Shown here one piece after another: positions 1 to 64,000 of a stretch of DNA of 64,000 bases (the first letter of the stretch is position 1; the number at the start of each line of letters is the position of its first letter). The notes under the pieces were generated by a model. That model was not told the origin of the DNA, ran no database searches, and worked only from the letters and a program-made list of their open reading frames with translations. A program made the translations under genes and the position numbers. Origin of the DNA: Enhydrobacter sp. (GTDB lineage: Bacteria; Pseudomonadota; Alphaproteobacteria; Reyranellales; Reyranellaceae). The DNA is taken from NCBI RefSeq assembly GCF_030246845.1, contig NZ_CP126889.1:5017001-5081000 (forward strand). The letters run 5' to 3'.

Positions 1-171
1 GACCAACACCCAGCGCCTCGGGTTTTCGGGATCGATCTGGTCTCCGACTAGAAGCGCGGGAAAACGAGATAACAAGTGTTGGAAGTCGTCCTCTTTCGCA
101 AATTGGGCCGGCTCCATCGCAAGCAGCGAATCGGTGCCCTGCAAGACAAATACCCCGGATTGCTCAGCCAC
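1..171 (-). CDS. 5' end of an uncharacterised protein (runs off the left edge)
   Basis: A GTG at 169-171 on the minus strand is preceded by a strong GGGAGG ribosome-binding site and opens a frame of 57 codons that reaches base 1 without a stop. The visible part contains FQHLLSRFPALLVGDQ followed by DPENPRRWVLV. This resembles the N-terminus of a widespread uncharacterised bacterial family of the form 'LL..YP.LLAGDQ....PRRWLLV'. From memory, the part beyond the edge in that family carries a nuclease-like VEVKR motif, but this cannot be seen here. An ATG 19 codons downstream is an alternative start. Function unknown. Confidence 0.6.
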   Translation of the reverse strand, partial: MAEQSGVFVLQGTDSLLAMEPAQFAKEDDFQHLLSRFPALLVGDQIDPENPRRWVLV

Positions 172-605
172 CTGCTCCCCCTCCCCTTTTTCAACGATAG
201 CGCCGTTAAGCTACTCGGGTCGCAATGCAGAGCAAAGGAACGACTCTGGCCAGACTGCTTTGCACCTTCGGTCTGTTTGGAGAGGACAATATCTACCCGA
301 TTTGGGTAGCTCCTTTGGTCCCGGGTGACCCGGCTCCGCCCGAAACTGTGCGGATAGATATGCGCTCTTGTTGGCCAAGGTCCTGTCGGAGACAGCAGAA
401 TCGTCAAACCTTTGCGGTCTTCGGCAAAGTATCGATGAAATGGGTCTTTCCTGGTACTCCTCCACCGAAGACCGCAAGATTCCGAACGGTTGCGGTCTTC
501 GTCTCGTCCTGCGGCTTCAGCGGGATGCGACTTCGATGTTGCTGAGCTCGATCGCAACATGATCTTCTTCGGCGCGAACACCCCGAGGATCCGAAGGAAG
601 CAGAA
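172..605. other. 434-base intergenic region, no convincing gene
   Basis: I see no frame with a plausible ribosome-binding site and protein-like composition. The decamer GCGGTCTTCG occurs three times within 90 bases: at 414-423 and 492-501 on the plus strand, and inverted at 466-475. These copies could form alternative hairpins. The promoters of the leftward gene and of the rightward amidase must lie here, but no clear -35/-10 pair could be identified. Confidence 0.5.
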
Positions 606-2012
606 ATGGAACTGTGGCAGCTCGACGCGACCGATCTGGCGCGGCTCATTCGCAACGGCCGGGCGTCGGCGGTCGAAGCGGTGGACGCCGTCCTGAAGCG
701 CCTGCACAAGGTCAATCCGGCCATCAATGCCGTCGTGCGCGTCTACGAGGAGGAGGCGCGGACGGCCGCCGAGACCGCCGATGCGGCGCGCGCCCGCGGC
801 CATGCGCTGCCGCCGCTGCATGGCGTGCCGGTCACCGTCAAGATCAACGTCGATGTCGCCGGTCAGCCGACCGACAACGGCGTGACGGCGCTCAAGGACC
901 TGATCGCCACCGAGGACAGCCCGGTGGTCGCCAACCTCAGGCACGCCGGCGCCATCATCATCGGCCGCACCAATGCGCCCGCCTTCTCGATGCGCATCTT
1001 CAGCGACAACGCGCTGCACGGGCGCACGCTCAACCCGCGCGACCCCGGCGTCACACCCGGCGGCTCGAGCGGCGGCGCCGGCGCCGCCACGGCGACCGGC
1101 ATCGGCGCCATCGCGCACGGCAACGACATCGGCGGCTCGGTGCGCATCCCGGCCTATTGCAACGGCGTCGTCGGCCTGCGCACCGGCTTCGCGCGCATTC
1201 CCTCCTTCAACCCGACCAGCGCCAATGTCGGCCGACCGATCGGCGCCGTGCTGATGGCGGTGCAGGGCCCGCACACCCGCACCGTGCGCGATGCACGTCT
1301 TGCGCTCGAGGTCATGGCGCGCGGCGATCGCCGCGACTGGCGCTGGAACGACGTGCCGATGCAGGGTCCGCCGCCGGCACGCCCGATCAAGGCCGCGATC
1401 GTGCCCGAGTTTCCCGGTGCCAGGACCCATCCGGCGCAGGCCGCCGCCGTTCGGCAGGCCGGCAAGCATCTGCAGGCGGCGGGCTACGTGGTCGAGGAGG
1501 TCCTGCCGCCGGACCTCGAGCGCGGCGTCGAGCTCTGGCACATGATCTGCGTGACCGACGTCTTCGGCGGCCTGTGGCCGCAGATGCAAAAGATGGGCGA
1601 CCCCGACGGCATCGCGGCCATGCGCGCGTGGCTGGAGCTGCACAAGCCGGTCGACCTCGCGACCTACGTCGCCGCGCTGACCGAACGCGAGGGCATGCTG
1701 TTCCGCTGGATGAGCTTCCTGCAGCAATGGCCGCTGGTCATCCTGCCGACGCTCGCCGATCTGCCGCCCAGGCAGGTGGCCGACGTCACCGTCGAGGGGC
1801 AGCGGCAGGTGCTCGACTCGATGCGCCCGGCGCTGATCGCACCCCTCCTCGGTCTGCCGGGCCTCGCCATTCCTGTCGGCAGCCACGGCAGGCTGCGCAC
1901 CGGCGTGCAGATCATGGCGATGCGCAATCGCGAGGATCTCTGCCTCGACGCCGGCGAGGTGATCGAGGCGGCCGAAGGCGTCGTCACACCGATCGACCCT
2001 GCGGCCGCGTAG
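606..2012 (+). CDS. Amidase-signature family amidohydrolase
   Basis: The 468-residue protein belongs to the amidase signature family, which hydrolyses carboxamides by a Ser-cisSer-Lys mechanism. All three catalytic residues are visible: Lys79 in PVTVKIN, cis-Ser154 in GGSSGGAG and nucleophile Ser178 in DIGGSVR. The 24-residue spacing of the two serines matches fatty acid amide hydrolase. The length is normal for the family. The start has a GGAAG ribosome-binding site. It ends 3 bases from the convergent phospholipase-D-like gene. The substrate is unknown. It is not the GatA of this genome, which begins to appear at the right edge of the window. Confidence 0.9.
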   Translation: MELWQLDATDLARLIRNGRASAVEAVDAVLKRLHKVNPAINAVVRVYEEEARTAAETADAARARGHALPPLHGVPVTVKINVDVAGQPTDNGVTALKDLIATEDSPVVANLRHAGAIIIGRTNAPAFSMRIFSDNALHGRTLNPRDPGVTPGGSSGGAGAATATGIGAIAHGNDIGGSVRIPAYCNGVVGLRTGFARIPSFNPTSANVGRPIGAVLMAVQGPHTRTVRDARLALEVMARGDRRDWRWNDVPMQGPPPARPIKAAIVPEFPGARTHPAQAAAVRQAGKHLQAAGYVVEEVLPPDLERGVELWHMICVTDVFGGLWPQMQKMGDPDGIAAMRAWLELHKPVDLATYVAALTEREGMLFRWMSFLQQWPLVILPTLADLPPRQVADVTVEGQRQVLDSMRPALIAPLLGLPGLAIPVGSHGRLRTGVQIMAMRNREDLCLDAGEVIEAAEGVVTPIDPAAA

Positions 2013-2015
2013 GCG

Positions 2016-3839
2016 CTACCGGTTGGGCACGGTGCGGAAGATGCACGGCTCGACGCCGGGCCCGGAAACGGCCGCCCTGCCGGACCATCGCCAGAGCGGC
2101 GTCCAGTAGGCGGCAAGGAGGTCGGCTGCGGCCTTGGCGTCGTCGACGATGTAACCGTACTCCTGCAGGTTCACTGGGTACATGTTGTCCGAGCCGATAT
2201 AGAAGGTCCGGTCGTCGACCATCCAGAACTTGGCGTGGTTGCCGATCGGATGACCGCCCGGCCACGCCGAATCGGGCCCGAACCGGAAGGGCGCGAGGTG
2301 GACGCGGCTGCACAGCATCGCGTTGACCGGATCCGGCCCCTTTCGCATCTGGTACCGCGACAGCGGATCCCGCGCATAGATCCGGCGCTGCACGGCATCG
2401 CGCAGATGCAACGCGACGTCCGCGAGGCTCACATTGTTCGAGTAGCTGCTGCCGCTGTCGCCGACGGCGTTCAGGTCGGACAGCACGATATAGATGTCGC
2501 CCTGCTTTCGTTGCAGGAAGTCGACGAGGCGGTCGAACGTCGAGTCGGGGAAAAGCGTGTCCGCCCGCGCGAGATGGAAGCCGAGATCCTGCTGGACGAT
2601 GCGGATATCGTGCCGGGCGGTCGCCAGCGCCAGGTCGCGGGCAAGCTCGCTCTGGTTGGCGAAGTCCTTCGTGATGCCGGCCGCCAGCCGGCCGACCCCG
2701 AGGATGGATATGCCTCCGCTCGGCGCACGCTGCGGAGGCGGCAAAGGCTCCGGCGGCAGGCACTGGCTGATCGGCGTGGCCGCACCGGTCGGCAGGCTCG
2801 CCACGGAGATCGCCGGGCCCTTGTCGAGATTGGCGCAGACATACTGCCAGAGCGCATCGGCGAAGTGCGCCGCGCTGGCCGCCGCCGGGCCGGTCACCTG
2901 CATCGAGAGGTCGTGCACCGGGTTGTCGATCAGATAGTCCTCGGACCAGAGGTTATGACCGCCGACCAGCGCCTCGCGCCCGTCCACCGCGACGATCTTC
3001 GAGTGGTTCCATGAGTAGCTGTCGCAATCCTCGAAGGCGATGCACGAGCGCATGGCGGACACGCTGATCGACAGCCTCGATCCGCGTATGTCGGCGAGGC
3101 CGGCGGTCAACGCCTTCAGGAACCCGGGCACGTCGACATCGCCTGTCGGATACTGGCCGATCAGGATGCGCACCGAGACGACGCGACGGCTGTAGGCCAG
3201 CGACGCCAAGGCATCCCGGATCGTCCCCAAGAAGCGCGTATCGGGCGGGGGTTCCAGCAAATTGATGTCGACGCGATGGCGTGCGCCGGCGATCAGGTCG
3301 TGCAGGCGCACGATCAGCGCATCGGAATGGCCGAAGCAGACCTTGCGCCCGGCGCGCGACGCGCTTCCCGGCAGCGGCCAGATGCCATGGCAGGTGCCGC
3401 CGCCCGGGCAATCGGCGTCGCTCGCGCAATCCGGCAGCCGGACGTCGGTCTCGCAGTCGGTGCAGTCGAGCGGATAGTAGGGGAGATCCCGGGCGTGGCG
3501 TCCCCACCAGTTGGGGGTCTGGACGATCCAGTCGCTGGAGAGCCTGTTGCCGCGGGTCAGATCGTAGGTGACGCCGGCAAAGGCGTGATGGACATCGCTG
3601 CGCGCCAACTGCTCCTGGAGCTGTTCGAGCAGCGGCACGGTGGATGTCGGATCCGGGACGTGGAGGCCGCGATCGTGAATGACGGTGGGAATGGGCGTGG
3701 CTGCGTCGAGCGCCCCGACGTAGCGCACCGCGAGATGGCGCGGAATGGCCGTATTCGGGATCACGCCGCCACAGGCCGCCAGGATGATGCCGAAAGTAAG
3801 CCCCAACAGCGCGAAGGCGAGAATCCTGCCACCAGACAT
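2016..3839 (-). CDS. Phospholipase-D-like lipoprotein
   Basis: The 607-residue protein starts with a lipoprotein signal peptide (hydrophobic residues 7-20, lipobox LAAC, lipidated Cys23), so it should be anchored in the envelope. It carries the two HxK(x)4D motifs of the phospholipase D superfamily: His279-Lys281-Asp286 and His535-Lys537-Asp542. These normally pair to form one active site for phosphodiester hydrolysis or transfer. Between the lipobox and the first motif, residues about 126-168, is a cysteine-rich stretch (DCTDCE, CASDADCPGGGTC, VCFG), which is unusual and may be disulfide-bonded or metal-binding. The substrate (lipid, nucleic acid or wall polymer) cannot be told from sequence. 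Confidence 0.85.
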   Translation of the reverse strand: MSGGRILAFALLGLTFGIILAACGGVIPNTAIPRHLAVRYVGALDAATPIPTVIHDRGLHVPDPTSTVPLLEQLQEQLARSDVHHAFAGVTYDLTRGNRLSSDWIVQTPNWWGRHARDLPYYPLDCTDCETDVRLPDCASDADCPGGGTCHGIWPLPGSASRAGRKVCFGHSDALIVRLHDLIAGARHRVDINLLEPPPDTRFLGTIRDALASLAYSRRVVSVRILIGQYPTGDVDVPGFLKALTAGLADIRGSRLSISVSAMRSCIAFEDCDSYSWNHSKIVAVDGREALVGGHNLWSEDYLIDNPVHDLSMQVTGPAAASAAHFADALWQYVCANLDKGPAISVASLPTGAATPISQCLPPEPLPPPQRAPSGGISILGVGRLAAGITKDFANQSELARDLALATARHDIRIVQQDLGFHLARADTLFPDSTFDRLVDFLQRKQGDIYIVLSDLNAVGDSGSSYSNNVSLADVALHLRDAVQRRIYARDPLSRYQMRKGPDPVNAMLCSRVHLAPFRFGPDSAWPGGHPIGNHAKFWMVDDRTFYIGSDNMYPVNLQEYGYIVDDAKAAADLLAAYWTPLWRWSGRAAVSGPGVEPCIFRTVPNR

Positions 3840-3911
3840 GGACAGCGACGCGATCCCTTTTCAAACTGCGGCGCAGGGAGCAACGCCAAGGCCGCATCGA
3901 GGTTCCATAGC

Positions 3912-4946
3912 ATGGCGGAAGCGCTTTTGCAGACGACGGTCGTGGGTTCGTATCCCCAGCCGGACTGGCTGGTGAACCGGGACACGCTGAGCAAGGTCGT
4001 GCCGCGCACGCGGCTGCGCGAGATCTGGCGCGTGGCCGAGCCCTTCCTGCAGCAGGCCCAGGATGACGCCACGCTCCTGGCGATTCGCGACATGGAACGG
4101 GCCGGCCTCGACATCATCACCGACGGCGAGATGCGGCGCGAGAGCTATTCCAACCACTTCGCCACGGCGCTCGAAGGCATCGACGCCGATCGTCCGGCGG
4201 AGATCGTGAGCCGAACCGGGCACAGGACGCCGGTGCCCCGGGTGGTCGGCAAGATCAGGCGCGCACGGCCAGTCGAGGTGCGCGACGTGCAGTTCCTGCG
4301 CGCCAACACCGGCAAGCCGATCAAGATCACCCTGCCCGGGCCCTTCACCATGGGCCAGCAGGTGAAGGACGAGTTCTATGGCGACGCCGAGGCGATGTGC
4401 ATGGACTACGCCCGGGCGGTGAACGAGGAAGCGCACGACCTGGTGAAGGCGGGCGCCGACGTGATCCAGCTCGACGAGCCCTGGCTGCGCAACAACCCCG
4501 AGGAGGCCAAGCTCTATGCGGTGAAGGCGATCAACCGCGCGCTGCAGGGCCTCACCGTTCCCACCGTGGTCCATCTCTGCTTCGGCTACGCGGCGGTCGT
4601 GCCAGGCTCCAGCAAGCCCAGCGGCTATTCCTTCCTGCCGCAGCTCGCCGACACCATCGCCCAGCAGATCTCGATCGAGTCGGCGCAGCCCCGGATCGAC
4701 CTCGGCGTGCTGAAGGAGCTGGCACCGAAGAAAGTCATGCTGGGCGTCATCGATCTCAATGATCCGGAGATCGAGACGCCGCAGAAGGTGGCCGACCGCA
4801 TCCGCGCCGGGCTGAAGCATCTGTCGCCCGACAAGCTCCTGCCGGCACCCGATTGCGGCATGAAGTACCTGCCGCGCGCGACAGCCTTCGGCAAGCTCAA
4901 GGCGCTGGTGGAAGGCGCCGCCCTGGTCCGCCGCGAGCTCGGCTAG
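3912..4946 (+). CDS. MetE C-terminal-domain-like protein (zinc methyltransferase fold)
   Basis: The 344-residue protein resembles the C-terminal catalytic half of cobalamin-independent methionine synthase. It opens with TTVVGSYPQP, and the probable zinc ligands His221 and Cys223 (VVHLCFGY) and Cys315 (PDCGMKYL) are present, with Glu256 as a further candidate. The N-terminal half of MetE is missing, so it is probably not a housekeeping methionine synthase. Such stand-alone proteins are annotated as 'cobalamin-independent methionine synthase II family' and most have no known substrate. ATG 3912 gives the TTVVGSYP start expected for the family; the frame is open further upstream, but that overlaps the divergent lipoprotein gene. 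A second, divergent relative lies at 8563-9606. Confidence 0.85.
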   Translation: MAEALLQTTVVGSYPQPDWLVNRDTLSKVVPRTRLREIWRVAEPFLQQAQDDATLLAIRDMERAGLDIITDGEMRRESYSNHFATALEGIDADRPAEIVSRTGHRTPVPRVVGKIRRARPVEVRDVQFLRANTGKPIKITLPGPFTMGQQVKDEFYGDAEAMCMDYARAVNEEAHDLVKAGADVIQLDEPWLRNNPEEAKLYAVKAINRALQGLTVPTVVHLCFGYAAVVPGSSKPSGYSFLPQLADTIAQQISIESAQPRIDLGVLKELAPKKVMLGVIDLNDPEIETPQKVADRIRAGLKHLSPDKLLPAPDCGMKYLPRATAFGKLKALVEGAALVRRELG

Positions 4947-4968
4947 CCATCACGGTCCAGCCACGGTC

Positions 4969-5043
4969 GTGTCATCCCGAGCGAATGCGAGGGATCCTTG
5001 ATCGGCGCCGGCCAAAGATCCCTCGCGACGCTCGGGATGACAC
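4969..5043. repeat. 75-bp palindromic repeat ('GTGTCATCCCGAGC' type)
   Basis: The ends GTGTCATCCCGAGCG and CGCTCGGGATGACAC are perfect inverted repeats. They continue inwards through TGCGAGGGATC / GATCCCTCGCG with only small mismatches, around a short loop. The whole could fold into a stem of about 29 bp. This sequence type is dispersed in many proteobacterial genomes as an intergenic palindrome. It sits 23 bases after the stop codon of the MetE-like gene and may also serve as its transcript end. Confidence 0.8.
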
Positions 5044-5116
5044 CATTTTGCGGCAGGCAGCGCAGTCCCATTCTGGAGGGTCGGCTTCGCCGTGACGAAC
5101 TCCCGTGGCGCGATCT

Positions 5117-5380
5117 TCAGCGGGCCGTCACGCTGCCATCGGGGTTGGCCGTGACCGTGCGGCTGACACCGTTCCGCGTCGCCTCTCCGACCCACTTGCC
5201 GCCCGGCCCGCGGCGCAGATTGTGGATGCCGGCGTAACCCTGCGACTACAGGCGCGCGGCGACGCCGGCCGCGCCGGCATTGGTCGTCTGGCTGGGCGCT
5301 GCCGGTGCCTTGGGCATCGTCTGGGCGTCCGCCGTCGAAACGGCGAGAACCAGGATGGCGGCCAGCGCGAAGCGATCCAT
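5117..5380 (-). pseudogene. Small secreted PepSY-like gene interrupted by an in-frame amber codon
   Basis: A start at 5380 with a strong GGAGG site encodes a signal peptide (MDRFALAAILVLAVSTADA) and then runs to a TAG at 5246-5248. The same frame continues past the TAG for 42 codons as SQGYAGIHNLRRGPGGKWVG...TVTANPDGSVTAR to TGA 5117-5119. That continuation aligns with the C-terminal domain of the next gene (DGYRDVRGVAKGSDGLWHA...VTVDRSGTVSAR). The TAG sits opposite a Glu of the intact paralogue, so a single GAG-to-TAG change would explain it. It is most likely a recent pseudogene; readthrough is not excluded. Confidence 0.75.
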
Positions 5381-5448
5381 CGCATCCTCCCCGGTCAGGC
5401 TCGACAGGCCGCACCCTCCACTTCCGCCATGGCGATAATTTGGCCGAC

Positions 5449-5751
5449 TCATCGGGCCGAGACGGTGCCGCTGCGATCGACGGTGACCTGGACCTGGGCA
5501 TTGCCTCGCGTGGCCTGGGCATGCCACAGCCCGTCGCTGCCCTTGGCCACGCCCCGCACATCCCTGTAGCCGTCGCGCTCGATCGCCTTTTTCGCTGTCA
5601 AGGCCGCGCCGCTCAGCCGTTCACCGGTCGCGTCTGCCGCGTTCGGCGGCGTCCCGCCTTGCGGCGTGTTGCGCGAAGAGGACGATGTTTGCGCGGTCGC
5701 TGTCCCGGCCGCAGCCGCCAGAAGGACGAGGGTCAAGAAGCCACGCTGCAT
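5449..5751 (-). CDS. Small secreted PepSY-like protein
   Basis: The 100-residue protein has a cleavable signal peptide (MQRGFLTLVLLAAAAGTATAQ), a Ser/Thr/Pro-rich linker and a C-terminal domain of about 45 residues with the pattern GYxDVRGxxKxxDGxWxAxAxR...VxVDxxGxV. This is typical of small periplasmic PepSY-like proteins. The start at 5751 is chosen because GGAGA precedes it and it gives a clean signal peptide. It lies just upstream of the amber-interrupted copy on the same strand, so the two are a tandem duplication. Function unknown. Confidence 0.75.
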   Translation of the reverse strand: MQRGFLTLVLLAAAAGTATAQTSSSSRNTPQGGTPPNAADATGERLSGAALTAKKAIERDGYRDVRGVAKGSDGLWHAQATRGNAQVQVTVDRSGTVSAR

Positions 5752-5878
5752 GCCTTGTCTCCGTCGTTCGGTACCGTCCATCCAACGCCCGGCTCGCAGA
5801 GCACGTTGCCGCCGCATTCTTTCTTTGCCCCGATTTCGCCACCGGCGTAGCGTGACGCCAAGACAAGCGGGGAAACGC

Positions 5879-7585
5879 GTGGCATACGACTACATCATCG
5901 TCGGCGGGGGTTCCGCTGGCTCGGTCCTGGCCAACCGGCTGTCGTCGCGCAGCGCCAACAAGGTGCTGGTCTGCGAGGCGGGCCAGGACACGCCACCCGG
6001 CCAGGAGCCGCCCGAGATCCGCGATTCCTATTCGGGCACGGCCTATTTCGACCCGCGCTTCCACTGGACCGAGCTCAAGGTCCATACCCAGGTCGTGTCG
6101 CACAACAATCCGGACGAGAACCGCCCGCCGCTGCGCAAGTACGAGCAGGCACGGGTGCTGGGCGGCGGCTCCTCCATCAATGGTCAGATGGCCAATCGCG
6201 GCGCGCCGACCGACTACCAGGAGTGGGTCGAGCGTGGCGCCGAGGGCTGGGGCTGGAACGAGGTCCTGCCCTACTTCAAGAAGGTCGAGCGCGATCTCGA
6301 TTTCGACGGCCCCTGGCATGGCAAGGACGGCCGCATCCCGGTGCGCCGCATCCCGGTCGAGCACTGGACGAAGTACGCCAGCGCGGTCGGCGAAGCCTGC
6401 AAGCTCGCCGGCATGACCTTCCTGCCCGACCAGAACGGCGAGTTCGTCGACGGCTACTTTCCGGTGACCCACTCCAATGCCGAGGAGCAGCGCGTCTCGG
6501 CGGCGATGGGCTATCTCGACGCCGGGACCCGCGAGCGCGGCAATCTCACCCTCTCGACCGAGACCCAGGTGAAATCCCTGCTCTTCGAGGGCACGCGCTG
6601 CGTCGGTGTCACGGCCCGCGTCGCCGGCAAGGACGTCGAGTTCCGCGGCCGCGAGGTGATCCTGTCCTCGGGCGCCATCCATTCGCCGGCCCACCTCTTG
6701 CGGGCGGGCATCGGGCCGGTCGGGCATCTCAAGGACATGGGCATCCCGGTGGTGGCCGCGCTCCCGGGCGTCGGGCAGCGGCTGATGGACCATCCCTCGA
6801 TCTCCCTCTCCTCCTTCATCCGCCGCGGCGCCCGTGTGAACGCGCACACGCGCCGGCACATCCACCTCGGCATCCGTTATTCGTCGGGCCTGCCCGGCGT
6901 GCCCCGGGGCGACATGTTCGTCGCGGTCGTGAACAAGTCGGCCTGGCACGCCGTCGGCGAGCAGATCGCCTCGCTGCTCACCTTCATCAACCGGACCTAC
7001 TCCGAGACCGGCCAGGTCAAGCTCAATTCGCGCGACTGGCGGGCCGAGCCGACCGTCGAGTTCAATCTCCTGTCGGACAAGCGCGACCTCGATCGCCTGA
7101 TGATGGGCTTCCGCAAGACGGCGGCGCTGCAAATGAGCGCTCCGCTCAGGGCCGTGACCGACAATCCCTTTCCGGCCTCCTACTCCGACCGCGTGCGCAA
7201 GATCGGCGTCGTCAACGCCAGGAACAAGTTCCTGACGAGCGTGGTGGCGCGGTTCCTCGACGGGCCGGCCGCCCTGCGTCGCTACATGATCGAGAAGTTC
7301 GTCGTCGAGGGCTTCACCTTCGACCAGGTGATGACGGACGACGACGCACTCGAGGCCTTCGTGCGGAAAGCCGCGATCGGCGTGTGGCACGCCTCCTGCA
7401 CGTGCCGCATGGGAAGGCCGGACGACCCGATGTCTGTGGTCGACACGCAAGGCCGCGTCAAGGGCGTGCAGGGCCTGCGCGTGGTCGATGCCTCGGTCTT
7501 TCCAATCGTGCCCTGCGCCAACACCAATTTCCCGACCCTGATGACGGCCGAGAAGATCTCGGACGCCATCCTCGCGAGCCGGTAG
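5879..7585 (+). CDS. GMC-family FAD-dependent oxidoreductase
   Basis: The 568-residue glucose-methanol-choline oxidoreductase starts at GTG 5879, preceded by GGGGA, immediately before the FAD-binding motif YDYIIVGGGSAGSVLANRL. GMC signature 1 is at residues 91-101 (ARVLGGGSSIN) and signature 2 is SSGAIHSPAHLLRAGIGP. The active-site base is probably His504 (VWHASC), with Asn548 or Asn550 in PCANTNFPT as partner. The family oxidises alcohols or aldehydes with FAD. It is the first gene of an operon with the NHL protein, the MetE-like protein and the hydroxyacid dehydrogenase, which suggests catabolism of a specific alcohol or hydroxyacid. The substrate is unknown. Confidence 0.9.
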   Translation: MAYDYIIVGGGSAGSVLANRLSSRSANKVLVCEAGQDTPPGQEPPEIRDSYSGTAYFDPRFHWTELKVHTQVVSHNNPDENRPPLRKYEQARVLGGGSSINGQMANRGAPTDYQEWVERGAEGWGWNEVLPYFKKVERDLDFDGPWHGKDGRIPVRRIPVEHWTKYASAVGEACKLAGMTFLPDQNGEFVDGYFPVTHSNAEEQRVSAAMGYLDAGTRERGNLTLSTETQVKSLLFEGTRCVGVTARVAGKDVEFRGREVILSSGAIHSPAHLLRAGIGPVGHLKDMGIPVVAALPGVGQRLMDHPSISLSSFIRRGARVNAHTRRHIHLGIRYSSGLPGVPRGDMFVAVVNKSAWHAVGEQIASLLTFINRTYSETGQVKLNSRDWRAEPTVEFNLLSDKRDLDRLMMGFRKTAALQMSAPLRAVTDNPFPASYSDRVRKIGVVNARNKFLTSVVARFLDGPAALRRYMIEKFVVEGFTFDQVMTDDDALEAFVRKAAIGVWHASCTCRMGRPDDPMSVVDTQGRVKGVQGLRVVDASVFPIVPCANTNFPTLMTAEKISDAILASR

Positions 7586-7594
7586 CGAGGCCCT

Positions 7595-8563
7595 ATGTCC
7601 GTGGTGCTGGGCAGCGGCGAGCATCGCTATCGCGTGGTCGAGAACTGGGCCCGGCTGCCCGATGGCTGGGAGTTCCGCGACGTCGCCGCGGTCGCGGTGG
7701 ACAGCAAGGACCGTGTCTATGTCTTCAATCGCGGCGAGCATCCGATGATGGTGTTCGACCGCGAAGGCAACTTCCTGCGCTCATGGGGCGAAGGCTTGTT
7801 CGGCCGCGCCCACGGCCTGCACATCGACAGCGACGACCTGCTCTACTGCACCGACGACGGCGATCACACCGTCCGCAAGGTCACGGCCGAGGGCAAGGTT
7901 CTGCTGACCATCGGCGTGCCGAACCAGCCCGCGCCCTTCATGAGCGGCCGTCCCTTCAACCGCTGCACGCACACCGCACTCTCGCCCCGGGGCGACATCT
8001 ACGTCTCCGACGGCTACGGCAACTCCTGCATCCACAAGTATTCTCCCGACGGCAAGCATTTGATGTGCTGGGGCACGACGGGGACGGATCCCGGGGAGTT
8101 CAACATCCCGCACAACATCGCCACCGATGCCGACGGCTGGGTCTATGTCGCCGATCGCGAGAACCACCGCGTTCAGGTGTTCGACGGCAACGGCAAGTAC
8201 GAGGCGCAGTGGAACAACCTCCACCGCCCCTGCGCCCTTTATTGCTGCGGCGGCGCGGCCGACAGGCTGCGCTTCATCGTCGGCGAGCTCGGGCCCGGCA
8301 TGCCGGTGAACGCGCGTCATCCCAATCTCGGACCGCGGCTCAGCATCGTCGACGGCAAGGGCAGGCTCATTGCCCGGCTGGGTGGACAGGACGGGCCCGG
8401 CCAGGAGACCGGCCGCTTCCTGGCCCCGCACGGTCTCGCCGTCGACTCGCACGGCGACATCTATGTCGGCGAGGTGAGCTACACGAACTGGGGCAACACC
8501 TTCCCCGGCAGCCCGACACCAAAGTACCTGCGTTCCCTTCAGAAGCTCGAGAAGGTGGCGTGA
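7595..8563 (+). CDS. NHL-repeat beta-propeller protein
   Basis: The 322-residue protein is made of NHL repeats such as VAVDSKDRVYVFNRGEHPMMVFDREGNFLRSWG, HGLHIDSDDLLYCTDDGDHTVRKV and IATDADGWVYVADRENHRVQVFDGNGKY. They predict a six-bladed propeller of the type found in peptidylglycine alpha-amidating lyase relatives. There is no signal peptide, so it is probably cytoplasmic. It starts 9 bases after the GMC gene, and its TGA overlaps the ATG of the next gene (TGATG), indicating translational coupling. Whether it is an enzyme or a scaffold cannot be told. Confidence 0.85.
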   Translation: MSVVLGSGEHRYRVVENWARLPDGWEFRDVAAVAVDSKDRVYVFNRGEHPMMVFDREGNFLRSWGEGLFGRAHGLHIDSDDLLYCTDDGDHTVRKVTAEGKVLLTIGVPNQPAPFMSGRPFNRCTHTALSPRGDIYVSDGYGNSCIHKYSPDGKHLMCWGTTGTDPGEFNIPHNIATDADGWVYVADRENHRVQVFDGNGKYEAQWNNLHRPCALYCCGGAADRLRFIVGELGPGMPVNARHPNLGPRLSIVDGKGRLIARLGGQDGPGQETGRFLAPHGLAVDSHGDIYVGEVSYTNWGNTFPGSPTPKYLRSLQKLEKVA

Positions 8564-9606
8564 TGCGAAGCGACGATCGGCTGCATCTGATCGGCAGCGT
8601 TCCGCTCGCCGACAGCGAGCAGGTCTTTCGCCGGCTGGCGACCGAGCTCGGCCCCCATCTCAGCCGCATGCCCGACGGCGAGACCGGCGAACGCTCGCGC
8701 TGGGTCTATTTCCAGCACCAGATGCTGCTCGACCATCCGGCGATGGAGGTCGACCCGACCGTGCCGCCCTACAAGTTCGTCCAATGGGACGGCAAGGTGC
8801 TCCGCGAGATCGCGCAGTTGCGCTTCAAGCCCGGCATCGATCCGGACAAGGTCGCTTTCGAGACGGGTTACGACAAGGCGGCCCTCGCCTCGTGGGAGGT
8901 GTTCAGGCGTTTGCGCGACGCAGGCGTCATCGCCTCGCGGGTGCGCTTCCAGGTCAGCCTGCCCACGCCGATGGCGAGCGGCTACCTTTACGTCAGTCCT
9001 GCCGCCCGCGGGGCCTATTTCGGCGTCTACGAGCGCGCCTTGAAGGCCGCCCTGGCCAACGTCGTGGCCGCCATTCCGGGCAGAGATCTCGCAATCCAAT
9101 GGGATGTCTGCCAGGAAGTGCTGGTGTTCGAGGACTACTTCGAGAACCGGCCGGCCGGCTACAAGGATCAAATCTTCGACATGCTGGGCCGGCTGGGCGA
9201 CGCCGTGCCGGCCGACATCGAGATGGGCTATCACCTCTGCTACGGCTCGCCGCGCGACGAGCATCTGGTGCAGCCGAGGGACGCCGCCGTGCTGGTCGAG
9301 ATGATGAACGGCATTGCCGCGGCCACCAGACGGAAGATCGATTTCTTCCACGTCCCTGTGCCCAAGGGGCGGACCGACGAAGCCTACTATGCGCCGCTCG
9401 CGACATGGCGTCCCGCAGCCGGCACCCGACTCTATCTCGGTCTGTTGCACCACGACGACGATGCCGGCGACAGAGCACGCATCGCGATGGCGCGGCGCTT
9501 CATCGACGATTTCGGACTCTCGGCCGAATGCGGCTGGGGTCGAACCGAGCCGGGCCGGCTGCCCGGCCTGTTGAGAGGTCATCGCGTAGCGGCGGAGGGA
9601 TGGTAA
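8563..9606 (+). CDS. MetE-like protein of the GMC operon
   Basis: The 347-residue protein has the fold signature of the MetE/UROD superfamily. It begins LHLIGSVPLADSE, has PDGETGERSRW near residue 37, and keeps three likely zinc ligands: His224 and Cys226 (MGYHLCYG) and Cys323 (AECGWGR). It is only distantly related to the 3912-4946 protein. The ATG overlaps the TGA of the NHL gene, and its TAA overlaps the next ATG (TAATG). In this family a thiol substrate is activated by zinc for methyl transfer. Placement between a propeller and a dehydrogenase suggests a catabolic role, for example demethylation or C-S chemistry, but that is inference. Confidence 0.75.
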   Translation: MRSDDRLHLIGSVPLADSEQVFRRLATELGPHLSRMPDGETGERSRWVYFQHQMLLDHPAMEVDPTVPPYKFVQWDGKVLREIAQLRFKPGIDPDKVAFETGYDKAALASWEVFRRLRDAGVIASRVRFQVSLPTPMASGYLYVSPAARGAYFGVYERALKAALANVVAAIPGRDLAIQWDVCQEVLVFEDYFENRPAGYKDQIFDMLGRLGDAVPADIEMGYHLCYGSPRDEHLVQPRDAAVLVEMMNGIAAATRRKIDFFHVPVPKGRTDEAYYAPLATWRPAAGTRLYLGLLHHDDDAGDRARIAMARRFIDDFGLSAECGWGRTEPGRLPGLLRGHRVAAEGW

Positions 9607-10565
9607 TGGTCGAGCGTATTCTGGTCGTTGGTCCGAAGGATTGCCTGGCGATGGTTGACGGCCTCGCTCCCAAGGGCTTCGAGATCGTGAAGGCACTGCA
9701 CAATTCGCCGGAACAGAAGGCGGCCTTGCCGGGCACCAGCTACTTCGTGGGCTTTGTCCAGCAGTACGTCACCCCCCAGCTCTACAGGGATGCGCCCAAC
9801 CTGAAGCTCGTCCAGATGCTGAGCGCCGGCTACGACAGGGCCGATCTCGATGCGGCGCGCAAGAGCAAGGTCCCGCTCTGCAACAACGGCGGCGCCAACT
9901 CCGTCGCCGTCTCCGAGCACGCCCTCCTGCTGATGCTGTCGGTATCGCGCAGGCTCATCACGCAGCACGCGAACGTCACCGCCGGCCGCTGGCACGGCAA
10001 TTCCCCGCCGACCGTCCACGAGCTGCGCAACAAGGTGCTGGGCATCATCGGCCTCGGCACGATCGGCAAGAAGGTCGCCCGCCTCGCCCTCGCCTTCGGC
10101 ATGCAGGTCCACTACTACGACATCGCCCGCCTCAGGGAGGAGCAGGAGGACGCACTGGGCGTGCGCTTCCGGCTGCTGCCCGAGATCCTGCGCGGCTCCG
10201 ACATCATCTCGCTGCACGTGCCGTTGAACGATTCGACCCATCACATGATCGGTGCGCCCGAGCTTGCCGTGATGAAGGAGTCGGCGATCATCGTGAACAC
10301 CTCGCGCGGGCCGGTGATCGACGAGAAGGCGATGACCGAGGCGCTGTCGGCCGGCCGGCTGTTCGGCGCCGGCCTCGACGTGTTCGACGAGGAGCCGACG
10401 CCGGCCGACAACCCCCTGCTGAAGCTCGACAACGTCGTGCTGACGGCGCACCTTGCCGGCCCGACCTTCGAGAGCAACATCACCCGCCTGCGCAACGGCT
10501 TCGACAATGTGCAGCGCGTGGCCCGCGGCGAGCCTGCGCTGTGGGTGGTGCCCGAGCTGGCCTGA
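9606..10565 (+). CDS. D-2-hydroxyacid dehydrogenase family protein
   Basis: The 319-residue NAD(P)-dependent D-isomer-specific 2-hydroxyacid dehydrogenase has the dinucleotide motif GLGTIG at 149-154 and the catalytic triad Arg234 (NTSRGP), Glu263 (DVFDEEP) and His282 (TAHLAG). ATG 9606 is preferred to ATG 9600 because GGAGGG is then 7 bases upstream and the start overlaps the previous stop as TAATG. It is the last gene of the operon; no gene follows for 212 bases. It should interconvert a 2-hydroxyacid and a 2-oxoacid in the cytoplasm. Confidence 0.88.
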   Translation: MVERILVVGPKDCLAMVDGLAPKGFEIVKALHNSPEQKAALPGTSYFVGFVQQYVTPQLYRDAPNLKLVQMLSAGYDRADLDAARKSKVPLCNNGGANSVAVSEHALLLMLSVSRRLITQHANVTAGRWHGNSPPTVHELRNKVLGIIGLGTIGKKVARLALAFGMQVHYYDIARLREEQEDALGVRFRLLPEILRGSDIISLHVPLNDSTHHMIGAPELAVMKESAIIVNTSRGPVIDEKAMTEALSAGRLFGAGLDVFDEEPTPADNPLLKLDNVVLTAHLAGPTFESNITRLRNGFDNVQRVARGEPALWVVPELA

Positions 10566-10777
10566 TCGGTCGGCCCGATCGGGCGCCGACCCTGCGCCGC
10601 CGATTGGTTCGCATAGACGAACTTTCTGTTCGATCGGCGGCGACGGCGGCCGTCAAAAGACATAGAATAAAACCGTAGTGGTTCGAGTAGTGATTCGCGG
10701 CCCTCGTGACCGGCGAAGACTTTTGTCGACCATGATCGGCCGCGGCCCTTCGGACTGTCGTTCCAGGAGGAAAGGCT

Positions 10778-11653
10778 ATGGCCATGCAACAACACATCCG
10801 AAATCCGATCGAATGGAGCTGGGATCAGCTGAAGCATACCGGCCGCGCCATGGACGTGGCCGCGCATTCCATGGACGGCGCGTGGGAGGCTCACGACGGG
10901 GCACCGCTCGCCGTGCAGCGGATCAAGGCCGGTGATTTGCGTGATGTGCTGCGCAAGGGCTTCGAGGATTTCGGCGCCTACCGCACCGACGTCATCTTTC
11001 TCTGCCTCTTCTATCCCATCGTGGGCATCGTGCTGGCGCGCTTCATCGTCGGCAGCGGCATGCTCCAGCTTCTGTTCCCGCTGGTGTCTGGCTTCGCGAT
11101 CATCGCGCCTTTCTTCGCGGTCGGCCTGTACGAGATGAGCCGTCGGCGCGAGAAGGGCATGGCCAACGGCTGGGCCGACGCCTTCGGCGTGGCGACCTCC
11201 CCCGCCCTGGGCCAGATCGTCGTGATGGGCCTCCTGCTCGCGGCGCTGCTGGCGCTCTGGCTGTTCGTTGCTCATTTCATCTATCTGCTGAGCTTCGGGC
11301 CCGAGCCGCCCGAATCGATCAACGACTTCGCCAGGGAGGTGTTCACGACCTCGGCGGGCTGGACGATGATCGTCGTCGGCATCGGCGTCGGCTTCCTGTT
11401 CGCGCTGGTTGCGGCTGTCATCAGCGTCGTCTCGTTCCCGCTGCTGCTCGACCGCAATGTCGGCGTGCTCACGGCCATCCGGATGTCCGTGCGCGTCGTC
11501 GCGGCCAATCCCGGCGTGATGGCCCTGTGGGGCCTGATCATCGCCGGCGGGCTGGTGCTGGGCGCGATCCCGTTGCTGCTGGGGCTTGCTATCGTTCTGC
11601 CCGTGTTGGGCCATGCGACCTGGCACCTCTACCGCAAGGTGCTGCCGCGCTGA
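10778..11653 (+). CDS. DUF2189 integral membrane protein
   Basis: The 291-residue protein has an N-terminal soluble segment of about 65 residues and then about six hydrophobic helices (for example FLCLFYPIVGIVLARFIVG and ALWGLIIAGGLVLGAIPLLL). The features VQRIKAGDLRDVLRKGFEDF and GLYEMSRRRE are typical of DUF2189. The start has a strong AGGAGGAAAG site. Function unknown; the family is common in alphaproteobacteria. A hairpin at 11675-11701 follows the stop. Confidence 0.8.
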   Translation: MAMQQHIRNPIEWSWDQLKHTGRAMDVAAHSMDGAWEAHDGAPLAVQRIKAGDLRDVLRKGFEDFGAYRTDVIFLCLFYPIVGIVLARFIVGSGMLQLLFPLVSGFAIIAPFFAVGLYEMSRRREKGMANGWADAFGVATSPALGQIVVMGLLLAALLALWLFVAHFIYLLSFGPEPPESINDFAREVFTTSAGWTMIVVGIGVGFLFALVAAVISVVSFPLLLDRNVGVLTAIRMSVRVVAANPGVMALWGLIIAGGLVLGAIPLLLGLAIVLPVLGHATWHLYRKVLPR

Positions 11654-11674
11654 CCTGAAGGGCGCTCCATTCGT

Positions 11675-11701
11675 CGACGACCCTCGTGCCGGGGGTCGTC
11701 G
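11675..11701 (+). terminator. Hairpin after the DUF2189 gene (possible terminator)
   Basis: CGACGACCC and GGGTCGTCG form a perfect 9-bp stem with a 9-base loop, 22 bases after the stop codon. There is no T-tract behind it, so intrinsic termination is doubtful. It may be a processing or stability element instead. Confidence 0.35.
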
Positions 11702-11735
11702 AGAGGGAACACACTCGTTGCCGCAGGACCCGCCC

Positions 11736-11924
11736 ATGAAGGCAGTGTGGACGGCCGTGATCTATTTTGGATCCTTCCTCGCCCTGGGGTTGGCGGCAAA
11801 GGTTGCCCTCGGCCGCTGGACCAAACGGCACGACGTCGATCTCGCCGGCATCCAGGCGCAGGCCGGCCCGAACCGCCGGCAGCGCCGCCTCTTCCTGCTG
11901 GGCGCCTGGCGGACCGAGGACTAG
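11736..11924 (+). CDS. Small single-pass membrane protein
   Basis: A 62-residue frame starts MKAVWTAVIYFGSFLALGLAAKVALG, one transmembrane helix, and is followed by a basic and polar tail ending RRQRRLFLLGAWRTED. It lies between the DUF2189 gene and the adenylate cyclase, 22 bases before the latter, so it may be co-transcribed with it. No family recognised. No strong ribosome-binding site is seen, so this is a moderate-confidence gene. Confidence 0.5.
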   Translation: MKAVWTAVIYFGSFLALGLAAKVALGRWTKRHDVDLAGIQAQAGPNRRQRRLFLLGAWRTED

Positions 11925-11946
11925 CGGTTGCCGTCAGGAGCTGGCG

Positions 11947-13410
11947 ATGACTTCCATCGACGAACGGCTTCTCGAAAGCAAGATGACCCAGATCGAGCAG
12001 GCTCGGGCCTGGAGTCCTCGCGTCATCTCCAAGTTCGAAACGTTGATTCGGGGCGGCGACGAGGTCAGCGTCTACCGCGCCAACCCCCTGGCCTTCGCCC
12101 GCGATCGCGGCGTGGCCGAGCCGGAGTCCATCGACCTCTTTCTTCATGCCGCTCGCGCCGGGCTGGTCGATATGCATTGGGACATTCTCTGTCCCCATTC
12201 GGGCCTGGTGCTGGAAAGCTTCGGCAAGCTGCGTGCACTTCGGAGCCACTTCGTCTGCGGACTGTGCGATATCGACGGTCAAACCGAGCTCGACGACTTC
12301 ATCGAGGTTTCGTTTTCCGTCTCACCGCAAGTCCGGCGCCTGGCCTTGCACGACGTCGACGGCCTCTCGATCGAGGATCTGCACTGGAAGCTGAAATTCG
12401 CCGACAGCGGGCGGCTGCCCGGCGGACAAACCCGGTTTGTCGATGTCCTGCGCAGCCTTGTGCGCGGCATGACCTATCTCCCGCCCGGTACCACGACAAT
12501 GCTGCCGGCCGAGATTGGACCCGGCGCTCTCTCTGGCGTCAACGTCCAGACGCAGGCCGGCTTCATGCTTCCGGTCGTGGACACGACTGCATCCGTACCG
12601 ATGCCCGACACTCCGACGATCGTCCGCATCGTCTACGACGGACAGCGTTTCATGCCTGCCGTTTCGGCCGTGCCGCCGGGACGTGCGGTCTTCGAGATCG
12701 ACAACACCGGCCCCAAGCGCGGCGCAGTGCTCCTGACAAACTGGCCACCCGAGATCGTGGCCATGCCGGAGAAGCCGGCGCTCGAATTCGATCCCTACCT
12801 CTCCGGCGGAATGCTGCTGACACGGCAGACCTTCCGCAAGCTCTTCCGCTCCGAGCGCGTGGACGAGGAAGAAGGCCTCGGCATCCGGCAGGTGACGTTC
12901 CTGTTCACTGACCTGAAAGGCTCGACTGCGCTCTACGAGCGTCTCGGCGATCTCAATGCCTACGCCCTCGTCCGGGAGCATTTCGCCCTGCTCGACGCGG
13001 TCGCCCATCGGCATGCCGGTGCTATCGTGAAGACGATCGGCGACGCCGTGATGGCGGCGTTTTCCCGGCCGGTCGATGCCGTAGCGGCGGCGCTCCGCAT
13101 CCTGCAGGAAATCGACCAGTTCAACCGCGACCACGGCCAGCCTGCCATCATTCTCAAGATGGGTGCCCACAGCGGACCGTCCATCGCCGTGACCCTCAAC
13201 GAGAATCTCGACTACTTCGGCCAGACCGTAAACATAGCCGCGCGGGTGCAGTCCTTCGCCGATGCCGGCGAAATCTGTCTGACAGAGGCGCTCTACACGG
13301 CGTCCGGCGTTCGCGAGCTTCTGGTGGGCCACGATGTCAGGGAGTTCGTCGCGCCGTTGCGCGGCGTCGAGGGAAATGCCGGCGTCTATCGCGTGACTGG
13401 CCGATCGTAG
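11947..13410 (+). CDS. Class III adenylate cyclase with N-terminal DUF5939-like region
   Basis: Residues about 314-450 of the 487-residue protein form a class III nucleotidyl cyclase domain. Metal-binding Asp322 (FTDLKGST) and Asp366 (KTIGDAVMA), ATP-specifying Lys362 and Asp422 (ENLDYFGQ), and transition-state Asn429 and Arg433 (VNIAARV) are all present, so it should make cAMP. The first 310 residues resemble the DUF5939 region found ahead of such cyclases. They contain a zinc-ribbon-like set, Cys82/His84 with Cys104/Cys107 (CPHSG...CGLC), that could sense metal or redox state. No transmembrane segment, so it is cytoplasmic. The start is preceded by a weak AGGAG. Confidence 0.88.
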   Translation: MTSIDERLLESKMTQIEQARAWSPRVISKFETLIRGGDEVSVYRANPLAFARDRGVAEPESIDLFLHAARAGLVDMHWDILCPHSGLVLESFGKLRALRSHFVCGLCDIDGQTELDDFIEVSFSVSPQVRRLALHDVDGLSIEDLHWKLKFADSGRLPGGQTRFVDVLRSLVRGMTYLPPGTTTMLPAEIGPGALSGVNVQTQAGFMLPVVDTTASVPMPDTPTIVRIVYDGQRFMPAVSAVPPGRAVFEIDNTGPKRGAVLLTNWPPEIVAMPEKPALEFDPYLSGGMLLTRQTFRKLFRSERVDEEEGLGIRQVTFLFTDLKGSTALYERLGDLNAYALVREHFALLDAVAHRHAGAIVKTIGDAVMAAFSRPVDAVAAALRILQEIDQFNRDHGQPAIILKMGAHSGPSIAVTLNENLDYFGQTVNIAARVQSFADAGEICLTEALYTASGVRELLVGHDVREFVAPLRGVEGNAGVYRVTGRS

Positions 13411-13683
13411 CGTCGGCTTCGCCAATCCACCCGAGCCAGGTGTTGGTGCACTTGACCGATGTCTGGGGTCGGTCCCGGCCGCAGCGGCCGACTTTCGCGG
13501 GTTCCGACCCCGGCAACGCCCGTCCGTCACAGTCTTGTTCGCGCTTGTGGCCGGTTGGCCACTGGCCTTTGGGCATCCTCGCGCCGATCTTGGCTCGTCG
13601 GCGGGTGCCGGGAAGGCCGGTCCCGCGACGTGCGCCGGCGGTCCTGCGTCCATTGGCTGCCGGCGCAACTGTGAGGGCTGCCA
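13411..13683. other. Intergenic region with an inverted repeat after the cyclase gene
   Basis: GGGGTCGG (13465-13472) and CCGACCCC (13504-13511) are inverted repeats. They enclose a perfect hairpin, CGGCCG-CAG-CGGCCG (13476-13490). The structure begins 55 bases after the cyclase stop but has no T-tract. I see no gene with a credible start in the rest of the region. Confidence 0.35.
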
Positions 13684-13899
13684 GTGCCACCGCGCGTAAA
13701 CATTGCCGAACGCGTCCTGTTCGACGCGCACATTCGCAAGATCCTGAAAGAGTTCGATTCCTATGCGCGAGCCGAGCGCGCAAAGGGCTGCGACCCGACC
13801 GTGGCGCAATTCCATGCGCTGCGCGGCGAGAAACTGCGATTCTCCGCCGACTCGCTGAAGAGGTGGCTGTCGCTTCGCAAACGCTACGGTGAGCGATAG
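13684..13899 (+). CDS. Small basic hypothetical protein
   Basis: A 71-residue frame from GTG 13684 encodes a charged, helical protein (VLFDAHIRKILKEFDSYARA ... FSADSLKRWLSLRKRYGER) with no membrane segment. A GAGG lies about 8 bases before the start. No family recognised. It may be a small nucleic-acid-binding protein, but only its basicity suggests that. Confidence 0.4.
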   Translation: MPPRVNIAERVLFDAHIRKILKEFDSYARAERAKGCDPTVAQFHALRGEKLRFSADSLKRWLSLRKRYGER

Positions 13900-13951
13900 T
13901 CCGGCTGCATTGTCGTCCGACCCTGTCGAGCGTCGTTGGCGAGCGCGGACC

Positions 13952-14260
13952 TCAGGCGCCGGCTTCGCGACGCCAGTCGGGCGGCATTCGCGGCGACCAT
14001 GGAATCGACGCTTCGCTCGTCGACGCATGTTGCGGGTCGATCCGCTTTGCCAGCCGTTCGACCCCCTCCTGCAGGGCCTTCACCTCCGATCTGGAGGTTC
14101 CGATCGCCCGATAGATCCTGTCGAGCCCCAATAGCAGACAGCCCAGGACGAGCAGCCCGAACCCGCCCAGGGCGGCCGTTCCGCTTGTCGCACTTGCCCA
14201 GAAGCCAATGGCCATTGCACCGATCCCGAGAAGGATCAGCAATCCACCGACGACACCCAT
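13952..14260 (-). CDS. Small two-helix membrane protein with coiled-coil tail
   Basis: The 102-residue protein has two adjacent hydrophobic segments (GVVGGLLILLGIGAMAIGFW and AALGGFGLLVLGCLLLGLDRIY), then a short heptad-like stretch (SEVKALQEGVERLAKRI) and a polar tail. Start 14260 is chosen because GGGGAGGAA lies just upstream and an upstream ATG in the same frame lacks one. No family recognised. Confidence 0.6.
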   Translation of the reverse strand: MGVVGGLLILLGIGAMAIGFWASATSGTAALGGFGLLVLGCLLLGLDRIYRAIGTSRSEVKALQEGVERLAKRIDPQHASTSEASIPWSPRMPPDWRREAGA

Positions 14261-14476
14261 AGTCCAGATTCCTCCCCACTTCCCACCTCGGGAAAATACA
14301 CCCGTTCTATGCCAAGCGAAAACCGGCAAGCGCGAATCCGATGCGTGTCAGGGAAGCGCATGCCCCAGCACAACAGCATCGATGAGCAGGTGCGGAAAGC
14401 CCGCGACTGCCCAAAGTGTCGATCCGGTGGGGATTGCACTGCAATCACAGGTTGGCGCCGAACCTGGAATTGCCGC

Positions 14477-16780
14477 TCAGCGTGGCGAAGTGCGTTGCAA
14501 TCGCTCGATCTCCTGCGCGATGCCACGGTCGTCGGGACGCAAGGCGCGCAGCGTCATCAGGTAGTCCAATGCGGCTTTGGTATCTCCGCGGCGAATGGAC
14601 CAGATCGCTGCCGCGGTCAGCGCCTCGACATCATAGGGATGGCGAGCAAGTACGCGCTCCAGGGTGCTGCGGGCCTCCGCCGGTTGTCCGGCCTGCTCGA
14701 GGGCCACGGCATAGACATAGCCGTACCGTGCGGTAGCCGGTTCGAGATCGGTGGCGCGACGCAGTTCTTCAAGAGCAGCATCGCCCCGGCGCTGACGGAC
14801 CAGGGACAGGCCGAGCTGGAAATGCGCCAGCGCCGACATGGGGTTGCGCCCCAGAGCTTCACGCAGGATCCGCTCGGCCGCCGGCTCGTCGCGGCGTGCC
14901 CGGTAGAGGTCGGCGCGCTGGACATAGGCCGGCACGAAGCCGGGATCGACGGCGACGGCGCGCGCCAGATGATCGTCGGCAAGGAGCGTATTGCCGCGAC
15001 GGATCTCCAGCAGCGCGAGGTTCATGTGCGCCTCCCCCCGGTCCGCGTTGTAGGTCTGGACGGCGATGTATTCGTCGAGCGCGCGCCGGAAGCTCTCGCG
15101 ATCGCTCTGGGAGAGGCGCAGCTCGGTGGGGCCTGCCAAGGCGCGAGCGGCCTCGATGCGCACCCCGCGCACGGGATCGCGCAGGAGGGGCACGAGCGCC
15201 GTCATCCAGGGGCTTGCACCGCCGGCGGCGATGGCCTCGGCGGCGGCGGCGCGCAGCAGCGGATCCGGATCGGACAGGGCTCGGCGAAGATCGATGCCGG
15301 CGAGCGGCGGGTCGAGGCCGTTGGACCGCGCAATGGCGCTTGCCCGGACGATCGCGGGTTGCGCACCGTCGTTCGCGATCCGGGCAAGCAGGCCGGCCGC
15401 CCCCGGTGCCTCCCGGTCGGCGGCATGGAACGCCTCGGCGAACGTCTGGAAGCCGGACGGCACATGGCCCAGGCGCTTCTCGAGTTCCCGCGCCGCCCAG
15501 GCCTTGGGCCTGTCGCTGTGGCAGCCGGCGCAGACGTCGGGCACCCCGAGCGAGTCGGCGAGGTCGGGGCGCGGCACGCGGAAGCTGTGATCGTGCCGCG
15601 GATCGACGATCATGTAGGTGACGACCGGCATATGACAGGAGGCGCACTGGCCTGCCTTCGAGGCCGGATCGTGGAAGTGGTGCGCGCGACTGTCGTATTT
15701 GGCAGCGGCATGACATTGCTCGCAGACAGCGTTGCCCTCGGCGCGCAGTTTCTGGGTGTGCGGGTCGTGGCAATCGCCGCAGCTCACGCCCTTCGCGAAC
15801 ATGCGGCTTTGCAGGAACGAACCGTAGTTGAAGACCTCGTCCTGCATCTGGCCGTCGACGCGGTAGACGCCGCGATCGAGCAGCGTCGCGTGGAAACCGT
15901 CTCCGAAGGGCTGACCGGCATGGTAGGCGTCCGTCAGTTGTGAGCGCCGCGCGTGACAGCGCGCGCAGCTTTCGACCTCGACCGTTCGCCCCTCCCGGGG
16001 CACGTCGGGGCGAGTCGCCGGATCGGTGCCCCACACGTCCCGTGAACGCGGCGGAAAGTGCGCCGGCAGCTTGACCTGGGGATTGGCCAAGTGCGCGCTG
16101 CCCGGTCCATGGCAGGCCTCGCAGCCCACGCCGGCCTCGCTCCAGGTCGAGCGATAGGCGCCGGCTGCAGCGTCGTAACCCTTGCGGAAGTCGGTGACGT
16201 GGCAGTCGATGCACATGAAGTTGGCGGTCTGCTGGATGCCGGTCCAGTGCAGGGGATCGCCGGGCGCGAGCTTCTGCCCCGGGTAGAGGTCGAACCAGCG
16301 TTGCCCGCCCGCGGTTGCAGGTCGCGTGTCCCAGGCAATGCCGAAGGCCTGCAGCCGCCCGCCGGACAGTTCGACCAGATATTGCTGCAAGGGATAGAGG
16401 CCGAGCGTGAACTTCATCTCGAACTCCCCTGTCTTGCCGTCCGCGCCCGGCGTCTCGATCATGAAACGGCCGTCGCGCTTGCGGAAGGCCGTGACGCGGC
16501 CGTCTCTCTCGAAGCGAGCGTCCGCGAAATCACCGAGCACTGTCCTTTCGGTGGCGGGCTGCAGCGCATGGGCGTGCTGCGACGTGCTCCAGGCTTCGCT
16601 CTCGCGGCGGTGGCAGGCCGCGCACCGCTGGCTGCCGACAAACGCCGGCGTGCCGTCGCCTGCAGCGGCCGGCGGCCCGCCGGTCTGGGCGCGCAGATGC
16701 AGGACGCCCACGCTGGCCACGAAAACCAGGAGCGGCGCAAGCCAGCGACGGAAGTGTCGAGCAGAACCCGTCAAGGGCAT
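14477..16780 (-). CDS. Eight-heme cytochrome c with HEAT and TPR repeats
   Basis: The 767-residue protein begins with a signal-anchor-like segment (WLAPLLVFVASVGVLHL). It has eight CxxCH heme-binding motifs: CAACH, CIDCH, CEACH, CARCH, CGDCH, CEQCH, CASCH and CAGCH. They lie within the first ~430 residues and are arranged as in cytochrome c554-type proteins. These are followed by HEAT-like repeats (ALSDPDPLLRAAAAEAIAAG, LLRDPVRGVRIEAARALAG) and then about four TPR units to the C-terminus. It should act in the periplasm in electron transfer, with the repeats as a partner-binding platform. Start 16780 has GGAG upstream; an in-frame ATG nine codons earlier is possible. The redox partner is unknown. 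Confidence 0.88.
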   Translation of the reverse strand: MPLTGSARHFRRWLAPLLVFVASVGVLHLRAQTGGPPAAAGDGTPAFVGSQRCAACHRRESEAWSTSQHAHALQPATERTVLGDFADARFERDGRVTAFRKRDGRFMIETPGADGKTGEFEMKFTLGLYPLQQYLVELSGGRLQAFGIAWDTRPATAGGQRWFDLYPGQKLAPGDPLHWTGIQQTANFMCIDCHVTDFRKGYDAAAGAYRSTWSEAGVGCEACHGPGSAHLANPQVKLPAHFPPRSRDVWGTDPATRPDVPREGRTVEVESCARCHARRSQLTDAYHAGQPFGDGFHATLLDRGVYRVDGQMQDEVFNYGSFLQSRMFAKGVSCGDCHDPHTQKLRAEGNAVCEQCHAAAKYDSRAHHFHDPASKAGQCASCHMPVVTYMIVDPRHDHSFRVPRPDLADSLGVPDVCAGCHSDRPKAWAARELEKRLGHVPSGFQTFAEAFHAADREAPGAAGLLARIANDGAQPAIVRASAIARSNGLDPPLAGIDLRRALSDPDPLLRAAAAEAIAAGGASPWMTALVPLLRDPVRGVRIEAARALAGPTELRLSQSDRESFRRALDEYIAVQTYNADRGEAHMNLALLEIRRGNTLLADDHLARAVAVDPGFVPAYVQRADLYRARRDEPAAERILREALGRNPMSALAHFQLGLSLVRQRRGDAALEELRRATDLEPATARYGYVYAVALEQAGQPAEARSTLERVLARHPYDVEALTAAAIWSIRRGDTKAALDYLMTLRALRPDDRGIAQEIERLQRTSPR

Positions 16781-16917
16781 CGCACGTACTCCGCGTCGGA
16801 GCGGCATCGCAGACCAGCCGCCCCCGCGACCGGCGCCGAACGAGCTCCATCGGGATTACTTTTCCTCACCATTGGTGTCTGCGTGAACCTTCCACATCTG
16901 CGGCCGTACGACCTGCG

Positions 16918-17208
16918 CTACATGCATGAGGCCTGAGCAAGGACAACGACATCCAACCCTTCCAGCTCTTCCTTCGAGAGCGCCGAGGGATCCAGCGGGG
17001 CGCCACTTTGAATTGCGGTGTTGGACCTGCGCATGGCGACGATGGCCGGCAGCCGTTTCTCCGGCGGGATATTCGAGGCGATGCACTGACACGTCTTCCG
17101 ATCGCTCGTCGCCATGCACAGACTCATCAGCTCGTCTTCCGCCCGGGTCTCGGCCGATATGCCAAGCGCCAGGCAAACGAATGTCAACGTGAAGGTCGTG
17201 CTGCGCAT
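16918..17208 (-). CDS. Small secreted cysteine-containing protein
   Basis: The 96-residue protein has a signal peptide (MRSTTFTLTFVCLALGISAETRA), then SLCMATSDRKTCQCIAS and a C-terminal cysteine, so disulfides or metal binding in the periplasm are likely. It lies between the next small secreted protein and the multiheme cytochrome on the same strand. No family recognised. Confidence 0.6.
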   Translation of the reverse strand: MRSTTFTLTFVCLALGISAETRAEDELMSLCMATSDRKTCQCIASNIPPEKRLPAIVAMRRSNTAIQSGAPLDPSALSKEELEGLDVVVLAQASCM

Positions 17209-17225
17209 GACTGCTGCGGCCCTGC

Positions 17226-17468
17226 CTACGTACGCGGAGGCAGCGTCACTTTGTTGTCTCGCAAGACCTGCTCCAGCACCGGAATCGAGCCCGCCGGGTT
17301 CTTCTCGCAGCCTGCCATGGCTTCCGGAACCGGGCCCGATGATACGTTGGATCCTATTTCCTTTCGGTAGACGTCGCTCAGCGCCTTGCAATAGGAAACA
17401 TCGTCGGCGAACGCCGCAAAGGGCAGCAGGATCGAAGCGGCAGTAGCTGCCGCAATCAGAGTCTTCAT
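17226..17468 (-). CDS. Small secreted protein
   Basis: The 80-residue protein has a clear signal peptide (MKTLIAAATAASILLPFAAFA) and GGAG before the start. The mature part holds two cysteines (VSYCKAL and MAGCEKN) and ends DNKVTLPPRT. It starts 17 bases before the next small secreted gene at 17208. No family recognised. Confidence 0.6.
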   Translation of the reverse strand: MKTLIAAATAASILLPFAAFADDVSYCKALSDVYRKEIGSNVSSGPVPEAMAGCEKNPAGSIPVLEQVLRDNKVTLPPRT

Positions 17469-17535
17469 GCTCGATCTCCTTGGTCGAGGTGGCAGGAAAC
17501 GCTTATCCAACGCATGCCTCTTCGCTTTCGCCCGC

Positions 17536-20055
17536 TCACTCGCTCGCCTTCTTCTCGAGTCGCGCGGCCTCCAGCTTCTTGATGTCCTCGGGCGAGAGCT
17601 TCGGCCGATCGAGCGTCAGCGTGACCCTGTCGATCTTGCCGTTGAACACGAACGGCACCTGGTAGTCTGCGTCGTTCACCGGCGTGCCGGTGTCCGAGCC
17701 GATGTCGAGGCTTTCGTCCCACTGCAGGATGAAGGGGATCGTATGCTCCATCTTCTGCTCGGCGACCGCCTTGCCATCGACCTTGAGCACGCCGGTGCCG
17801 CCCTGTCCGATGCCGGCAAAGCTGCCGAACATCATCGTGCCGGGGCCCATGCCCGCGTACCTGAAGTCGAACTCCAACATGTGCTTGCCGGGCGTCAGCT
17901 CGGGGCCCTCCCAGCGCACGCGCCTGAGGTCGACCAGGTTCCAGGTGAAGACCGGCTTGTTCTTCACCACATAGAAGCCGTAGCCGGCGAAGCGGCCGCC
18001 CTGCGTGACGATCATGCCTTCGCCGCCGCCGTCGGGAATCTCGACCTCGGCCTTGAAGGTGTACGAAGTGTTGAGCAGGCTCGGCGCGTCGCCGTTCGGC
18101 ACGCCCGTGATCGGCCGGGTCCAGGTGAATGCCGTGCGGCCCGCGCTGAGACTGGGCCGGGGTGTGATGAGCCGTTCCACGACCGTGTTGTCGAGCGGCC
18201 TGACCTGGTACCTGTCGGCCTCCTTCCGGAACAGCGCCTGCAATTCCTTGAGCTTGCCCGGATTCTTCGCCGCCACGTCCTCGTATTGCGTCCAGTCGTT
18301 CTCGAGCTCGTAGAGCTCCCACGGATAGTCGAGCACATCGCCGGTATTGGCGGCGGTCACCCACGGCGGTCTCATGACCTTGGTGCTGGCGATCCAGCCG
18401 TCGTGGTAGAGGGCGCGGTCGCCGAACATCTCGAAATACTGGGTCTGGTGCGTGGAGGGCGCGCTCGCGTTCCTGGCGTCGAACGTGTACATCATGCTGA
18501 CACCCTCGATCGGGCTTTGCTCGATGCCGTCGACGATGGTCGGTTGCCTGATGTGCGTGGCCTCCAGGATCGTCGGCACGATGTCGATCACATGGTGGAA
18601 CTGGTTGCGGATGCCGCCCTTGTCCTCGATCACCTTGGGCCAGGAGATCGCCATGCCCTGGCGGGTGCCGCCGAAATGCGAGGCGACCTGCTTGGTCCAG
18701 GAGAATGGCGTGTCGAATGCCCACGCCCAGCCGATCGACATGTGGTTGTAGGTCTTGTCGGTTCCCCACACGTCGTAGAAGTACTTGAGCTGATCCTCGA
18801 CGCTCGGGTTGATCTGATTGAACATCGCGACTTCGTTCGGCGTGCCGTTGGGCTGGCCCTCGGCGCTCGTGCCGTTGTCGCCGTTGATGTAGATGATGAG
18901 CGTGTTGTCGAGCTCGCCGAGGTCCTCGACCGCCTGGATGACGCGACCGATCTCGTGGTCGGCATAGGCCGTGTAGGCGGCGAACACGTCGGCCTGGCGG
19001 ATGAAGAGCTTCTTCTCGTCGGCCGAGAGCAGGTCCCATTCCTTGATGAGGTCCTTCGGCCATGGCGTCAGCCTCGCATTGGCCGGTATGACGCCCAGCC
19101 GCTTCTGGTTCTCGAAGATCTTCTCGCGCAGCTTGTTCCAGCCCTCGTCGAAGAGATGCATGGCGCTGATCTTGTCGACCCATTCCTTGGTCGGGTGATG
19201 CGGTGCGTGGGTGGCGCCGGGCACGAAGTAGACAAAGAACGGCTGCTCGGGCGACAGCGCCTTCATGCGGTTCATGTACTCGATCGCCTCGTCGCTCATG
19301 GCCGTCATCAGGTTCCAGCCCGGGTGTCCCACATAGGGATAGATCGGTGTCGTGTTGCGGACGAGGTTGCCCGGCTCCCACTGGTTGGTGTCACCGCCCA
19401 TGAAGCCGTAGAAATATTCGAAACCCATGCCGGTCGGCCATTGGTCGAACGGGCCTGCCTGGCTCGCTTGGTATTCCGGCGTGTTGTGGTTCTTGCCGAA
19501 CCACGACGTGTGATAGCCGTTGTCGGTGAGGATGCGGCCGATCGTGGCCTTGTCCCTGGTGATGACGCTGTCGTAGCCGGGATAGCCAGTCGCCTGCTCG
19601 GAGATGACGCCGAAGCCCACGGAATGGTGGTTGCGGCCGGTGATGAGGGCGGCGCGCGTGGGCGAGCAAAGCGCGGTCGAATGGAAGTTCGTGTAGCGCA
19701 GACCCTGGTTGGCGATGCGGTCCAGCGCCGGCGTGGGAATGACGCCGCCGAAAGTGCTGGGCACGCCATAACCCGAATCATCCGTCATGATCAGCAGGAC
19801 GTTGGGGGCCCCCTTGGGCGGCACGACGCGCGGCGGCCAATAGGGCTTCGACTGCGGCGCCGTCTCATTGATGACGCCGCCGAACTTTGGCGGCGGAGGC
19901 GGAAGCTGCGAGCCGTCGATGGTCATGGTGGCGTCGGGCGCACCCGGCGTTCCGTTGATCTGCTGGGCCTGGCCCGCCGGCGTGCCGGCGAGAAGGAAAG
20001 CAGCGGAGACGGCCGGTGCGATGAGTCGGGCGATCCAGGGTTGGAATGTCGGCAT
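17536..20055 (-). CDS. Arylsulfatase (cysteine-type sulfatase)
   Basis: The 839-residue sulfatase has a signal peptide (residues about 1-30, ending PAGQAQ), so it is exported. The formylglycine motif CSPTR begins at Cys130. The metal ligands Asp92-Asp93 (IMTDDSGYG) and the later GDNGTSAEG are present, as is the family motif GRNHHSVGFG. Cys-type sulfatases require conversion of the cysteine by a formylglycine-generating enzyme; none is encoded in this window. Start 20055 is chosen for its GGAGGT site and its signal peptide. It follows the outer-membrane barrel gene by 100 bases on the same strand, suggesting a two-gene sulfate-ester scavenging unit. Confidence 0.9.
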   Translation of the reverse strand: MPTFQPWIARLIAPAVSAAFLLAGTPAGQAQQINGTPGAPDATMTIDGSQLPPPPPKFGGVINETAPQSKPYWPPRVVPPKGAPNVLLIMTDDSGYGVPSTFGGVIPTPALDRIANQGLRYTNFHSTALCSPTRAALITGRNHHSVGFGVISEQATGYPGYDSVITRDKATIGRILTDNGYHTSWFGKNHNTPEYQASQAGPFDQWPTGMGFEYFYGFMGGDTNQWEPGNLVRNTTPIYPYVGHPGWNLMTAMSDEAIEYMNRMKALSPEQPFFVYFVPGATHAPHHPTKEWVDKISAMHLFDEGWNKLREKIFENQKRLGVIPANARLTPWPKDLIKEWDLLSADEKKLFIRQADVFAAYTAYADHEIGRVIQAVEDLGELDNTLIIYINGDNGTSAEGQPNGTPNEVAMFNQINPSVEDQLKYFYDVWGTDKTYNHMSIGWAWAFDTPFSWTKQVASHFGGTRQGMAISWPKVIEDKGGIRNQFHHVIDIVPTILEATHIRQPTIVDGIEQSPIEGVSMMYTFDARNASAPSTHQTQYFEMFGDRALYHDGWIASTKVMRPPWVTAANTGDVLDYPWELYELENDWTQYEDVAAKNPGKLKELQALFRKEADRYQVRPLDNTVVERLITPRPSLSAGRTAFTWTRPITGVPNGDAPSLLNTSYTFKAEVEIPDGGGEGMIVTQGGRFAGYGFYVVKNKPVFTWNLVDLRRVRWEGPELTPGKHMLEFDFRYAGMGPGTMMFGSFAGIGQGGTGVLKVDGKAVAEQKMEHTIPFILQWDESLDIGSDTGTPVNDADYQVPFVFNGKIDRVTLTLDRPKLSPEDIKKLEAARLEKKASE

Positions 20056-20155
20056 TGCAGGACCTCCGAAGAGCCAGGCCGCTTGTGCACCTCTCCACCA
20101 CAGCCGGCCGATTGAGCCAGGTCGAATTGCACGCGTAGGCAGAACGCACTCGCAG

Positions 20156-21103
20156 CTAGAATCGGAAACTGGCGCCGATGATCGGGCCATAAAGCGTCTC
20201 GTTGATGCCGACGGCGTCGGGCCCGCCGCCCGAGCCGTAGTTCACGCCGAGGGCGCGAAAGCCGATGGTGGCGCCGACCTGGTAGCCGCTGGCCTGCCAG
20301 AGGTAGGTGTAGGCGGCGACCGCCTGCCAGGAGAACCGGCTGCCCGCCAGGCCGAAGCCGCCGATATCGGCGCGGGCCCACAGTTCCTGATGTGGCGTGA
20401 ACTGGTGCCGGACGCGGAAGCCGATCACGGGATCGACCCACTGGATCGCATCGGAGCGCGCGATCGCGAGACCGAAGGAGCGCTCGAGGTGGAGGCGCGA
20501 GAAGTCCACGTTCGAGGTGACATCGAACGAGGCGTCGATCGAGTTGTTCCAGTAGCGGAAGCCGCCCAGCGCATCGACGGCGGTGAACGAGCCTTCGGAA
20601 CCCGGCCAGCGATGGACCTCGTAAACGCCGCCCACCTCGACAATGAACATCTGGTACGTGAGGGCCGCATTGGCCGTGGTGGTGATCTTGAGTCCGCCGA
20701 TCGGGTTGCGATAGCTGGTCTGGCCGGCGCTGAAGCCCAGTCTGGAAAAGACGAAATCGGTGTAGATGCCGGCCTTGCCCTTGTTGGCCTCGAAATAGGC
20801 CATCAAGCCCACGAGCGAATCGCTCTTCTGCACGAGATCGATGAAACTCGCGTTGGTGTCGATCGTCTGGCCGCGCGCCGTGACATTGCCGCTGACACCC
20901 ATCAGCCAGGCATAGGGGGTGACGGTGAACCGCCACGGCTCGGGATCGGCCGGGATCTTCTGCTCGAGCTGCGCGATTTCTGCCGGCCCGGCGAGCCGAT
21001 CGTCGTCGGCCGCCGATGCGGCGTTGCCAGCCAGCGCCCCCAGGAAGGCCAGAATGGCGCCGGAAGATGCAAGCTTTCGAGCCGCGTACACTCGCATTCG
21101 CAC
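20156..21103 (-). CDS. Outer-membrane beta-barrel protein
   Basis: The 315-residue protein has an N-terminal signal peptide (SSGAILAFLGALAGNAASA) and alternating amphipathic strands throughout. It ends in a C-terminal Phe (IGASFRF), the usual Bam-recognised ending of outer-membrane barrels. Proteins of this type are often found beside arylsulfatases, as here, and may admit the substrate. A near-consensus FixK/FNR box lies at 21166-21179, about 65 bases upstream. The exact start (21103 or two codons later) is uncertain. Confidence 0.75.
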   Translation of the reverse strand: MRMRVYAARKLASSGAILAFLGALAGNAASAADDDRLAGPAEIAQLEQKIPADPEPWRFTVTPYAWLMGVSGNVTARGQTIDTNASFIDLVQKSDSLVGLMAYFEANKGKAGIYTDFVFSRLGFSAGQTSYRNPIGGLKITTTANAALTYQMFIVEVGGVYEVHRWPGSEGSFTAVDALGGFRYWNNSIDASFDVTSNVDFSRLHLERSFGLAIARSDAIQWVDPVIGFRVRHQFTPHQELWARADIGGFGLAGSRFSWQAVAAYTYLWQASGYQVGATIGFRALGVNYGSGGGPDAVGINETLYGPIIGASFRF

Positions 21104-21165
21104 CCCCTACCCACACTTCGTGCCGATGGAGCCCGAACCATTTGCACGGCTTGTCGGGACGCTGA

Positions 21166-21179
21166 ATGATCCAGATCAA
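21166..21179 (-). promoter_or_regulatory. Near-consensus FixK/FNR box upstream of the barrel-sulfatase pair
   Basis: On the minus strand the sequence is TTGATCTGGATCAT, 13 of 14 bases of TTGAT-N4-ATCAA. It lies 63-76 bases before the beta-barrel start codon. Its closeness to three better boxes at 22.9-25.4 kb makes it worth listing, but one symmetric position is wrong. Confidence 0.4.
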
Positions 21180-21396
21180 CCCAGGCGGACCGCGAACATC
21201 AAGCAATGGGCTCGCTTGCGGTCTGCCGCAGTGCCCCCCGACGCGCAAAGGCTAACGGAGCACGCGCCCTTCCGCTTGACCTTTTTGCGACAAAATGCAT
21301 GCCATTCGCCGGCGACAGGGTGCGGATCATGCGCGCCGGGGGCCCGCAATGGCTACGCAAGGGCTCAGTGGGGAAAGGCTACGTAACGTTCCACCT

Positions 21397-21822
21397 CTAC
21401 CGCCAGGCGATCACCACCCGCCGACTGTTCTCGCTTGAACGCGAAGAACCGACGGCCTGCAGCTGCAGCCGGTCGGCAGGAATGCCGCGCGCGATCAGAG
21501 CCTCCTTCGTCGCCAGCGCACGTCGCCCCGACAGCACGAGGTTCGCGTACTCGCCGCCGCTGTTGTCGGCATAGCCGGTAATGACGAACGTCCCTATCGG
21601 GTCGCTCTCCCGATAGAGACGCGCTGCCTGATCCAGCGTCTGGCGCGCCGCGTCGCTAAGCGTGCTGCTGCCGCTATCGAAGAAAAGCTGAACGTCGTTT
21701 GGCGGTGCGGCAAGAGAAGCCTGCTCCGGCGGGCGATGCGAGCAAGCCGTCAGGACGAGGACGCCGATCGCCGAAATCGTGAGGAGCCGATAGCCAGATA
21801 AAGACCGGTTGGAGCGGTTCAT
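21397..21822 (-). CDS. OmpA-like peptidoglycan-binding lipoprotein
   Basis: The 141-residue protein has a lipoprotein signal ending VLVLTAC and a single OmpA C-terminal domain (VQLFFDSGSSTLSDAARQTL ... ITGYADNSGGEYANLVLSGRRA). The Asp and Arg that bind diaminopimelate in Pal/OmpA domains (GYADNSG, LSGRRA) are kept. It should tether the outer membrane to the wall. Start 21822 has an AGGA site. It is divergent from the Sel1-repeat gene. Confidence 0.82.
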   Translation of the reverse strand: MNRSNRSLSGYRLLTISAIGVLVLTACSHRPPEQASLAAPPNDVQLFFDSGSSTLSDAARQTLDQAARLYRESDPIGTFVITGYADNSGGEYANLVLSGRRALATKEALIARGIPADRLQLQAVGSSRSSENSRRVVIAWR

Positions 21823-21976
21823 GACTGGTCCTATTGGTGCCAGGCGCCCAGGTCCCACCTATTCCAAAATTTGCCCTCACGAGCACAGTGTGAAAGTTGT
21901 GGCCGGTCTCCACTCTGCTTGCTCACCCGCGAAGGACGGCTCCATATTTTTGTTGGCGCACGGGGTTGGGGGCCCG

Positions 21977-22897
21977 ATGTTGGACTGTTTCCGACGGTGG
22001 CAACTTGCCCTGCTGCTCTTCGGCCTGACCGCCAGCATGGCGGTGCCTGCCCGCGCAGACTCACCTTTGACAGCCCGAGGACTGGCCGCCTACTCGGCCG
22101 GCCGATACACGGAGGCATTGGACGACTGGCAGCGCGCAGCGCAGGCCGGGGATGGGCAGGCCGCGCTGTATGCCGGATTGCTGAACGATCTCGGACGCGG
22201 CGTGCCGCGAGACCTGAACGCGGCACGGACATGGTACGAACGCGCGGCGGCGCTGGGCAATTCGACTGCGATGTTCAATATCGGCGTCCTCTACGATTCC
22301 GGCATCGGCGTGCCCTGCGATCGCGTCGTCGCCGCCGATTGGTATCGGAAAGCTGCCGCCCACGGAGTCGGGCGTGCCGCCTATGCGCTTGGGCTCATGT
22401 ACGAGGCCGGTGACGGCGTGCCTCACGATCGATCGCAAGCGACGCGGTATTTCCGGCTGGCGCTGGCGAGCGGTATCACGGCCGCACGTCCCCACCTTGG
22501 ATCGCTCGGCAATTCGAGCGAAAGGGTCGGCAACGACAAGGTCGCCGACAGAGAACCGCCGAAAGACGGCGCGGTCGAGGACTTCAACCGCGCGCAGGAG
22601 CTGTTGCTCGAGAGCACGCCCGAGGCGCTGTCAGCGGCGATCGCCTTGCTTCGACAGGCGGCGGACAAAGGCGACCCGGCGGCTGCATACAATCTCGGCT
22701 ATTGCTACGAGAACGGCATCGGCACCGAGGTCGATCGGCAGCAGGCGTTTACCTGGTACAAGCGCGCGGCCCGATCGCCGACATTCACGGTACGGCACGC
22801 GGCCCTGGCGGCCATGGAAAAACTCGCCGCTGGCTCGGGTCCGTCCGAGCTGCAGGAATCACAGTCGGCGGTGGCGACGTCCGGGCCGGTGCCATGA
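21977..22897 (+). CDS. Sel1-like repeat protein, secreted
   Basis: The 306-residue protein has a signal peptide (LALLLFGLTASMAVPARA) and then Sel1/TPR-like repeats. Examples are AALYAGLLNDLGRGVPRDLNAARTWYERAA, AMFNIGVLYDSGIGVPCDRVVAADWYRKAA and AAYNLGYCYENGIGTEVDRQQAFTWYKRAA. Such repeats are protein-binding solenoids, usually periplasmic in gram-negatives. ATG 21977 is selected because the signal peptide begins there. No partner is evident in the neighbourhood. Confidence 0.8.
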   Translation: MLDCFRRWQLALLLFGLTASMAVPARADSPLTARGLAAYSAGRYTEALDDWQRAAQAGDGQAALYAGLLNDLGRGVPRDLNAARTWYERAAALGNSTAMFNIGVLYDSGIGVPCDRVVAADWYRKAAAHGVGRAAYALGLMYEAGDGVPHDRSQATRYFRLALASGITAARPHLGSLGNSSERVGNDKVADREPPKDGAVEDFNRAQELLLESTPEALSAAIALLRQAADKGDPAAAYNLGYCYENGIGTEVDRQQAFTWYKRAARSPTFTVRHAALAAMEKLAAGSGPSELQESQSAVATSGPVP

Positions 22898-22940
22898 TCG
22901 GATGCCTTCGGGCATTCTTGCGTGATCCTCTGTCCGCGGC

Positions 22941-22954
22941 TTGATCTGGGTCAA
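22941..22954 (+). promoter_or_regulatory. FixK/FNR box upstream of the first DUF6455 gene
   Basis: TTGATCTGGGTCAA matches the alphaproteobacterial FixK/FnrL consensus TTGAT-N4-(A/G)TCAA exactly. Its centre is about 88 bases upstream of the ATG at 23036, a usual distance for a class II promoter with a leader. It implies induction at low oxygen. Confidence 0.75.
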
Positions 22955-23035
22955 AGCGGACGACAGCCACCGCGATCAACCTTTTTTCTTTAACGGGGGC
23001 TCCGCGCGGCGCCTCGAGGATGGGAGGTAAGGGTC

Positions 23036-23440
23036 ATGACGACGCTCCAGGATCTCCGGCGGACGGTCTCTCGCTTCGTCGAAGGAAGTCGCAAGCGCAG
23101 GCAGCTGCAACGCGAACTCGAGCAACTCGAAGCCATGGGCTCTCTCGATGCCGTTCTGGCGGATGCCGGGCTCGTGCGCTCGCAGATTGGGCCTCTGATG
23201 GCCGGCTGTGCCGGTTCCAGGGAACTGCTGGACCAAATGCTCGCCCGGCTCGGTATCGATGCCGCTCGGCTGCCGGTCGAATGCCTGCGCGATATGACGT
23301 GGACCTGCACGACGTGCCCCGACAAGCGTCGGTGCCGGGAATGGCTGTCCGGCAGCGAGGGAACGGAATTCCACAGCTTCTGCCCGAATGCCGGGCAACT
23401 CGACAATGCCTTGCTGGAGCAGCGCCCGGTCCACGCATAG
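23036..23440 (+). CDS. DUF6455-like cysteine protein, low-oxygen regulated
   Basis: The 134-residue protein has an N-terminal helical, charged half (SRKRRQLQRELEQLEAM) and a C-terminal domain with the cysteines of the DUF6455 family: CLRDMTWTCTTCPDKRRCREWL and FCPNAGQLDNAL. The pattern C..C..C....C plus FCPN suggests a small metal or iron-sulfur site. GGGAGG precedes the ATG by about 6 bases. A perfect FixK/FNR box lies upstream. Function unknown; the second copy at 23500-24099 shares the cysteine pattern. Confidence 0.72.
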   Translation: MTTLQDLRRTVSRFVEGSRKRRQLQRELEQLEAMGSLDAVLADAGLVRSQIGPLMAGCAGSRELLDQMLARLGIDAARLPVECLRDMTWTCTTCPDKRRCREWLSGSEGTEFHSFCPNAGQLDNALLEQRPVHA

Positions 23441-23499
23441 CGCCGGATACGATCGCACTTGTCGCTTTGGAAGAAAGGACCCGGCGTCGCCTCGGCCAA

Positions 23500-24099
23500 C
23501 TAAAGCAGCATGCCGGTGCCGAGCAATGCGCGCGCCTCGCGCCGGCTTGCCTCGACGCGCATTCGTCTGAGGTCATCGGCAGTGGGGTAGCAGGTACTGT
23601 CGCTCGGGCCGTCGGCGGTCCGCGGGCTGCGATGCCGCCACGCAGCCAGCACCGCGCTTGCGCGCCGCGTCAACCGGGCCATCCACGAGCCTGCACGGTC
23701 TGGCAGGAGCGGTGAGGAGCGGAGCGCCGGGTGCGCCAGCAGGTCGAACAGAGCGACGTTGGGGCAGAAGCGGCGATAGGCGTTCAGCCGAGCGGCGCCG
23801 TCGAGCCAGCGGCCGCAGTCGAGCGCACGCGTACAGGTCATGCAGGTCGCTTCGGCCTCGCGCGCGAAGAGACCGACCATTGAGCCATTCCAGTCCTGAA
23901 CGCCGACCCGCCGGACCGCCTTCTCGAGCAGTTCGAGACGCTCGACCATCGGCGCCAGGACGTGCGTGCCCATCCCACGGATGCTGTCGCGCCGAAGGAT
24001 GTGCTCGAGGTTGGCGATGCGCGCGCGCAGTCGACCCGCGAGCGCTTGCCCGGCTTCTGGTCGAACGGCACGGCCGTTGATCGTTTCGATGGAGGCCAT
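23500..24099 (-). CDS. DUF6455-like cysteine protein, longer paralogue
   Basis: The 199-residue protein contains the same signature as its neighbour: EAEATCMTCTRALDCGRWLDG then RRFCPNVALFDLLAH. It has a longer helical N-terminus and a basic C-terminal tail including YPTADDLRRMRVEASRREARAL. Start 24099 is chosen for its AGGGAA site. A FixK/FNR box at 24146-24159 lies in the divergent region between it and the aminotransferase gene. Function unknown; probably a cysteine-ligated metal site. Confidence 0.68.
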   Translation of the reverse strand: MASIETINGRAVRPEAGQALAGRLRARIANLEHILRRDSIRGMGTHVLAPMVERLELLEKAVRRVGVQDWNGSMVGLFAREAEATCMTCTRALDCGRWLDGAARLNAYRRFCPNVALFDLLAHPALRSSPLLPDRAGSWMARLTRRASAVLAAWRHRSPRTADGPSDSTCYPTADDLRRMRVEASRREARALLGTGMLL

Positions 24100-24145
24100 A
24101 AGTCTGTTCCCTGACAACATCCAACCCGTCCTGCCGGACGCAGCA

Positions 24146-24159
24146 TTGACCTGGATCAA
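24146..24159 (+). promoter_or_regulatory. FixK/FNR box between DUF6455 and aminotransferase genes
   Basis: TTGACCTGGATCAA (reverse TTGATCCAGGTCAA) fits TTG(A/T)(C/T)-N4-(A/G)TCAA and lies in the 112-base divergent intergenic region. It is about 47 bases from the leftward start at 24099 and 53 bases from the rightward start at 24212, so it could serve either gene or both. Confidence 0.7.
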
Positions 24160-24211
24160 GACGACGATGGTTCCGCTGGTGCCTCATGCATTTTTTGCGG
24201 AGACGACTGCC

Positions 24212-25388
24212 ATGAACGATACGAGGGGATTGCCATACCGGCTTCGGCTGCCCGGCCCGACGACTGTCCCGGAGCGCGTCCGTCAAGCGATCGCCGGCCT
24301 CGTGATCGATCATCACGGTCCGGAGAGTTCCATGCCTTGGTTGGCGAGATCCAGCGCCGGATCCGTCCGATTTTCGGTACCCGCGGCAAGGTGCTGGCGT
24401 TTGCCGGCTCCGGCACAGCCGCCATGGAAGCCGCACTCGCCAACGTCGCACCGCCGGGGGCGCCCGTGCTGGTGGCGGCGAGCGGCCAGTTCGGCGTGCG
24501 CTTCGGCCAGATCGCCCAAGCGCTCGGCTGTGCAGTCGATATGCTCGAGGTCGAATGGGGCACGGCGCCCGATCCGGCGGTCATCCGGCGACGGCTCGAC
24601 CGCCGCGACTACACCGCCTTGTGCGTCACCCACAACGAGACCTCGACCGGCGTGATGGCCGATCTGCCGGCGATCGGCCAACTGACGAAGGATCGTCCGA
24701 CCTTGTTGCTCGTCGATTCGGTGAGCGGCCTCGCCGGCTTGCCGGTCGAGCAGGATCGCTGGCATCTGGATCTCGTGATCGGCGCGTCGCAGAAGGCGTT
24801 CATGTGCCCGCCCGGCCTCGGCCTGGTCGGCGTCAGCGCCAAGGCCTGGGCGGTCATCGAGCGTGGCCATGGCGGGCGCTTCTTCTGGGATTTCCGCAAG
24901 GCAGGCGCCGCGCTCGACAAGATGGAGAGCGCGTTCACCCCGCCCGTGTCGCTGCTGGCCGGACTCGCCGAAGCTTGCGCATGATCGACGAGGAGGGTTT
25001 CGCCAACGTGCTTGCCCGCCATCGCCGCCTGGCCGCGGGACTGCGCGCGGGCTTGGCGGCGCTCGATCTGGCGCTGTTCGCGCGCGAAGCGCTTTCCGAC
25101 ACCGCGACGGCAATACGCGTGCCCGAGCGGATCGACGGCGGAGCCATCATCCGGAGGCTCTATGAGGGCTACCGGACCGTCGTTGCCGGCTCGCGCACCC
25201 ATCTGGCGGGCAAGCTGATCCGGCTCGGCACGATGGGCTACGTGAGCGAGAGCGACATCCTGACGGACCTCTACTACATCGAGCGCGCACTGGACGACCT
25301 CGGGCACACATCCCGAAAGGGCGCGGGTGTCGCGGCGGCTGCGGCGTTGTTCGCGCGGCCGAGACAGACGACCAGGGCGGCCGCTTGA
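24212..25388 (+). pseudogene. Class V aminotransferase (alanine-glyoxylate/serine-pyruvate type) with two frameshifts
   Basis: The reading frame starts at 24212 (MNDTRGLPYRLRLPGPTTVP). It shifts at about 24326 (two extra bases AG after GGTCCGGAG, where FHALVGEIQRRI should follow) and again at about 24974 (one base missing in GAAGC-TTGCGC, where EALRMIDEEG should follow). Joining the three frames gives about 390 residues, the normal length for the family. The PLP-binding region LLLVDSVSGLAG and the lysine motif ASQKAFMCPPGLG are intact. It should have transaminated glyoxylate or a similar 2-oxoacid. It is either a recent pseudogene or carries assembly errors. A FixK/FNR box precedes it. Confidence 0.75.
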
Positions 25389-25431
25389 TGGGCGCAAGGC
25401 GGGCGGTCGGCCCGTCTCGGACCAATCACGG

Positions 25432-25445
25432 TTGATTCATATCAA
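25432..25445 (+). promoter_or_regulatory. FixK/FNR box upstream of the TehA-like gene
   Basis: TTGATTCATATCAA is a perfect match to TTGAT-N4-ATCAA. It lies 50-63 bases before the ATG at 25495, a spacing that fits activation of that gene by an FNR/FixK-family regulator under low oxygen. Confidence 0.75.
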
Positions 25446-25494
25446 GGCCGCGGCCAGCGCGGTGCGCGAGGTAGCTCAAAAAGGCAGCACTCGA

Positions 25495-26613
25495 ATGCCC
25501 CTTGCGATCCATCCGGCTGGCATCCGCCTCGATGCCGTGAAGCAGCTTTCACCGGCCTATTTCGCGCTGGTGATGGCGACGGGCATCGTCTCGGTCGGCG
25601 CGTGGGACTTCGGGCTCGGCGCACTCGCGATCGGCCTGCTGGCCTTCAATGTCGTCGCTTATGGTGCGATCGCCGCGCTGACGATCCTGCGTGCGGTCCG
25701 CTATCCGCTCCTGTTCGTTTCGGACATGACCTCGCATCGGCAGGCGCCCGGCTTCTTCACCGCGGTGGCGGGCTCCTGCATCCTGGGTGTGCAGGTCCTG
25801 CTGATCGCGAAGAGCCTCGCGGCGGCGACAGTCTTTCTGGCGCTGGGGGTCGTGCTCTGGATCGCGCTCACCTACACGGTCTTCACTGCGTTTACCGTAA
25901 GGCGCGAGAAGCCGTCGCTCGAGCAGGGCCTCACCGGTGCCTGGCTGATCGCGGTCGTGGCGACGCAGTCGGTCGCGGTGCTGGCGGCATTGGTCGCGCG
26001 CGGCTGGCCACAGCCGCTCAGGCTCGAGCTCAACTTCTTCGCGCTCTCGATGTGGCTCTGGGGCGGAATGTTCTACATCTGGATCATCTCGCTGATCTTC
26101 TATCGCTACAGCTTCTTCGCCTTCTCCCCGGGCGATCTCACGCCGCCCTACTGGATCAACATGGGCGCCATGGCGATCTCCGCACTGGCCGGCGCGCGGC
26201 TCGTGGAAAACACGCCCGACGCGCCGTTCCTCGCCTCGCTGCTGCCCTTCCTGAAGGGCATCACGGTGCTCTACTGGGCGACCGGCACATGGTGGATCCC
26301 GATGCTGCTGGTGCTGGGCGTCTGGCGGCACATCGCGCGCCGCTTTCCGCTCAGATACGATCCGCTTTACTGGGGCGCGGTGTTCCCGCTCGGCATGTAC
26401 GGCGTCGCCACCCACGAGATGACGAGAGCACTCGACCTGCCGCTCCTCGATCCCCTGCCGCTGGCCATGTTCGTTGCCGCGCTTGTCGCCTGGACGCTCG
26501 CCTTCGTCGGCCTCCTGCAGGATCTGCGCAAACGCGCAGCGTCTGCGAACAGAGCTGATGGAGACGGATCGAAAGCCACCGAGGCCGAGAGGGAGCACCC
26601 GCAAGGACGATAG
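25495..26613 (+). CDS. TehA/SLAC1-family membrane transporter
   Basis: The 372-residue protein has about ten hydrophobic helices. The first starts at SPAYFALVMATGIVSVGAWDF, the family signature of voltage-dependent anion channel/TehA/malic acid transporters. Other helices include GFFTAVAGSCILGVQVLLIA and FFALSMWLWGGMFYIWIISLIFY. The family conducts anions such as malate, nitrate or sulfite. A perfect FixK/FNR box sits upstream, suggesting export of an anion made under oxygen limitation. ATG 25495 is the first start inside the expected protein; its ribosome-binding site (AAGGCAG) is weak. Its stop abuts the 3' end of the tRNA gene. Confidence 0.82.
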   Translation: MPLAIHPAGIRLDAVKQLSPAYFALVMATGIVSVGAWDFGLGALAIGLLAFNVVAYGAIAALTILRAVRYPLLFVSDMTSHRQAPGFFTAVAGSCILGVQVLLIAKSLAAATVFLALGVVLWIALTYTVFTAFTVRREKPSLEQGLTGAWLIAVVATQSVAVLAALVARGWPQPLRLELNFFALSMWLWGGMFYIWIISLIFYRYSFFAFSPGDLTPPYWINMGAMAISALAGARLVENTPDAPFLASLLPFLKGITVLYWATGTWWIPMLLVLGVWRHIARRFPLRYDPLYWGAVFPLGMYGVATHEMTRALDLPLLDPLPLAMFVAALVAWTLAFVGLLQDLRKRAASANRADGDGSKATEAEREHPQGR

Positions 26614-26706
26614 TGGCGGAGAGGAAGGGATTCGAACCCTCGATACGGGTTATCCCCGTATAACGGTTTAGCAAACCGCCGCCTTCGACCGCTCGGCCAC
26701 CTCTCC
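26614..26706 (-). tRNA. tRNA-Ser (GCT)
   Basis: The minus strand reads GGAGAGGTGGCCGAGCGGTC at the 5' end and TTCGAATCCCTTCCTCTCCG-CCA at the 3' end, so the acceptor stem GGAGAGG/CCTCTCC, discriminator G and an encoded CCA are all present. The anticodon arm CGGTTTGCTAAACCG has anticodon GCT (complement at 26670-26672). A long variable arm (TTATACGGGGATAACCCGTATC) is typical of tRNA-Ser. The 3' CCA directly abuts the stop of the convergent transporter gene. No integrase is seen beside it. Confidence 0.97.
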
Positions 26707-26851
26707 GCAGCCCGCTAGACCCCGGCGATCTTCCACGACGGATGCCGGGCGGTTCTAGCGGCGGGCCGCGGACGAGTCAAACAACGGCGCGGATTCTTCC
26801 GTCATTTCAGGCTCTTGGCCCTCGCGGCCCATTCATGCGACGGTGGTGGCC

Positions 26852-28018
26852 ATGACCCAGCCGGCCCCCAGCTCCGTCGAGATGCTGAAGCGCCTCGTGG
26901 CCTTCGACACCACCTCGCGCAATTCGAACCTCGACCTCATCCGGTACATCCAGGCCTATCTCGCCGACTTCGAGGTCGAGAGCACGCTGGTGCCCAACGA
27001 GGACGGCACCAAGGCCAATCTCTACGCCTCGATCGGGCCGCAGGCGCCGGGCGGAGTCGTGCTGTCGGGCCATACCGATGTCGTGCCGGTCGACGGCCAG
27101 CCCTGGACGAGCGATCCCTGGACGCTCACCGAGAAGCCCGACGGCAATCTCTACGGCCGCGGCACATGCGACATGAAGGGCTTCATCGCGGCCGCCCTGT
27201 CCCATGTTCCCGCCCTGCAGCGGGCGAAGCTCGAGGTGCCGGTGCACTTCGCCTTCAGCTACGACGAGGAGGTCGGCTGCCTCGGCGCGCATTCGCTGGC
27301 CGAGAAGCTGATGGGCAATGTCCCCCGCCCGCAAGCCGTGATCGTCGGCGAGCCGACGATGATGAGTGTCGTCAATGCGCAGAACGCCGGCGGCGGCCTG
27401 ATCGCGACCTTCAAGGGGGTCGAGGCGCATTCTTCCATGACCCATCTCGGCGTGAGCGCCATCCACTTCGCCGGCGATTTCATTCACTGGCTGAACGAGC
27501 TGCAGGAGGAGCTGGCGCAGCGGAAGCGGACCGACATCGACACGGTGCCCGGCCATACGACGATCAATGTCGGGATCGTGAGCGGTGGGACGGCGGCGAA
27601 CATCCTGGCGCGCGAATGCGTACTCAACTGGGGCTACCGCACACTGCCGGGCGACGATGCCTCGGAGGTGCAGCGCCGCGCCGAACGGTATGTCGCCGAG
27701 CTCCTGCTGCCGGCGATGCGGGCCAGGCATCCCGACGCGGACATCACCCTGCGACGCCGGTCCTTCGTGCCCGGCCTCAAGCCGGAGGAGAACGAGGAAG
27801 CGGCCCGGCTGGCGCTGCAATGGACAGGCGGCAATCGCACCTATGCCGTGCCCTACGGCACCGAGGCGGGCATCTTCCGCAGCCACGGCATCCCGACGGT
27901 GATCTGCGGCCCCGGGGACATTTCCCAGGCGCACCAGCCCGACGAGTTCGTCGCCCGCTCGCAGATGGATGCCTGCGACGCCTTCCTCGCCAGGATGATC
28001 CGCTGGGCCGAGAAATGA
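26852..28018 (+). CDS. argE: Acetylornithine deacetylase-like M20 peptidase
   Basis: The 388-residue member of the ArgE/DapE/M20 family has its metal and catalytic residues in SGHTDVVP, RGTCDMKG, YDEEVGC and the late SQAHQPDEF, and an overall sequence close to ArgE (NLYGRGTCDMKGF, GVEAHSS). The expected reaction is hydrolysis of N2-acetylornithine to ornithine. ATG 26852 is used; a GTG three codons upstream is possible. A group II intron begins 15 bases after its stop on the other strand, so any native terminator of this gene is displaced or shared. Confidence 0.85.
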   Translation: MTQPAPSSVEMLKRLVAFDTTSRNSNLDLIRYIQAYLADFEVESTLVPNEDGTKANLYASIGPQAPGGVVLSGHTDVVPVDGQPWTSDPWTLTEKPDGNLYGRGTCDMKGFIAAALSHVPALQRAKLEVPVHFAFSYDEEVGCLGAHSLAEKLMGNVPRPQAVIVGEPTMMSVVNAQNAGGGLIATFKGVEAHSSMTHLGVSAIHFAGDFIHWLNELQEELAQRKRTDIDTVPGHTTINVGIVSGGTAANILARECVLNWGYRTLPGDDASEVQRRAERYVAELLLPAMRARHPDADITLRRRSFVPGLKPEENEEAARLALQWTGGNRTYAVPYGTEAGIFRSHGIPTVICGPGDISQAHQPDEFVARSQMDACDAFLARMIRWAEK

Positions 28019-28071
28019 GGGAGAAGGAAGCGGATCGGGTAGGGAGAGGCTTCACAGCCTCCCCCTCCCAC

Positions 28072-28103
28072 ACCACCGTACGTACGGTTCCGTATACGGC
28101 GGT
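28072..28103 (-). ncRNA. Group II intron domain V
   Basis: On the minus strand ACCGCCGTA pairs with TACGGTGGT (9 bp, one G-U pair). A 2-base CG bulge and a second stem TACGG/CCGTA follow. This is the catalytic-hairpin architecture of domain V. It begins four bases after the maturase stop codon, as expected for an ORF housed in domain IV. Confidence 0.85.
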
Positions 28104-28106
28104 TCG

Positions 28107-29507
28107 TCAAGCGCGGGTGAGGCGATGATGCAGTTGCTGGAGCGACGGCAGGCCGAGGGTGGCGAAGAAGGCGGCACGATAGGCGTTGTTCATGTGGCTG
28201 GCCCCGGCATTCCACCAGGGGCCGCGTCCGTTGGTGGCGGACTGCCACGCCCGAGCCTGATCGATGCCGCGCTGCATCAGTCGCTTGGCGCGTGTACGCG
28301 GACGCTTCCACTGCCGCCACAGCAGGCCGCGCAGCTTGCGCCGCAGCCAGCCATCGAGGTCCTCGAAGGCCCCCTTTGCCTGCGCCAGCCGGAAGTATTG
28401 CATCCAGCCACGCAGGATTGGAGCGAGGTCCTCGACGGTCCGGGCCAGGGTTCGTCCGCGTCCTTGGCGTAGCGTCATCCTGAGCTTGTTCCGCAGCCGG
28501 CCCACACTCTTGGCCGCCACCCGAAGGCGCGGCTGCTTGTGGGACGTCACGGTGTATCCCAGGAACGTTCGTACCCAAGGACGGTCAACCGCGCTCTTGG
28601 CGCTGTTGACCTTCAGCCGCAGTCGTTCGGCAAGGAACCGTGTGATCGACGCCATCACCCGCTCGCCGGCTGCCTTCGTCCGCACGTAGATGTTGCAGTC
28701 GTCGGCGTAGCGGCAGAAGGCATGGCCCCGTCGCTCGAGTTCCTTGTCGAGATCGTCGAGCAGGATGTTCGACAGCAACGGGGATAAAGGCCCACCTTGC
28801 GGCGTGCCTTCGGTCCGTACCGTCGTCAACCCGCCCGTCATCAACCCAGCCTGCAAGTAGCGGCGGATCAGCCGCAATACCCGCTTGTCCTCGACCCGGC
28901 GTGCCACCCGTGCCATCAGCACGTCGTGGTTCACCCGGTCGAAGAACTTCTCCAGGTCGAGGTCGACCACAAAGCGTCGGCCATCGGCCATGTGCGCCCG
29001 CGCGGCAAGCACCGCGTCGTGCGCGCTGCGCCCCGGACGGAAGCCGTACGAGGACGCTGAGAAGCCCGGATCGAACAGCGGCATCAGCACCTGATGCATC
29101 GCCTGCTGGATCAGCCGATCCAGGACCGTCGGGATGCCCAGTTGGCGCATCCCGCCGCCGGGCTTGGGGAGTTCGACCCCACGCACCGGCTTGGGCCTGT
29201 ATCGATCGTCCAACAGTTCCTCTCTGACGCGCGGCCAGTGCTCCTTCAGGTGCGGCGCCAACTGCTCCACAGTCATCCGATCGATGCCTGCGGCGCCCTT
29301 GTTCGTCATCACCCGATGGTAGGCCGCCATCATGTTCTCTCGGCTGACGATCTTCTCCATCAGCCGCATCTCCTCCTCCGGATGGGAAGGTCGCGGTCTT
29401 GCCGTGGTGGTTGACGCACCCGTCCCCTGCTCTCGCGGCTGCCGGCCGCTACCCTCGGGGCGGGCATGGCGCATCTCAGCGCTATCGCCTGCGTCTGTTG
29501 TCACCAT
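28107..29507 (-). CDS. ltrA: Group II intron reverse transcriptase/maturase
   Basis: The 466-residue protein has the reverse transcriptase blocks GKGAAGIDRMTV-type start (NKGAAGIDRM), SYGFRPGRSAHDAV, VDLDLEKFFDRVNHD, GTPQGGPLSPLLSN and the catalytic RYADD (Asp269-Asp270). The C-terminal maturase (GIIM) region follows (FLGYT ... LRGWMQYFRLAQ). There is no obvious HNH endonuclease domain, consistent with class C introns. The frame looks intact. It splices and mobilises the surrounding intron. The first ~46 residues are low-complexity, and an internal Met may be the true start. Confidence 0.93.
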   Translation of the reverse strand: MVTTDAGDSAEMRHARPEGSGRQPREQGTGASTTTARPRPSHPEEEMRLMEKIVSRENMMAAYHRVMTNKGAAGIDRMTVEQLAPHLKEHWPRVREELLDDRYRPKPVRGVELPKPGGGMRQLGIPTVLDRLIQQAMHQVLMPLFDPGFSASSYGFRPGRSAHDAVLAARAHMADGRRFVVDLDLEKFFDRVNHDVLMARVARRVEDKRVLRLIRRYLQAGLMTGGLTTVRTEGTPQGGPLSPLLSNILLDDLDKELERRGHAFCRYADDCNIYVRTKAAGERVMASITRFLAERLRLKVNSAKSAVDRPWVRTFLGYTVTSHKQPRLRVAAKSVGRLRNKLRMTLRQGRGRTLARTVEDLAPILRGWMQYFRLAQAKGAFEDLDGWLRRKLRGLLWRQWKRPRTRAKRLMQRGIDQARAWQSATNGRGPWWNAGASHMNNAYRAAFFATLGLPSLQQLHHRLTRA

Positions 29508-29974
29508 CGAAAGACCGACCTCCCTCCGGCACTTGATGTTCGGCCCTTTGTCGACCCGGTTCGCCGACTACTACGGCCTCTGCTGACTCCTGCCGCCCCA
29601 TCCCGCCGCCTCGCAGCGCCGGTAGCACACCTGTTGCCAGGGGCAAGACGGCAGATCTCCCAGGGTAATGCGCGTGACCTTCGTGCCATCTACCTGGCGC
29701 ATCTACGCCCGCCCCTTCCGGGTGATATTCGGGCTTCGGGCTTCTTGGCTCCCTCGCCCAGAGGCGGACGCCTCATATGCGCTTCCTGTTCGTCAGGCCG
29801 GCACTTTGCCTGCAGCTTCCTTCAGACCCCATCTCACGATGACGCCCTTGCCGTTCGGCTAACGGTTCCCATCACCAGGGCCCGTGAAGGACTTCCACCT
29901 CCAAGTCTTCGACCGGATACCAACTCGGTCAAATCGTGCCCTCGCACCTACGCGCCATGCCTGGCGCACCAAAC

Positions 29975-30002
29975 AAAAAAGGCGGCCTGTCGGCCGCCTT
30001 TT
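29975..30002 (-). terminator. Rho-independent terminator of the OmpA-family gene, bordering the intron
   Basis: GGCGGCC-TGTC-GGCCGCC (29981-29998) is a perfect 7-bp GC stem flanked by AAAAAA on the left and TTTT on the right, so it can terminate in both directions. It lies about 20 bases after the stop of the minus-strand porin gene. The group II intron begins six bases beyond its T-tract. Confidence 0.92.
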
Positions 30003-30021
30003 CCGTTCCTGTGCGTGGCCC

Positions 30022-30963
30022 TTACTGGATCACGATCACGACGCGGCGGTTCTGCGGCTCGCGCACGCCGTCGGCCGTCGGGACCAGCGGATCGGCCTCG
30101 CCCTTGCCGATGACCGAGATCGCCGTCGCCGGCACGCCGTCACGCACCAGCGCGTCCTTGACCGCATTGGCGCGACGCAGCGACAGCGCCATGTTGTAGT
30201 TCTCCGGGCCCGACCGGTCGGTATGGCCGGTCGCGGTGATGCGGGCATTGCCCTTGGCCTTGTAGGCGTCGGCCGCCTGCTGGATCGTGTTCAGTGCTTG
30301 CTGCGAGAGCGTCGAGCGATCCCAGTCGAAGAACACCATGAACGACGGCGCGGCAACCGGCGGCGGCGGCGGCGGCGCGGCCTCGGGCGCACCACCGAAC
30401 TTGAACGACACGCCGAGCATCACGGCGAAGCTGTTGTTGCTCCAGCTCGAGCCCTGGAAGCTCGGGTTCGTCGTGCCGAAGTACCGACCGCTCAGGTCGA
30501 AGCGCAGGTTCTGCGTGGCGTTCCAGCCCACGCCCAGGATGCCCTGATAGGCGAACTGGGTGCTGCGCAGCGGCAGGTCGGCATCGATGAAGCCGACGCC
30601 CGCGCCCGCGCCGATGAACGGAACGATCACGCCGCCCGCGTTGAAGTCATAGAGGATGTTGGCCATCACGGCCGCCTGGCCGATCTTGCCCTGGATCGCC
30701 TGTCCCGGGAAATTCGCGCCCGAGTACTGGTTCTCGTGGTACACGCCCTCGATTTCGACGCGCGGCCCGATGAAATCATAGCCGAACTTGCCGCCGGCCG
30801 CCCAGCCGGTGGCCGGGTAGACGCCTTGGCCGGCAATGGTGGTGTTGAGCAGCCAGCTCACCCCACCTTCCACGCCGCCATAGAAGCCGGGCGTCGGTGA
30901 CTGCGCATGCGCCATGACGGGAAGCGCCGCAATGGCGACTGCCGCCACAAAAGCCTTCTTCAT
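30022..30963 (-). CDS. OmpA-family outer-membrane protein
   Basis: The 313-residue protein has a signal peptide (MKKAFVAAVAIAALPVMAHA) and an eight-stranded-type barrel of about 175 residues (FYGGVEGGVSWLLN ... FAVMLGVSFKFG). A proline hinge (APPPPPPVAAP) leads to an OmpA domain (FFDWDRSTLSQQA, TGHTDRSGPENYNMALSLRRA). The Asp and Arg for peptidoglycan binding are present. It is a structural outer-membrane protein linked to the wall. Its perfect terminator follows at once. Confidence 0.92.
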   Translation of the reverse strand: MKKAFVAAVAIAALPVMAHAQSPTPGFYGGVEGGVSWLLNTTIAGQGVYPATGWAAGGKFGYDFIGPRVEIEGVYHENQYSGANFPGQAIQGKIGQAAVMANILYDFNAGGVIVPFIGAGAGVGFIDADLPLRSTQFAYQGILGVGWNATQNLRFDLSGRYFGTTNPSFQGSSWSNNSFAVMLGVSFKFGGAPEAAPPPPPPVAAPSFMVFFDWDRSTLSQQALNTIQQAADAYKAKGNARITATGHTDRSGPENYNMALSLRRANAVKDALVRDGVPATAISVIGKGEADPLVPTADGVREPQNRRVVIVIQ

Positions 30964-31176
30964 CGCTATCTCCCTTGCATTAATACTCTAATTTCACTCA
31001 ACCGAGGCTGAAGCGGTCTCGAACATGGCCGAGTTTAGTCGAATTCCAGCCGAATCGCGACGAAGACGGCCAATTTGTGCAAATTGCGACTGCGCCTGTT
31101 GCAGGAGGGCCACACCAAGCCGCCCCGAATTGGGGGCGGCTGCCATCCGGGGTGCCCAGATATGCAAAAATGACGC

Positions 31177-31695
31177 TCAGCCGCCGCTGCGACGGCCGGC
31201 TTCGAACAAAAACCAGGTTCGCTTCTCGGTCTCGTCGATCCAGTTCTCGATCAGGCTCGCCGTTGCAACATCGTTGTGCTCGTCGCAGAGCTCGTGAAGC
31301 GTCCGCATATTGGCGGTCAGTTGCTTGTTGTCCTCGCGCAGCTCGGCCAGCATGTCCTCCGGCGTGACGTACTCGGCGTCATTGTCGAGGACGCGCTGCA
31401 GCTTCGTGATCTGCCCCACCGACCGGATCGTCATGCCGCCGAGCTTGCGGACGCGCTCGGCGATCGGGTCGCCCATGGCGTAGATCTCATCGGCCTGCTC
31501 GTCGAGCATCAGATGGTAGTCGCGGAAATGCGGGCCCGAGACGTGCCAATGGAAGTTCTTGGTCTTGAAATAGAGGGCAAAAACGTCCGCCAGCAGGATA
31601 TTGAGCCCGCCCGAAATGTCCTTCGTCGCGTTGGCGCCGAGATCGGTCGGCGTGGCCAAGGCGGCGGCCTGACGGCTTTTGACGGTCTTGTTCAT
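31177..31695 (-). CDS. dps: Dps-family ferritin-like DNA-protection protein
   Basis: The 172-residue protein has the Dps core FKTKNFHWHVSGPHFRDYHLMLDEQADEIY. Likely ferroxidase ligands are His49, His61, Asp65, Asp76 and Glu80 (GDPIAERVRKLGG). The N-terminus is Lys/Arg-containing (MNKTVKSRQAAA), which could bind DNA. It should form a dodecamer that oxidises and stores iron and protects DNA in stationary or oxidative stress. It stands alone on the minus strand with its own upstream region. Confidence 0.92.
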   Translation of the reverse strand: MNKTVKSRQAAALATPTDLGANATKDISGGLNILLADVFALYFKTKNFHWHVSGPHFRDYHLMLDEQADEIYAMGDPIAERVRKLGGMTIRSVGQITKLQRVLDNDAEYVTPEDMLAELREDNKQLTANMRTLHELCDEHNDVATASLIENWIDETEKRTWFLFEAGRRSGG

Positions 31696-31775
31696 GAGCG
31701 GGTTCTCCTCAAGGCGCGATGGTATGGTCTAGACCGATTCCAAAAACAGAATGTCATCTCCTGCCATCGACCTCG

Positions 31776-32402
31776 TCAGTTGAGGAAGGGCACCGCCATC
31801 CCTTTGGTCACTGCGGGACGGGCGTTGATGACATCGTACCAGCGCTTCACGTTGGGGAAGTCCGCGAGATCGACCTTGTGCCACTCGTGCCGCGCGGTCC
31901 AGGGGAAGATCGCGATATCGGCGATCGTGTAGTCGGCGCCGGCGGCAAAGGCATTGGCGGCAAGCTGCCGGTCGAGAACGCCATACAGCCGCTTGGCCTC
32001 GTCGACATAGCGCTTGATGCCGTATTCGATCTTGTCGGGCGCGGCGCGCAGGAAATGGTGGGCCTGGCCGAACATCGGCCCGACGCCTCCCATCTGCCAC
32101 ATCAGCCATTCGAGCGTCTTGTAACGTTGCACCGGTTCCCTGGACAGGAACTTGCCGGTCTTCTCGGCGAGGTAGATCAGGATCGCGCCCGATTCGAACA
32201 GGGCGATCGGCTTGCCGCCCGGACCGTCGGAATCGACGATCGCCGGAATGCGGTTGTTGGGGCTGATCTTCAGAAACTCGGGCTTGAACTGCTCGCGCTT
32301 GGAGATGTCGACCTTGTGCACGTTGTAGGCCAGCCCGCATTCCTCGAGCATGATGGACACCTTGCGGCCGTTGGGCGTGCCCCACGTGTGAAGCTCGATC
32401 AT
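31776..32402 (-). CDS. Glutathione S-transferase, YfcG-like
   Basis: The 208-residue protein has a thioredoxin-like N-terminal domain (MIELHTWGTPNGRKVSIMLEE ... NNRIPAIVD ... LFESGAILIYLAEKTGKFL) and an all-helical C-terminal domain. The TPNGRK start and the SPNNRIPAIVD block are typical of the YfcG/YghU disulfide-bond oxidoreductase group, which uses glutathione without a catalytic cysteine. A paralogue lies at 34706-35422. Confidence 0.88.
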   Translation of the reverse strand: MIELHTWGTPNGRKVSIMLEECGLAYNVHKVDISKREQFKPEFLKISPNNRIPAIVDSDGPGGKPIALFESGAILIYLAEKTGKFLSREPVQRYKTLEWLMWQMGGVGPMFGQAHHFLRAAPDKIEYGIKRYVDEAKRLYGVLDRQLAANAFAAGADYTIADIAIFPWTARHEWHKVDLADFPNVKRWYDVINARPAVTKGMAVPFLN

Positions 32403-32429
32403 TCCCTGCTCTCCCCCTGAACGCTTTCC

Positions 32430-33098
32430 TCAGACCTCGTTCGAATCGTCGAAGGCCGAATCGTCTCCGAAATCGTCGCCGTCGCCGTCCGAATCATCCG
32501 GGGACGCATCGTAATTGTCGGCGGCGCCATCGTCCTGCGCGAGATCGGCAGAGGAGATCTGATCGGGCGGCATCAGCGGGTTCGCTGCAGCAGCCGCAGC
32601 GGGCGGCTCGGGATAGCCGACGCTGCCGAAAGGGCTGCCGGTGTTGGCAAGCAGGTTGCGAATTCCGTCGAACAGAAGCGCGCCGCCGGCGACGCCGGCC
32701 GCCGTCGCGAGGGCGGAGCGCAGGAAGCCGCCGCCGGCCGATGGCTGGGCTGCGGCAGCCGCCGGCGGAGGAGAACGCATGGCAGCCGTAGCGGGAGCAG
32801 CCGCAGCCGCAGCCGACGGTGCGGCTCCCCAAGGCCCGATCCTGGGCGCGCTCTCGAGAAAGCCGGGTTGAGCCGCGGCCGCCTTCGCCTTGGCCTCGAG
32901 CTCGGCGATCCGTTCCTGCGCCGCCTTCAGCGCATGCTCCTGCACCAGCACAGTCTGCGTGAGCAGGTAGGGCGCGCCGGGTTGCCGGGCGATCAAGCTC
33001 GCGATCAGGCGCTCGGCTTCGGGATCGCGGGGCTGCGCTTCATAAGCCTTCAGTCGATTGAACAGGCCTTCGATGAGGTCGCGTTCCTGGCTTTGCAT
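32430..33098 (-). CDS. DUF2076 protein
   Basis: The 222-residue protein starts with the family signature MQSQERDLIEGLFNRLKAYE and then YLLTQTVLVQEHALKAAQERIAELE (coiled coil). An Ala/Pro-rich middle follows, then a glycine-rich hydrophobic stretch (AGGGFLRSALATAAGVAGGALLFDGI) and a strongly acidic tail rich in Asp. DUF2076 proteins are thought to be periplasmic or membrane-associated; their function is unknown. It lies 27 bases upstream of the glutathione transferase gene. Confidence 0.82.
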   Translation of the reverse strand: MQSQERDLIEGLFNRLKAYEAQPRDPEAERLIASLIARQPGAPYLLTQTVLVQEHALKAAQERIAELEAKAKAAAAQPGFLESAPRIGPWGAAPSAAAAAAPATAAMRSPPPAAAAAQPSAGGGFLRSALATAAGVAGGALLFDGIRNLLANTGSPFGSVGYPEPPAAAAAANPLMPPDQISSADLAQDDGAADNYDASPDDSDGDGDDFGDDSAFDDSNEV

Positions 33099-33175
33099 GA
33101 CGGTGCCTCCTGCTCCCCCGAAGTGCCGTCAACGTGGTCGGCGGCCGGGCGACCGTCAAGGGCGGGTCATCGCGG

Positions 33176-33658
33176 CTAAACGCGCCTGAAATCCATGATC
33201 CAATTGGTCTCCCAGCTGTTGCCTTCATCGAGCGAGAAGGCCTGCTCCCAGCGCGCGGAGCCGGCTGCGATGCGCGACCACACGTAGCGCACCCGGATCG
33301 GCCGGCCGCACCATTCGTCGTCGCCATAGAACGTGCCGATGCCCTTGGCAAAGCGCCCGACGACCGGAGGAAACGGGCAGCCCGGACAGCGGCTATCGTA
33401 CCAATGGATGGTCCACCTGTCCTTGTCGAAGTCGTAGAGGCGCAGGCTCATGCCGCGATAACGATCGCCCGGCAAGGCAATGTCGCTCTCGTCGCTATTG
33501 CCGAAGCCGTCGAGGACCTTGCGCGCGGCGCAGGTGCCGTCGAACTCGATCCAGTCGTGGCAGTCGTCGAGCCGCCGCGCCAGATAGCGATGGCGGCAGT
33601 TCCAGATCCCCATGAGGAAATCGAAATCCGGGCTGGGCTTGGGACGGGTTTGCAGCAT
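33176..33658 (-). CDS. Calycin-like protein (DUF1579-type)
   Basis: The 160-residue protein has a lipocalin-like pattern: DFLMGIWNCRHRYL at the start, SLRLYDFDKDRWTIHWYDSR in the middle and WEQAFSLDEGNSWETNWIMDF at the end. This resembles DUF1579 and nitrobindin-like beta-barrels. AGGAGAG precedes the ATG. It is divergent from the WYL-domain regulator with only 81 bases between starts, so it is the likely target of that regulator. Ligand unknown. Confidence 0.65.
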   Translation of the reverse strand: MLQTRPKPSPDFDFLMGIWNCRHRYLARRLDDCHDWIEFDGTCAARKVLDGFGNSDESDIALPGDRYRGMSLRLYDFDKDRWTIHWYDSRCPGCPFPPVVGRFAKGIGTFYGDDEWCGRPIRVRYVWSRIAAGSARWEQAFSLDEGNSWETNWIMDFRRV

Positions 33659-33739
33659 GGCGCTCTCCTGTGGCGAGTGTCCCCTCCTACGCCCGCCTTC
33701 CTGCCATCTCTTGTCAGGATTTTTTGCTATACCGCCTGC

Positions 33740-34702
33740 ATGCGCGCGAGCCGCCTCCTCTCGATCCTGCTGATGCTGCAGACCCGCGGCCGGTTGACGG
33801 CCGAGACGCTGGCCGAGACGTTCGAGGTGTCGGTGCGCACGATCTATCGTGACATCGAGCAGTTGAGCGCCGCCAATGTGCCGGTCTATGCAGATCGCGG
33901 CCCGGGCGGCGGCTTCCAGCTCCTCGACGGCTTCCGTACCAAGCTCACCGGCCTGACCGAAAGCGAGGCCGAGACCCTGTTCGTGGCGGGCCTCCCCGGT
34001 CCCGCCTCGCAAATGGGCCTTGCCGATCAGCTCCTCTCGGCGCAGCTCAAGCTCACGGCCGCCCTGCCCGAGCGCAACCGGGCCGGCGCGCGGCGCATCG
34101 CGCAGCGCTTTCACCTCGATCCCGTGGACTGGTTCAAGAGTCCGGAAGCGGCGCGCCTGCTGCCCGAGATCGCCCGCGCCGTGTGGAGCGACAGCATGAT
34201 CGAGATCGCCTATCAGCGCATGGATCGGCGGGTCACCCGGTGGCTGAAGCCGCTCGGCCTCGTGCTGAAGGCCGGTACCTGGTATCTCGTGGCGGAGATC
34301 TCCCAGCAGCTCAGGACCTACCGCATCTCCAACATCGTGGAGCTTGCCGTCACCGGCGAGCGTTTCACGCGACCGAAGGAGTTCGACCTGGTGCGCTTCT
34401 GGACCGACTCGTCGCGCGCCTACGAGGTCGGGCTCTATCGCGACAAGGCGTTGCTGCGGCTGTCGCCGCGGGGCTTCGGCCGGCTCGAGCAGATGAGCGC
34501 CACGGTGGCCGAAGCCGCGCGCGAGGCGGCGCAGCCGCCGGAGCACGACGGCTGGCGGCGGGTCGAGATCCCGATCGAGTCGGTGGAGCAGGCGGCGCTC
34601 GACCTTTTCCGCCTCGGCACCGAGGTCGAGGTGCTGAAGCCCAGGGAGCTCCGCCGCCGCCTCGCCGCCGCCGCGCGGGCGATGGCGAGGCTCAATGCGT
34701 GA
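33740..34702 (+). CDS. HTH/WYL-domain transcriptional regulator
   Basis: The 320-residue protein has an N-terminal helix-turn-helix of the HTH_11 type (RLLSILLMLQTRGRLTAETLAETFEVSVRTIYRDIEQL). A WYL domain follows in the middle (RVTRWLKPLGLVLKAGTWYLVAEI) with a WYL C-terminal extension. WYL regulators respond to a bound ligand, often a nucleotide or single-stranded DNA. It reads divergently from the calycin-like gene; the 81-base gap must contain its operator, though no clear palindrome could be picked out. Confidence 0.88.
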   Translation: MRASRLLSILLMLQTRGRLTAETLAETFEVSVRTIYRDIEQLSAANVPVYADRGPGGGFQLLDGFRTKLTGLTESEAETLFVAGLPGPASQMGLADQLLSAQLKLTAALPERNRAGARRIAQRFHLDPVDWFKSPEAARLLPEIARAVWSDSMIEIAYQRMDRRVTRWLKPLGLVLKAGTWYLVAEISQQLRTYRISNIVELAVTGERFTRPKEFDLVRFWTDSSRAYEVGLYRDKALLRLSPRGFGRLEQMSATVAEAAREAAQPPEHDGWRRVEIPIESVEQAALDLFRLGTEVEVLKPRELRRRLAAAARAMARLNA

Positions 34703-34705
34703 TTG

Positions 34706-35422
34706 CTAACGCACCACGGCCGCAGTCTGGCCGAACAGGATCTTGCGTTGCTCCTCGGTATTGATGCCTGGCTGCGCGCGCAGATCGCCGCCGACTGCCC
34801 TGCCCTTCACCACCGCCGGGCGCTTGCCCATCGACTCCTCGAACCAGCGCCTGAGATGGGGGAAGTCCTCGAGCTTCTGCCCGTAGTTCTTGAAGCCCAC
34901 GACCCACGGCCAGATCGCCATGTCGGCGATCGAAAGCGCGCCGGCGACGAACTCGCGGTCGGCCAGTCGCTTGTTCAGCACGCCGAACAGGCGGTTGACC
35001 TCGTTGGTGTAGCGCGCCTGGCCGTATTCGAGCTTCTCCGCCGGATTGAACTGCGGTGCATAGACGTTGAAGTGATTGGCCTGTCCCGCCATGGGTCCAA
35101 GTCCGCCCATCTGCCAGTTCACCCATTGCAGCACCTCGTACTTGCCGCGCAGGTCTGCGGGCAGGAACTTGCCCGCCTTCTCGGCGAGATACTGCAGGAT
35201 CGCACCCGACTCGAAGACCGAGACGGGCGCACCGCCGTCCGCCGGCGCGTGGTCGACGATCGCCGGCATGCGGTTGTTGGGGCTGATCCTGAGGAACTCG
35301 GGCTTGAACTGCTCTCCCGTGCCGATATTCACCGGCACGATCCTGTACGGCAGGCCGCATTCCTCGAGCATGATGGAAATCTTCCAGCCGTTGGGCGTGG
35401 GCCAGTAGTGCAGGTCGATCAT
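34706..35422 (-). CDS. Glutathione S-transferase, YfcG-like paralogue
   Basis: The 238-residue protein is closely related to the protein at 31776-32402: MIDLHYWPTPNGWKISIMLEECGLPY, SPNNRMPAIVD and VFESGAILQYLAEKAGKFLP. It has a C-terminal extension of about 20 residues (RAQPGINTEEQRKILFGQ) that resembles YghU-type tails. It should be a glutathione-dependent disulfide oxidoreductase. It ends 4 bases from the convergent WYL-regulator gene. Confidence 0.88.
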   Translation of the reverse strand: MIDLHYWPTPNGWKISIMLEECGLPYRIVPVNIGTGEQFKPEFLRISPNNRMPAIVDHAPADGGAPVSVFESGAILQYLAEKAGKFLPADLRGKYEVLQWVNWQMGGLGPMAGQANHFNVYAPQFNPAEKLEYGQARYTNEVNRLFGVLNKRLADREFVAGALSIADMAIWPWVVGFKNYGQKLEDFPHLRRWFEESMGKRPAVVKGRAVGGDLRAQPGINTEEQRKILFGQTAAVVR

Positions 35423-35625
35423 CTCGGTCCTCCTGGGACGATTTTCGTTGGCCGGAGCCTAGACGAACGGCCTATTGGTCCGAAGCAAGGAAGCTTCATC
35501 GCGCCCATTAGGAAAAGGTCCGGCGAATGGCTCGTTGGTCGTCACCTTGGCCGATTTTCCACGGGACGCTTGCAAAGCGCCTCACCGCCCGCGATTGAAG
35601 ATCAGTCGGCCATCGGGAGACGAAC

Positions 35626-36087
35626 GTGTCTTATGTCAAATCGGTCCTTCAACCGGGCGAAAGCATCAGGGCGATCGGCAAGCTGCACTGGATCATCTTT
35701 ACCCGTGCCCTCGTGCTGCTGGCGGCCGGCCTCGTTCTCCTGATCTACGGCGGCACCCTGTCCCAGCGACTCGGCCGGCTGGTCGAGCTCGTCGGCTGGC
35801 TGGTGCTGGCGATGGGCGTCCTGGCGCTGCTCCACGCCTGGTTCATCCGCTGGATCACCGAGCTTGCTGTCACGAACTATCGGGTGATCTACAAGCGCGG
35901 GTTCCTCAGCCGCTACACGGTCGAGATGCACATGAACAAGATCGAGACGATCGATGTCGAGCAGTCGATTCTCGGCCGGCTGTTGGGCTTCGGCACCATC
36001 CGCCTGCGCGGAACCGGACAGGGCATCGAGAACCTGAGGCAGATCGCGGCCCCGCTCGAGCTGCGCAGCGCCATCATGGCGCACTGA
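35626..36087 (+). CDS. PH-domain membrane protein (bPH2/YdbT type)
   Basis: The 153-residue protein starts YVKSVLQPGESIRAIGKLHW and has two membrane helices (ALVLLAAGLVLLIYG and LVGWLVLAMGVLALLHAW). It then has the bacterial PH-like core ELAVTNYRVIYKRGFLSRYTVEMHMNKIETIDVEQSILGRLLGFGTIRLRGTG. Proteins of this family sit in the inner membrane with the PH domain in the cytoplasm. Function unknown. It ends 6 bases from the convergent livF stop. Confidence 0.82.
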   Translation: MSYVKSVLQPGESIRAIGKLHWIIFTRALVLLAAGLVLLIYGGTLSQRLGRLVELVGWLVLAMGVLALLHAWFIRWITELAVTNYRVIYKRGFLSRYTVEMHMNKIETIDVEQSILGRLLGFGTIRLRGTGQGIENLRQIAAPLELRSAIMAH

Positions 36088-36093
36088 TCGGCG

Positions 36094-36840
36094 TCAGGAC
36101 TGCAGCGGCGCGCGGGCGCCCTGACCGAAATAGGCCTGCTCCAGCCGGTTCGGGAGATCGGCCTCGTCGGTGCGGGCCTGCAGCACGATCGAGCCACGCG
36201 CCAGGGCATAGACGCGGTCCGCGGTCGCCAGGGCCTTCTCGATGAGCTGCTCCACCAGCAGGATCGCCGTCCCGCTCTGGCGAAGCTGCGCTGCCGCGGC
36301 GAGAACCCGGTCGACCAACACCGGCGACAGGCCGGCCGACGGCTCGTCCAGCATCAGAAGCCGCGGCCGCCGCACCAGGCCCTGTGCGACCGCCAGCATC
36401 TGCTGCTGGCCTCCGGACAAGGTGGCGGCGAGGTCACCGCGCTTCTCGGCGATCTCCGGAAAGAACGCCAGCGCCTCTTCCGCCTGCCGCATCCGCACGG
36501 CCCGCGGCAGGCCGTAGCCGGCGAGCAGCAGGTTGTCGAACACCGAAAGCTGCGTGAAGACACGATGCCCCTCGACCACATGGACGAGGCCGGCCGACAC
36601 CGTCTCCCTCGGCCCCGCTGCACTCATGTCCCTGCCGGCGAAGCGGACGCGGCCGCTCCTCGGCAGCAATCCCGAGATCGCCCGCAACAGCGTCGTCTTG
36701 CCCGCACCGTTCGGCCCCAGCAGCGCCACGGCCTCTCCCGCCCCGATCGACAAGTCGATGCCCCTAAGCACGCCGATCTTGCCGTAGCCGGCCGACAGGC
36801 CGGTCACCTCGAGCAACGGATCACGCGCCGAGATAGGCAC
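36094..36840 (-). CDS. livF: Branched-chain amino-acid ABC transporter ATP-binding protein (LivF type)
   Basis: The 248-residue ATPase has Walker A GPNGAGKTT, signature LSGGQQQM and Walker B RLLMLDEPSAGLSP. The GTG start at 36840 lies inside the end of the livMG frame (20-base overlap), which gives the expected N-terminus (PLLEVTGLSAGYGKIGVLRG) and translational coupling. It powers uptake together with the LivG half of the fusion. It is the last gene of the operon. Confidence 0.92.
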   Translation of the reverse strand: MPISARDPLLEVTGLSAGYGKIGVLRGIDLSIGAGEAVALLGPNGAGKTTLLRAISGLLPRSGRVRFAGRDMSAAGPRETVSAGLVHVVEGHRVFTQLSVFDNLLLAGYGLPRAVRMRQAEEALAFFPEIAEKRGDLAATLSGGQQQMLAVAQGLVRRPRLLMLDEPSAGLSPVLVDRVLAAAAQLRQSGTAILLVEQLIEKALATADRVYALARGSIVLQARTDEADLPNRLEQAYFGQGARAPLQS

Positions 36841-38620
36841 TGACCACCTCCCGATGCGAGCGGATTTCTTCCGGCGTGCCGGCGGCAAGCACGCGACCCA
36901 GATTCAGCACGGTCACCCGGTCGCAAATGTCGAAGATGAGATCGGCGTGGTGCTCGACCAGGAGCACTCCCGTCCCGGCCTGGCTGATCGCCTTGATAAG
37001 GGCCCCGAGCCGACGGATCTCCTCGGCCGACAGGCCGGCGGCGGGCTCGTCCAGCAGCAGGCAGACAGGCCGCAGCATCAGCCCGCGCGCGATCTCCATG
37101 AAACGCAATTCGCTGTGCTGCAGGCGATCGGCGCGCACGTCGGCGAGCGACTCGAGGCCCACGGCGGAAAGCGCCAGCATCGCCCGCTCCCGCAACGATG
37201 CCTCGTCGCGGCCGTGGCGCGGCAAGGTAAGCAGCGATTCGACGAAGGAGGCCCGGCCGTCGATCGTGCCGCCGAGCATCACGTTCTCCATCACCGAGGC
37301 GCTGCCGATCAGCCGCGGCGTCTGGAAGGTGCGGGCGATGCGGCAGCGCGCCCGCAACTGCGGTTGGCGCGGCGGCAGCACAGTCCGATCCAGTCGCACC
37401 TCCCCGGCCTGCGGCGCGTAATAGCCCGAGATCACGTTCAACGTCGTGGTCTTGCCGCTGCCGTTGGGGCCGATCAAGCCGTGCACCTCGGCCGACCTCA
37501 CTGCGAGATCGAGACCCGTGATCGCCTGCACGCCGCCGAAGCCGAGCGAGATGCCCGACAGCGCCAGCGTCTCGCCGCGCCCGTTCCCGAGCAACTGCGT
37601 CAGCAGCGCCGGCCGCGGCACGATCTCGCGATGCTGCTCGAGCGGACGACGGTTCTTGAAGTCGATCAGGTCGGCAATGCCGCCCGGCACGACCAGCACG
37701 ATCGCCAGGAGAAGGGCCGCATAGAGGAAGGTCGACCACGCGACGAGCGGCGCCGCGACCTCGGGCAACGCCGTCAGGAGCAAGGTGCCGAGCAGCGGCC
37801 CGAGAACCGACCCGCGGCCGCCGATCAGGATGGCGATGAAGAACAGGACCGACAGGTCGAAGGTGAAGGCGTCGGGCGTGATGTAGGACTGCAGCGAGGA
37901 GAAAAGCCCGCCGGCCACGCCCGCCAGGGCGCCGCTGAACAGGAAGACCGTCATCAGCAGGCGCGGCTTGGCGATGCCCGACGCCTCGGCCGCGACCTCC
38001 GCGTCGCGGATCGCCACCAGGGCGCGACCGAAGCGGCTGGCGGCAAGATTGATCGTCATCCATGTGCAGAGCGCGGCGAGCAGAAGGCAGAGGTAGTAGA
38101 GGCCCCAGTCGCCGGTGAACGGCCAGCCGAACAGCGGACCGGCCACGCCGACGCCGCCGCCGGTCACGCTCTTCCAGGCCAGCGCCACCTGGGTGACGAT
38201 GGTCGAGAAGCCGAGGGTGGCCATGGCGAAATAGAAGGTCCGCAGCCTGAGCGCCGGCAGGCCGACGATGAGACCGAATACCGCCCCGATCGCGGCCGCC
38301 GCGACGAGGGCGAGGTAGGGCGAGACCGCCGGCATCGCCGTTCCCGCCGTCATCGCGCTCGTCGTGTAGGCGCCGAGGGTCAGCAGGCCGACCCAGCCGA
38401 TCGCGATCTGGCCGGCAAAGCCCACCACCATGTTCAATCCCGCGACCAGCACCCAGTAGACGCACGCGCGGGTGACGATGACGCCCCAGTAGGAATCGCC
38501 CAGCAGCGGAAAGGCCAGGCCGGCCAGCCCCAGCGCCAGGAGCGGCGCCGCCCTCTCGACGCGGGCAAGCCAGCCCGACCGATGCACCGCGGCGGCCATG
38601 ACCGTCTGCGCCACTCCCAT
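36821..38620 (-). CDS. LivM-LivG fusion: permease plus ATP-binding domain
   Basis: The 599-residue protein has an N-terminal permease of about 330 residues with eight or more helices (VYWVLVAGLNMVVGFAGQIAIGWVGLLTLGAY is the LivM hallmark). It is fused to an ATPase domain with Walker A GPNGSGKTT and Walker B VCLLLDEPAAG. The ABC signature is LQHSELR, where LivG proteins usually have a glycine at the Ser position. The ATG overlaps the livH TGA (TGATG). Such fusions are known in alphaproteobacteria. The substrate is a branched-chain amino acid or a related organic acid or amide. Confidence 0.9.
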   Translation of the reverse strand: MGVAQTVMAAAVHRSGWLARVERAAPLLALGLAGLAFPLLGDSYWGVIVTRACVYWVLVAGLNMVVGFAGQIAIGWVGLLTLGAYTTSAMTAGTAMPAVSPYLALVAAAAIGAVFGLIVGLPALRLRTFYFAMATLGFSTIVTQVALAWKSVTGGGVGVAGPLFGWPFTGDWGLYYLCLLLAALCTWMTINLAASRFGRALVAIRDAEVAAEASGIAKPRLLMTVFLFSGALAGVAGGLFSSLQSYITPDAFTFDLSVLFFIAILIGGRGSVLGPLLGTLLLTALPEVAAPLVAWSTFLYAALLLAIVLVVPGGIADLIDFKNRRPLEQHREIVPRPALLTQLLGNGRGETLALSGISLGFGGVQAITGLDLAVRSAEVHGLIGPNGSGKTTTLNVISGYYAPQAGEVRLDRTVLPPRQPQLRARCRIARTFQTPRLIGSASVMENVMLGGTIDGRASFVESLLTLPRHGRDEASLRERAMLALSAVGLESLADVRADRLQHSELRFMEIARGLMLRPVCLLLDEPAAGLSAEEIRRLGALIKAISQAGTGVLLVEHHADLIFDICDRVTVLNLGRVLAAGTPEEIRSHREVVSAYLGA

Positions 38621-39477
38621 CACACGCGCCGCGAGGCGGTGGCGCCCGCGAGCCCCTCCGGCCGCAGAAGCAGCACCGCGATGAACACCACGAACACGGC
38701 GACGGCGGCGAAGATGCCGCCGACCAGGAAGTTGGCCGCCTGCTGGAAGAGGCCGAGCGCCAGGCCGCCGATCACCGCGCCGCGGTTGCTGCCCATGCCG
38801 CCCAACGCCACCGGCACGAAGCCGTAGAAGCTCAGGATCGCCTGATTGCCGAAGAACGCGAGCAGCATCTCGCCCCCGGTGAAGCCCGCAAGCGTGCCGA
38901 TGACGCCGGCGAGCGCGAAGCTCGCCAGGCGCAGTCGCTGCTCGGGCAGGCCGAGCGCCCGCGCGGCATAGCTGTCCTCGGCGATGGCGAGAAAGGCGCG
39001 CCCGACCAGGGTGCGGCGGTACAGCAATTCCAAGCCGACGATCGTCGCCGCGCAGGCCAGCAGCGGCAGCCAGAATTGCTGGTCGAGCCAGCCCGAGCCG
39101 ATCGGGATGAGGCGCGGGAAGGGTTGCGCCTCGGTGCCCCATTCGATGGCGGTGAACTGCTGGACGAGCAGGGCGAAGGCGAGCGTCGACAGCACGTAGA
39201 GATGCTGCTCGATGCTCTTCAGCACCGGCCGCACCGCGACGATCTCGGTGACGACGCCGAGCATCGCGCCGCCGGCCAGCACGAGGACGAAGCCGACGAT
39301 GGCCGGCAGGCCGAGCTTGTCGATGAACAGGGCGCCCAGCACGCCGCCCAGCATGCCCAGCATCCCCGCAGTGAAGCTGAATACGCGCGAAGCCGAGAAC
39401 ATCACGTTGTACGTGATGCCGACCAGCGCATAGACCGCTCCTACCGCCAGGCCGTAAGAGACGATCGATTCGAGCAT
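38620..39477 (-). CDS. livH: Branched-chain amino-acid ABC transporter permease (LivH type)
   Basis: The 285-residue membrane protein contains the LivH signature YGLAVGAVYALVGITYNVMFSASRVFSFTAGMLGMLGG and later RAFLAIAEDSYAARALGL. Eight or more helices are seen. Its start codon lies 3 bases from what was the stop codon of the binding-protein gene. The IS630 insertion now puts 1.15 kb of reverse-oriented DNA between them, so upstream coupling is lost. No good ribosome-binding site precedes the ATG. Confidence 0.9.
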   Translation of the reverse strand: MLESIVSYGLAVGAVYALVGITYNVMFSASRVFSFTAGMLGMLGGVLGALFIDKLGLPAIVGFVLVLAGGAMLGVVTEIVAVRPVLKSIEQHLYVLSTLAFALLVQQFTAIEWGTEAQPFPRLIPIGSGWLDQQFWLPLLACAATIVGLELLYRRTLVGRAFLAIAEDSYAARALGLPEQRLRLASFALAGVIGTLAGFTGGEMLLAFFGNQAILSFYGFVPVALGGMGSNRGAVIGGLALGLFQQAANFLVGGIFAAVAVFVVFIAVLLLRPEGLAGATASRRV

Positions 39478-39483
39478 AGGCTA

Positions 39484-40629
39484 GTGGACCAAATCTAACA
39501 TTTCGATTCGCGAGGGGATTCCCGATCGGGCTCGCGTATGCGAGTCAGAGGAATGCACGAGCGAACGAACTTTCAGTTGAATGCCACGGACCGTGGCGAG
39601 CTGGAGGCGGTGGTGGCCAACCGCAACAGCCCGCAAAAGCACGTCTGGCGGGCAAGGATCGTTCTTTTGACCGCCGACGGGCATGGCACTGCCGAGATCA
39701 TGCGTGCCACCGGCAAGGCCAAGACGGTGATCTGGCGCTGGCAGGAACGGTTCGGGGCGGAAGGTGCAGCGGGGCTGTGGCGCGACAAGACACGCCCGTC
39801 GCGCATCCCGCCGCTCCATCCCGAGGTGGCCGAGCACGTTGTCGCCATGACGCTGGCAGGGCCGCCGTCGGGGGCGAGCCATTGGACCGGCCCGGCGATG
39901 GCCGAGGCGGCCGGGATCAGCGTCAGCTCGGTGCAACGGATCTGGCGCGCCCATGGCCTGAGGCCGCATCTGGTCCGCCAATTCAAGCTGTCCAATGATC
40001 CGCAGTTTGCCGCCAAGCTCAGGGACATCGTCGGGCTGTACGTCAATCCGCCCGACCACGCCATCGTGCTCTCGGTCGATGAAAAGAGCCAAATCCAGGC
40101 GCTGGACCGCACCCAGCCGGGACTGCCGATGAAGAAGGGGCGCGCCGGCACCATGACCCACGACTACAAGCGCCATGGCGTCACCACTCTGTTCGCCGCC
40201 CTCGACGTCCTGGAGGGCAAGGTTATCGGCCAGTGCATGAAGCGCCATCGTCATCAAGAGTTCATCCGCTTCCTCAACGCCATCGATGCAAGGACACCCA
40301 GGAGAAAGACGATCCACGTCATCATCGATAACTATGCCACCCACAGCCATCCCAAAGTGATGCAATGGCTCGACAAGCATCCGCGGTTCGCCTTCCACTT
40401 CACCCCAACGTCGGCGTCCTGGCTCAATGCCGTCGAGGGCTTCTTTGCAAAGCTCGCGAACAAACGCCTCAAGCGCGGCGTCTTCCGATCTCTTCGCGAA
40501 CTCAAAGACGCCATCCACTGCTTCCTTCGCCTCCACAATGCAGACCCAAGGCCCTTCATCTGGACAAAGGACCCCAACAAAATCATCGCCGCCGTCAAAC
40601 GAGGGCACCAAGTGTTAGATTCCATCCAC
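39484..40629 (+). mobile_element. IS630-family insertion sequence
   Basis: The element is 1146 bp with terminal inverted repeats GTGGACCAAATCTAACATTT (39484-39503) and, at the right end, the reverse complement of GTGGATGGAATCTAACACTT (40610-40629); 16 of 20 bases match. Both ends are flanked by the dinucleotide TA (39482-39483 and 40630-40631), the target duplication of the IS630/Tc1 group. It carries one intact transposase gene. It lies within the stop codon of the binding-protein gene of a branched-chain amino-acid operon. Confidence 0.92.
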
Positions 40630-40632
40630 TAG
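39538..40632 (+). CDS. IS630-family transposase
   Basis: The 364-residue DDE transposase has an N-terminal helix-turn-helix region (GTAEIMRATGKAKTVIWRWQERF) and catalytic acidic residues in SVDEKSQIQALDRTQ, VIIDNYATH and SWLNAVEGFF. The frame is intact. The stop codon TAG at 40630-40632 is not in the element. Its T and A are the duplicated target site and its G is host sequence. Another start codon, at the HERTNF segment six codons in, is possible. Confidence 0.93.
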   Translation: MRVRGMHERTNFQLNATDRGELEAVVANRNSPQKHVWRARIVLLTADGHGTAEIMRATGKAKTVIWRWQERFGAEGAAGLWRDKTRPSRIPPLHPEVAEHVVAMTLAGPPSGASHWTGPAMAEAAGISVSSVQRIWRAHGLRPHLVRQFKLSNDPQFAAKLRDIVGLYVNPPDHAIVLSVDEKSQIQALDRTQPGLPMKKGRAGTMTHDYKRHGVTTLFAALDVLEGKVIGQCMKRHRHQEFIRFLNAIDARTPRRKTIHVIIDNYATHSHPKVMQWLDKHPRFAFHFTPTSASWLNAVEGFFAKLANKRLKRGVFRSLRELKDAIHCFLRLHNADPRPFIWTKDPNKIIAAVKRGHQVLDSIH

Positions 40633-41825
40633 CTGGCGTAGCCCGGAGCGAGGTTGAAGGCGCCGTCGCGCAGGGAGTTGACCTCGCACATCACGACCTC
40701 GTCGTCCTGGAAGCCGTTGTGCTGCTGGGGCGTGAAGGTGATGTCGCCGTAGACCCCGGGCCAGTCCTTGAGCTTGTTCCAGTAGTCCGTGATCTCCTTG
40801 GGCGAGCTGCCGGCCGCCTTGACCGCGTCCGCCATCATATGGATGCCGTCGTAGCCGAGCGCGATCCACCAGAGCAGCGTGTCGCCCATGTCGATCTTGG
40901 CCTTGTGCAGCTTCTCCACGAACTCGGCGGCGCGCGGCGGCAGCTTGCCGTCCTTGCCGAAGCAGACGTTGCGGAAGTTGTTGGAGTAGACCTTGTTCCA
41001 GTACTCGGGCTTTTCCAGCAACGCCTTCGTCTGTCCCGATCCCAGGGTGGTCTGGCCGACGATCGGCACGTCCCACTCCATCTTGCCGCGCGTGTTGCAG
41101 ATGCGGGACAGGAAGCCCGCATTGACGCTCCAGGGCATGATGGCCTCGGCGCCGGCCTCGCGCATGCGCAGCATGTCGGGCTTCAGGTCGGGGTTGGCGG
41201 CGTCGATATTGGCCTGGTAGACCACCGTCGCGCCCTTCTCCTTCAGCATCGGCACATAGGCCTGCACGGAGGCCGTGCCGTAGCCCGTGGTGTCGCTCAC
41301 CACGGCCACCTTCTTTCGCTTCAGGACATCGACCACGTAGCGGTTGGCCGCGGCGCCGATCTGCTGATTGGTCGGCGCGTCGCGAAAGCACATCGGGTAT
41401 TTCTTGACGTCGGTCAGCGAATCGACCCAGCACGGATGCAGTTGAGGAACGCCGTCGCGTGCCACCAGCGGCACCGCCGCCAGGGATTCGCCGGAATTGA
41501 GCGGTCCCCAGACGATATTCACTTTCTGCCGTTTGGTGAGCTCGGCGGCGCCGTTGACGGCCTTGGTGGGATCGCTCTGTGTGTCGCGCACGATCAGCTC
41601 GATCTTGCGTCCATTGACGCCGCCCGCGGCGTTGATCTCGTTGACGGCAAGCTCGGTGCCGCGATTGATGCCGATGCCGGTCGAGGAACTGGGCCCGGTC
41701 AGTGCCGGCAGATAGCCGATCTTGATCGGCTCGGGTGCCGCGATGGCGGGACTCGCAAGGCCGCCCGCCAGCGACAAGGCGCCAGCGGCGGATCCGGACA
41801 GGACTTGGCGACGCTTGATCGACAT
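40629..41825 (-). CDS. Branched-chain amino-acid-type ABC transporter substrate-binding protein
   Basis: The 398-residue periplasmic binding protein of the LivJ/UrtA type starts with a twin-arginine-like signal (SIKRRQVLSGSAAGALSLAGGLASPAIA). The mature protein begins EPIKIGYLPALTGPSSSTG. Its own stop codon TAG (40629-40631) now consists of the last base of the IS630 element plus the TA target duplication, so the protein sequence is unchanged. The ligand is unknown; LivJ relatives bind amino acids, amides, urea or aromatic acids. Confidence 0.9.
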   Translation of the reverse strand: MSIKRRQVLSGSAAGALSLAGGLASPAIAAPEPIKIGYLPALTGPSSSTGIGINRGTELAVNEINAAGGVNGRKIELIVRDTQSDPTKAVNGAAELTKRQKVNIVWGPLNSGESLAAVPLVARDGVPQLHPCWVDSLTDVKKYPMCFRDAPTNQQIGAAANRYVVDVLKRKKVAVVSDTTGYGTASVQAYVPMLKEKGATVVYQANIDAANPDLKPDMLRMREAGAEAIMPWSVNAGFLSRICNTRGKMEWDVPIVGQTTLGSGQTKALLEKPEYWNKVYSNNFRNVCFGKDGKLPPRAAEFVEKLHKAKIDMGDTLLWWIALGYDGIHMMADAVKAAGSSPKEITDYWNKLKDWPGVYGDITFTPQQHNGFQDDEVVMCEVNSLRDGAFNLAPGYAS

Positions 41826-41984
41826 GCCGTTTCCTCCGACAGAATTCTGTTTTGTTTTGCGGAACTACTCCCTTGATGCGGGCGGCACCATAGCACGTGC
41901 ATCGGCTATCGCAGAACGCGGCATTGCCTGCGCGAGCCCGCCGTGACGCGAACGTCGTGCCGATATGTTCAACAACCTGCGAGC

Positions 41985-44338
<2,354 letters not shown>

Positions 44339-44342
<4 letters not shown>

Positions 44343-44764
44343 GGCGCCGCCTTTCGGTTGGCTTTGGGCAGCTCGATCACGACACAGCCATTCAGCACCG
44401 CCGTCTTCGGTGTCTCGTACCGTCCCGCCGGCAGGGGGATGCGCCTCTCGAACCGCCCCTGCGGCAGCTCGAGCCGATGGATCCGGGCGATCCGGAGCTG
44501 GGGCGGCAGCAGGCGCTCGCCGGCGATCATCAGGATGCCGTTCTGGATAGCGACCTCGACCTGGTTGGGATCGACGCCCGGCAGGGCCACCAGGATCAAG
44601 ACCGACTCGTCGGTCTCGAGCACATCGGTCGGCGGTTCCCAGGCCGGTGCATTGTGCCGAAGAGCGGCGGACGGGCTGAAAACCTGGCGGTGCAGCCGCT
44701 CGGCGCGCGCCAGCATCTGCAGCGCCTCCGACCACATCCAGTTGCGGGGATCATCACTGGTCAT
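44339..44764 (-). CDS. Hsp20/alpha-crystallin-type small heat-shock protein
   Basis: The 141-residue protein has a central alpha-crystallin domain (WEPPTDVLETDESVLILVALPGVDPNQVEVAIQNGILMIAGER ... ELPQGRFERRIPLP) and a C-terminal tail VIELPKANRKAAP. It lacks the usual IxI motif, having IEL instead. Its start has no ribosome-binding site. The ATG overlaps the stop of a 12-codon leader ORF that has a strong one, so translation probably depends on coupling. It is followed by lon with a 4-base overlap. Confidence 0.85.
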
Positions 44765-44799
44765 TCGCAGCTATATGGGGAGCCGCCTGGCCGCTGCAT
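44761..44799 (-). CDS. 12-codon leader ORF overlapping the Hsp20 start
   Basis: ATG 44797-44799 is preceded by GGGAGGAGGGT, the best ribosome-binding site in the interval. The frame reads MQRPGGSPYSCE and stops at TGA 44761-44763, which overlaps the hsp20 ATG as ATGA. The leader RNA can form GGGAG/CTCCC (44806-44810 with 44778-44782) and TGCAGC/GCTGCG (44793-44798 with 44766-44771). These pairings would hide the ribosome-binding site and the hsp20 start. The peptide is inferred from sequence only. Confidence 0.5.
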   Translation of the reverse strand: MQRPGGSPYSCE

Positions 44800-44841
44800 A
44801 CCCTCCTCCCTCAATCCGGTCGATACCGCCCGCTCGCTCCA

Positions 44842-46131
44842 TCAGTTCACCAACGCCTGATAGACGAGCTGGCGCAGCACGGCATGGTACTGCTCGCCCG
44901 CCGCCGGCGACTGCATCATGAAGACAACGTACAGGCGCTCGCGGGGGTCGTGCCAGAAGTAAGTCCCCCAGACGCCGCCCCAATGGTAGTCATACGGCGA
45001 GCCCGGCAGCGGGTTCCGTCCCTGGTCGACGCGAACGGCAAATCCCAGGCCGAACCCCTGCCCCATCTGCCGGCTGGGCTCGAGCGGCCCCAGCCGCCAC
45101 ATGTCGTCCCCCATCTTGATGTCGGGAGGAAGATTGTCCGCGGTCATGAGATCGATCGTCTTGCGCGAGATGACCCGCACCCCGTCGAGCTCGCCGCCGT
45201 TGGCGAACATCTGCAGAAAGCGCGCATAGTCCGATGCGGTCGAGACCATGCCGGCGCCGCCGGATTTCCAAGTTGCGCGGTACGTCACGTCGGGAATCGG
45301 CGGCAGCTCGTTCCGCGGCCCTTCCTTCTGCGGATGCGCGCCGCGGCCCTTCTTGTCCGGCGAGACCTCGAAGCCGGTGTCGCCGAGCTTCAACGGCTTG
45401 GCGATCCGCTCCTCGATTAACTTGTCGAGCGGCAGGCCGGAAACGACCTCGATCACGCGGCCCAGGACGTCGGTGGACATCGAATATTCCCAGTGCGTGC
45501 CCGGTTGATAGAGCAAGGCAAGCCTGGCGAGCTTGGCCGCCATCTCGGCATTGGTCTGGTCGCCATCCATCACCTTCATGTCGTAGTAGGACCGCTTCAC
45601 CGGGTTGCCGCCGAGGGCGCCGTAGGTGAGACCCGACGTGTGCCGCATCAGATCGAGTATGGTCATCGGCCGCTTCTGCGGCTCGAGCCCCATCTCGACC
45701 GTTCCATCGGCATTTGTCCGGGTCACCGAGACCTTGGTCTCGCCGAAGGCGGGAATGTATTTCGCGACCGGGTCGGCCAGCGACATCTTTCCCTCCTCGA
45801 CCAGCGTCATGGCGGCCACCGAGGTGATCGGCTTGCTCATCGAGGCGATGCGGAAGATCGAGTCGGTCTGCATCGGCGCCTTGGCCTCGCGGTCGCGATA
45901 GCCGAAGGCGTCGAACATCACGATCCGCCCGTTGCGCGCGATCAGGACGACGGCCCCCGGGATCTTTCCCTCCTTCACGTCCGCCTCGATGCGGTCCGAC
46001 AGGCGCTTGAGCCGAACCGACGAGAAGCCGACCTCCTCCGGAGACTGCGCCGTGGGAATACCCTGACCGACGGCGGGCAGGGCAATCCCCACGACCAGTG
46101 CTGCCAAACCAAGAACGCGAAGCGCCGACAT
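44842..46131 (-). CDS. Serine hydrolase (class C beta-lactamase/esterase fold), secreted
   Basis: The 429-residue protein has a signal peptide (VLGLAALVVGIALPAVGQ) and the penicillin-binding-type active site: SxxK in SMSKPITS, YSM in WEYSMSTDVLG and a third motif HWGG. Members of this family are esterases, D-aminopeptidases or beta-lactamases; the sequence does not decide. GGGGAGAG precedes the ATG. It lies 53 bases downstream of the HupE-like gene on the same strand and 42 bases before the Hsp20 leader ORF. Confidence 0.87.
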   Translation of the reverse strand: MSALRVLGLAALVVGIALPAVGQGIPTAQSPEEVGFSSVRLKRLSDRIEADVKEGKIPGAVVLIARNGRIVMFDAFGYRDREAKAPMQTDSIFRIASMSKPITSVAAMTLVEEGKMSLADPVAKYIPAFGETKVSVTRTNADGTVEMGLEPQKRPMTILDLMRHTSGLTYGALGGNPVKRSYYDMKVMDGDQTNAEMAAKLARLALLYQPGTHWEYSMSTDVLGRVIEVVSGLPLDKLIEERIAKPLKLGDTGFEVSPDKKGRGAHPQKEGPRNELPPIPDVTYRATWKSGGAGMVSTASDYARFLQMFANGGELDGVRVISRKTIDLMTADNLPPDIKMGDDMWRLGPLEPSRQMGQGFGLGFAVRVDQGRNPLPGSPYDYHWGGVWGTYFWHDPRERLYVVFMMQSPAAGEQYHAVLRQLVYQALVN

Positions 46132-46184
46132 GCCGATCTCTCCCCTGATGCTCGGCGCATCAAAGCATCGATGGTCGTTCGCAG

Positions 46185-47231
46185 TCAGGCGAAAAGGACT
46201 CGCTGCACCAGCCAGAAGGCGCCGGCCGCGGCGACGGCCACCGAGAGCGCCTGCGGCAGCCGCGCGATGCGGCCCGGTTTCGCCAGCCAAACCACGACCG
46301 GCATGACGACGGCAACGAACGCGAGCTGACCCAGCTCGACACCGACATTGAAGCCTATCAGCGCACGGACCATGGCGGCGCGCGGCAGGCCGAGTTCGGT
46401 CAGGGCGCTGGCGAAGCCTAGGCCGTGCACCAGGCCGAACAGGACCGCGATCAGCCAGCGCTGCGCCGTCCGGGCCGGCGCCAGCAGATTCTCCAGCGCC
46501 ACCCAGATGATCGTTGCCGCGATCAGCGGCTCCACGATGCGCGACGGCACATCGACGATGCCGAGCGTCGCCAGGCTCAGGGTGATGCTGTGCGCGATGG
46601 TGAAACCGGTGACGATCCTGGCGATCGGCCAGAAGCCGCGCGTCAGGGCCAGCAACGCCAGCAGGAACAGGAGATGGTCGGGACCGCTCAGGATGTGCTC
46701 GGCGCCCATGCCGATGAAGCCCAGCCATCCCGTCGTCGCCGCGCCGGAAAGCTCGACGGTCGCCTCGTGTCGGCCCTCGCCCAGGGCGAGTTCCACCGAA
46801 GGCTGGCCGGGCATGCGCACGCTCATCACGGTCTGGAAGTGACTCCCCAGGACGTCCGGCCAGTCGTCGCGGATCGTGAGCGTCCCGGCCATCCGCGGAC
46901 AGGAAAGCGTCATCTCGAGCATCACCTTGTCGTTGCCGCGTGTGCCCTGGACCGTGATGCGGCCCGGCACGCAGGCCGCGCCGGCGACGGAAAACCGTGC
47001 ATGGTCGCGCGCGGCCTGGGCCATGCGCGCCGCCGCGGCAACATCGCCATCGGCGGCGGCGAGCAGCATCCGCCCCACCGCCTCGTCCTGCTCCGTCGGC
47101 ACCAGGGTAAGACGATAGGACAGCCGCCCGTCATCGACCTCCACGACCGCGAGACCGGTGCTGGTGACGTGCGCCGCCGCACCAGAGGTACTCGCGAAGA
47201 CGAACCACAGAGCAATCAGGAGCCGCTTCAT
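46185..47231 (-). CDS. HupE/UreJ-family membrane protein
   Basis: The 348-residue protein has a signal peptide (LLIALWFVFASTSGAAA) and an extracytoplasmic domain of about 160 residues. A HupE/UreJ_2-type membrane domain with conserved histidines follows (GAEHILSGPDHLLFLLALLAL, GFTIAHSITLSLATL, GLVHGLGFASAL). Related proteins are nickel/cobalt permeases, but many in this branch are uncharacterised. The ATG overlaps the stop of the DUF4340-like gene (ATGA), so it belongs to the ABC operon. Confidence 0.8.
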   Translation of the reverse strand: MKRLLIALWFVFASTSGAAAHVTSTGLAVVEVDDGRLSYRLTLVPTEQDEAVGRMLLAAADGDVAAAARMAQAARDHARFSVAGAACVPGRITVQGTRGNDKVMLEMTLSCPRMAGTLTIRDDWPDVLGSHFQTVMSVRMPGQPSVELALGEGRHEATVELSGAATTGWLGFIGMGAEHILSGPDHLLFLLALLALTRGFWPIARIVTGFTIAHSITLSLATLGIVDVPSRIVEPLIAATIIWVALENLLAPARTAQRWLIAVLFGLVHGLGFASALTELGLPRAAMVRALIGFNVGVELGQLAFVAVVMPVVVWLAKPGRIARLPQALSVAVAAAGAFWLVQRVLFA

Positions 47232-47776
47232 TCCTGCCGCTCCCCCACCGCCCGCTCCCACGCGTCGGCCACATAGGTCGGAAGCAGCGGCACCCCGTCG
47301 ACGCCCGCGACGCGGGCATAGCGTGCCGAACCCAGCGGGTTGCGGCCGCCGAAGCGCACGCCGAACGCGGCGCCGTTCGAGGCGCGCACCTCGACGCGCA
47401 AGCTGTCGGCGGTCAGGGCGTATTCCGACTCGGGCACCTGCGCCACCTCCTCCGCCGTCAACACGCGCAGCGGACCGGCATCGCGCAAGAGACGCAGCGC
47501 GGCGTCGATCCGCTGGCCGGCGTCGGCAGGGACCGGTTGCGGCGCCTCGACGACCCGCCACGCGCCCTCGCGTCGGAACCGCCATGTCCTGCCGCCGGCG
47601 ACGATCTCGACCTCGCGCGCATCGTCGGGCGCAAAGGCGGTCAGCAAGCCCGCCGGCTTGAAGTGGGTCAGCCCCGCATCCGGTCGCCCGCCGGTGAGCG
47701 CGAGGCTGAGGACGAAAAGGAGCGCGGCGGCCGCCGCCAGCGGCCAGGCGAGACGACGGATCAGCGACGGCGCCAT
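47228..47776 (-). CDS. DUF4340-like membrane-anchored protein
   Basis: The 182-residue protein has one N-terminal membrane helix (LAWPLAAAAALLFVLSLALTGG) and a periplasmic domain with DUF4340 features: DAREVEIVAGGRTWRFRREGAWRVVE and ADSLRVEVRASNGAAFGVRFGGRNPLG. DUF4340 proteins accompany GldG-like proteins and ABC-2 permeases. Its start overlaps the end of the GldG-like gene by 16 bases. Confidence 0.75.
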   Translation of the reverse strand: MAPSLIRRLAWPLAAAAALLFVLSLALTGGRPDAGLTHFKPAGLLTAFAPDDAREVEIVAGGRTWRFRREGAWRVVEAPQPVPADAGQRIDAALRLLRDAGPLRVLTAEEVAQVPESEYALTADSLRVEVRASNGAAFGVRFGGRNPLGSARYARVAGVDGVPLLPTYVADAWERAVGERQE

Positions 47777-49257
47777 AGCCACACCCCCAGCCCGGCGCAG
47801 GCGACCGCGCCCGGCAGCAGGATCGCCGTAAGGATGAAGATCCAGCGCACCTCGGCGTTGGTCAGCGTGACCAGCGGCAGCACCTCGACCGGTGGCTTGA
47901 GCGTCGGCAGCCGCTCCTCGTGCAGCAGCCACGAGATGCCGGCCAGCACGATGTCGGCATTGGCGAGGTAAGGGAAGAACGAGTTGCTGGCGAAATCCGC
48001 GTCGCCCACGACGACCATCCGATAAGGTCTGGCGTCGGCCGACAGGCGGCCCTCGGCGGCCACGGCGAGCGGATAGGCGCGCTTGGGCTCGGTCGCGGCC
48101 TCCTCGCGATAGCGCATGCGATCGAGCGCGATGTAGCTCCTGGCGCTGCTGGCGAAGAGCGCCACGGCCCTGACGCCGTCGCGCGGCGCCGGTTCGACCG
48201 GCCGCGCCCCGGGATAGAACGAAAGCGCCTGGGCGCGGGTCACCGGATGGTTGGCGTAATGCGTGATGGCGATCATCTGCTCGTCGGTGAAGTAATGCTC
48301 GGCCGGATCGACGATCACGCCCTCGCCGATCCGTGCGCCCGCGTCGGCGATCAGGTCCGCGAGGCGCGGCTCGACGGCGAAATCGGGCTCGACCAGCAGC
48401 ATGTAGCTGCCGCCCTGCTCGAAATAGCGCCGCAGCACGTCCGCCTCGGCGGGAATGTGCGGCGTGCGCGGGTTGGCATCGACCAGGACGGCGCAATCCT
48501 GCGGCAGGGATTTGCCCGGCCGCAACTCGGCCTTGCGCGGCTCCAGCCCAAGCTTCTCGATCGCGCGGCGCAGCCGGCCGAGCCCGTGCTGCTGCATCTG
48601 GACGAGGCCCATGCCCTCGCTGTTGTGGCTGTGCGTATGGCTGCCCTCGAAATGCGTGTGGAACTCGAAATTGTCGATGTCGTATTCGCCGTGGCCGGTG
48701 GCAAAGCAGACGACCGGCTGGCGGCGGCGCAGCGCCCGCAGGATGCCGAGCGCGATCTCGCGGTCATCGGTCGTCACGACCTGGAGGCGATGCGTCTCGG
48801 CGGCAATGACCGCCGTGTTGTAGAGCTGGACGCCGAAAGCGCCGGCACGGCCCGGATTGCGGTCGATATCGACCGCCTCGAAGGACAGGTTGGAGTTGAG
48901 ACGCGCCAGCAGTTCCAGCATGGTGACGGCGGCGCGGCCGGCCGCGTTTCCCTTCTGATAGAAGTAGACCACCTGCACCGGCTCGCGCAGCGAGCGCACG
49001 ATGTCCGCCGCTTCGCGCGAGGGCGTGAACGCCGCCTCCCGGGTGAAGTCGAGATGGGCGTCGTGGCGATAGACGGCGACGTTCGCCGCCAGGGTGGCCG
49101 CCAGCGCAAGCGCGATCACGCCCATCCGCAAGGCCCACCGCCGCCAGCCCGCTCCATAGGCCCGCAGCCGCAGCGCGGCGGCGAACATGACCATGAGCGC
49201 CGCGATGCAGCCCACGAACCAGAGCGCGTCCAGCCATTCGGACTGCTCGCTGCTCAT
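47761..49257 (-). CDS. GldG-like ABC auxiliary protein
   Basis: The 498-residue protein has two N-terminal membrane helices, a large periplasmic domain of the ABC-transporter auxiliary type (VYRHDAHLDFTREAAFTPSREAADIVRSL, VQVVYFYQKGN, VVVGDADFASNSFF) and a C-terminal membrane helix (IFILTAILLPGAVACAGLGVWLW). A histidine-rich insertion (EFHTHFEGSHTHSHNSEG) around residue 200 could bind metal and is not typical of the family. The ATG overlaps the permease TGA. It probably forms one complex with the ATPase and permease. Confidence 0.85.
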   Translation of the reverse strand: MSSEQSEWLDALWFVGCIAALMVMFAAALRLRAYGAGWRRWALRMGVIALALAATLAANVAVYRHDAHLDFTREAAFTPSREAADIVRSLREPVQVVYFYQKGNAAGRAAVTMLELLARLNSNLSFEAVDIDRNPGRAGAFGVQLYNTAVIAAETHRLQVVTTDDREIALGILRALRRRQPVVCFATGHGEYDIDNFEFHTHFEGSHTHSHNSEGMGLVQMQQHGLGRLRRAIEKLGLEPRKAELRPGKSLPQDCAVLVDANPRTPHIPAEADVLRRYFEQGGSYMLLVEPDFAVEPRLADLIADAGARIGEGVIVDPAEHYFTDEQMIAITHYANHPVTRAQALSFYPGARPVEPAPRDGVRAVALFASSARSYIALDRMRYREEAATEPKRAYPLAVAAEGRLSADARPYRMVVVGDADFASNSFFPYLANADIVLAGISWLLHEERLPTLKPPVEVLPLVTLTNAEVRWIFILTAILLPGAVACAGLGVWLWRRR

Positions 49258-49955
49258 CGCTCGACCAGGCGGCGGGTGCTGAGGAACAGCGCCAGAAGCG
49301 CCAGCGTCACGAAGTAGCAGATGTCCGAGACGAACACCGATCCCGTGACCATCGGCCGGAAGTGCCCGATCAGCGACAGGTTGATCGCCAGCACATCGAG
49401 CGGCGGCGGCAGCAGATAGGATACCGAATCGGCGAACCACAACATCAGGGCCGTGCCCATGGTCAAGGCCGCCGCGACCACCTGGTTCTCGGTGAGGCTC
49501 GACATCAGGAGCCCGATCGCCACGATCAACGCGGCATGGCAGACGACCGCGAGATAACCGCTGGCGATCGGTCCCCAGTCCGGCGAGCCGTGAGCATCGA
49601 GGACGACGGCGTAGACGACGGCGGCGAGATACATACCCACCACCAGGGCGAACACCGCCAGGAACTTCGCCAGCACGATCCACACCTCGCCGACCGGCGC
49701 CGTCAGCAGGAGCTCGAGCGTGTCGTGCCGCCGCTCCTCCGCGAAGGCCCGCATGGTCAAGGCGGGCACGAGGAGGATGGTCAGCACGTACATCTGGTGG
49801 AAGATGTAGATCAGGTTGGCGACCTTGGTCGCAAACAGCGTCAGGCTGAAGGTGTAGCCCAGGACCAGCAGAAAGACCGCCGCCACGGTATAGGCGATCG
49901 GCGAGCCGAAGGTCGCCAGCAGCTCCTTGCGCAACAGGACGGCGAGCGTCTTCAT
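49254..49955 (-). CDS. ABC-2 type permease (GldF-like)
   Basis: The 233-residue protein has about six membrane helices and the family start VLLRKELLATFGSPIAYTVAAVFLLVLGYTF. The GldF-type segment RAFAEERRHDTLELLLTAPVGEVWIVLAKFLA is clear. Its ATG overlaps the TGA of the ATPase gene (ATGA). It forms the channel of the ABC complex; the substrate is unknown. Gliding itself is not implied outside Bacteroidetes. Confidence 0.88.
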   Translation of the reverse strand: MKTLAVLLRKELLATFGSPIAYTVAAVFLLVLGYTFSLTLFATKVANLIYIFHQMYVLTILLVPALTMRAFAEERRHDTLELLLTAPVGEVWIVLAKFLAVFALVVGMYLAAVVYAVVLDAHGSPDWGPIASGYLAVVCHAALIVAIGLLMSSLTENQVVAAALTMGTALMLWFADSVSYLLPPPLDVLAINLSLIGHFRPMVTGSVFVSDICYFVTLALLALFLSTRRLVER

Positions 49956-50644
49956 GCCAGCGACAGGAACCAGGCTTCGAGGTCCGGGGTGTCGGCCATC
50001 GCGCGCACGCCGCGCAGACGTCCGTCGAGCAGCACGCCGACGCGATCGGCCGTTCGCGCGACCTCGCCCAGCACATGCGAGCTCATCAGCACCGTGTGGC
50101 GGCCGGCGAGCCCGCGGATCAGCGCGCGGACTTCGATGATCTGACGCGGATCGAGCCCGTTCGCCGGCTCGTCCAGGATCAGCAGCGGCGGATCGTGCAC
50201 GAGCGCCTGCGCGATCGCGGTGCGCTGGCGATAGCCGCGGGACAGCGTGCGCGCCGGCCGGTCGGCGACGGCATCCAGCGCGAGGGCCGCGATCACGCGG
50301 TCGACCGCCTCGGCGACGGCCCGACCGCTCATGCCGCGCAGCTGCGCCATGAAGGCCAGGAACTCGCGCACGCGCATATAGCCGTAGACGGGCGCCGCCT
50401 CCGGCACATAGCCGATCAGCCGCCGCGCCTCCCTGGATTGCCCGACGGCGTCGCAGCCGCAAATCTCGAGCCCCCCGCCGGTCGGCAGCAGATAGCCGCT
50501 CAGCAGGCGGATGAAGGTGGTCTTGCCCGAGCCGTTGGGACCCAGCAGGCCGAAGATCTCGCCGGATCGGATCTCGAGGTCGAGCGAGTCCAGCGCCAGC
50601 GTCGCGCCGTAACGCTTGCTCACGCCGCGCGCGACCACGGCCAC
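49952..50644 (-). CDS. ABC transporter ATP-binding protein (GldA-like)
   Basis: The 230-residue ATPase has Walker A GPNGSGKTT, the signature-like LSRGYRQRTAIAQAL and Walker B PLLILDEPANGLDP. GTG 50644 is taken as the start because GGGGAGGAG lies just upstream and the protein then begins directly before ARGVSKRYGATLALD. It is the first gene of the ABC module. The lactonase-like gene ends 59 bases upstream on the same strand. Confidence 0.87.
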   Translation of the reverse strand: MAVVARGVSKRYGATLALDSLDLEIRSGEIFGLLGPNGSGKTTFIRLLSGYLLPTGGGLEICGCDAVGQSREARRLIGYVPEAAPVYGYMRVREFLAFMAQLRGMSGRAVAEAVDRVIAALALDAVADRPARTLSRGYRQRTAIAQALVHDPPLLILDEPANGLDPRQIIEVRALIRGLAGRHTVLMSSHVLGEVARTADRVGVLLDGRLRGVRAMADTPDLEAWFLSLA

Positions 50645-50703
50645 GGCGCTCTCCTCCCCCGATCGGGAAGGAGCCGGATGGAGATGCGCCGTTGCCGGCA
50701 CCG

Positions 50704-51576
50704 TCAGTCGTAGAACTCCGGTGCCTTCTTGGCGGCCTTGAAGATCTCGGCGTCGTGACCGATCAGCAGCTTCGCGTTGTCGGCGTCGCGGAAATGACGG
50801 ATGCGCTCGTAGCTCTTGTACGAGTCCGTCGGGCTCCACGTGCCGGGAATGGGCGGAATCAGATTCTTGTCCAGGTTCTCCGTCGAGTAGACGCAGTCGC
50901 TGGTCAGAATCATCGTGCCGGTCTTGGGCAGCTTCACGACCATGAACTGGCTGCCCGGCGTATGGCCCGGCGCGCGCATGAGCCTCACCGTGCCGTCGTC
51001 GAACAGATCGAAGTCGCCGTTCAGGCGGATCGTCTTCATGTTCTTGGTCTCGGCGAAATCACCCGGGATGTAGTAGACGGAGTAACCGACGTCGGGCCAC
51101 CACGCGGCCTTGAACTCATCGTCCTGCGCAATGAGCGTCGCGTTCTTGAACTGGCCGACATTGCCGCCGTGATCGAGATGGAGATGGCCGACGGCAACGT
51201 ACTTCACGTCGTCGGGCTTGAGCCCGATCTTGGCGAGCTGGACGGGAATGGCGTCGTCCTTGGTCATCTTCAGGCCGAAACCCTTGGCCAGCGGCCCCCA
51301 CCATCCGTCGGGATCGGTGATGGTCTTGTCATTGTTGCCGGTGTCGAACATCACGACACCCTTGGGATGCTTGATGACGTAGAAGCTGACCGGCACCCAG
51401 TCGATCGTGCCCTGGCCTCCCATCTGGAGGGCAGCCTTCGGGAACCCGCCCAGCGAGCCCGAGGTGAAAACGTAGAGCTTGGGACCTTCCTGCGCCGATG
51501 CGGGGACGATCGATGCCCCGATCAGGCCGAGGAAGCACGCGAGACCACTCAGGCGACGCAGGAATCGAGTATCCAT
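50704..51576 (-). CDS. Secreted metallo-beta-lactamase-fold hydrolase, lactonase-like
   Basis: The 290-residue protein has a signal peptide (LSGLACFLGLIGASIVPASA) and the dinuclear metal motif HLHLDHGG, followed by APGHTPGSQ, SDCVYS and a late GHDAEIF. The pattern matches the N-acyl-homoserine lactonase (AttM/AiiA) branch of the family. Export to the periplasm is less common for quorum-quenching lactonases. Substrate not determined. Its promoter region is shared with the divergent SRPBCC gene. Confidence 0.82.
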   Translation of the reverse strand: MDTRFLRRLSGLACFLGLIGASIVPASAQEGPKLYVFTSGSLGGFPKAALQMGGQGTIDWVPVSFYVIKHPKGVVMFDTGNNDKTITDPDGWWGPLAKGFGLKMTKDDAIPVQLAKIGLKPDDVKYVAVGHLHLDHGGNVGQFKNATLIAQDDEFKAAWWPDVGYSVYYIPGDFAETKNMKTIRLNGDFDLFDDGTVRLMRAPGHTPGSQFMVVKLPKTGTMILTSDCVYSTENLDKNLIPPIPGTWSPTDSYKSYERIRHFRDADNAKLLIGHDAEIFKAAKKAPEFYD

Positions 51577-51772
51577 GGACGCTCCTCCTGTCCCTTCGTT
51601 TATGTGACGAAGCGTCGCGCGACATCAGTGGCAGGTCAAGCGGGCGGAATGCATATCAGGGGTTCATTCGGCCTGAAATCGGATGGCGTCGCGTGGCGGG
51701 CGACCGGGTCCGAAAACCGCCAGACCGTGCCGCCTGCTCTCCGCTAGATCGACGGCGAAACGAGGAGCAATC

Positions 51773-52168
51773 ATGGCCACCCTTCACAAGCAGATCGCCC
51801 TCGAGGCGCCGGCAACGACCGTTTGGGCGGCGTTGCGGGACTTCGAGGCCGTGCACCGGCGGGTGGCGCCAGGATTCCTGACCGATCTGAGGATCGAGGA
51901 CGGCGACCGCATCGTCACCTTCTTCAATGGCCTGGTGGCGCGCGAGCGGCTGGTGACGGTCGACGACGAACACTGCCGGCTGGTCTACGCCGTCGTCGAC
52001 GGACGGCCCAGCCATTACAACGCCGCCGTCCAGATCTTTCCCGAAGGCGACGGCCGCAGCCGTCTCGTCTGGACTATCGACCTGCTGCCGGACGAGCTCG
52101 CGCCGGCGATCGGCGGCATGATGGACCATGCCACGGGCTTCATGAAAAAGACGCTCGAAGCGGGTTGA
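51773..52168 (+). CDS. SRPBCC-family protein
   Basis: The 131-residue protein has the START-like pattern ATLHKQIALEAPATTVWAALRDF at the beginning, a beta-rich middle (ERLVTVDDEHCRLVYAVVDGR) and a C-terminal long helix (GGMMDHATGFMKKTLEAG). Such proteins bind hydrophobic ligands or act as cyclases or dehydratases. It is followed 32 bases later by the glyoxalase-like gene on the same strand. Confidence 0.8.
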   Translation: MATLHKQIALEAPATTVWAALRDFEAVHRRVAPGFLTDLRIEDGDRIVTFFNGLVARERLVTVDDEHCRLVYAVVDGRPSHYNAAVQIFPEGDGRSRLVWTIDLLPDELAPAIGGMMDHATGFMKKTLEAG

Positions 52169-52200
52169 GCGCGAGGCCGGGAAGTCTGTATGACGCCGCG

Positions 52201-52953
52201 ATGAAAGTCCCGGCCCGCGATATCGACCATCTCAGCCTCACCCTCGCCGCTCCCGAAGCCCTTGCCGGCCGTCTGCAGCAGCTCGGTTTCAATCTGACGC
52301 CCGAGGGGACGGAGCCGCGCTGCTTGTGCTTCCAGCCGAATCGCGACGACATCCCGAGCTACATCGAGCTGATCGAGGGCAAGCCGAGGACCGCCCTCGC
52401 CGTGAACGTCGCCGAGCTCGAGGGCGACGAGCAGCGTCACGTCTGGGAGAGCGAGGACGGCTACGAGATCGAGGCCGCGGTGATCGTGGGCGAAGGCGAG
52501 GACAATCCATTGCCCTGGTTTCCGGTGAAGCACGAAACGCCGGAAGCCTTCATGGAGCCGGAATGGATCGTCCATCCCAATGGCGCTCTGGGCCTGGTGG
52601 CGATCCATGCCGTCGCGGTCGATCCCGCGGCATTGGCCAAGGTCCTCAAAGGGGCCTGGAAGGCCGAGACCGAGGAGATCTTCGATGGTTGTGTCCTGGT
52701 GAGGACCGGCGCCGTCGAGCTCCTGATCTGGTCGGCCACTGCCTGGCAGCTCGAATACAGGGCGCTCGAGGTGATGGCGCCGCAGGATCTGCCGGCGATC
52801 GTCGGCGCAACCATCGCCATCGAGCGTCAGCGCCCGCTTCAGGCCCTGCTCGGTGCCAACAACGTGAGCTTCGCGCTGGGCGAGGACGGCCGCGTCCTGG
52901 TGGCCTGCGAGCAGGCCGGCGGGCTCGTCATCGAGTTCATGCCGCAGACCTGA
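52201..52953 (+). CDS. Glyoxalase-like (VOC superfamily) protein
   Basis: The 250-residue protein starts PARDIDHLSLTLAAPEALAGRLQQLGFNLTPEG, the first strand-helix of a vicinal-oxygen-chelate domain. It has a second related half from about residue 130 (ALGLVAIHAVAVDPAALAKVLKG). It resembles the Glyoxalase_3-type hypothetical proteins. The last 17 bases overlap the end of the convergent SGNH hydrolase gene. Function unknown. Confidence 0.7.
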   Translation: MKVPARDIDHLSLTLAAPEALAGRLQQLGFNLTPEGTEPRCLCFQPNRDDIPSYIELIEGKPRTALAVNVAELEGDEQRHVWESEDGYEIEAAVIVGEGEDNPLPWFPVKHETPEAFMEPEWIVHPNGALGLVAIHAVAVDPAALAKVLKGAWKAETEEIFDGCVLVRTGAVELLIWSATAWQLEYRALEVMAPQDLPAIVGATIAIERQRPLQALLGANNVSFALGEDGRVLVACEQAGGLVIEFMPQT

Positions 52954-53518
52954 TCCAGCGCTGCCAAGCCGGGCTTTCGAGGACGATCTCCGCCATGCGG
53001 CCGTAGCCGAGAGAAGCCGGATGCGCGCCGTCACCGGCGCGGATCTCGTCGAACCAGTCGGACGACGCGACAAGTCCATCGAAAACGGAGACGAACGGCA
53101 CGTCGAGCCGCGCGCAGAGAGACGCCAGGGCACGATCCAACGTCTGGCAGCGCCCGCGCACCGGCTCGGCGTCCATGGGCACGACGCCGACCATGAGCAC
53201 CGGCCAACGCGCCTTCGCCTCCGCGAGGACGGCTTCGGCATGTCCCAGCGTCGTCGATGGCGACACATCCTGCACTGCGTCGTTGGCGCCGAAGGAAAAG
53301 ACCACGCGCCCCTCGCACTCGGCCGGCAGTCGCGCCTCGACTTCCGCCCGCCAGCGGGCACGGATCTGATCCGACCGGTCACGGCGGACCCCGAGATTGT
53401 ACCCGGTCAGCTCGGCGCGCCGCTTGCGCTCCGCCCGCAGCACGCGGCCCACCCAGCCGAGATAGGCCGGATCACCCGTGCCGTTGACCATGCTGTCGCC
53501 GACGAAGCAGATGCGCAT
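52937..53518 (-). CDS. SGNH/GDSL-family hydrolase
   Basis: The 193-residue protein has the four SGNH blocks: FVGDSMVNGTG (nucleophile Ser), the Gly in the second block, SFGANDAVQ (Asn) and DGAHPASLGY (catalytic Asp and His). There is no signal peptide. It is a small esterase or lipase-like enzyme of unknown substrate. It starts 14 bases after the lactonase-like gene on the same strand, suggesting co-transcription. Confidence 0.87.
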   Translation of the reverse strand: MRICFVGDSMVNGTGDPAYLGWVGRVLRAERKRRAELTGYNLGVRRDRSDQIRARWRAEVEARLPAECEGRVVFSFGANDAVQDVSPSTTLGHAEAVLAEAKARWPVLMVGVVPMDAEPVRGRCQTLDRALASLCARLDVPFVSVFDGLVASSDWFDEIRAGDGAHPASLGYGRMAEIVLESPAWQRWIRSAA

Positions 53519-53532
53519 CGAGGAGCCGGCAA

Positions 53533-54300
53533 TCAGAACGCAGGAACGGGCGCCTGCGGCACGTCCTTCCAGAAATCGGGATCGTGGCCGAAGAAGAGCT
53601 TGGCGCCGCCCTTTTCCAGCGCCTCGAGCCGATCGAGCGATACCAGCATCGCCTCGCGGTCGAAGACGAAGCGCGGCAGACGCCGCTCGCGCAGGGTGCG
53701 GCAGAAATAGCAGGCGTCGCCGGTGAGCACGACCTCGCCCTTCTCGGTGCGCACCTTCAACGACTGATGGCCGGGCGTGTGGCCGTAGGTGGGGATACAG
53801 ACCACGCTGCCGTCGCCGAACAGGTCGTGCTCGCCGTCGACCTGCTTCACCGGATGGCCGTGATCGAAATCGGCCTTGTAGAAACCGACCTTCGCGGCCA
53901 GCTCGGGATCGTTGGCGGCCTGCCATTCGCGCTTCTGCACCACCATCGTCGCGTTGGGAACCAGCTCGTTGCCGCCGACATGGTCGAAATGAAGATGGGA
54001 GTTCACGATATAGTCGACCTTGCCGGGATCCCGGTCGATCGATTGCAGGCGCGCGGCGATGTCGTCCTCCGCCCCGTAGTGCTCGAAGCCGAAAATCCGC
54101 GCCACCCGCTCGCCAAGGCGCGCGGCGGGATCGGTGCGGCATTGAGGATGCATGCCCGTGTCGAACAGGACGCGCCCCTTGGCATGTTCGACGAGATAGG
54201 ATGGAATGGGCAGCGCCACCTGGCCGTCCTCGCCCTCGATCATGTCCTTCAGCCGTCCGACGAGACGACCGCAGGTCATCGCATAGAGCTTTGCTGTCAT
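53533..54300 (-). CDS. N-acyl-homoserine-lactonase-like metallo-hydrolase
   Basis: The 255-residue cytoplasmic metallo-beta-lactamase-fold protein has the metal motif NSHLHFDHVGGN, then PTYGHTPGHQS, LTGDACYF and a late FFGHDPDFW. MTAKLYAMTCGRL at the start and PIPSYLVEH match AttM/AhlD-type lactonases, which open the lactone ring of quorum signals. It also resembles the secreted homologue at 50704-51576. Substrate not proven. Confidence 0.82.
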   Translation of the reverse strand: MTAKLYAMTCGRLVGRLKDMIEGEDGQVALPIPSYLVEHAKGRVLFDTGMHPQCRTDPAARLGERVARIFGFEHYGAEDDIAARLQSIDRDPGKVDYIVNSHLHFDHVGGNELVPNATMVVQKREWQAANDPELAAKVGFYKADFDHGHPVKQVDGEHDLFGDGSVVCIPTYGHTPGHQSLKVRTEKGEVVLTGDACYFCRTLRERRLPRFVFDREAMLVSLDRLEALEKGGAKLFFGHDPDFWKDVPQAPVPAF

Positions 54301-54383
54301 CGCGACAGCCTAGCACAGGCCGAGCGGGGAACGGAGCCGATCGGGTGGCGTTGCTGCGTTTGTCATCGATCGGGATACGGATC

Positions 54384-55439
54384 GTGAAAGCTATCACTGT
54401 GCTGCCGGGAACGCCGGCTTCAGTTCAACTCGACGACCGGCCCGAGCCGCAGGCTGCCGCGAACATGCTCCTGGTGCAGGCGGTCGCGCTTGGAGTTTGC
54501 GGCACCGACCGCGAGATCATCTCCGGCGCCTATGGCTGGGCGCCGCCCGGCAAGGATCGCCTGATCCTCGGCCACGAGTCGCTCGGTCGTGTCCTCGAGG
54601 CGCCGGCGGGCAGCGGATTTTCCCAGGGCGATCTCGTCGTCGGCATCGTGCGCCGACCCGACCCGGTCCCTTGCCCGTCCTGCGCGGTCGGCGAGTGGGA
54701 CATGTGCCGCAACGGGCAGTACACCGAGCACGGCATCAAGTCGATCGACGGCTTCGGTGCCGAGCGCTATCGCCTCGAGCCCGACTACACGGTGAAGGTC
54801 GACCCGGCGCTCGGCATGCTGGGCGTGCTGCTCGAGCCTGCGACGATTCTCGCCAAGGCCTGGGACCATATCGATCGCATCGGCGGACGCACCAGGAGCT
54901 GGTCGCCCAGGACCGTTCTCGTGACCGGCGCCGGCCCGGTCGGCCTGCTGGCGGCCCTGATGGGGCGTCAACGCGGCCTCGAGATCCATGTGCTCGATCT
55001 CGCCGACACGGGCCCCAAGCCCGATCTCGTGCGCGACCTCGGCGGCACCTATCACGCCCGCACCCTGGCCGACGATTTCGCGCCCGACGTCATCATCGAA
55101 TGCACCGGAGCGCTGCCCGTGCTGGTCGACGTGATGAAGCGCGTCGGCAGCGACGGCATCGTCTGCCTCACGGGGGTGTCGAGCAGCGGCCATCCCCTGC
55201 CCTTCGATTTCGGCAATTTCAATCGCCATGCGGTGCTGAACAACACGGTCACTTTCGGCTCCGTGAACGCCAATCGCGCCCACTACGAGGCAGGCGCCGC
55301 GGCCCTCGCGAAGGCAGACCGGCAATGGCTGTCCCGGATGATCACGCGACGCGTACCGCTCTCGCACTGGCACGAGGCGTTCGAGCGCCGTCCCGAGGAC
55401 ATCAAGGTGATCCTGCAGTTCGAGTCCGACGCGGCATGA
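54384..55439 (+). CDS. Glucose 1-dehydrogenase-like zinc alcohol dehydrogenase
   Basis: The 351-residue MDR-family protein has its catalytic zinc region in VALGVCGTDREIISG and LILGHESLGRVLE. The structural-zinc-type cysteines are in DPVPCPSCAVGEWDMCRNGQY, and the NAD(P) motif is TGAGPVGLLAA. The overall pattern (EHGIKSIDGFGAERYRLEPDY, TFGSVNANRAHYE) matches the glucose 1-dehydrogenase branch. GTG 54384 is the start. Its TGA overlaps the ATG of the GH15 gene (ATGA). The two would release and oxidise glucose. Confidence 0.88.
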   Translation: MKAITVLPGTPASVQLDDRPEPQAAANMLLVQAVALGVCGTDREIISGAYGWAPPGKDRLILGHESLGRVLEAPAGSGFSQGDLVVGIVRRPDPVPCPSCAVGEWDMCRNGQYTEHGIKSIDGFGAERYRLEPDYTVKVDPALGMLGVLLEPATILAKAWDHIDRIGGRTRSWSPRTVLVTGAGPVGLLAALMGRQRGLEIHVLDLADTGPKPDLVRDLGGTYHARTLADDFAPDVIIECTGALPVLVDVMKRVGSDGIVCLTGVSSSGHPLPFDFGNFNRHAVLNNTVTFGSVNANRAHYEAGAAALAKADRQWLSRMITRRVPLSHWHEAFERRPEDIKVILQFESDAA

Positions 55440-57349
55440 GTGCGCCCATCGAGAGCTACGGCATGATCGGCGACTGCGAGACGGCAGCGCTGGTCGGAAC
55501 AAATGGATCGGTCGATTGGCTTTGCTGGCCGCGCTTCGATTCCGACGCCTGCTTTGCCGCGGTGCTGGGCGGGCCCGACAACGGGCGCTGGCTGATCGCG
55601 CCGCACGACGAGATCAAATCCGTCCGCCGGCGCTACCGGCCCGACACACTGATCCTGGAAACCGAGTTCCGGACCGACACCGGCCGAGCGACGCTGATCG
55701 ATTTCATGCTGCCGCGCGACACGACCTCTGACCTCATCCGCATCGTCCGCTGCGACGAGGGCGAGGTTTCGGTCAGCATGGAGCTCGCGCTGCGCTTCGG
55801 CTACGGCGCGACCACGCCGTGGGTGACGCGCCTCAAGCAGGATACGATGCGCGCCGTCGCCGGTCCGGACATGGTCGTGCTGCGCACGCCGGCTCCCTTT
55901 CGCGGCGAGCATTTCAAGACCGTGGCGCGGTTTTCGCTGGCTGAAGGCCGATCGATGCCCTTCGTGCTGAGCTACGGCCCTTCCCATTTGCCGGTTCCGG
56001 CGGCCATCGACCCGTACGAAGCGCTCGAGAAATGCGAGGAGTTCTGGTGTGAATGGACGGCCAAGACCAAGACCGATGGGCTGCATGCCGAGGCGATCAA
56101 ACGTTCGCTGATCACGCTCAAGGGCCTCACCTACCTGCCGAGCGGCGGCATCGTGGCGGCGCCCACGACCTCGCTGCCCGAGCAGTTCGGCAGCGAGCGC
56201 AACTGGGACTATCGGCTCTGCTGGCTGCGCGATGCCACTCTTTCGCTGCTCGCGATGATGAACGCCGGCATCTACGACGAAGCGGCGGCCTGGCGCGACT
56301 GGCTGCAGCGCGCCGTCGCGGGCTCTCCCGATGAAATGCAGATCATGTACGGTCTCCGCGGCGAGCGCCGGCTGACCGAATGGGAAGTCGGCTGGCTGCC
56401 GGGATATGCCGAGTCGCGCCCGGTCAGGGTCGGCAATGCGGCGCACGAGCAGTTCCAGCTCGACGTCTACGGCGAGCTGATGGACGCCTTCGAGCAGTCG
56501 CGCAAGGGCGGGCTCGCGGCGACCGAAGAGGGCTGGGAGCTGCAGCGCGCGCTCATCGAGCATGTCGCCGAGGTATGGCAGGAGCCGGACAACGGCATCT
56601 GGGAGACCCGCGGGCCACTGCAACACTTCGTCCATTCCAAGGTCATGGCCTGGGTGGCGTTCGACCGCGCGATCAAGGGCGTCGAGGAGCATGGGCTCAA
56701 GGGGCCGATCGAGGAATGGCGCTCCATCCGCGACCAGATCAAGGACGAGGTATGCGACAAGGGCTTCGACAGGAAAGGCAACACGTTCCGCGCCGCCTAC
56801 GGCAGCGACCTCCTCGACGCCAGCCTGCTGCTGATGGCGCAAACCGGGTTCATCAAGGCCGACGACCCGCGCTTTGTCGGCACGGTCGAGGCCATCGAGC
56901 GCGAGCTGGTGCAGGATGGCTTCGTGATGCGTTACAACACGCACGATGCCAACGACGGCCTGCGGCCGGGCGAAGGCGCGTTCCTGGCCTGCAGCTTCTG
57001 GCTCGCCGATGCCTATATCTCGATCGGCCGCTACGCCGATGCCGAGAAGCTGTTCAACCGGCTGCTTGCGATTCGCAACGACCTCGGCCTTCTGGCAGAG
57101 GAATACGACCCGCATGCGCGGCGTCTGCAGGGCAATTTCCCGCAGGCTTTCTCGCACATCGCGCTGATCAACACCGCCTTCAACCTCACGCGCAGTCACA
57201 AGCCTTCCGAGCAGCGCTCGGGCGCTCACCGCGGCCTGCATCACGGCCTGCAAAGCAAGGCCAGGCCCAACGCCAAGAAGGTGTCGGCGCCGCCGCGGCT
57301 CGGGCGGTCCCGGGTCAGGCGTCGAGGAGCTTCCGCAAAGTCTCGTTGA
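55436..57349 (+). CDS. GH15-family glucoamylase/trehalase-like glycoside hydrolase
   Basis: The 637-residue protein has the bacterial GH15 N-terminal beta-domain ([33 protein letters not shown]) and the (alpha/alpha)6 catalytic domain ([75 protein letters not shown]). Members cleave alpha-glucosides, including starch oligosaccharides and trehalose. There is no signal peptide, so it acts on cytoplasmic glucans. A basic tail of about 30 residues follows the domain. Its end overlaps the convergent gatB end by 35 bases. Confidence 0.9.
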
Positions 57350-58763
57350 CCACCTTGGGGTTGGCCTTGCCGCCGGTGGCCTTCATCACCTGGCCGACGA
57401 ACCAGCCGAACATGGTCGGCTTGACCTTGTAGGCGGCGACCTTGTCGGGGTTGCCGTCGATCACTGCCTTGATGGCCGCCTCGATCGCGCCGGTGTCGGT
57501 CACCTGCTTCAGGCCCCGCTCCTCCACCAGAACCGCCGGATCCTTGCCCGTTTCCTCCATGGCGACGAACAGGTCCTTGGCGATGCGGCCGGAGATCGTG
57601 CCGTCGGCCTGCAGGTCCAGGAGCTTGCCCAGATGCCCGGCGCTGATCGGCGACTGCGCGATGCCCACGCCGCGCCGGTTGAGCATGGCGAAGAAATCGC
57701 CGGTGACGAGCTTCACCGCCTCCTTCGCATCGCGGCCCCTGGCCACGGTCTCGAAGAACTCGGCCGTCTCCCGCTCCGCCACCAGCACGCCGGCGTCGTA
57801 GGGCGTGAGGCCATATTCCTCGATGAAGCGCGCCTTCTTGGCGTCGGGCAGCTCGGGCAGGCTCGCCCTGATGGCCTCCACGAACTCCGGCTTCAGGACG
57901 AGCGGCAGCAGGTCCGGATCGGGAAAGTAGCGGTAGTCGTGCGCGTCCTCCTTGGAGCGCAGCGAACGCGTCTCGCCGCGGCCGGGATCGAACAGCCGCG
58001 TCTCCTGCACGATCGCGCCGCCGCCCTCGATCACCTCGACCTGGCGGCGCGCCTCGTACTCGATGGCCTGCTTCACGAAGCGGATGGAGTTGACGTTCTT
58101 GATCTCGCAGCGTGTGCCGAGCGGCCCGCCGGGCTTGCGCACCGAGACGTTGACGTCGCAGCGCATGGAGCCTTCGTCCATGTTGCCGTCGCAGGTGCCG
58201 AGATAGCGCACGATCGAGCGCAGCTTGGTGAGATAGGCGGCGGCCTCGTCGGCCGAGCGCATGTCGGGCTTGCTGACGATCTCCATCAGCGCCACGCCCG
58301 ACCGGTTCAGGTCGACGTAGGTCTGGCTGGGATGCTGGTCGTGCAGGCTCTTGCCGGCATCCTGCTCGAGGTGCAGGCGCTCGATGCCGACGGTACGGCT
58401 CTTGCCGCCTTCGAGATCGATCTCGATCTCGCCCTCGCCCACGATCGGATCCTTGTACTGCGAGATCTGGTAGCCCTGCGGCAGGTCGGCATAGAAGTAG
58501 TTCTTGCGGTCGAACACGGAGCGCAGGTTGATCCTGGCGTTGAGGCCGAGACCCGTGCGCACGGCCTGCTCCACGCAATGCTCGTTGATCACCGGCAGCA
58601 TGCCGGGCATGGCGGCATCGACCAGTGACACCTGCGTGTTGGGATCGGCCCCGAACGCGGTCGGCGCGCCGGAGAAGAGCTTGGCGTCGGAGATCACCTG
58701 GGCGTGAACTTCCAGCCCGAGCACGACCTCCCAATCGCCGGTTTCACCTTTGATCAGCGACAT
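57315..58763 (-). CDS. gatB: Aspartyl/glutamyl-tRNA(Asn/Gln) amidotransferase subunit B
   Basis: The 482-residue GatB starts [22 protein letters not shown] and has [17 protein letters not shown]-type (here [20 protein letters not shown]) and DFNRSGVPLMEIVS-type ([14 protein letters not shown]) blocks. The tail domain ends [15 protein letters not shown]. It activates Glu/Asp-tRNA by phosphorylation and converts it to Gln/Asn-tRNA with ammonia supplied by GatA. gatA is not next to it: the nearest gatA lies at the right window edge, about 4.8 kb away on the same strand. Confidence 0.96.
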
Positions 58764-58857
58764 GGGCCGTTATTAGGGCCGCCGGTCGGCCGGGATCAAG
58801 GCTTTCCGTCCCGTCGGCCGCCGGGTAGGTTCCGACCGACAGACAGGGAGGAAATCG

Positions 58858-59829
58858 ATGACCATCCTGCGCCGCCGCGCACTGCTGGCGGGAGCCGCAG
58901 CGTCCACCTTCGCGGCGTCCGCCTGGGCCGAGGGCGAATGGCCCAAGGGGTCGATCCGGATCATCGTCCCCTTCCCGCCCGGCGGCTCGACCGATCCGGT
59001 CGCGCGCATCATCCAGGCCAGGCTGATCGAGACCACGGGCTGGCACATCATCATCGAGAACAAGCCCGGCGGCACCGGCGCCGTCGGCTCGGCAGTGGCG
59101 GCCAAGGCGGCGCCCGACGGCCAGACCTGGATGATCACCTTCGACAGCCACATCCTCAATCCGGCCTTCGCGCCCGGCCTGCCCTACAAGGATTCCGATC
59201 TTCTCAACGTGATGGAGATCGGCCGCACGCCGCAGGTGATCACGACCCATCCCGATCGGCCCTACAGGACGTTCGCCGAGGCGGTGGCGGACGCGAGGAA
59301 GCGGCCGGGCCGGGTCAACATGGGCGTGCTCGGCGCCAGCCAGGCGCTGGTGCTGATGACCCTCGTCAAGAAGGAGAACGACGTCGACATCAACCTGATC
59401 CCCTACAAGGGCGGCGGGCCGCTCAACCAGGATCTGCTGGCGGGGGTCACCGACATCGGGATCGGCAGCCTGACGTCGCTCAGCCCCCATATCCGCGCCA
59501 ACAAGGTGCGGGCGATCGCGGTCACGGGCGAGAAGCGGACGCCCGCGCTTCCCGATACCCCGACGCTGGCCGAGCAGGGCATCAAGGCCTTTCCCTCCTA
59601 TTCCTGGTGGGGCGTCTACGCGCCGGCCGGCACGCCGCGTCCGATCGTCGACCGCATGCACGCCGAGATCACCAAGGCCGTGCGCTCGGCCGACGTCTCG
59701 CAGAAGTTCGTCGAGCAGTTCAACATGGAGATCCTGACCACCTCCCCGGAGGAGTTCGCCGCCTACCAGAAGAGCGAGCAGGAGCGCTGGTTCAAGGTGA
59801 TCAAGGACAACGACATCAAGGGCGATTGA
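58858..59829 (+). CDS. Tripartite tricarboxylate transporter receptor (TctC/Bug type)
   Basis: The 323-residue periplasmic protein has a signal containing RRRALLAGAAASTFAASAWA, twin-arginine-like, and the Bug-family pattern IRIIVPFPPGGSTDPVARI, IENKPGGTGAVGSAVAAKA and PYKGGGPLNQDLLAGVTDIGIG. It binds a carboxylate. The membrane components TctA and TctB are not in the window, which is usual for the expanded Bug family. It is transcribed divergently from gatB with 94 bases between starts. Confidence 0.9.
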   Translation: MTILRRRALLAGAAASTFAASAWAEGEWPKGSIRIIVPFPPGGSTDPVARIIQARLIETTGWHIIIENKPGGTGAVGSAVAAKAAPDGQTWMITFDSHILNPAFAPGLPYKDSDLLNVMEIGRTPQVITTHPDRPYRTFAEAVADARKRPGRVNMGVLGASQALVLMTLVKKENDVDINLIPYKGGGPLNQDLLAGVTDIGIGSLTSLSPHIRANKVRAIAVTGEKRTPALPDTPTLAEQGIKAFPSYSWWGVYAPAGTPRPIVDRMHAEITKAVRSADVSQKFVEQFNMEILTTSPEEFAAYQKSEQERWFKVIKDNDIKGD

Positions 59830-59840
59830 CGCCGGGCTTC

Positions 59841-60440
59841 TCAATCCCGCGCCAGCTTCCGCAGGTCGCTCACCGCGCGGAAGAAGCTGTCGGCCGGCGT
59901 CGAATCGGGATCGATCAGGCGATGGAGACGAAACCCGTCCTCCAGCGCCAGGAGCATGGCGCTCGCCCAGGCCGGATCGCGCACGCCGGTCCCGGCCGCC
60001 CGCATGGTCGAGCTGACGATCTCGGCGACGAGCTTGCGGCGGGCGCGCAGGCGCTTGGCCAGCTCGGGTCGTCGTTTCTCCGCCCGCGCCACGTAAAGGA
60101 TCAGCTCCATATGCAGGAGGGGCGCCTGCCCCAAGGGATCGTGCCGGCTGCGCTCGGTGGCGCGCAGCGCCGCCACGTAATCGTCGGGTGTCCGATGCCG
60201 CGCCAGCAGATCGCGATGATGCGCGATCGAGCGTTCGACATGGTCCTCCAGCATGGCGACGATCAGGTCGTCCTTGCTGGCGAAATTCGAGTAGAAGGCG
60301 CCGCGCGTGAAGCCGGCCGCCGCGGCGATCGTCTCGATGCTGGCCGCCCCAATGCCCCGTTCCGCGAAGACCCGGGCCGCCGCCTCGAACAGCTTCTCCT
60401 TCGTATCGTCCCGTGTCGGACGCGTGCGCGCTCTTGACAT
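59841..60440 (-). CDS. TetR-family repressor
   Basis: The 199-residue protein has an N-terminal TetR helix-turn-helix (KLFEAAARVFAERGIGAASIETIAAAAGFTRGAFYSNFASKDDL) and a C-terminal ligand domain. It is divergent from the cytochrome P450 gene. The 59-base gap contains a perfect 11-bp palindrome that is the probable operator for both genes, so it likely represses itself and the P450 until an inducer binds. Confidence 0.92.
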   Translation of the reverse strand: MSRARTRPTRDDTKEKLFEAAARVFAERGIGAASIETIAAAAGFTRGAFYSNFASKDDLIVAMLEDHVERSIAHHRDLLARHRTPDDYVAALRATERSRHDPLGQAPLLHMELILYVARAEKRRPELAKRLRARRKLVAEIVSSTMRAAGTGVRDPAWASAMLLALEDGFRLHRLIDPDSTPADSFFRAVSDLRKLARD

Positions 60441-60462
60441 GGCCGGTTCCTTAGCACATTAA

Positions 60463-60488
60463 AATTCGATACATATCTGTATCGAATT
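60463..60488. promoter_or_regulatory. Palindromic operator between the TetR and P450 genes
   Basis: AATTCGATACA (60463-60473) and TGTATCGAATT (60478-60488) are perfect inverted repeats with a 4-base spacer TATC. The site lies 22 bases upstream of the repressor start and 11 bases upstream of the P450 ATG. It is AT-rich in an otherwise GC-rich window and probably overlaps both promoters. Confidence 0.85.
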
Positions 60489-60499
60489 GCAGTGCGAGG

Positions 60500-61729
60500 A
60501 TGGCCATGCCCGATGCCGCGACCGTCGCCAGCCCGACCGACCGCTTTTTCCTCGAGGCCATGTCCCCCGCCTTTCGCGAGGATCCCTATCCCTACTACGA
60601 GCGCTTTCGCGGATCCTCGCCGCTTCTGCGCATGGCCGACACGATCTGGTTCGCGCTCGGCCACGCCGAGGTGACGGCGCTGCTGCGTCATCCCGGGCTT
60701 TCGACCGACGAATCGCATGCCGCCACCGAGGCCGACCGCACCGAGGAGGATCCCAATCGCACCCGCAGCCTGCTGTTCATGGATCCGCCCGAGCACACGC
60801 GCCTGCGCGGGCTGGTCGCGCGCGCCTTCACGCCACGCCGCGTCGAGGAGCTGCGCGGCACGACGCAGGCGATCGCCACCGAGCTCGTCGATGCCATGGC
60901 GCCGCAATCCGGCGTCGTGGACGTGATCACGGCCTTCGCCTATCCGCTGCCGGTGCGGGTGATTTGCGCCCTGCTGGGCGTCCCGCCCGAGGACGAGGCG
61001 ATTTTCACCGCCTGGTCGCGCGGCATCGCCCGCTCGGTCGATCCGGGCATCCTGCGCAGCGCCGAGATCGAGGCGGCGATCGTCGAAGCACGCCAGGGCC
61101 TGCAGGCCTATCTCGGCGACCTGCTGGCAGCGCGGCGACGCAAGCCCGGCAATGATCTTCTTTCCGCGCTCGCGGCCGTGGAGGCTGATGGCGACCGCAT
61201 CTCGCCGCGACAGATCGTGGCGCTCGCCCAGCTCCTGCTGGTCGCGGGCCACGAGACGACGGTGAACCTGATCGGCAACGGCACGCTGGCCCTGCTGCGC
61301 GCGCCGGACCAGCTCGCCGTTCTACGGCGCTCGCGCGAGCTTGCCGGCCCGGCGGTCGACGAGCTGCTGCGCTTCGACAGCCCGGTGCAGATCACCCAGC
61401 GCGTCGTGGTCGAGGATATGGAAGTCGTCGGCTGTCCCGTCAAAGCGGGCGACGAGATCATGCTGGTGCTGGGCGCCGCCAACCGCGATCCCACCGTCTT
61501 CGCCGATCCGCACCGCCTCGACGTCGCACGCGATGCCCGCCGGCATGTCGCCTTCGGCGGCGGCATTCACCATTGCCTGGGAGCGGCGCTCGCCCGCATG
61601 GAGGGTGAGATCGCGTTCCGCACCCTGCTCGACCGCTTCGGCCGGATCGAGCTCGCCGGCACGCCCGCGCGCCGGCCGACCTTCACGCTGCGTGGACTGG
61701 AGAGCCTGCCAATCACCTTGAAGTCATAG
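60500..61729 (+). CDS. Cytochrome P450
   Basis: The 409-residue soluble bacterial P450 has the oxygen-activation motif AGHETT at 249-254, the ExxR motif Glu288-Leu-Leu-Arg291 and the heme-ligand loop FGGGIHHCLGAALAR with Cys359. The N-terminal features DPYPYYERFR and MDPPEHTRLRGLVARAFTP are typical of the CYP107-like group. No ferredoxin or reductase gene is adjacent, so redox partners must come from elsewhere. It is probably controlled by the divergent TetR protein. Confidence 0.95.
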   Translation: MAMPDAATVASPTDRFFLEAMSPAFREDPYPYYERFRGSSPLLRMADTIWFALGHAEVTALLRHPGLSTDESHAATEADRTEEDPNRTRSLLFMDPPEHTRLRGLVARAFTPRRVEELRGTTQAIATELVDAMAPQSGVVDVITAFAYPLPVRVICALLGVPPEDEAIFTAWSRGIARSVDPGILRSAEIEAAIVEARQGLQAYLGDLLAARRRKPGNDLLSALAAVEADGDRISPRQIVALAQLLLVAGHETTVNLIGNGTLALLRAPDQLAVLRRSRELAGPAVDELLRFDSPVQITQRVVVEDMEVVGCPVKAGDEIMLVLGAANRDPTVFADPHRLDVARDARRHVAFGGGIHHCLGAALARMEGEIAFRTLLDRFGRIELAGTPARRPTFTLRGLESLPITLKS

Positions 61730-61730
61730 T

Positions 61731-61785
61731 GGACCGCGGGCTTCCAGCCCGCCCATATCATGAGCGCGCAAGATGCGCGCGGTCC
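61731..61785. repeat. 55-bp double-hairpin REP-like element between convergent genes
   Basis: The ends GGACCGCG and CGCGGTCC are inverted repeats. Inside are two hairpins, GCGGGC-TTCCA-GCCCGC (61736-61752) and GCGCGCA-AGA-TGCGCGC (61764-61780). The arrangement resembles REP-type dispersed palindromes. It fills the 64-base gap between the P450 stop and the amidohydrolase stop and may act as a two-way transcript end. Confidence 0.75.
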
Positions 61786-61793
61786 CGAGACCG

Positions 61794-63512
61794 TCACACC
61801 GCCTGCGGCCCACGCACCAGCTTGCCGGGCAGCGTCCCCGTCGGCTCGCCGTCGCGATAGGTGACGCTGCCGGACACGATCGTGGCGCGATAGCCGGTGG
61901 CGCCTTGCAGCAGACGCTTGCCGCCAGCCGGCAGGTCCCACTTCATCACCGGCGCCTCGACGCGCAGCTTGTCGAAATCGATGACGTTGAGGTCGGCCTT
62001 GTAGCCCTCGGCGATCCGGCCGCGGTCGTTCAGGCCGACGGCACGGGCATTGTCCAGCGTGTGGCGCTTCACGAGCCACGACACGTCGAGCCGACCGACC
62101 TTGCGGTCGCGGCCCCAATGCGACAGCAGATAGGTCGGGTAGGAGCCGTCGGAGATCAGGCCGACATGCGCGCCGCCATCGCCCAGCCCGATCAGCGTGT
62201 GCGGGCTTTGCATCATCTCGCTGCAACAGTCGAGATTGTAGGCGGCGTAGTTCGCGAAGGGAGCGAAGATGAAGTTCTTGCCCTCGCCCTCGATCAGGTA
62301 GTCGTAGACGACCTCACGCGGGTCGCGGCCCTCGTGGCGCGCCCGGGCGCCCAGCGAGCTCTCCCGCGGCGGTTCGTATTCCGGCGGATCGCCCAGCGGG
62401 AACATGCGGTCGTAGTCCACCAGCCGCGCCGCCATCTCGGAGCGCAGCGGCTCGTGCGATTCCTCCAGCAGCCGGGCGCGGAAGGCAGGATCGCGCATGA
62501 TCGCGAGCCGCTCGGCCACGCTTTTGTGAGCGATCGCCTTGTACGACCGGCACATCGAGAACGGGATGCGGCTCGCCTGCAGGCCCTGCAGCACGCCGAT
62601 CGGCCGCGGCGCCACCTGCGCCTTGGCGGAATGTCCCTTGGCCGCCAGCCCCTCGACCAGGCCGAGCAGGCGCCGCCAGCCGTCGGGCCGGGTATGGCGC
62701 TGCGCGAGCGATACCGAGAACGGACGGCCGCTGGCCGCCAGCAGCCGGTCGAGCATCGCGAACTCGCTCTCCGGATCGGGCGTGTTGAAATCGGAGATGA
62801 ACTCGATCACGCCCTGCCCCGCATCCTTCATGCCGAGCGCGATGCCCAGAAGCTCGGCTTCCGAGGCACGAAGCGAGGGCGTCGGATCGCCCTTGACGGT
62901 GCGATGGTTGAGGGTGCGCGAGGTCGAGAAGCCCAGGGCGCCGGCGCGCATCGCCTGCGCGGCAAGGACGCGCATCTGCGCGACCTCGTCGGCTGTCGCC
63001 TCCTCGAGCTTCGCCGCCCGCTCGCCCATCACGAACACGCGCAGCGCGCCGTGCGGAAGCTGGGCGCCGAGATCCATATCGCGCGGCCGGGCGTCGAGCG
63101 CGTCGAGATACTGCCCGAACGACTCCCACGACCAGTTGAGCCCCTCGTCGAGCGCGGCACCCGGAATGTCCTCGACGCCCTCCATCAATTCGATCAGGCG
63201 CTGGCGATCGGCCACCTTCACCGGCGCGAAGCCCACGCCGCAATTGCCCATCACCGCGGTCGTGACGCCATGCCAGCTCGAAGGCTGCAGCCGCGAATCC
63301 CATGTCGCCTGGCCGTCATAGTGGGTGTGGATGTCGACGAAGCCCGGCGTGACCAACAACCCCTTGGCATCGATCTCCTCGCGGCCGCTGCCGTTTACGT
63401 TGCCAAGCGCGACGATCCTGCCGTCCTTCACCGCGACATCGGCCTCGCGAAGGGCGCTGCCCGTGCCGTCGGCCACCGTGCCGCCGCGAATGACAAGATC
63501 ATGGTCCGCCAT
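61794..63512 (-). CDS. N-acyl-D-amino-acid deacylase-like amidohydrolase
   Basis: The 572-residue protein of the amidohydrolase superfamily starts HDLVIRGGTVADGTGSA and has the metal motif PGFVDIHTHYDGQATWD. The D-aminoacylase markers are SSWHGVTTAVMGNCGVGFAP, LIGLGDGGAHVGLISD and FIFAPFANYAAYNL. It should hydrolyse N-acyl D-amino acids or related cyclic amides in the cytoplasm. It lies 91 bases downstream of gatA on the same strand, so it could be read from the gatA promoter. Confidence 0.88.
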   Translation of the reverse strand: MADHDLVIRGGTVADGTGSALREADVAVKDGRIVALGNVNGSGREEIDAKGLLVTPGFVDIHTHYDGQATWDSRLQPSSWHGVTTAVMGNCGVGFAPVKVADRQRLIELMEGVEDIPGAALDEGLNWSWESFGQYLDALDARPRDMDLGAQLPHGALRVFVMGERAAKLEEATADEVAQMRVLAAQAMRAGALGFSTSRTLNHRTVKGDPTPSLRASEAELLGIALGMKDAGQGVIEFISDFNTPDPESEFAMLDRLLAASGRPFSVSLAQRHTRPDGWRRLLGLVEGLAAKGHSAKAQVAPRPIGVLQGLQASRIPFSMCRSYKAIAHKSVAERLAIMRDPAFRARLLEESHEPLRSEMAARLVDYDRMFPLGDPPEYEPPRESSLGARARHEGRDPREVVYDYLIEGEGKNFIFAPFANYAAYNLDCCSEMMQSPHTLIGLGDGGAHVGLISDGSYPTYLLSHWGRDRKVGRLDVSWLVKRHTLDNARAVGLNDRGRIAEGYKADLNVIDFDKLRVEAPVMKWDLPAGGKRLLQGATGYRATIVSGSVTYRDGEPTGTLPGKLVRGPQAV

Positions 63513-63603
63513 ATGGTTCCCGGTTTGCCGAAGTCTACCGCAACGGCCTCGAACGCGCATGCCGCCGCAGGTCGAAACGGAGCAGGCGTCGGAAAGGGTA
63601 CGA

Positions 63604-64000
63604 TCAGTAACCCGCCGGTCGCGCGTCGAATGCCGCCGCCTTCTCGAGCGCCGCGGCTGCGCGCAGCATCGTCTCCTCGTCGAAGGAGCGGCCGATGATC
63701 TGCAGGCCGAGCGGCAAGCCGTCCTTGTCGAGGCCGACGGGCACCGAGATGCCGGGCAGGCCCGCCATCGATGCCGGGATGGTGAAGGCATCGTTGAGGT
63801 ACATGGTGACCGGATCGTCCATCTTCTCGCCGGCCGGGAAAGCAGCAGTCGGCGCGGTCGGCGTCAGCAGCACGTCGCATTTCTCGAACGCCTGCTTGAA
63901 GTCGCGGGCGATCAGCGCCCGCACCTGCTGCGCCTTCTTGTAGTAGGCGTCGTAATAGCCGGCCGACAGCACGTAGGTGCCGATCATGACGCGCCGGCGC
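63604..64000 (-). CDS. gatA: Aspartyl/glutamyl-tRNA(Asn/Gln) amidotransferase subunit A, C-terminal part
   Basis: The frame is open to the right edge (RRRV then [30 protein letters not shown]) and ends [29 protein letters not shown]. The blocks [17 protein letters not shown] and [26 protein letters not shown] are specific to GatA among amidase-signature proteins. About 132 C-terminal residues are visible; the catalytic Ser-Lys region lies beyond the window. GatA supplies ammonia to GatB. Confidence 0.92.

Follow-up and report, generated by a model that had tools for sequence, protein, structure and literature searches.

Do four neighboring genes, each lying beside an FNR/FixK-type box, form one metabolic unit for life at low oxygen, or do the boxes point to a single protein family among them? 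This question is raised by a locus in genome G000, which consists of one contig of 5,439,728 bases (5.44 Mb) and is rated 100% complete. The window, i.e., the whole stretch of 64,000 nucleotides that was analyzed, comprises positions 5,017,001-5,081,000 of this contig, and the features discussed are listed in Table 1. Named relatives of the same genus are Reyranella MAGs.

Table 1. Features of the locus, given in positions of the window.
Feature	Position	Strand	Remarks
FNR/FixK box TTGATCTGGGTCAA	22941..22954	.	5' of DUF6455 copy 1
DUF6455 copy 1, 134 aa	23036..23440	+	PF20056 31.5 bits (cut-off 23.7); DUF1127-like N-terminus and four-Cys domain; start 81 bp past its box
DUF6455 copy 2, 199 aa	23500..24099	-	PF20056 borderline; C-terminal extension; all four Cys retained; start 46 bp from box 24146
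FNR/FixK box TTGACCTGGATCAA	24146..24159	.	Between aminotransferase and divergent DUF6455 copy 2
Class V aminotransferase, disrupted	24212..25388	+	Pfam Aminotran_5 on middle piece; start 52 bp past box 24146
FNR/FixK box TTGATTCATATCAA	25432..25445	.	5' of SLAC1/TehA-like gene
SLAC1/TehA-family anion channel homolog, 372 aa	25495..26613	+	Pfam SLAC1 4e-49; start 49 bp past box 25432
tRNA-Ser(GCT)	26614..26706	-	ARAGORN; edge of variable region

FNR/FixK boxes in the window and in the genome

The three boxes originally predicted within 2.5 kb were confirmed at their positions. All of them fit the palindrome TTGAY-N4-RTCAA exactly, and the one at 25432 is the sole perfect TTGATN4ATCAA of the window. 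A fourth, weaker site (ATGATCCAGATCAA at 21166) is located 69 bp upstream of the gene at 20156-21097, outside the span first considered. Allowing for up to one mismatch, five matches were found in the window, compared to 0.52 expected from shuffled sequences, and none of 100 shuffles reached five. Throughout the genome, TTGAYN4RTCAA occurs at 40 sites vs. 2 for the reversed control, while the perfect TTGATN4ATCAA occurs 14 times vs. 0. Thus three boxes in 2.5 kb are not a matter of chance, and the motif is in use in this organism.

The sites of the genome cluster in three regions, namely 33-36 kb, 1.457-1.481 Mb and, most prominently, 2.788-2.832 Mb. The latter region is a recognizable FixLJK-type hypoxia island. 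By Pfam it contains HemN, a PAS histidine kinase together with a response regulator of the FixLJ type, a FixK-like CRP/FNR gene (L021), a cation P-type ATPase, PPDK, an FtsH-like M41 peptidase and a gene of the HlyD family, while universal stress proteins (USP), CBS proteins and Hsp20 were assigned by eye. Regulators that match an FNR/FixK regulon are encoded in the same genome, namely the FixK-like gene of this island and two more FNR-like genes, located at 1.4755 and 1.477 Mb, that carry Cys clusters at the N-terminus; an E-x2-SR recognition helix is found in all three. Recognition of the boxes by a protein of the FNR/FixK type is strongly suggested by these sequence features. The same palindrome, at similar distances, is described for the FnrL/FixK regulons of Rhodobacter, Bradyrhizobium and Dinoroseobacter in the accessible parts of three studies, and the hypoxia island of G000 shares with them recognized regulon members such as a FixLJ-like pair, a FixK-like gene, HemN, USP and HlyD-ABC (PMC2908626, PMC4634722, PMC5398030). 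DUF6455 is not named as a regulon member in these parts of the three articles; hypothetical targets left unnamed there may include it.

The four genes as part of a variable island

Beyond the TehA-like gene the order is tRNA-Ser(GCT), then an M20 peptidase gene. The junction between M20 and tRNA-Ser is kept in eight other Reyranella genomes, while the sequence across from it varies among genomes; at locus L274, the tRNA is adjoined by an apparent tyrosine integrase gene. Since the junction is constant and its other side variable, the four-gene block belongs to a variable island. Another feature, at approximately 28.0-29.8 kb of the window, is a group II intron with a reverse transcriptase.

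The SLAC1/TehA gene is intact and covers PF03595 in full length (profile positions 2-330 of 331). Relatives with 63% identity were found in 2 of the 24 same-genus genomes searched (G023 and G005), and the box is not conserved upstream of the homologs L119, L120 and L123. Boxes are lacking for the homologs of these two genomes and for the paralog of G000 itself. The original prediction had proposed to look for a co-occurrence of the TehA-like gene with DUF6455. At every DUF6455 locus read in the Reyranella relatives the TehA-like gene was absent, and so was DUF6455 copy 2.

The aminotransferase gene is spread over three reading frames (frame 2 at 24212-24325, frame 1 at ~24328-24978 and frame 3 at ~24981-25385). 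If compared to an intact relative of 391 codons (L071), it shows a +2 shift near 24326, where two bases are extra, and a -1 shift near 24979, where one base is missing. The Aminotran_5 domain is recognized by Pfam, but the reading frame is broken twice in the window. A dN/dS of 0.14-0.32 was obtained for each of the pieces, and this purifying selection in all of them suggests either a disruption of recent date or a sequencing error. The intact relative of 391 aa resembles serine-glyoxylate and alanine-glyoxylate enzymes of the PDB (best E 1.4e-52); the window copy differs from these in being split by the two frameshifts. An intact aminotransferase convergent with DUF6455 was found in only two relatives, L242 (which shares a contig with L071) and L244, each with its own perfect box ~40-54 bp upstream.

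These results bear on the idea that the four genes act as one metabolic unit, in which a 2-oxoacid is produced or consumed by the aminotransferase, the TehA-like channel exports an anion and the DUF6455 proteins serve as metal-site partners. The genes are indeed adjacent, each beside a box, and a boxed aminotransferase accompanies DUF6455 in L071/L242 and in L244. However, the aminotransferase carries two frameshifts, the block lies in a variable island, neither TehA nor DUF6455 copy 2 occurs at the loci read in relatives, the TehA homologs lack boxes, and DUF6455 is mostly found without either an aminotransferase or a TehA gene. The suggested handling of a 2-oxoacid or its anion is, in addition, backed only by family names. 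Consequently, we regard such a four-gene unit as very improbable. The aminotransferase may rather be an occasional companion, broken here, and the TehA-like gene a local addition to the regulon.

Conservation of the box in front of DUF6455 genes

Within the genus DUF6455 is rare, and a Pfam search gave hits above the cut-off only in G000, G029 and G031. Seven DUF6455 loci were obtained from a collection of named genomes, which are partly the same as those of the Pfam search. The box of copy 1 is kept perfect, as TTGATCTGGGTCAA or TTGATCTGGATCAA, in L241, L242, L244 and L246, and L245 has it with a single mismatch. The flanks of the box are largely unalignable among the Reyranella relatives, leaving it as a footprint. 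L240, whose DUF6455 sequence is the closest (81%), lacks the box, and L243 ends at a contig edge in this comparison.

Beyond the genus, DUF6455 scored above the cut-off in 15 of 385 genomes of a class sample and in 27 of 398 genomes of a phylum sample, one of the latter outside Alphaproteobacteria. In one large family (f24), which is Rhodobacteraceae/Roseobacteraceae-like as judged by synteny and named plasmid relatives, it is present in 175 of 296 sampled genera, often in 2-6 copies. Within 200 bp of the start, a perfect box was found for 25 out of 44 DUF6455 genes of the Alphaproteobacteria sample and a box with up to one mismatch for 33, compared to 0.27% and 2.3% of random windows from the same loci. 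For the DUF6455 operons of f24 the counts were 25/29 perfect and 28/29 with up to one mismatch (control windows 0/731 and 1.9%). A stricter control, in which upstream regions were compared, gave 31 perfect boxes for 55 DUF6455 genes, a count that takes in non-leading genes of tandems, vs. 14 for 597 other genes of the same loci (2.3%), and most of these 14 sit in fix islands. The divergent members L079, L081 and L082 lack a box, and the DUF6455 pair of G814 lacks a perfect one.

Thus the proposed scan of relatives for conserved boxes in front of DUF6455 genes turned out positive. Low-oxygen control of these genes by FNR/FixK-type regulators, as originally predicted, is supported by box conservation in the genus, the class and one family, and the regulatory reading would even be broader than first suggested, as the box is common across Alphaproteobacteria. 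An alternative reading, in which the boxes are fortuitous or are decayed relics within an island on its way to loss, would fit the broken aminotransferase and the variable region, but is hardly credible in the light of the 40 vs. 2 genomic sites, the footprint within the genus, the class-wide enrichment and the selection acting on DUF6455. The latter is, judged from a dN/dS of ~0.2-0.4 for copy 1, purifying.

The gene neighborhoods of DUF6455 differ between lineages. In another family the gene adjoins genes reading as ccoO-ccoP-fixG-fixH-fixI plus CBS, or FixL-FixJ, USP and a cation ATPase. On plasmids, UbiT/U/V-type genes together with UbiD/X (Mesorhizobium), hppD/hmgA (Aminobacter) or a dihydroxypyridine dioxygenase (Azospirillum) are found nearby. 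Such contexts hint at iron- or oxygen-sensitive chemistry; they vary from case to case and are too inconsistent to choose. The recurrent neighbors in f24 are uninformative on a functional partner of DUF6455, since most of them are housekeeping genes whose synteny is fixed (by eye RimO, a nitroreductase and VOC proteins).

FNR, FixK and DNR read similar sites, and thus the boxes cannot tell these three regulators apart (PMC2908626). They might accordingly serve a nitric oxide regulator of the DNR or NnrR type, and DUF6455 would then act in NO stress or denitrification. An NnrS-like gene (assigned by eye) close to the DUF6455 locus L244, an annotated NnrS close to a DUF6455 gene of Mesorhizobium, and a cysteine spacing like that of WhiB, which would suit NO sensing, are in line with this scenario. 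However, DUF6455 elsewhere accompanies cbb3 oxidase, fixGHI and FixLJ genes, and the sites in G000 itself cluster around FixLJ/FixK, HemN and USP genes, so that we consider control by an NO regulator rather unlikely.

The DUF6455 protein and its putative metal center

DUF6455 is essentially without literature. We met the name only in a table of one paper, where one Azospirillum gene is listed as raised by ethylene, and found no published expression data that tie a DUF6455 gene to FNR/FixK control. From 63 sequences the signature C-x2-C-x5-C-x2-[W]-x(~13)-[FY]-C-x-N was derived; the spacing C-x2-C-x5-C is present in 62 and the Trp at +3 in 47 of them. The corresponding residues of copy 1 are C91, C94, C100, W103, C116 and N118. 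Copy 2 reached 24.6 bits in one Pfam search and 23.6 bits with its annotated start (cut-off 23.7). The four cysteines and the asparagine are invariant in the alignments, and because of this invariance a metal site formed by the four cysteines is plausible. AlphaFold models are all-helical (pLDDT 87.1 for the full length and 91.2 for the domain alone). No significant fold match was obtained from the PDB by Foldseek (best E 0.96 and 4.2), and the best VIA-align results (Z 3.5 with 55 residues and rmsd 4.6; Z 4.2 with 60 residues and rmsd 2.9) revealed no convincing relative.

In some respects DUF6455 resembles the WhiB-like (Wbl) proteins of Actinobacteria, which are likewise small and all-helical with four cysteines. 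In WhiB1, Cys37, Cys40 and Cys46 together with Cys9 hold a [4Fe-4S] cluster, while Trp49 lines an opening where NO probably attacks (PMC5741622). The C-x2-C-x5-C-x2-W spacing of DUF6455 is identical to that of C37, C40, C46 and W49 of WhiB1 (PMC5741622). In contrast, the fourth cysteine is C-terminal in DUF6455 ([FY]C-x-N) and N-terminal in Wbl proteins, and the G[VI]WGG turn of the latter was not seen in DUF6455. The best natural profile match of DUF6455 was a stretch of 24 residues of WhiB1 (PDB; E 0.32, not significant), and hhalign against ten phage WhiB proteins aligned the same segment with probabilities of 10.6% and 26.4%. No WhiB was found among the Pfam matches of 44 DUF6455 members, nor a Wbl chain among the matches listed by Foldseek and VIA-align. 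Homology to WhiB is not established by the profile values and the likeness is one of motif only; we use WhiB as a working analogy without assigning DUF6455 to that family. One might speculate that DUF6455 proteins are alphaproteobacterial counterparts of WhiB, i.e., helical [4Fe-4S] sensors of O2 or NO under FNR/FixK control, often present as tandem paralogs and DUF1127 fusions, that provide the control of transcription or RNA with a second, post-FNR gas signal. We regard this idea as doubtful at this stage.

A subset of DUF6455 proteins, copy 1 of the window included, begins with a segment shared with DUF1127 proteins such as CcaF1, YjiS and the Agrobacterium DUF1127 protein. The homolog L236 matches DUF1127 (PF06568) with 24.4 bits, above the cut-off of 23.3, while the match of copy 1 is very weak (E 0.59). 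As far as the accessible parts of the reports go, CcaF1 binds RNA (PMC10253847), a small DUF1127 protein acts through the sensor kinase PhoR (PMC12501420), and DUF1127 proteins are often shorter than 50 aa (PMC12501420), from which the DUF6455 fusions differ by their trailing four-Cys domain.

Such fusions are compatible with another function of the protein: DUF6455 might be a small zinc-binding adaptor or regulator with structural cysteines, the DUF1127-like segment or helical core of which binds RNA or a partner and thereby adjusts low-oxygen metabolism. Four cysteines would fit zinc equally well, and DUF1127 proteins acting via RNA or PhoR would provide a precedent for the fused subset. However, zinc sites more often consist of two CxxC knuckles, the C-x2-C-x5-C spacing is also that of the iron-sulfur loop of EndoIII, a helical arrangement of this spacing with Trp at +3 corresponds to WhiB, and near-universal low-oxygen control suits an O2-labile center. 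A zinc adaptor is therefore possible, but we consider it less likely than an Fe-S protein: the spacing, the helical context and the predicted low-oxygen expression together tip the balance somewhat toward [4Fe-4S].

Taken together, we favor, with moderate confidence, the view that the locus is a lineage-specific island under FNR/FixK low-oxygen regulators with DUF6455, a probable [4Fe-4S] protein, as its core. Beside tRNA-Ser of a Reyranella genome, the genes of an island would have been brought under the FNR/FixK regulators of the cell, and the conserved core of the locus would be DUF6455 alone. If oxygen falls, an activator of the FNR/FixK type would bind TTGAY-N4-RTCAA, mostly ~65-100 bp upstream of the start codon, and turn DUF6455 on; activation at low oxygen is what the known behavior of this regulon suggests. 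The four cysteines would hold a metal center, most likely a [4Fe-4S] cluster labile to O2 or NO, the stability of which would be limited to the conditions under which the gene is expressed. So equipped, the protein might be a redox or regulatory partner. For the form fused to DUF1127, as in the window, either RNA or a protein, e.g., a sensor kinase, may be its counterpart.

DUF6455 is thus probably a small Fe-S protein of the FNR/FixK response. What is new is that DUF6455 would join the known FNR/FixK regulon, while the family itself is unexplored. Its genes appear to stand behind a low-oxygen switch far more frequently than the genes around them, which makes DUF6455 a component of microoxic life that can be tested and raises the concrete question of an Fe-S cluster in its C-x2-C-x5-C...C site. 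To judge from the distribution of genes and boxes, DUF6455 may be an overlooked part of the low-oxygen response in many soil and marine bacteria.

Features in and around the variable region and in the hypoxia island of the source genome
Feature	Location	Coordinates	Strand	Remark
Class V aminotransferase	window	24212-25388		reading frame broken by +2 and -1 frameshifts
Fourth, weaker FNR-like site, ATGATCCAGATCAA	window	21166-21179		69 bp upstream of gene 20156-21097
Gene downstream of the weaker site	window	20156-21097	minus	
Group II intron with reverse transcriptase/maturase	window	28034-29843		adjoins M20 peptidase gene
Reverse transcriptase/maturase gene of the intron	window	28107-29369	minus	
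Hypoxia island (L047-L049)	G000:C1	2787853-2832500		

The variable region and its boxes

The stretch from about 11.9 to 26.7 kb of the window is a variable region with tRNA-Ser(GCT) at its end, and in another Reyranella genome (L274) an integrase-like gene adjoins the same tRNA. The region is likely an integration hotspot in the genus Reyranella. Intact relatives of the broken aminotransferase that bear a box were found in two other Reyranella genomes. The gene behind the weaker site encodes a product that looks exported and is without any Pfam match.

The hypoxia island

Elsewhere in the source genome, an island with about 15 FNR/FixK boxes comprises FixLJ/FixK-like genes, HemN, USP/CBS proteins, a P-type ATPase and PPDK, similar in content to the mycobacterial DosR set.

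DUF6455 in other bacteria

On Mesorhizobium plasmid pB2-1-8 (L154), an annotated SCP2 gene and two U32 peptidase genes lie directly 3' of the DUF6455 gene, with UbiD/UbiX divergent from them; the three are of the UbiT/U/V type, for oxygen-independent ubiquinone synthesis. A DUF6455 gene lies near a 2,5-dihydroxypyridine dioxygenase in Azospirillum ramasamyi, and another is adjoined by hppD/hmgA in Aminobacter (L153, L152), both of which are ring-cleavage contexts.

Since an N-terminal membrane helix is apparent in the proteins of L078 and L080, some DUF6455 members may be membrane-anchored. Genomes of the Rhodobacteraceae/Roseobacteraceae-like family f24 carry up to six DUF6455 copies, and at its loci L156-L176 two to four divergent paralogues form tandem arrays, each with one leading box, which suggests paralogue specialisation or heteromers.

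Follow-up and report, generated by a model that had tools for sequence, protein, structure and literature searches.

An IS630-family element with CTAG target sites in the stop codon of an ABC transporter gene of Enhydrobacter sp.

Introduction

In Enhydrobacter sp. (assembly GCF_030246845.1, contig NZ_CP126889.1) an IS630-family insertion sequence is located exactly in the stop codon of a gene encoding an ABC substrate-binding protein, directly upstream of the permease gene of the same operon. The stop codon is preserved, and the locus therefore raises the question of whether such an exact hit is a coincidence or follows from the target specificity of the element, and what the insertion means for the genes behind it. 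The window analysed here is the whole stretch of 64,000 nucleotides from position 5,017,001 to 5,081,000 of the contig, and all coordinates refer to it. The reading that we prefer, to which we give a probability of about 85%, is that a CTAG-specific element of the IS630 family, of recent arrival and amplified to eight identical copies, entered the binding-protein gene at its C-TAG stop, and that the stop was rebuilt in the process.

The insertion sequence and its copies

The element comprises 1146 bp (39484-40629, plus strand), with G as its first base and C as its last. It is flanked by two copies of the target TA, one on the livH side (39482-39483) and one on the binding-protein side (40630-40631), which together with the neighbouring bases form CTAG at 39481-39484 and at 40629-40632. 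The left terminal inverted repeat, GTGGACCAAATCTAACA (39484-39500, plus strand), pairs with the right one, which reads GTGGATGGAATCTAACA on the minus strand (40613-40629); the two ends match by eye at 14 of 17 positions. When the element and one TA are removed, the empty site reads GCCAGC TAG CCT ATG on the minus strand, and the binding protein encoded from it is the present binding protein, with zero residues altered.

A first-pass annotation of this DNA had placed an IS630 element in the TA of the TAG stop of the binding-protein gene, and our coordinates agree with this to the base. It had also stated that the TA was duplicated and the stop kept with an unaltered protein, which the empty-site reconstruction bears out, and that the last plus-strand base of the element is C, as we also find. 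With a first base G and a last base C, the TAG stop would also have been kept if the element had entered in the opposite orientation.

Eight copies of the element were found in the genome (5.44 Mb, one contig), with no mismatches among them and with a two-base TA duplication at each of the eight. The genome also holds a distant 212-bp fragment of the element. No close copy was detected among the best seven candidates per genome in 60 further genomes sampled from the genus, where the best matches reached 75% and 74% along most of the element. The identity of the copies and the absence from these sampled genomes suggest that the element probably arrived recently and then multiplied. A search against Rfam gave no match between positions 36000 and 45000 of the window.

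CTAG as the target

All eight copies are inserted in CTAG, with CTA at the left end and TAG at the right end. The frequency of this sequence was estimated from 20 evenly spaced stretches of 20 kb, representing 400 kb of the genome. They contain 5155 TA sites, 126 of which are part of CTAG, compared with 452 CTAGs expected from a first-order estimate, so that CTAG is depleted in the sample.

Related elements were examined at 78 loci, the search having retained the best 80 of 506 relatives. For 70 of these loci the ends could be placed, and 37 of the 70 come from one single genome, that of Alpha proteobacterium BAL199. In 70 out of 70, C precedes the left TA, a base that was unforced by the search pattern; the TAG on the right of these relatives was imposed by it. 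The eight loci left out were L030, cut at a contig start, L042, with a split match, L052 and L065, where the right flank is not TA, and L057, L067, L069 and L078, which have altered ends. Since the junctions read CTA-G...C-TAG, CTAG is restored at both ends and a TAG stop is rebuilt in either orientation. One CTAG becomes two CTAGs with each insertion. At two BAL199 loci, L027 and L046, head-to-tail tandem copies of the related element with a common junction CTAG were observed.

Stop codons as targets

Of the 126 CTAGs in the 400-kb sample, 33 coincide with the TAG stop of a called gene. For TAs outside CTAG, the share at stops is 1.9%. The targets of the eight copies correspond to four TAG stops, two intergenic sites and two sites within genes. 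The latter two (L138 and L143) lie in a recombinase-like gene and a PIN-domain-like gene, both named by eye, and the PIN-domain-like gene has a phage-like neighbourhood. For the related copies of BAL199, the classification covered 37 out of 38 loci, with L042 left out. Five of these copies are at stops, among them L027, which adjoins a tandem copy; 24 are intergenic and eight internal. The other CTAGs in the same BAL199 flanks are at stops in 10 of 174 cases.

The gene classes were obtained with a home-made gene caller, retrained with a codon-position filter, for which the liv genes alone served as benchmark. A first caller, trained on the longest frames, was dropped; it chose antisense shadows and missed known liv genes, and in its output the site in the window was internal and 21 of the 126 CTAGs were at stops. 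Loci L010 to L012 and other single copies were left out of the classification. Rhizobium sp. L51/94, with one of six copies at called stops, and Mesorhizobium sp. AR07, with one of five, were unused, the gene coverage of these genomes being 0.56-0.58.

Four of eight copies in TAG stops would be in keeping with an element that favours stop codons as such, via the termination context or the ends of genes. We consider this highly unlikely, since at least four of eight copies at stops have a probability of about 0.13 once the CTAG rule is given (about 3e-5 if any TA could be used), most of the BAL199 copies lie elsewhere, and none of the eight copies is found in a TAA stop. Stop codons as a preferred class were rejected on the BAL199 counts and on the probability given CTAG, and the predicted target of the element is CTAG and not the stop codon. 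The exact stop-codon hit described in the first-pass annotation thus stands as a location; as an exceptional accident it does not, since all eight copies are in CTAG and about one quarter of the sampled CTAGs are TAG stops.

The transposase and its borrowed stop

The element encodes a transposase of 364 aa (39538-40632, plus strand), which scores 265.4 bits against the family model NF033545 (cut-off 100) and 74.5 bits against Pfam DDE_3 (cut-off 28.6). DEKS, DNYATH and NAVEGFF were located in its translation by eye as candidate sites of the DDE catalytic residues. Within the element this frame meets no stop and remains open through the final base; the TAG that closes it (40630-40632) consists of the duplicated TA and one G of the host. 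At the right junction, the transposase gene and the binding-protein gene are convergent and both close in one palindromic CTAG.

Among the 70 relatives, for which TAG at the right end was an entry condition, 65 have an uninterrupted frame that is closed by the target TAG, and in five the frame contains one internal stop. In two further related copies, L052 and L065, the right end is followed by TCTCATGT or a similar sequence and not by TAG, so that the transposase frame has no borrowed stop there.

The host operon and the start of livH

The ABC substrate-binding protein (398 aa, 40629-41825, minus strand; Peripla_BP_6, 182.8 bits) has as its stop a TAG (40631-40629) in which TA is the duplicated target and the third base is supplied by the terminal base of the element. 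The permease gene labelled livH (285 aa, 38620-39477, minus strand; BPD_transp_2, 84 bits) is intact, with its ATG at 39477-39475, preceded by the TAG-CCT spacer retained from the empty site (39478-39483, minus strand). Further downstream, a single frame encodes a fusion of the transporter's second permease with its first ATPase (36821-38608, minus strand, start codon approximate), and the operon ends with a second ATPase of the livF type (36094-36888, minus strand). The genes downstream of the element are all open.

Peripla_BP_6, BPD_transp_2 and ABC_tran, all above cut-off, are the domains of a Liv-type ABC transporter at the family level. The scores against the NCBIfam equivalogs LivH (45.3 bits, cut-off 379) and UrtB (55.7 bits, cut-off 250.3) lie below the cut-offs, and livH is therefore used as a family-level label only, with no substrate assigned. 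The search with livH gave 32 matches in the genome. The next best is about 31% identical, and a close spare copy was thus not found; related transporters, however, are plentiful.

A GGAGG is present at the start of the binding-protein gene. Before livH, no Shine-Dalgarno core was found, whether in the present sequence or in the empty site, and 14 of the 19 relatives described below likewise show none. The earlier statement that livH has no good ribosome-binding site is thus correct, and this was already so before the insertion. As the Shine-Dalgarno core is missing both before and after the insertion, the likely loss is that of translational coupling, with possible polarity. Most likely, ribosomes normally reach the livH start through stop-start coupling, and the element would have interrupted it. 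The 1.15 kb of antisense DNA may also exert polarity on livH, and reduced expression of the permease after the insertion is plausible. The first-pass annotation went further, to a binding protein that may have little permease; against this stands the open livH of four relatives with inserts in the gap.

Orthologous loci in the genus

The comparison set comprised 19 genomes of the same genus with a livH orthologue at least about 81% identical and the binding-protein gene upstream. None of the 19 orthologous loci contains the IS630-family element. The gap between the binding-protein gene and livH is exactly 3 nt in 11 of them, 4 nt in two and 0 nt in two, and four have inserts. This agrees with the spacing of 3 bases that had been proposed for the locus before insertion. 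The orthologous stop is TAG in 16 genomes, TAA in two and TGA in one, and by eye 13 of the 16 TAG stops are part of CTAG. The two nearest relatives (livH 96% and 95% identical) use TAA, so that we infer the TAG before insertion from the genome's own junction.

In the four relatives with inserts of about 90-165 nt in the gap, livH is open. One of them, genome G005 (contig 180, loci L095 and L145), carries a MITE-like element of 158 bp exactly in the orthologous stop, with the junctions CTA-G...C-TAG. Three more near-full-length copies of this element (82-83%) are present in G005, two with CTAG at both ends (L149 and L157) and one in which the left T is lost (L153). In L095, a CTAG-flanked element of another kind has thus entered the corresponding codon independently. 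As inserts, L103, L105 and L106 have palindromic dispersed repeats. These were rejected as stop-codon insertions, since their cores (10-120 and 12-69) leave about the first 10 bases of the gap free, and L095 alone was counted as an exact stop-codon insertion among the gap inserts of the relatives. The repeat family of L103 and L106 has about 80 matches each in genomes G012 and G032, and 17 in the genome of the window.

Proposed course of events and alternatives

According to the reading that we prefer, the element would recognise CTAG, and the TA of the C-TAG stop would have been used as the insertion point. The stop may have been struck since CTAGs are scarce inside genes, and the insertion may have survived since no protein was damaged. 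Formerly, livH would have been started by ribosomes that terminate 3 nt upstream, at the end of the binding-protein gene, and this coupling would have been lost. Expression of livH would then need transcription reading through about 1.15 kb and independent initiation. With no ribosome-binding site before livH and the coupling lost, the permease output is probably lowered.

The insertion might instead be neutral for expression, if livH starts by itself and is transcribed by read-through or from a promoter in the left end of the element or in the binding-protein gene. A scan of the element's minus strand found no strong terminator (two weak terminator-like sites, where shuffled sequences gave 1.0, sd 1.0), and the open livH of the orthologues with gap inserts is also consistent with neutrality. 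Nevertheless, we regard neutrality as somewhat unlikely, as the Shine-Dalgarno core is absent before livH and the untranslated stretch is several-fold longer than the inserts of the relatives. The scan found no promoter-like site either, though it also misses any transposase promoter, hence this result carries little weight. Alternatively, coupling could have been re-created by translation of an antisense frame. Such a frame is open on the minus strand from 40611 to 39481 (376 codons) and closes in the TAG on the livH side, 3 nt before livH. However, open antisense frames are ordinary in these elements, with a median longest run of 309 codons in the 70 relatives, because TTA, CTA and TCA are rare codons in the sense frame, and the predicted frame begins with TTG. 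The 376-codon frame is probably a chance result of codon use, and its role in coupling is very improbable. Even less probable is an assembly artefact in which one of eight identical copies was misplaced. Reads cannot distinguish such copies internally, but the genes on either side form a single operon with a collinear arrangement in 19 relatives, the TA duplication agrees, and the genome is one contig.

Relation to known elements and implications

Tenzen and Ohtsubo are said to have described in 1991 that IS630 targets the TA within 5'-CTAG-3'. The element in the window resembles that IS630 in its IS630-family transposase, its TA duplication and the position of the TA inside 5'-CTAG-3', but it is a separate element of alphaproteobacteria. 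ISAzs31 of Azospirillum sp. B510, annotated as IS630-like, has 74.6% DNA identity in a partial match covering 44% of the query. An element of Bradyrhizobium manausense SZCCT0118 (L010) has a transposase 85% identical, CTAG at both ends and a frame closed by the target TAG, but is located in a different host and at a different site. The target of IS630 is named as 5'-CTAG-3' in PMC6811581. For ISY100 of Synechocystis, PMC2170065 describes insertion almost exclusively at TA dinucleotides; as an IS630/Tc1/mariner cut-and-paste element that duplicates TA it is similar to the element described here, whereas all copies of the latter are in CTAG. Neither a target-supplied stop nor a preference for stop codons was found in the accessible portions of the mostly open literature searched (PMC3189936, PMC2170065, PMC6811581, PMC5009743, PMC2229807, PMC6267812), and a link to stop codons, a rebuilt CTAG or a borrowed transposase stop was likewise not met in those portions of the IS630 literature. 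CTAG targeting by IS630 is already published, and priority for the stop-codon rule is not claimed.

As predicted from these sites, CTAG targeting and the G...C ends make TAG stops safe landing sites. Tentatively, and with a rather low likelihood in our view, the ends of this subgroup could be tuned to the target in such a way that amber stops are a haven, with scarce CTAGs enriched at stops in high-GC genomes and unrelated elements converging on them. If true, the G...C ends and CTAG would rebuild TAG, give the transposase its stop and yield two fresh targets. The element would spread at little cost to host proteins, and other CTAG-flanked elements, unrelated to it, would reach the same stop across species. 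Independently of this tentative reading, the apparent coincidence becomes a rule: in DNA where CTAG is rare and often found in stops, a CTAG-specific element is expected to enter genes frequently at the last codon while leaving the protein as it was. An annotation would list both genes as intact, and a regulatory split of the operon could go unnoticed. The locus also provides a clean natural experiment on stop-start translational coupling.
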